Origin: Spirochaetaceae bacterium
Lineage (GTDB): Bacteria > Spirochaetota > Spirochaetia > Treponematales > Breznakiellaceae
Length of the DNA stretch: 11,439 bases
Assembly: GCA_031258625.1 (NCBI GenBank)
Contig: JAIRMO010000028.1
Coordinates: forward strand, 1 to 11,439
Direction of reading: 5' to 3'
The translations under genes and the position numbers were made by a program. The notes beneath the pieces are model-generated. The model did not search any database and was not told the origin of the DNA. It saw nothing but the letters and a program-made list of their open reading frames with translations. Numbering within the stretch: the first letter of the stretch is position 1; every line of letters begins with the position of its first letter. This document shows positions 1 to 11,439 of the stretch, one piece after another.

Positions 1-48
1 AAACAGATGGCCTGGTCTGATGATTACTTGGAGCGGTTGTTGTTTCAT
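1..48 (-). CDS. Possible start of a leftward gene, truncated by the window edge
   Basis: Reading the minus strand, an ATG at position 48 opens a frame that stays open for 16 codons (MKQQPLQVIIRPGHLF) to the edge of the window. A strong purine-rich Shine-Dalgarno-like run (AAAGGAGG, minus strand, about 50-57) lies directly before it. The gap between the run and the ATG is only one or two bases, shorter than usual, and this weakens the call. I do not recognise the peptide and too little is visible to assign a family. It may equally be chance. Confidence 0.25.
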   Translation of the reverse strand, partial: MKQQPLQVIIRPGHLF

Positions 49-166
49 TCCTCCTTTGCTTGTGAAGTCCCGACCGAAACATCTTCGGCATAATTTATAT
101 GCGCTGGCCCTGTACCCCCATACAGGATCAGGGCATAGAAATTCGCGTCCTCCTCTTTTGGGTGCA

Positions 167-189
167 TTTCCGGCGCAAAGCGCCGGAAA
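167..189. repeat. Perfect 10-bp stem hairpin with AAA loop
   Basis: TTTCCGGCGC at 167-176 is followed by AAA and then its exact reverse complement at 180-189. It has no T-tract after it on either strand, so it is not a typical intrinsic terminator. It reads as a REP-like palindrome within the island. Confidence 0.6.
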
Positions 190-195
190 CCGGGC

Positions 196-240
196 TTTCC
201 GCTCCAATTCCTTACGGTATTTCCGCTTCAATCCCTTGCG
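196..240 (+). repeat. Two-copy tandem repeat, 24-nt period
   Basis: The 21-nt unit at 196-216 (TTTCCGCTCCAATTCC...) recurs at 220-240 with three mismatches. A third, decayed start (TTTCCCG) follows at 243. No function is evident. Confidence 0.45.
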
Positions 241-347
241 CGTTTCCCGCGGGAGCTTTTTCCCCTGCTGTGATAGCGGTAAACAGGCTGCAGGCGATTC
301 TATGCGTTTATCCTGTACCCCCATAGGGGGTTTCAGGCCCCCATAGC

Positions 348-379
348 GGGTAGCGGGGAGGGAGGGCCGCTCCCTCCTC
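348..379. repeat. Four-run G-tract (G-quadruplex type) overlapping a hairpin
   Basis: Four G-runs lie at 348-350, 355-358, 360-362 and 364-366, separated by TAGC, A and A. This fits the G3+N1-7 quadruplex pattern. The same bases can instead form a stem, since 355-363 pairs with 371-379 with one G-T pair and a 7-nt loop. The two structures exclude each other. No gene overlaps. Confidence 0.45.
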
Positions 380-419
380 CGTCCTCATATTCCCCCTTAG
401 AACCCCCTATGGGGGCCTG

Positions 420-487
420 CATAAACATACGCAAAGGGTCAGACCCCGGGGGTGTTCTTACATAAATATACGCAAAGGGTCAGACCC
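420..487 (+). repeat. 27-nt direct repeat carrying GGGTCAGACCC (420-446 and 461-487)
   Basis: The two copies differ at one base (C426 versus T467). Each reads CATAAAYATACGCAAA followed by the palindromic core GGGTCAGACCC (436-446 and 477-487). The core is an exact inverted repeat around a central A. The same core occurs twice in the RAYT-like gene at 7349-7359 and 7403-7413. The arrangement resembles a REP doublet (BIME). Confidence 0.65.
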
Positions 488-503
488 TTGACGTATATTT
501 ATG
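461..503. repeat. 43-nt near-perfect palindrome centred on GGGTCAGACCC
   Basis: The arms 461-481 and 483-503 pair at 19 of 21 positions around A482; only 473-474 against 490-491 fail to pair. The outer part is AT-rich (CATAAATATACG) and the inner part is the GGGTC/GACCC core. The upstream direct-repeat copy (420-446) lacks the matching right arm, so only this copy makes the long cruciform. Confidence 0.65.
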
Positions 504-555
504 CAAGCCCCTTCGAGGCCCCCCGTGGCGGGCGACGCGCTACCCGGGGCGGGTA

Positions 556-698
556 GGGTCCTGCCGGGGCAGACTGTGTCAAAAGTCATTGTCCTTCGTG
601 CATATAGCGTTGTTTGCTTTTTATACGGCTTTACAACGCTATATATAGTGGTGTCATTTCGATTTTTTGACTTTTGACACGGTCTGGGGGCAGGACCC
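556..698. mobile_element. MITE-like element: long terminal inverted repeats with nested hairpin
   Basis: The left arm (556-588) and right arm (668-698) pair over 28 Watson-Crick pairs plus one G-T pair, interrupted by one small internal loop (566-569 against 687-688). The arms include GTGTCAAAAGTCA (576-588) and its complement. A second perfect 12-bp inverted repeat is nested inside (602-613 with 633-644, ATATAGCGTTGT). At 143 nt it has no room for a transposase, so it could be a non-autonomous miniature transposon or a structured extragenic repeat. I see no clear target-site duplication and cannot name an IS family. Confidence 0.55.
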
Positions 699-719
699 CC
701 TTATGGGGGCGCCGTCACC

Positions 720-747
720 TTGACATTATACGGGCCGCTGGTATTAT
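720..747 (+). promoter_or_regulatory. Sigma70-type promoter for the outer-membrane protein gene
   Basis: A perfect -35 box TTGACA (720-725) is followed after 16 bases by TATTAT (742-747). The predicted start near 754 gives a leader of about 130 nt before the ATG at 886. The leader (754-885) shows no riboswitch I can recognise. The surrounding TCACCTTGAC and TAYTATAAG strings recur before alaS. Confidence 0.6.
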
Positions 748-885
748 AAGAGGTAATTGGGCCTGTTCCAAAACCCGGTTGGTTTGCGGCGTAGTATAGG
801 GAATTAGAGACGGGGGGCGCGGCCTTATGCGGGGCTCCGGCATGAGCATCCCTAGACATACAATTTTTTGTTAAGGAGTTTTATG

Positions 886-1572
886 ATGAAACGGTTGTGT
901 GCGGTAGTGGTTGTCCTGGTCATGGCGGGCGGAGCGGTTTATTCCGCGGGACCCTTCTTCGGCGCGAAAGCGGGGGTGGGTATCGGGTTTCATGGAAACG
1001 GGAAGGACATGGAGGATATGGTTGCCTCCATAGAAAGCGTTGAGGGAGTTTCCGTGGATGAAACCTCCGGGGTCGCCTTTGCCCTGTCACCCTACCTGGG
1101 GTATTATTTCACCGATAAACTCGCCGTCCAGACGGAAGTCAATTTTATGTTCGGCCAGAAAAAGATCTGGGAAATAAGCTTTGGCGGGTTTTCAGGAGAA
1201 ATAACGGGAAAATACACGTCCCTGGACGTTCCCGTTCTCCTCCGGTTTGATTTTATCAACAGGCCGGCCCTGTTCGGCGCCTTGGCGGGCCCCTATCTTT
1301 CCATCCCCTTGGGGGATATTGAAATCTCAGCCCCCGCGGCTCTTGTCCAGCCGAGCTCCCTCGAGGTGAAGCCGGACGGCGTCACCTTGGGCGTCGCCCT
1401 GGGGCTCTACGGCGGCTATCCCATAGGGCCGGGCCGGATTATCGGGGATGTCCGGTTCATCCTGGATTTCAATTCCCTAAAAGGGAAAGACTCCGGGCAA
1501 ACGATGGAACTGATTAAACGCCGGGGGATCACCGTAACCGCCGGATACGAAATCTCACTGGGCGGGAACTAA
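886..1572 (+). CDS. Outer-membrane beta-barrel protein (small porin-like family)
   Basis: The 228-residue protein starts with a typical signal peptide (MKRLCAVVVVLVMAGGAVYSA, cleavage likely around residues 19-21). The rest alternates hydrophobic and polar residues in short strands rich in Gly and aromatics, for example GAKAGVGIGF, LSPYLGYYFTDKLAVQTEV and YTSLDVPVLLRFDF. This matches the 8-strand outer-membrane barrel pattern (PorT/OMP_b-brl type). It should sit in the outer membrane after Sec export; its ligand or role cannot be told. AAGGAG at 873-878 is 7 nt from the ATG at 886 and only 4 nt from an ATG at 883, so I prefer 886; a TTG further upstream overlaps the ribosome-binding site and is unlikely. 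It is preceded by a good promoter and appears monocistronic. The SurA-like protein encoded 2 kb downstream could act as its chaperone, which is inference. Confidence 0.75.
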   Translation: MKRLCAVVVVLVMAGGAVYSAGPFFGAKAGVGIGFHGNGKDMEDMVASIESVEGVSVDETSGVAFALSPYLGYYFTDKLAVQTEVNFMFGQKKIWEISFGGFSGEITGKYTSLDVPVLLRFDFINRPALFGALAGPYLSIPLGDIEISAPAALVQPSSLEVKPDGVTLGVALGLYGGYPIGPGRIIGDVRFILDFNSLKGKDSGQTMELIKRRGITVTAGYEISLGGN

Positions 1573-1627
1573 CGCCGGTTGTTTGGGGGCCTTGTCAGGG
1601 GGCCCCTGAACCCCTCCGGCCCTCACC

Positions 1628-1657
1628 TTGACGGAACCCCCGGACCTCCCCTACTAT
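1628..1657 (+). promoter_or_regulatory. Candidate promoter abutting alaS
   Basis: TTGACG (1628-1633) is followed after 18 bases by TACTAT (1652-1657). The context matches the promoter at 720-747: TCACCTTGAC at 1623-1632 and TAYTATAAG at 1652-1660. Transcription would begin at about 1663-1665, which is the alaS ATG itself, so the mRNA could be leaderless. No ribosome-binding site with normal spacing precedes the ATG. Confidence 0.45.
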
Positions 1658-1662
1658 AAGGT

Positions 1663-3447
1663 ATGAATGCCGAAGAACTCCGCGCCCTGTATATCGAATT
1701 TTTTACCTCCCACGGGCATACCCAAATTGAGGGGAAATCCCTGATCCCCGAAAACGATCCCACCGTGCTTTTTACCACCGCCGGGATGCATCCCCTGGTC
1801 CCCTACCTTTTAGGGGAGGAACATCCCGCGGGGAAGCGGCTCGTGGATTATCAGAAGTGTATCCGTACCGGGGATATCGACGCCGTGGGGGATCCCAGCC
1901 ACCTCACCTTTTTTGAAATGTTGGGGAACTGGTCCCTGGGGGATTATTTTAAGGAAGGGGCCATCGAGATGAGTTTTGAATTCCTCACCTCCCCCCGGTG
2001 GCTGGGGATACCCCGGGAAAAGATCGGGGTAACCGTGTTTGAGGGGGAGGGGGCCATACCCCGGGACGATGAATCCGCCGCGGTCTGGAAGCGTTTGGGG
2101 ATAGGGGAAGACCGGATCCGCTACCGGCCCCGGTCCGACAACTGGTGGGGCCCCGCGGGGGCCACCGGGCCCTGCGGCCCGGACTCGGAGATGTTTATCG
2201 ATATGGGTAAGGAACCCTGCGGCCCGGACTGCGGCCCGGGCTGTTCCTGCGGAAAGTGGCTTGAGATCTGGAACGACGTGTTTATGCAGTACAATAAAAA
2301 CGCCGGAGGGGAATATATCCCCCTGGCCCGGACCTGCGTGGACACGGGCATGGGTATTGAGCGGACCGTCACCATCCTGAACGGGAAGAAATCGGTGTAC
2401 GACACGGAAATTTTCACCCCCCTCATCGAGGCGGTGGAAAAAGCCTCGGGCGGGGTGTACGGGGCCGACGAGGACCGGGACTGGTCGATCCGGATCATCT
2501 GTGACCATGTGCGGTCCGCGGTTTTTATTTTGGGGGACCCCAAGGCGGTCAGCCCCTCCAATGTGGGGGCGGGGTATGTGCTGCGCCGGCTGATCCGCCG
2601 GGCGGTACGGCACGGCCGCAAGCTGGGGATGGAGGGATCCCTGGCGTCGGTGGCCGCTTCGGTGATACAAAAATTCGCCGGCCCCTACCCGGAACTTGCG
2701 GAACACCGGGATTTTATCATCACCGAGCTTAATAAAGAAGAAGAAAAATTTTTGGAAACCCTTCAGAAGGGGGAACATGAATTTGAAAAACTCCTCCCCA
2801 ATCTTTTAAAGGATCCCCGGAAGATCATGTCCGGCCGCCTGGCCTTTAAACTCTACGACACCTACGGTTTTCCCCTGGAACTCACCGAGGAACTGGCGGG
2901 GGAACGGGGGATGACCGTAAACCGGGCCGAATTCGACGAGGCCTTTAAAAAACACCAGGACCTTTCCCGGGCGGGGAGCGAGCAGGTGTTTAAAGGGGGC
3001 CTGGGGGACCAGGGGGAAATGGCGGTAAAATACCACACCGCCACCCACCTGTTGCACAAGGCCCTCCGTTTGGTCCTGGGGGATCATGTGGCCCAGAAGG
3101 GGTCCAACATCACCGCGGAACGGATGCGCTTCGACTTTTCCCACGGCGCCCCCATGAGTACCGGGGAGCTTGCCCGGGTGGAGGCCCTGGTAAACGAGCA
3201 GATCCAACGGAACCTCCCGGTTACCATGGAGGTGATGAGCCTGGAAACGGCAAAGGCATCCGGGGCTATTGCCCTTTTTGGGGAAAAATACGAATCCCAG
3301 GTAAAGGTCTATACCATGGGGGATTTTTCCAGGGAGGTCTGCGGGGGCCCCCATGTGGAACGTACCGGGATTCTGGGAAAATTCAAGATACAAAAAGAAC
3401 AGTCCTCCTCCGCGGGGGTCCGTCGGATCCGGGCGGTTTTGGAATAG
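1663..3447 (+). CDS. alaS: Alanine--tRNA ligase, compact spirochete form
   Basis: This cytoplasmic class II synthetase charges tRNA-Ala with alanine using ATP. The N-terminal catalytic domain (about 1-250) carries the class II fold signature (FTTAGMHPLVPYL 37-49, FFEMLGNWSLGDYFK 83-97, DTGMGIER 227-234). A tRNA-recognition helical region (VLRRLIRRAVRHGRK 306-320) follows. The editing domain keeps both zinc motifs, HTATH (458-462) and CGGPH (560-564), and so should still clear mischarged Ser/Gly. At 594 residues it is far shorter than the about 875-residue E. coli enzyme. The beta-barrel segment normally before the editing domain (TPFYAESGGQ-type motif) and the whole C-terminal DHHA1/C-Ala domain are absent. 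This short form is known in spirochetes. A Cys cluster (C186, C190, C194, C196) may bind an additional metal. The start fits the family's N-terminus (EELRALYIEFF). Confidence 0.96.
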   Translation: MNAEELRALYIEFFTSHGHTQIEGKSLIPENDPTVLFTTAGMHPLVPYLLGEEHPAGKRLVDYQKCIRTGDIDAVGDPSHLTFFEMLGNWSLGDYFKEGAIEMSFEFLTSPRWLGIPREKIGVTVFEGEGAIPRDDESAAVWKRLGIGEDRIRYRPRSDNWWGPAGATGPCGPDSEMFIDMGKEPCGPDCGPGCSCGKWLEIWNDVFMQYNKNAGGEYIPLARTCVDTGMGIERTVTILNGKKSVYDTEIFTPLIEAVEKASGGVYGADEDRDWSIRIICDHVRSAVFILGDPKAVSPSNVGAGYVLRRLIRRAVRHGRKLGMEGSLASVAASVIQKFAGPYPELAEHRDFIITELNKEEEKFLETLQKGEHEFEKLLPNLLKDPRKIMSGRLAFKLYDTYGFPLELTEELAGERGMTVNRAEFDEAFKKHQDLSRAGSEQVFKGGLGDQGEMAVKYHTATHLLHKALRLVLGDHVAQKGSNITAERMRFDFSHGAPMSTGELARVEALVNEQIQRNLPVTMEVMSLETAKASGAIALFGEKYESQVKVYTMGDFSREVCGGPHVERTGILGKFKIQKEQSSSAGVRRIRAVLE

Positions 3448-3465
3448 TAAAGAATAAAAAATTGT

Positions 3466-3510
3466 GCCGGCCTTTGAAACTTATGCCGGCCGTTGTTCAT
3501 TTTATATAAT
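3466..3510 (+). promoter_or_regulatory. Possible promoter (-10 TATAAT) and small hairpin after alaS
   Basis: A perfect TATAAT lies at 3505-3510, giving a start near 3517 and a leader of about 20 nt to the ATG at 3536. No good -35 is visible at normal spacing (TTGAAA at 3474-3479 is about 25 bases away). Two GCCGGC hexamers (3466-3471, 3485-3490) can form a 6-bp hairpin after alaS, but no T-run follows, so it is at best a weak terminator. Confidence 0.35.
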
Positions 3511-3535
3511 ACGGGTTAGTTCCCAAAGGATGAAT

Positions 3536-4600
3536 ATGAAACGGTTACTATCTGGTGGTTTGTTTTTTCTATTAGTAACAGCCGCGGGTTTTGCCCAGAC
3601 GGATTTACAGGCTATCGCAACGGTAAATTTGATTAGAAGCGAGCCGATTATGGTCAAACAACTGCGGACCGAGGCCGAAAAAATCGAGGCCGGCAGGACC
3701 ATGAGTACCGAAGAAAAACGGAAGCTGCGGCTGGAAATTCTCAATTTGATGATCGACGAGAAGCTCATTCTTCAGGCCGCCGAACAGGAACGGATCTCTA
3801 TATCCGATAACGACCTGAACAACTATTTTCAGCAGATCCGATCCAGTATGGCCCAATCCCTGGGGAGGCGGCCCACGGACGCCGAATTCTCCTCGCTCCT
3901 CAAAAGCCAGACCGGAATGGAGCTTCCCGCGTACCGGGACCTGATCCGCAAGCAGCTTATCGCCCAGCAGTACCTCCGTTTAAAAAGGCCCAATCTGGAG
4001 TCATCGGTTCAAACGCCGACGGAAGCGGAGATCCAGAGCACCTATAATCTGTATAAAACCCAATATGTCCAGCCCGATACGGTACGGTTCTCCTATATCC
4101 AGGTTCCCCTGGCCAATGGGGCGGCTTCGGCTGAAAAAGCCCGGGCCCGGGAAACCGCGGACCGGATGCTCCGGGACATCGGTTCCAACCCCGCAAAGTT
4201 CGACGAAGCGGTTATCCGGGGACAGACCCAGGGGGCGGGGTATATTTCCGAAGAAGGCCGCTACCTTCCCCGGAACCCCCAGCTTTTGGATTCGGTGGGT
4301 CAGGAATTCCTCAACATCGCCTTTTCTTTGCCCCAGGGGGCGATTTCCGGGGTGATCGAGACCCCCCAGGGGTTTCTCATCATCAAAATTACCGGAACCT
4401 ATGAGATGAAAACCCTTACCTTAAACGATGTGTTGTTACAGCCCGGCCCTCCCATGACCGTCCGGGAACAGATCGCGGGGACCTTGACCCAGCGGCGTTT
4501 GCAGGAGGCCGCCATAAAAGCGCAGGAAGAACTCATCGCCGAACTCCGGGCGAAAAAGAACGCGGTTACCATCCGAGATAATTTTCTTCTCAGCTGGTAG
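3536..4600 (+). CDS. SurA/PrsA-like periplasmic chaperone with parvulin-type domain
   Basis: The 354-residue protein begins with a signal peptide (MKRLLSGGLFFLLVTAAGFA, cleavage before Q21), so it acts in the periplasm. Residues about 22-150 form a helical SurA-N-like region (NLMIDEKLILQAAEQERISIS 70-90). Residues about 181-290 form a PpiC/parvulin-type domain ending in LPQGAISGVIETPQGFLIIK. The family assists folding of exported and outer-membrane proteins. The first strand of the parvulin domain reads VRFSYIQV where active enzymes have a conserved His (HIL-type motif), so isomerase activity is doubtful and a pure chaperone role is likely. The ATG at 3536 is 5 nt after AAAGGA (3525-3530); the in-frame ATG at 3530 overlaps that site. 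It ends 2 nt before nusB, so these two genes are probably cotranscribed. Confidence 0.85.
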   Translation: MKRLLSGGLFFLLVTAAGFAQTDLQAIATVNLIRSEPIMVKQLRTEAEKIEAGRTMSTEEKRKLRLEILNLMIDEKLILQAAEQERISISDNDLNNYFQQIRSSMAQSLGRRPTDAEFSSLLKSQTGMELPAYRDLIRKQLIAQQYLRLKRPNLESSVQTPTEAEIQSTYNLYKTQYVQPDTVRFSYIQVPLANGAASAEKARARETADRMLRDIGSNPAKFDEAVIRGQTQGAGYISEEGRYLPRNPQLLDSVGQEFLNIAFSLPQGAISGVIETPQGFLIIKITGTYEMKTLTLNDVLLQPGPPMTVREQIAGTLTQRRLQEAAIKAQEELIAELRAKKNAVTIRDNFLLSW

Positions 4601-4602
4601 GT

Positions 4603-5061
4603 ATGGCGTCACGGAGAAAAGGCCGGATCCTCGCCTTTCAGGCCTTGTATTCCTGGGAGGCCGCCGGGTTCCCCCCGGGGGAATCGTCAATTCCCGGGGA
4701 TTTATTGGATTTTTCCTGGCTGGAAAAGACCCCCGACAAGGGGGTGTCGGACTTTTCCCGGCTTTTGGTGATAGGAACCATAGAAAACATCAATGCGGTG
4801 GATGCTATGATCCGTACCCATCTTAAAAATTGGGATTTTTCCCGGCTTAACCGGGTTGATCTCGCGGTACTCAGGATGAGTACCTATACCCTGATGTTTC
4901 AAGACGAGGTGCCTCCCTCCATCGTCATTGACGAAGCCATCGGGATATCCAAAGAATTCGGTACCGACGATTCCTACCGTTTTATAAACGGGGTTCTGGA
5001 TAGTATCCGGAAAACGATTCAAAAAGAAAAACCCCTTCCCGATAAGGACCCCCCGGGGTAA
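4603..5061 (+). CDS. nusB: Transcription antitermination factor NusB
   Basis: The 152-residue protein is a good length match to NusB, the all-helical RNA-binding factor that pairs with NusE (ribosomal protein S10) at boxA sites to support rRNA antitermination. Diagnostic parts are the N-terminal RRKGRILAFQALYSWEAAG and the C-terminal RLNRVDLAVLRMSTYTLMF followed by PPSIVIDEAIGISKEFG and FINGVLDSIRK. The centre (about 25-50, rich in Pro/Gly) is variable in the family. The ATG lies 2 nt after the stop of the upstream chaperone gene, with GGTAGG overlapping that stop, which suggests translational coupling. A gene starts 2 nt after its own stop, so it is in the middle of an operon. Confidence 0.93.
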   Translation: MASRRKGRILAFQALYSWEAAGFPPGESSIPGDLLDFSWLEKTPDKGVSDFSRLLVIGTIENINAVDAMIRTHLKNWDFSRLNRVDLAVLRMSTYTLMFQDEVPPSIVIDEAIGISKEFGTDDSYRFINGVLDSIRKTIQKEKPLPDKDPPG

Positions 5062-5063
5062 AT

Positions 5064-6794
5064 ATGACCCGTCCGCTTTGGTCTCGGAGGATGTTTTTGC
5101 TTAAAACCGCCTGCATCCTGGGAGGAGGGCTTGCCCTGGCGCTGCTGGGGGGGATATTTTTTTTCACCCTCCATGGGGAAGGGGGGAGCGGGGAAGCCGG
5201 CGGGGATTTTCCCCGGATGCTGGCGGAATTTGACCTCCTGGCGGAGCGGCCGGAAGGGGCTTCCCCGGAAAGGCTCAATTCCCTCCTGGAGGGCCTTGAA
5301 AAAAAGGCCCTCAGCGTGGAGTCCCACCTTTCGGTCCTGAAACGCCGCAGAAACCTTGCCCGTTATTCCGGTTTCCCGCCGGAAAGGGCGGCGCTTTTTA
5401 TCGGCGCCTATGGGGAAGCGGCGGCCCGGATCAGCGGGTACTTCCCCCACTCCGAACCCCTGGCGGCCCTGGCCGCGGAGGCCCTGTTTCTGGGGGATCC
5501 CCGGATCGCCCCGGAAACCGCGGAGGCCCTGGAGGATCTCCTTGCCCGGATTCGGGATCCCGCCCTCCGGCCCTTGGCATTAAGCCTCTACGTCCTTTCC
5601 GGAAAACTGGGGGATCCCCAAAGCGCCGCGGGTGTCCCCCAGGGGGAGGCCCTTTTTGCCTCGGCGATTCCCCTGGTTTCGGAAAAAGAGGGGGAACAAT
5701 TTTTGGTCAACCGGGGGATACTCAGGCTCCTCGCGGGGGATATCCCGGGGTGCGGGGCCCTGGTTAAGACCCTGCTCGCTGGCCCCCCCGGGGGCGGCGG
5801 GGGATTCCCGGAAACCCCCTGGTCCCCGTCCCCGGAAACGCTCCGGTTTGGGGCGGAGTTTTTTTACGATTTTGGGGATCCCCTGGAGAGCGCGGAGCTT
5901 TTTTCCCGCTTTTCCGATGAAAAAAGCCTGGCCCGGCAGGCGGACGCCCTTTGGCTTGCGGGGTACGGCGATACCGCCCGGAACCTATGGCACAGCCTGA
6001 CCCTCCCCCAAGACGCCGGAGGGGCTCAAGACCAGGATCGCATATCCCGGAGCCTCTACAACCTGGCCGCCACCGCCCCGTCCCCTGAGGAAAAAGCCGC
6101 TTACCTGGAGCGGTTTTTCGCGGAACAACAACCCGCCCCTTCCCCGGCCCTGACTTACGGTATTTTAGCCTACACCCGGCTCCTGGACACCCCCCGGGCC
6201 GTGGTTATTCTTGAGGAACAGGATCTAAAAAACGAGGGGCTTTTGGATTTGGAGTTACTTAAACGCCGCCGGGACCTTTGGACCATAGACCGGACGGTGG
6301 CGGAATTATGGCTCCTCCTGGGCCGGCATCCCCTGGATGAACGGCTGTACCAATGGGCCGCCGCTTATTTTGACCTCCAGAAACGGTACGACGAAACTGC
6401 GGTGCTTATCAAGACCGCCGGGTACAACCACCTTGGGGGGGGCTGGATAGACCTCAACCAGGGGATCCGGCTCATCCGGGAAGGCCGTCTGGACGAAGGG
6501 GAAGCCCTGCTCAGGGGGCTGTCCGGCCGCTCCTGGCAGGCCGACGCCGTTATCGCCCGGAGCCTCGAAGCCCGCCGTTCCAACGCCGCGGCCCTGGAGT
6601 ATTACGAAACCGCCGCGTCCCGGGTGGGGGACAAAAAAAGCGCCGCCCGGATACAACTGAATATCGCCCGGTGCCTGCGGGCTCTGGGCCGGAACAGGGA
6701 AATTCGCCGGGTCCTGGAATTCGCCGGGGATTTGGACCCGGAAAACCTGAACGTCCGGCTGGAACTCCGCCGCCTGGAAAACCAGGGACTGTAA
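5064..6794 (+). CDS. Membrane-anchored TPR-repeat protein of unknown function
   Basis: The 576-residue protein has a short basic N-terminus, then a hydrophobic segment (about 11-36, LLKTACILGGGLALALLGGI) that should act as an uncleaved signal anchor, leaving the rest in the periplasm. The remainder is helical and Ala/Leu-rich with tetratricopeptide-like helix pairs. The clearest are near the C-terminus: WIDLNQGIRLIREGRLDEGEALL, SNAAALEYYETAASRVGDKKSA and ARIQLNIARCLRALGRNREIRRVLEFAGDLDPENLNVRLEL. TPR proteins are scaffolds for protein contacts; no catalytic motif is visible. It starts 2 nt after nusB, so it belongs to the same transcript. Codon use is extreme in GGG, CCC and GCC. It is probably a lineage-specific envelope protein, but I do not recognise it further. 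Confidence 0.8.
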   Translation: MTRPLWSRRMFLLKTACILGGGLALALLGGIFFFTLHGEGGSGEAGGDFPRMLAEFDLLAERPEGASPERLNSLLEGLEKKALSVESHLSVLKRRRNLARYSGFPPERAALFIGAYGEAAARISGYFPHSEPLAALAAEALFLGDPRIAPETAEALEDLLARIRDPALRPLALSLYVLSGKLGDPQSAAGVPQGEALFASAIPLVSEKEGEQFLVNRGILRLLAGDIPGCGALVKTLLAGPPGGGGGFPETPWSPSPETLRFGAEFFYDFGDPLESAELFSRFSDEKSLARQADALWLAGYGDTARNLWHSLTLPQDAGGAQDQDRISRSLYNLAATAPSPEEKAAYLERFFAEQQPAPSPALTYGILAYTRLLDTPRAVVILEEQDLKNEGLLDLELLKRRRDLWTIDRTVAELWLLLGRHPLDERLYQWAAAYFDLQKRYDETAVLIKTAGYNHLGGGWIDLNQGIRLIREGRLDEGEALLRGLSGRSWQADAVIARSLEARRSNAAALEYYETAASRVGDKKSAARIQLNIARCLRALGRNREIRRVLEFAGDLDPENLNVRLELRRLENQGL

Positions 6795-6936
6795 CGCTAA
6801 ACTTACCCCGCAAATTTTCACCCCTACCCTTGATCCGTCACTTCGAATTGTGGCGTTTTGAGTGGAATTTGTTTGAAAACTGAAGTTTTTATCAACCCAT
6901 TAAAGCAAAACGGCCAGTCAAGCCCATATACTTTCT

Positions 6937-7488
6937 ATGAGATCTTTACGTACATTAAAACAAGGGGTGTGGTATGAAATCCGTACCCGCATCAACAACC
7001 GGGAACCCCTGTTCCGCTTAGGGACAGGCGCCGCGGCGACTGTCCCCAATAAGGCCCTGGCCCTGTTTGCCAAGGTGTTCCGGGAGACGAAACTACGGTT
7101 TGTCTTCGAGGTCCGGGGGCTCTGTCTTGCGGATGACTGGCTGACGTTTTACATTAAACCGGCGGATGGGCTGGAACTACCCGCAATCATGAAGTGGCTG
7201 AAACAGGTGTTTGCCCAACGGTACAACCGGGCGGAGGGCCGGATCGGGCATATCTGGGGGGACCGGTATGGGTCGTGGATAATGGAGGGGGAGCCGGACG
7301 CGGAGCCCGGAGAGGGGTGGGGGAATTCGGACATCGATGCCCTCACCGGGGTCAGACCCTGTTGTACAGACATCGGGAGCGGATCTTGGAGTATGGACCC
7401 TGGGGTCAGACCCCAGGGCGGGAAAAACGCGGCGCCTCCCTGTTTTCCCCTCATTTCCCCCTTCTCCATCGTCCCTGCGCCCGGATAA
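6937..7488 (+). CDS. RAYT-like (REP-associated Y1 transposase) protein lacking the HUH motif
   Basis: The 183-residue product follows the RAYT / IS200-type Y1 layout: YEIRTRINNREPLF (13-26) matches the YHVtsRgnnrqpiF opening, and LPAIMKWLKQVFAQRYNR...GRIGHIWGDRY (81-111) matches the LK..ya..fNrr.gr.GhlwqgRy block, with Y96 a candidate nucleophile. The strand that should carry the metal-binding His pair (NHYHLL-type) instead reads LADDWLTFYI (64-73), so classical HUH nuclease activity is unlikely. Residues after about 118 are low-complexity; within them two GVRP sequences (138-141, 156-159) are encoded by GGGTCAGACCC palindromes. Residues 27-37 are also encoded by an inverted repeat. It has no convincing ribosome-binding site; TATACT at 6927-6932 lies just before the ATG. 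I recall similar proteins in multiple copies in termite treponemes. It could be a domesticated transposase or a decaying one. Confidence 0.65.
   Translation: MRSLRTLKQGVWYEIRTRINNREPLFRLGTGAAATVPNKALALFAKVFRETKLRFVFEVRGLCLADDWLTFYIKPADGLELPAIMKWLKQVFAQRYNRAEGRIGHIWGDRYGSWIMEGEPDAEPGEGWGNSDIDALTGVRPCCTDIGSGSWSMDPGVRPQGGKNAAPPCFPLISPFSIVPAPG
7018..7049. repeat. Inverted repeat inside the RAYT-like gene
   Basis: GGGACAG (7021-7027) pairs with CTGTCCC (7040-7046). After one mismatch, 7029-7032 pairs with 7035-7038, and TT/AA match at the outer ends. It encodes residues 28-38 (LGTGAAATVPN), which fall between the conserved NREPLF and ALALF segments, and it looks like an in-frame inserted palindrome. 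Confidence 0.45.
7348..7418. repeat. Two GGGTCAGACCC REP-like palindromes in the RAYT-like gene
   Basis: The first core is at 7349-7359. The second is the centre of a perfect 21-nt palindrome at 7398-7418 (10-bp arms CCCTGGGGTC and GACCCCAGGG around A7408). Both keep the same orientation as the copies at 436-446 and 477-487, and both are read in the same frame as Gly-Val-Arg-Pro. Co-occurrence of a RAYT gene with its own palindrome is the known REP/RAYT arrangement. Confidence 0.6.
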
Positions 7489-7711
7489 CCGGCGATAACC
7501 CGCCCATGTTTCAGATCATTCTCCGTTTTCACCCTAATTCGAAAGACCTCTTGGGGAAACGTCTGCCCTAAGGCCGGTAAAAAACCTAAATCGCGGGTCA
7601 AATTTGTCCTGCCGCCCCCGGATAAACCGGTTTGGTTTCATAAACGGTAAAACCGCCGGTTATATCGAAAGGGGACAAGAAACCGGATACGCGAATTCGT
7701 AATTTATTTAC

Positions 7712-7729
7712 TTACAAATGAAAGATTTT
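7712..7729 (+). promoter_or_regulatory. Candidate operator upstream of the DeoR-family gene
   Basis: TTACAAATGAAAGATTTT matches the site at 8688-8705 at 16 of 18 bases. It lies two bases before the -35 of the repressor's own promoter. DeoR-family operators commonly hold GAAA/TTTC-type half sites, as here, so this suggests autoregulation. Binding is inferred. Confidence 0.55.
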
Positions 7730-7731
7730 CC

Positions 7732-7759
7732 TTGACTTTTTTAAGATATTTAGTATGTT
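7732..7759 (+). promoter_or_regulatory. Promoter of the DeoR-family gene
   Basis: TTGACT (7732-7737) is followed after 16 bases by TATGTT (7754-7759) in an AT-rich stretch unlike the GC-rich surroundings. The start would be near 7766, giving about 64 nt of leader to the ATG at 7830. The rest of the gap since 7489 holds no gene, only a weak AACCGG/CCGGTT hairpin (7625-7630 with 7656-7661). Confidence 0.55.
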
Positions 7760-7829
7760 TTAAGTGAAGAAGGAAATCAAAACCTTCATACCGGCGGCGC
7801 TGTTAAAAACACACGAAGAAGGAGAACTC

Positions 7830-8582
7830 ATGACGGAGAGACACAATCGATTATTGGAGATCCTGGCGGCTAATCAACGGATAGAGGTAACCGCTTTGGC
7901 GGACTTACTGATGGTATCCCAGGTTACGGTACGTAAGGATCTGGATTACCTTGAAGCTCGGGGACTTTTACGCCGCGAGCATGGATACGCGCTTTTTGGT
8001 TCCATTGACGATGTGGGAAAGCGGATGGCTTTACACTATGAAATAAAACGGCGGATCGCCCGGGAAGCGGCGGTTCTGGTCGAGGAGGGTGAAACCGTGA
8101 TGATCGAATCCGGGTCTTGCTGTGCCCTGTTGGCGGAAGAACTGGCCAATACCCGGAAGGAAGTAACTATCGTCACCAATTCGGCTTTTATCGCCAACCA
8201 CACCCGCCACGCCCCCTACAGCCGGGTAATCCTCCTGGGAGGGGAATATCAACCGACCGCCCAAGTACTGGTCGGGTCCATCACCCGGCGTTCGGCGGAG
8301 GTCTTTTTCTCGGACAAGCTTTTTATCGGCGTCGATGGATTTACCCCCAAATACGGTTTCACCGGGAAGGATCATCTGCGGGCGCAAACTGTCCGGGACC
8401 TGGTGGAACAGGCCCAGCAGATAATCGTCCTCACCGAATCGGACAAGTTTTTCCACCAGGGCGCCGAGGGGCTGATACGGACCGATGAGGTGGAAATGGT
8501 CTTTACCGATGACAAAATCCCTGCGGATATAGAAGCCCATCTGACACAACGAAACGTCGATGTCCGCAAGGTAAAATCATGA
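7830..8582 (+). CDS. DeoR-family sugar-phosphate-responsive repressor
   Basis: The 250-residue length is normal for DeoR/GlpR regulators. Residues 4-57 are the DeoR winged helix-turn-helix (RHNRLLEILAANQRIEV, then LADLLMVSQVTVRKDLDYLE, ending RREHGYA). Residues about 72-235 are the sugar-phosphate-binding domain related to ribose-5-phosphate isomerase, with family blocks VMIESGSCCALLAEEL (90-105), VTIVTNS, ILLGGEY, DKLFIGVDGF (162-171) and IIVLTESDKF (198-207). The family represses sugar-use genes until a phosphorylated intermediate binds. I start at the ATG 7830 because AAGGAG (7819-7824) is 5 nt upstream; an upstream in-frame GTG at 7764 would add a non-family extension. The shared box before this gene and before the kinase suggests it represses both. 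A terminator separates it from the kinase. The effector may be the kinase product, which is inference. Confidence 0.92.
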   Translation: MTERHNRLLEILAANQRIEVTALADLLMVSQVTVRKDLDYLEARGLLRREHGYALFGSIDDVGKRMALHYEIKRRIAREAAVLVEEGETVMIESGSCCALLAEELANTRKEVTIVTNSAFIANHTRHAPYSRVILLGGEYQPTAQVLVGSITRRSAEVFFSDKLFIGVDGFTPKYGFTGKDHLRAQTVRDLVEQAQQIIVLTESDKFFHQGAEGLIRTDEVEMVFTDDKIPADIEAHLTQRNVDVRKVKS

Positions 8583-8587
8583 TGATC

Positions 8588-8674
8588 CTGAGTCCGCAAA
8601 CAGGCCGGGACTATCCCTAACGCGGCCTCCGCTTCCCGGACTCGGTTTGTTAAGAAACAAAAAGTCTTTTTTTT
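8588..8674 (+). terminator. Composite intrinsic terminator after the DeoR-family gene
   Basis: An outer stem pairs 8588-8596 (CTGAGTCCG) with 8637-8645 (CGGACTCGG, one G-T pair). It encloses a second stem AGGCCG/CGGCCT (8602-8607 with 8623-8628). Immediately after come a TTTGTT/AACAAA hairpin (8646-8661) and a run of eight T (8667-8674). The T-run is not directly after the GC stem, so which hairpin terminates is uncertain. Confidence 0.6.
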
Positions 8675-8686
8675 GAAAGATTACTG

Positions 8687-8715
8687 TTTACAAACGAAAT
8701 ATTTTATAGTATATT
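8687..8715 (+). promoter_or_regulatory. Promoter of the kinase / glycyl radical enzyme operon
   Basis: TTTACA (8687-8692) and TATATT (8710-8715) each match the consensus at five of six positions and are spaced by the optimal 17 bases. The start would be near 8722, about 70 nt before the kinase ATG. The candidate operator at 8688-8705 covers most of the -35 and the spacer, so bound repressor would block polymerase. Confidence 0.65.
8688..8705 (+). promoter_or_regulatory. Candidate DeoR-family operator over the kinase promoter
   Basis: TTACAAACGAAATATTTT is the second copy of the box at 7712-7729. An additional GAAAGATT (8675-8682), also part of the first copy, lies just upstream and may be an extra half site. 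GTTT-AC-AAAC (8686-8695) gives local dyad symmetry. Confidence 0.55.
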
Positions 8716-8792
8716 TAAAAAAGTTAGCCACCTTAGTTTCGGTAATCCCACAGATGGAAATTTACCGGCTCGGGCTGAAGGGAAAATGGGGA

Positions 8793-9770
8793 ATGGATAT
8801 GGATACCTATGTTATGGGGATTGATGTAGGGGGAACCAAAATCGCCTGCGGCCTTTTTGACGAAGAGAAAAATCTTATTGCCCGGCGCCGTTGTCCCTCG
8901 GACCCCGCCCTGCCGCCGGAAGCCTTTTTTGACGGCCTTGTCCGGGAAATCCGCGCCCTGCTGGAGGAACAATCCCTGAGTCCGGACAAGCTCCGGGGAA
9001 TCGGTCTGGGAATGCCCTCGTTTATCCGTTTTGAACAAGGCTATATCGTAAAAACCAGTAACCTGGTCAACATCCGGGATTTTCCCGCCAAAACCTATCT
9101 GATGGAAAAACTCCCCAAGGTCCCGGTTGTTTTGGATAATGACGCCCACGTAGCGGCCCTGGCCGAAAACCGTTTTGGGGCGGGCAGGGGGTTTAAGAAT
9201 ATGCTTTACTGTCCGATCAGTACCGGTATCTCCACGGGGATCATCATCAACGGCAAACTTTTCCGGGGAACCTACGGTTGGGCCGGGGAAACCGGACACA
9301 TGATCGCCACCCCCGGGGAGGGCCTCCTCTGCGGCTGCGGTAACCAGGGGTGTTTTATGTCCTGGTGTTCGGGTTCCATGATCATAAAACACATCCGGAA
9401 CTGGATAAACCAGGGGGAAAAGACCCTGATGACCGGCCTTGCCGGCGGTACGGCCCTTATTGATTGCTTCCATCTGGAAACAGCCTATGACCGGGGCGAT
9501 CCCCTGGCGGTGAGGGCCCTGGATCAGATGGCCCGGTATCTGGGGCTGTGGTTTTTTAACCTCTATGTAACCTTCAACATCGACTGTTTTGTCCTGGGAG
9601 GGGGCCTCCTCAACATGGGGGACAGGCTTCTCGGCCCGGTCAGGAAGATATTTGACTCATACAACCGGAATGATATGCCGGTTTATTTTAAGCCCGCCGA
9701 ACTTGCGGATCGTTTTGGGATGATCGGGGCGGCGGAGCTGATTTTTGAGGAATACGGGAGTTTAGCATGA
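8793..9770 (+). CDS. ROK-family sugar kinase
   Basis: The 325-residue protein is a typical ROK kinase, which moves phosphate from ATP to a sugar, often the 6-hydroxyl of a hexose. The phosphate-binding loop GIDVGGTK (9-16) opens the N-terminal lobe. VVLDNDAHVAALAE (112-125) holds the catalytic Asp D117. GETGHM (165-170) and CGCGNQGC (180-187) give the ROK zinc site (H169, C180, C182, C187). The Glu that usually follows the last Cys is Met here. LGGG at 268-271 belongs to the C-terminal lobe. The start is either ATG 8793 or ATG 8799 (GGGGA 6 nt upstream of the latter); an upstream ATG (8754) adds a non-family tail. It overlaps the glycyl radical enzyme gene by ATGA and so is translationally coupled. 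The context suggests it makes the phosphorylated substrate for that enzyme; the sugar itself cannot be read from sequence. Confidence 0.92.
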   Translation: MDMDTYVMGIDVGGTKIACGLFDEEKNLIARRRCPSDPALPPEAFFDGLVREIRALLEEQSLSPDKLRGIGLGMPSFIRFEQGYIVKTSNLVNIRDFPAKTYLMEKLPKVPVVLDNDAHVAALAENRFGAGRGFKNMLYCPISTGISTGIIINGKLFRGTYGWAGETGHMIATPGEGLLCGCGNQGCFMSWCSGSMIIKHIRNWINQGEKTLMTGLAGGTALIDCFHLETAYDRGDPLAVRALDQMARYLGLWFFNLYVTFNIDCFVLGGGLLNMGDRLLGPVRKIFDSYNRNDMPVYFKPAELADRFGMIGAAELIFEEYGSLA

Positions 9771-11439
9771 ATTATTTCGGCGAGCTCACCCCCCGGATGC
9801 ACGAATTCCGGGAAGAGCTGCTTACGGTAAAGCCCTTCGTCTGCACCGAACGGGCAAAGATCACCACCGAAACCTATCGGGCGAATATGGATCAGCCCCT
9901 GGCCCTGCGCCGGGCCTTGATGTACCAAAACGTCCTGGCGGAGATGAGCGTTTTTATCGAACCCCAGACCCTGCTGGCGGGGAATCAGGCCTCGGGGAAC
10001 CGGTCCGCGCCGATCTTCCCCGAATATGCCATGGATTGGGTCATCGCGGAGCTGGACGAGTTTGACAAACGGGACGGGGACCGGTTTTACATTACCGAAG
10101 AAAACAAACAGACCCTCCGGGAAATCGCCCCCTTCTGGGAGCATAACACCGTCAAGGACCGGGGACTGGCCGCCATGCCCGCCTCCGCCAAGGTCTTCTA
10201 CGACCTGGGGGTCATCAAGGCCGAGGGGAACATCACCTCCGGGGACGCCCATGTGGCGGTGAATTACCGCCGGATGCTGCAAAAGGGGCTTAAAGAATTT
10301 AAGGAACGGGCGGAGGAAAAACTCAAAAACCTGGACCTCACCGATTACCAAAACCTGGCCAAGTCCTATTTTTACCGGGCGGTGATCATCGTGGTGGACG
10401 CCACCCGGGCCTTTGCCCGGCGTTACGCGGATCTGGCCCGCCGCATGGCCCAGGGGGAACAGGACCCCCGGCGGAAGGCGGAGCTTTTGGAGATGGGGCG
10501 GATCCTGGACAAGGTACCCTACGAAGGGGCACAGACCTTTTACGAGGCGGTCCAGGCCCTGTGGCTCGTCCACCTCTGTTTACAAATAGAAAGCAACGGC
10601 CACTCCCTTTCCTACGGCCGGATGGATCAGTACCTCTACCCCTATTACGAAAGGGACCTGGCCGCGGGCCGTATCACCGCCGACGGGGCCGTTGAACTCC
10701 TCACCAACCTCTGGCTCAAGACCTTCACCATCAACAAGATCCGCAGTTGGTCCCATACCCGGTTTTCCGCGGGGAGCCCTCTCTACCAAAACGTAACCGT
10801 GGGGGGCCAGACCGTGGAGGGGAAGGACGCGGTGAACCCCCTCACCTACCTCATCCTCCGCAGCGTGGCCCAGACCCGGCTCCCCCAGCCGAACCTGACC
10901 GTGCGCTACCACAAGGGCCTGGACAACCGGTTTATGGCGGAGTGTATCGAAGTGGTACGCCTGGGTTTTGGGATGCCCGCCTTCAACAGCGACGAGGTGA
11001 TCATCCCCTCCTTTATCAAAAAGGGGGTAAAGCCCGAGGACGCCTACGACTACAGCGCCATCGGCTGCGTGGAAGTGGCGGTCCCCGGCAAGTGGGGGTA
11101 CCGCTGTACCGGGATGAGCTTCCTCAACTTCCCCAAATCCCTCCTCATCGCGCTGAACGACGGGGTGGATCCTGTTTCGGGGACCCGGCTCTGTCAGGGG
11201 GCCGGCCATTTCCGGGACATGCGCTCCTTTGACGAGGTGACGGCCGCCTGGGACCGGATCATCCGGGAATTCACCCGCCAATGCGTGATCATCGATTCCG
11301 TGGCGGATACGGTGCTGGAACGGGACACCGCGGACATCCTCTGCTCCGCCCTGTGCGACGACTGCCTGGAGCGGGGGCTCAACCTCAAAGAAGGGGGGGC
11401 GGTCTATGATTTTATCAGCGATCTCCAGGTGGGGATCGC
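9767..11439 (+). CDS. Glycyl radical enzyme, YbiW/PflD-like (candidate 1,5-anhydrohexitol-6-phosphate lyase), 3' end missing
   Basis: The frame runs open from the ATG at 9767, overlapping the kinase stop, to the window edge (557 residues of an expected about 800). It belongs to the pyruvate-formate-lyase-like superfamily: AIGCVEVAVPGKWGYRCTGM (431-450) contains the thiyl radical Cys C434 and the partner Glu E436. From memory, E. coli YbiW shares many of these blocks: VCTERA (25-30), GNQAS (72-76), APIFPEY (81-87), IKAEGNITSGDAH (150-162), LQIESNGHSLSYGRMDQYLYPYY (272-294), AGSPLYQNVT (335-344) and FGMPAFNSDE (401-410). YbiW and PflD are reported to cleave the ring C-O bond of 1,5-anhydroglucitol- or anhydromannitol-6-phosphate. 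The C-terminal glycyl radical loop (RVAGYSA type) lies beyond the window, so activity cannot be confirmed. The enzyme needs a radical SAM activase, expected just downstream. It is anaerobic and cytoplasmic. A related dehydratase or C-C lyase specificity remains possible. Confidence 0.9.
   Translation, partial: MNYFGELTPRMHEFREELLTVKPFVCTERAKITTETYRANMDQPLALRRALMYQNVLAEMSVFIEPQTLLAGNQASGNRSAPIFPEYAMDWVIAELDEFDKRDGDRFYITEENKQTLREIAPFWEHNTVKDRGLAAMPASAKVFYDLGVIKAEGNITSGDAHVAVNYRRMLQKGLKEFKERAEEKLKNLDLTDYQNLAKSYFYRAVIIVVDATRAFARRYADLARRMAQGEQDPRRKAELLEMGRILDKVPYEGAQTFYEAVQALWLVHLCLQIESNGHSLSYGRMDQYLYPYYERDLAAGRITADGAVELLTNLWLKTFTINKIRSWSHTRFSAGSPLYQNVTVGGQTVEGKDAVNPLTYLILRSVAQTRLPQPNLTVRYHKGLDNRFMAECIEVVRLGFGMPAFNSDEVIIPSFIKKGVKPEDAYDYSAIGCVEVAVPGKWGYRCTGMSFLNFPKSLLIALNDGVDPVSGTRLCQGAGHFRDMRSFDEVTAAWDRIIREFTRQCVIIDSVADTVLERDTADILCSALCDDCLERGLNLKEGGAVYDFISDLQVGI

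Follow-up and report, generated by a model that had tools for sequence, protein, structure and literature searches.

The anhydroglycolysis of E. coli, reportedly described by Ma et al. in 2024 (J Am Chem Soc 146:26187), is said to consist of the glycyl radical enzyme (GRE) YbiW and YbiY acting with the aldolase FsaA. In E. coli, ybiW adjoins ybiY and fsaA, and no ROK gene is present in the 8 kb examined. According to the excerpted text of PMC12441222, the known bacterial breakdown of 1,5-anhydroglucitol begins with a PTS, and YbiW and PflD cleave the 6-phosphates that follow PTS uptake. The operon from a Spirochaetaceae bacterium described here has the same GRE clade and active-site blocks as the YbiW system, and the fructose-6-phosphate aldolase (FSA) partner likewise occurs in some Bacillota loci. 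It differs from the E. coli system in carrying a ROK kinase instead of the PTS and a DeoR-family repressor with a conserved operator, and FSA was not found in most of the spirochetes searched. The second E. coli system, PflD/PflC with the Frw PTS, resembles the operon in its GRE family and 6-phosphate ring opening (PMC12441222, excerpted text), whereas PflD belongs to another clade and has PTS genes in its locus.

Further comparisons are provided by the B12-independent glycerol dehydratase (1R8W) and diol dehydratase (5I2A), which have the GRE family and the GCVE motif in common with the present enzyme but continue with ..GWHD.. after GCVE where the latter has ..GYRCTGM... The ROK glucokinases 3VGK, 2QM1 and 3VOV belong to one family with the kinase of the operon and have its N-D, ExGH and zinc-cysteine motifs in common, with Glu/Asp at the end of CxCGxxGCx(E/D) where the latter has Met.

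Genes and the shared promoter box

The window, that is, the whole stretch of DNA analysed (11,439 bases), is the entire contig C205 of the source genome G000 (2.1 Mb in 242 contigs, 72% complete) and ends inside the GRE gene; therefore, the DNA beyond this end (the next 3-5 kb) is absent from the contig of this assembly. The DeoR repressor, ROK kinase and GRE genes proposed in the earlier note are all present (Table 1), and the ATGA overlap of the latter two is confirmed at 9767-9770. The likely ATG start of the repressor gene is preceded by AAGAAGGAG, and its product carries both the HTH_DeoR and the DeoRC domains of Pfam; the best NCBIfam model is YciT, at 210 bits, below its 450-bit cut-off.

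Table 1. Features of the operon region in the window
Feature	Positions	Strand	Sequence or remark
Operator 1, TTACRAAYGAAA core, upstream of the DeoR gene	7712..7729	+	TTACAAATGAAAGATTTT
Promoter-like hexamers TTGACT-16-TATGTT, upstream of DeoR	7732..7759	+	consensus scan only
DeoR-family repressor gene	7830..8582	+	ORF open from 7764; start judged from homologues
Promoter-like hexamers TTTACA-17-TATATT, overlapping operator 2	8687..8715	+	consensus scan only
Operator 2, upstream of the kinase gene	8688..8705	+	TTACAAACGAAATATTTT
ROK sugar kinase gene, proposed 1,5-anhydroglucitol 6-kinase	8793..9770	+	ORF open from 8673; likely start ATG; Pfam ROK, CGCGNQGCFM motif
Met codon at the ROK sugar-binding Glu/Asp position of CxCGxxGCx(E/D)	9357..9359	+	
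YbiW-clade GRE gene	9767..11439	+	557 residues, open at contig end; Pfam, tree
Active-site cysteine loop	11063..11116	+	GCVEVAVPGKWGYRCTGM; encoded in the GRE gene

The box common to the DeoR and kinase promoters, also pointed out earlier, was confirmed by a search tolerating up to 3 mismatches, which gave 2 matches against 0.07 expected, a number reached in none of 200 shuffles. The promoter consensus scan returned 3 sites in the region versus 2.1 +/- 1.5 in shuffles. In 83 related loci the TTACRAAYGAAA core occurs 48 times, compared with 4 for a reversed-pattern control; 41 of the 48 occurrences lie within 350 bases upstream of the start of one of four kinds of operon gene (control 1), and the core precedes operon genes in 36 of the loci. 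Across 10 operon-bearing genomes, 22 core matches were obtained versus 10 for the backwards pattern, and 10 of the 22 lie at the operon, with G022 giving no match and G012 none at the operon. The behaviour of the box is that of a conserved operator. Examination of the ORFs around the remaining core matches for a wider regulon gave no convincing additional target; matches in G056, inside a gene preceding a DeoC-type gene, and in G009, where a DeoR paralogue begins, were judged to be probable chance occurrences.

Clade of the glycyl radical enzyme

The GRE gene product matches the PFL-like domain of Pfam with an E-value of 2.2e-173. Its full-length orthologue in genome G001 has 53% identity to YbiW and 40% to PflD and, when compared with solved chains, scores 913 bits against YbiW, 594 against glycerol dehydratase (1R8W, the next kind), 560 against diol dehydratase (5I2A) and 517 against PflD; the top-scoring chain, 6XS4 (924 bits), bears the depositors' name Formate C-acetyltransferase. 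In quick trees with long E. coli branches, which included PflD and hydroxyproline dehydratase and were built without glycerol dehydratase, choline lyase and sulfopropanediol dehydratase, the enzyme grouped with YbiW with SH-aLRT support of 100% (reduced tree) and 90% (full tree), and grouping with PflD was rejected (p-AU 0.0006). Of 46 YbiW-clade rows, 45 carry the motif [KR]WGYR, which none of 11 other GREs has, and the window enzyme matches all 28 reachable YbiW-clade-specific columns, 10 further columns lying past the contig end. The position of the glycyl radical loop also lies past the contig end; RVAGYSAFF is present in full-length relatives, including that of G004, which is 96% identical to the window GRE over 557 residues.

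By these comparisons the enzyme belongs to the E. coli YbiW clade. The YbiW-like character claimed in the earlier note is borne out by the identity of the G001 orthologue, the clade columns and the tree, and the enzyme fell into none of the other kinds considered, PflD and hydroxyproline dehydratase having been compared by tree and the others by score. Within the clade, the substrate might be another 6-phosphorylated cyclic polyol, such as 1,5-anhydromannitol-6-phosphate or another anhydrohexitol phosphate, with the kinase acting on the matching free sugar; the chemistry would then be unchanged and the stereochemistry different. The identity to YbiW of only 53%, the long branches separating the orthologues from YbiW and the different sugars of the two E. 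coli enzymes (PMC12441222, excerpted text) lend this alternative some weight, but the grouping with YbiW rather than PflD and the fully shared clade columns make it rather unlikely.

The kinase and its partners in related loci

A survey of related loci started from 555 confirmed places, of which the best 80 were kept and 79 of these used (L146 is without a called GRE ORF); many of the contigs end near the GRE gene. The window type of ROK kinase is present in 39 of the 79 loci, a BglK-like ROK in 10 and neither in 30, and a ROK gene is thus a recurrent partner of the YbiW-clade GRE among these best 80 of 555. The arrangement, placed in a gut spirochete by the earlier note, is not confined to such an organism: Bacillota account for 18 of the 39 loci that have this ROK (same sample).

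The kinase matches Pfam ROK at 206 bits. The glucokinases named above are its nearest solved structures, and among NCBIfam models it fits ROK glucokinase best, with 196 bits against a cut-off of 260; both favour an ordinary glucokinase placed before the GRE gene by chance. This reading is nevertheless very improbable in view of the ROK-GRE linkage in 39 of 79 loci, the operator common to the operon genes and the residue that replaces Glu/Asp in the sugar pocket. The kinase keeps DxGxT, the catalytic Asp, ExGH and the motif cysteines, while the final residue of CxCGxxGCx(E/D), a Glu/Asp that binds the sugar in the ROK consensus (PMC5458393, excerpted text), is Met.

An alignment of 40 kinases, followed by separate reading of the motif in seven missed loci, gave Met at this position in all 39 loci with the window kinase type (79 of the best 80 of 555), the Met of L092 being read in a frame other than that of the kinase start. 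The kinases beside the GRE in G020, G056 and G057 also have Met. In a partial paralogue control (30 loci from ROK matches in 15 genomes, with the motif read in 28), 11 distinct motifs ended in Glu (9), Asp (1) or Gln (1) and none in Met; the motif of L257, outside the ExGH count, ends in Asn, and none was seen in L245, L259, L260 and L262. Because Met occurs in 39 of 39 loci of this kinase type versus 0 of 11 paralogue motifs, the kinase looks dedicated to the pathway. The lost Glu is presumably the residue facing the 1-hydroxyl of the sugar, so that the change to Met would fit a 1-deoxy (anhydro) sugar such as 1,5-anhydroglucitol.

Further partners vary among the loci. ROK, GRE and FSA genes occur together in six Bacillota loci (L075, L076, L087, L095, L096 and L101, among the best 80 of 555); the FSA of L096 exceeds the 214-bit cut-off of one model, at 310 bits, but falls short of that of the second (170 bits against 246). 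Sugar ABC genes are found in 10 of the 79 loci, 9 of these with the window ROK type, and no transporter is linked to the operon in the window copy. The window also contains no activase gene, and a possible activase remnant was rejected at a best tblastn E-value of 0.010; the best activase-model match in the source genome (72% complete) scores 38 bits. An activase gene adjoins the operon divergently in G001, G028, G009 and G056. PTS EIIC (PF02378, the sole PTS family searched) was not found in 5 of the 10 orthologue-bearing genomes, including the 72% complete source genome; each of the remaining five carries a single copy.

The aldolase and the proposed pathway

Two models failed to find FSA in 9 of the 10 orthologue-bearing genomes, the source included, and the tenth, G012, has an FSA edge fragment. 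A genome search via the loci (49 of 80 loci, 48 genomes, L093 left out) reached 25 spirochete genomes, of which 24 gave no full-length FSA, one of these 24 having an edge fragment. The description of the operon as self-contained is unsupported, given the lack of an activase gene in the window and the negative FSA searches of 9 of the 10 genomes with an orthologue.

Several candidates for the aldolase were set aside. Spirochete genomes gave weak FSA matches of 25-36 bits, which lie in frames some 370-390 residues long and were taken to be transaldolases, and the 230-residue neighbour at spirochete locus L079 is a methyladenine glycosylase. Class II fructose-bisphosphate aldolases and DeoC/FbaB, profiled over 58 genomes as replacements, included none common to the operon carriers. 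Separately, two clusters of conserved ORFs, c8 and c11, resembled antisense frames in GC-rich DNA, and a c8 member compared with Pfam gave no match.

The spirochete GRE may alternatively have the YbiW fold with a different reaction, in which case the operon would not be one of anhydroglycolysis and the aldolase would be missing because the product is different. The absence of FSA from the searches of most spirochete carriers is in keeping with this, as is its absence within 6.5 kb in 12 of the 18 Bacillota loci with the window ROK type (best 80 of 555). Ten of these 12 Bacillota genomes were searched, and six (those of L130, L132, L137, L141, L143 and L144) gave no FSA match above 55 bits; those of L116, L118, L129 and L149 have matches above 100 bits away from the locus, as two fragments in L116. 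However, L075 and L076, whose enzymes at 83% identity are among the closest non-spirochete ones in the tree (best 80 of 555), carry ROK, GRE and FSA together, and a different reaction is considered improbable. As these two loci combine the three genes, the loss of FSA in spirochetes looks secondary.

The genes with their clades and linkage, together with the conserved box, lead us to infer that the operon is probably an auto-regulated, PTS-independent, kinase-first variant of anhydroglycolysis, with 1,5-anhydroglucitol as the likely substrate. Free 1,5-anhydroglucitol would be imported by a transporter unlinked to the window copy, a sugar ABC transporter being linked in some relatives, and the ROK kinase would convert it with ATP to 1,5-anhydroglucitol-6-phosphate, replacing the PTS. 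An activase, encoded divergently beside the operon in some relatives, would give the YbiW-type GRE its radical, and the GRE would open the C-O ring of this phosphate to give 1-deoxyfructose-6-phosphate. DeoR would bind TTACRAAYGAAA at two promoters, its own and that of the kinase gene, and the ligand that releases it would presumably be either the substrate or a phosphorylated intermediate. More tentatively, a dedicated ROK subfamily of 1,5-anhydroglucitol 6-kinases, marked by the Glu to Met change, could drive a form of radical glycolysis that needs no PTS; a single conserved DeoR operator would control it in members of Spirochaetota and Bacillota and in a planctomycete, and the present spirochetes, which probably live in termite guts, would perhaps use the product without FSA, via a new route. 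Among the matches listed from the open-access literature, none concerned a bacterial kinase of 1,5-anhydroglucitol or a ROK-based form of the pathway.

The excerpted text of PMC12441222 reports 1,5-anhydroglucitol in nearly all foods tested, and accumulation of its 6-phosphate in neutrophils as the cause of neutropenia in two inherited diseases. A kinase-first route, if true, would broaden the range of anaerobes able to use 1,5-anhydroglucitol, give a sequence mark by which 1,5-anhydroglucitol kinases may be found and raise the question of what replaces the aldolase in spirochetes.

The operon and its predicted control

The window is one entire contig from a genome that is 72% complete, and the glycyl radical enzyme (GRE) at its end is represented by its first 557 residues. 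Similar Spirochaetaceae MAGs, and hence the window, are presumably of termite-gut origin. The features are collected in the table.

Features of the window
Feature	Position	Remark
ORF of 576 residues	5064-6794	Downstream of a NusB gene; no Pfam match
ORF with weak Y1_Tnp match	6937-7488	Y1_Tnp is an IS200-like transposase family; upstream of the operon, at the site of the GRE activase in some relatives
GGGGTCAGACCC, first copy	7348-7359	
GGGGTCAGACCC, second copy	7402-7413	54 bases from the first copy
Point from which three contigs of the same genus (L032, L033, L042) align at the nucleotide level	7676-7727	At the DeoR promoter
DeoR-family repressor, ROK kinase and GRE genes	Final 3.7 kb	
ATGA	9767-9770	Common to kinase stop and GRE start

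The shared promoter box described in the earlier note proved to be real, with two matches against 0.07 expected and none of 200 shuffles reaching two. Its core, TTACRAAYGAAA, was counted 48 times across 83 related loci, as against 4 for the reversed pattern. In 36 loci it stands no more than 350 bases upstream of a gene belonging to one of the four operon kinds, 41 times in all (reversed pattern, 1). Among the carriers of the core are Spirochaetota, Bacillota and Bifidobacterium, as well as a planctomycete. The predicted DeoR regulon looks restricted to the operon, since the ten carrier genomes hold 12 core-box matches off the operon as compared with 10 control matches.

Identity of the glycyl radical enzyme

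E. coli YbiW shares 53% identity with the full-length orthologue from the same-genus relative G001, and PflD shares 40%. The PDB matches of this orthologue were 6XS4 (924 bits; chain named Formate C-acetyltransferase) and YbiW (913), followed by glycerol dehydratase (594) and PflD (517). It passes the PFL2-3 subfamily model (967 bits, cut-off 678), on which YbiW is the top scorer among the proteins scanned. Against the hydroxyproline, choline, sulfopropanediol and PflD-type equivalog models it scored 538-589 bits, below the cut-offs of 1000-1109.

Tree placement, a check proposed earlier, groups the window with YbiW at an SH-aLRT of 90 (57 rows), or 100 with three very long rows removed, in quick trees where both E. 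coli rows are on long branches. A topology joining the operon clade to the PflD-type enzymes with YbiW outside was rejected (p-AU 0.0006). The alignment has 38 columns that are constant across the YbiW clade, with one deviating row allowed, and that 11 other GREs lack; the window reaches 28 of them and matches every one.

Gene neighbourhoods and the aldolase

Of 79 GRE loci drawn from the best 80 of 555 matches, 39 have a kinase of the window's ROK type linked to the GRE (20 of the 28 Spirochaetota loci, 18 of the 44 from Bacillota and one planctomycete), 10 have a BglK-like ROK and 30 have neither type, the linkage counts being lower bounds because some contigs stop close to the GRE. Fructose-6-phosphate aldolase (FSA) is encoded within 6.5 kb of the GRE in 32 loci, comprising 6 of the 39 with the window's ROK type, all 10 with the BglK-like type (L103, L108, L109, L113, L126, L127, L131, L133, L135 and L147) and 16 of the 30 with neither. 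With the BglK-like type, the pathway may have recruited a kinase a second time, independently. Ten of the 79 loci contain sugar ABC transporter genes, nine of these loci having the window's ROK type; the gene family was checked in one (L088). The GRE activase adjoins the operon in four genomes (G001, G028, G009, G056). A conserved family of about 600 residues is found beside PflD-like GRE and activase genes (L137:3955-5727, L143:17353-19194, L149:5209-7002); the member in L143 matches nothing in Pfam.

The FSA that the earlier note had suggested seeking was not found with two models in nine of the ten orthologue-bearing genomes, the one exception being a fragment at a contig edge in G012, even though G001, G002, G022, G024, G028 and G056 are 89-99% complete. 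Of the 25 spirochete genomes reached through the loci, one gave FSA, in two copies (L113), and one other gave a fragment (L082, which is probably G012 again); the rest gave none. Some Bacillota having the window's ROK type and no FSA close by carry it elsewhere and some gave none. L075 and L076, whose GREs are among those closest to the spirochete enzymes from outside the group, combine ROK, GRE and FSA. The spirochetes probably lost the aldolase or never received it.

The kinase and the proposed pathway

ROK kinases are described, in passages of PMC2742894 and PMC5458393, as having five sugar-binding residues, the last within the zinc motif CxCGxxGCx(E/D), and a passage of PMC12312565 has Glu187 of E. 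coli glucokinase hydrogen-bonding glucose. The window kinase carries Met at the final motif position, as do the kinases in all 39 loci having its ROK type and those beside the GREs of G020, G056 and G057. The sugar-site residues are N, D, E, H and M in 34 of 40 aligned kinases, the window counted; five BglK-like kinases are without both His and Glu, and in one (L092) the reading frame is broken and GCFM is encoded in a different frame. A comparison covering 30 loci, part of the ROK paralogues, yielded 11 distinct non-Met motifs (nine Glu, one Asp, one Gln), all from loci away from the operon. We take Glu187 to be the counterpart of the last motif residue, and assume that this Glu faces sugar O1; a sugar lacking the 1-hydroxyl could do without it.

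At L043 (G020:C117), where the YbiW-like GRE is a more distant one, a Met-type ROK motif is present although the ORF caller listed no ROK there. At L068 (G002:C97), outside the operon, a GRE activase gene is immediately preceded by the gene for a ROK kinase with GCMD.

A search for one PTS EIIC family (PF02378) gave either no hit or a single copy in each of the ten carrier genomes. Both known anhydroglycolysis pathways begin with a PTS, according to section 5.1 of PMC12441222. The best account of the operon is a putative kinase-first, PTS-independent variant of anhydroglycolysis, its chemistry predicted from homology.
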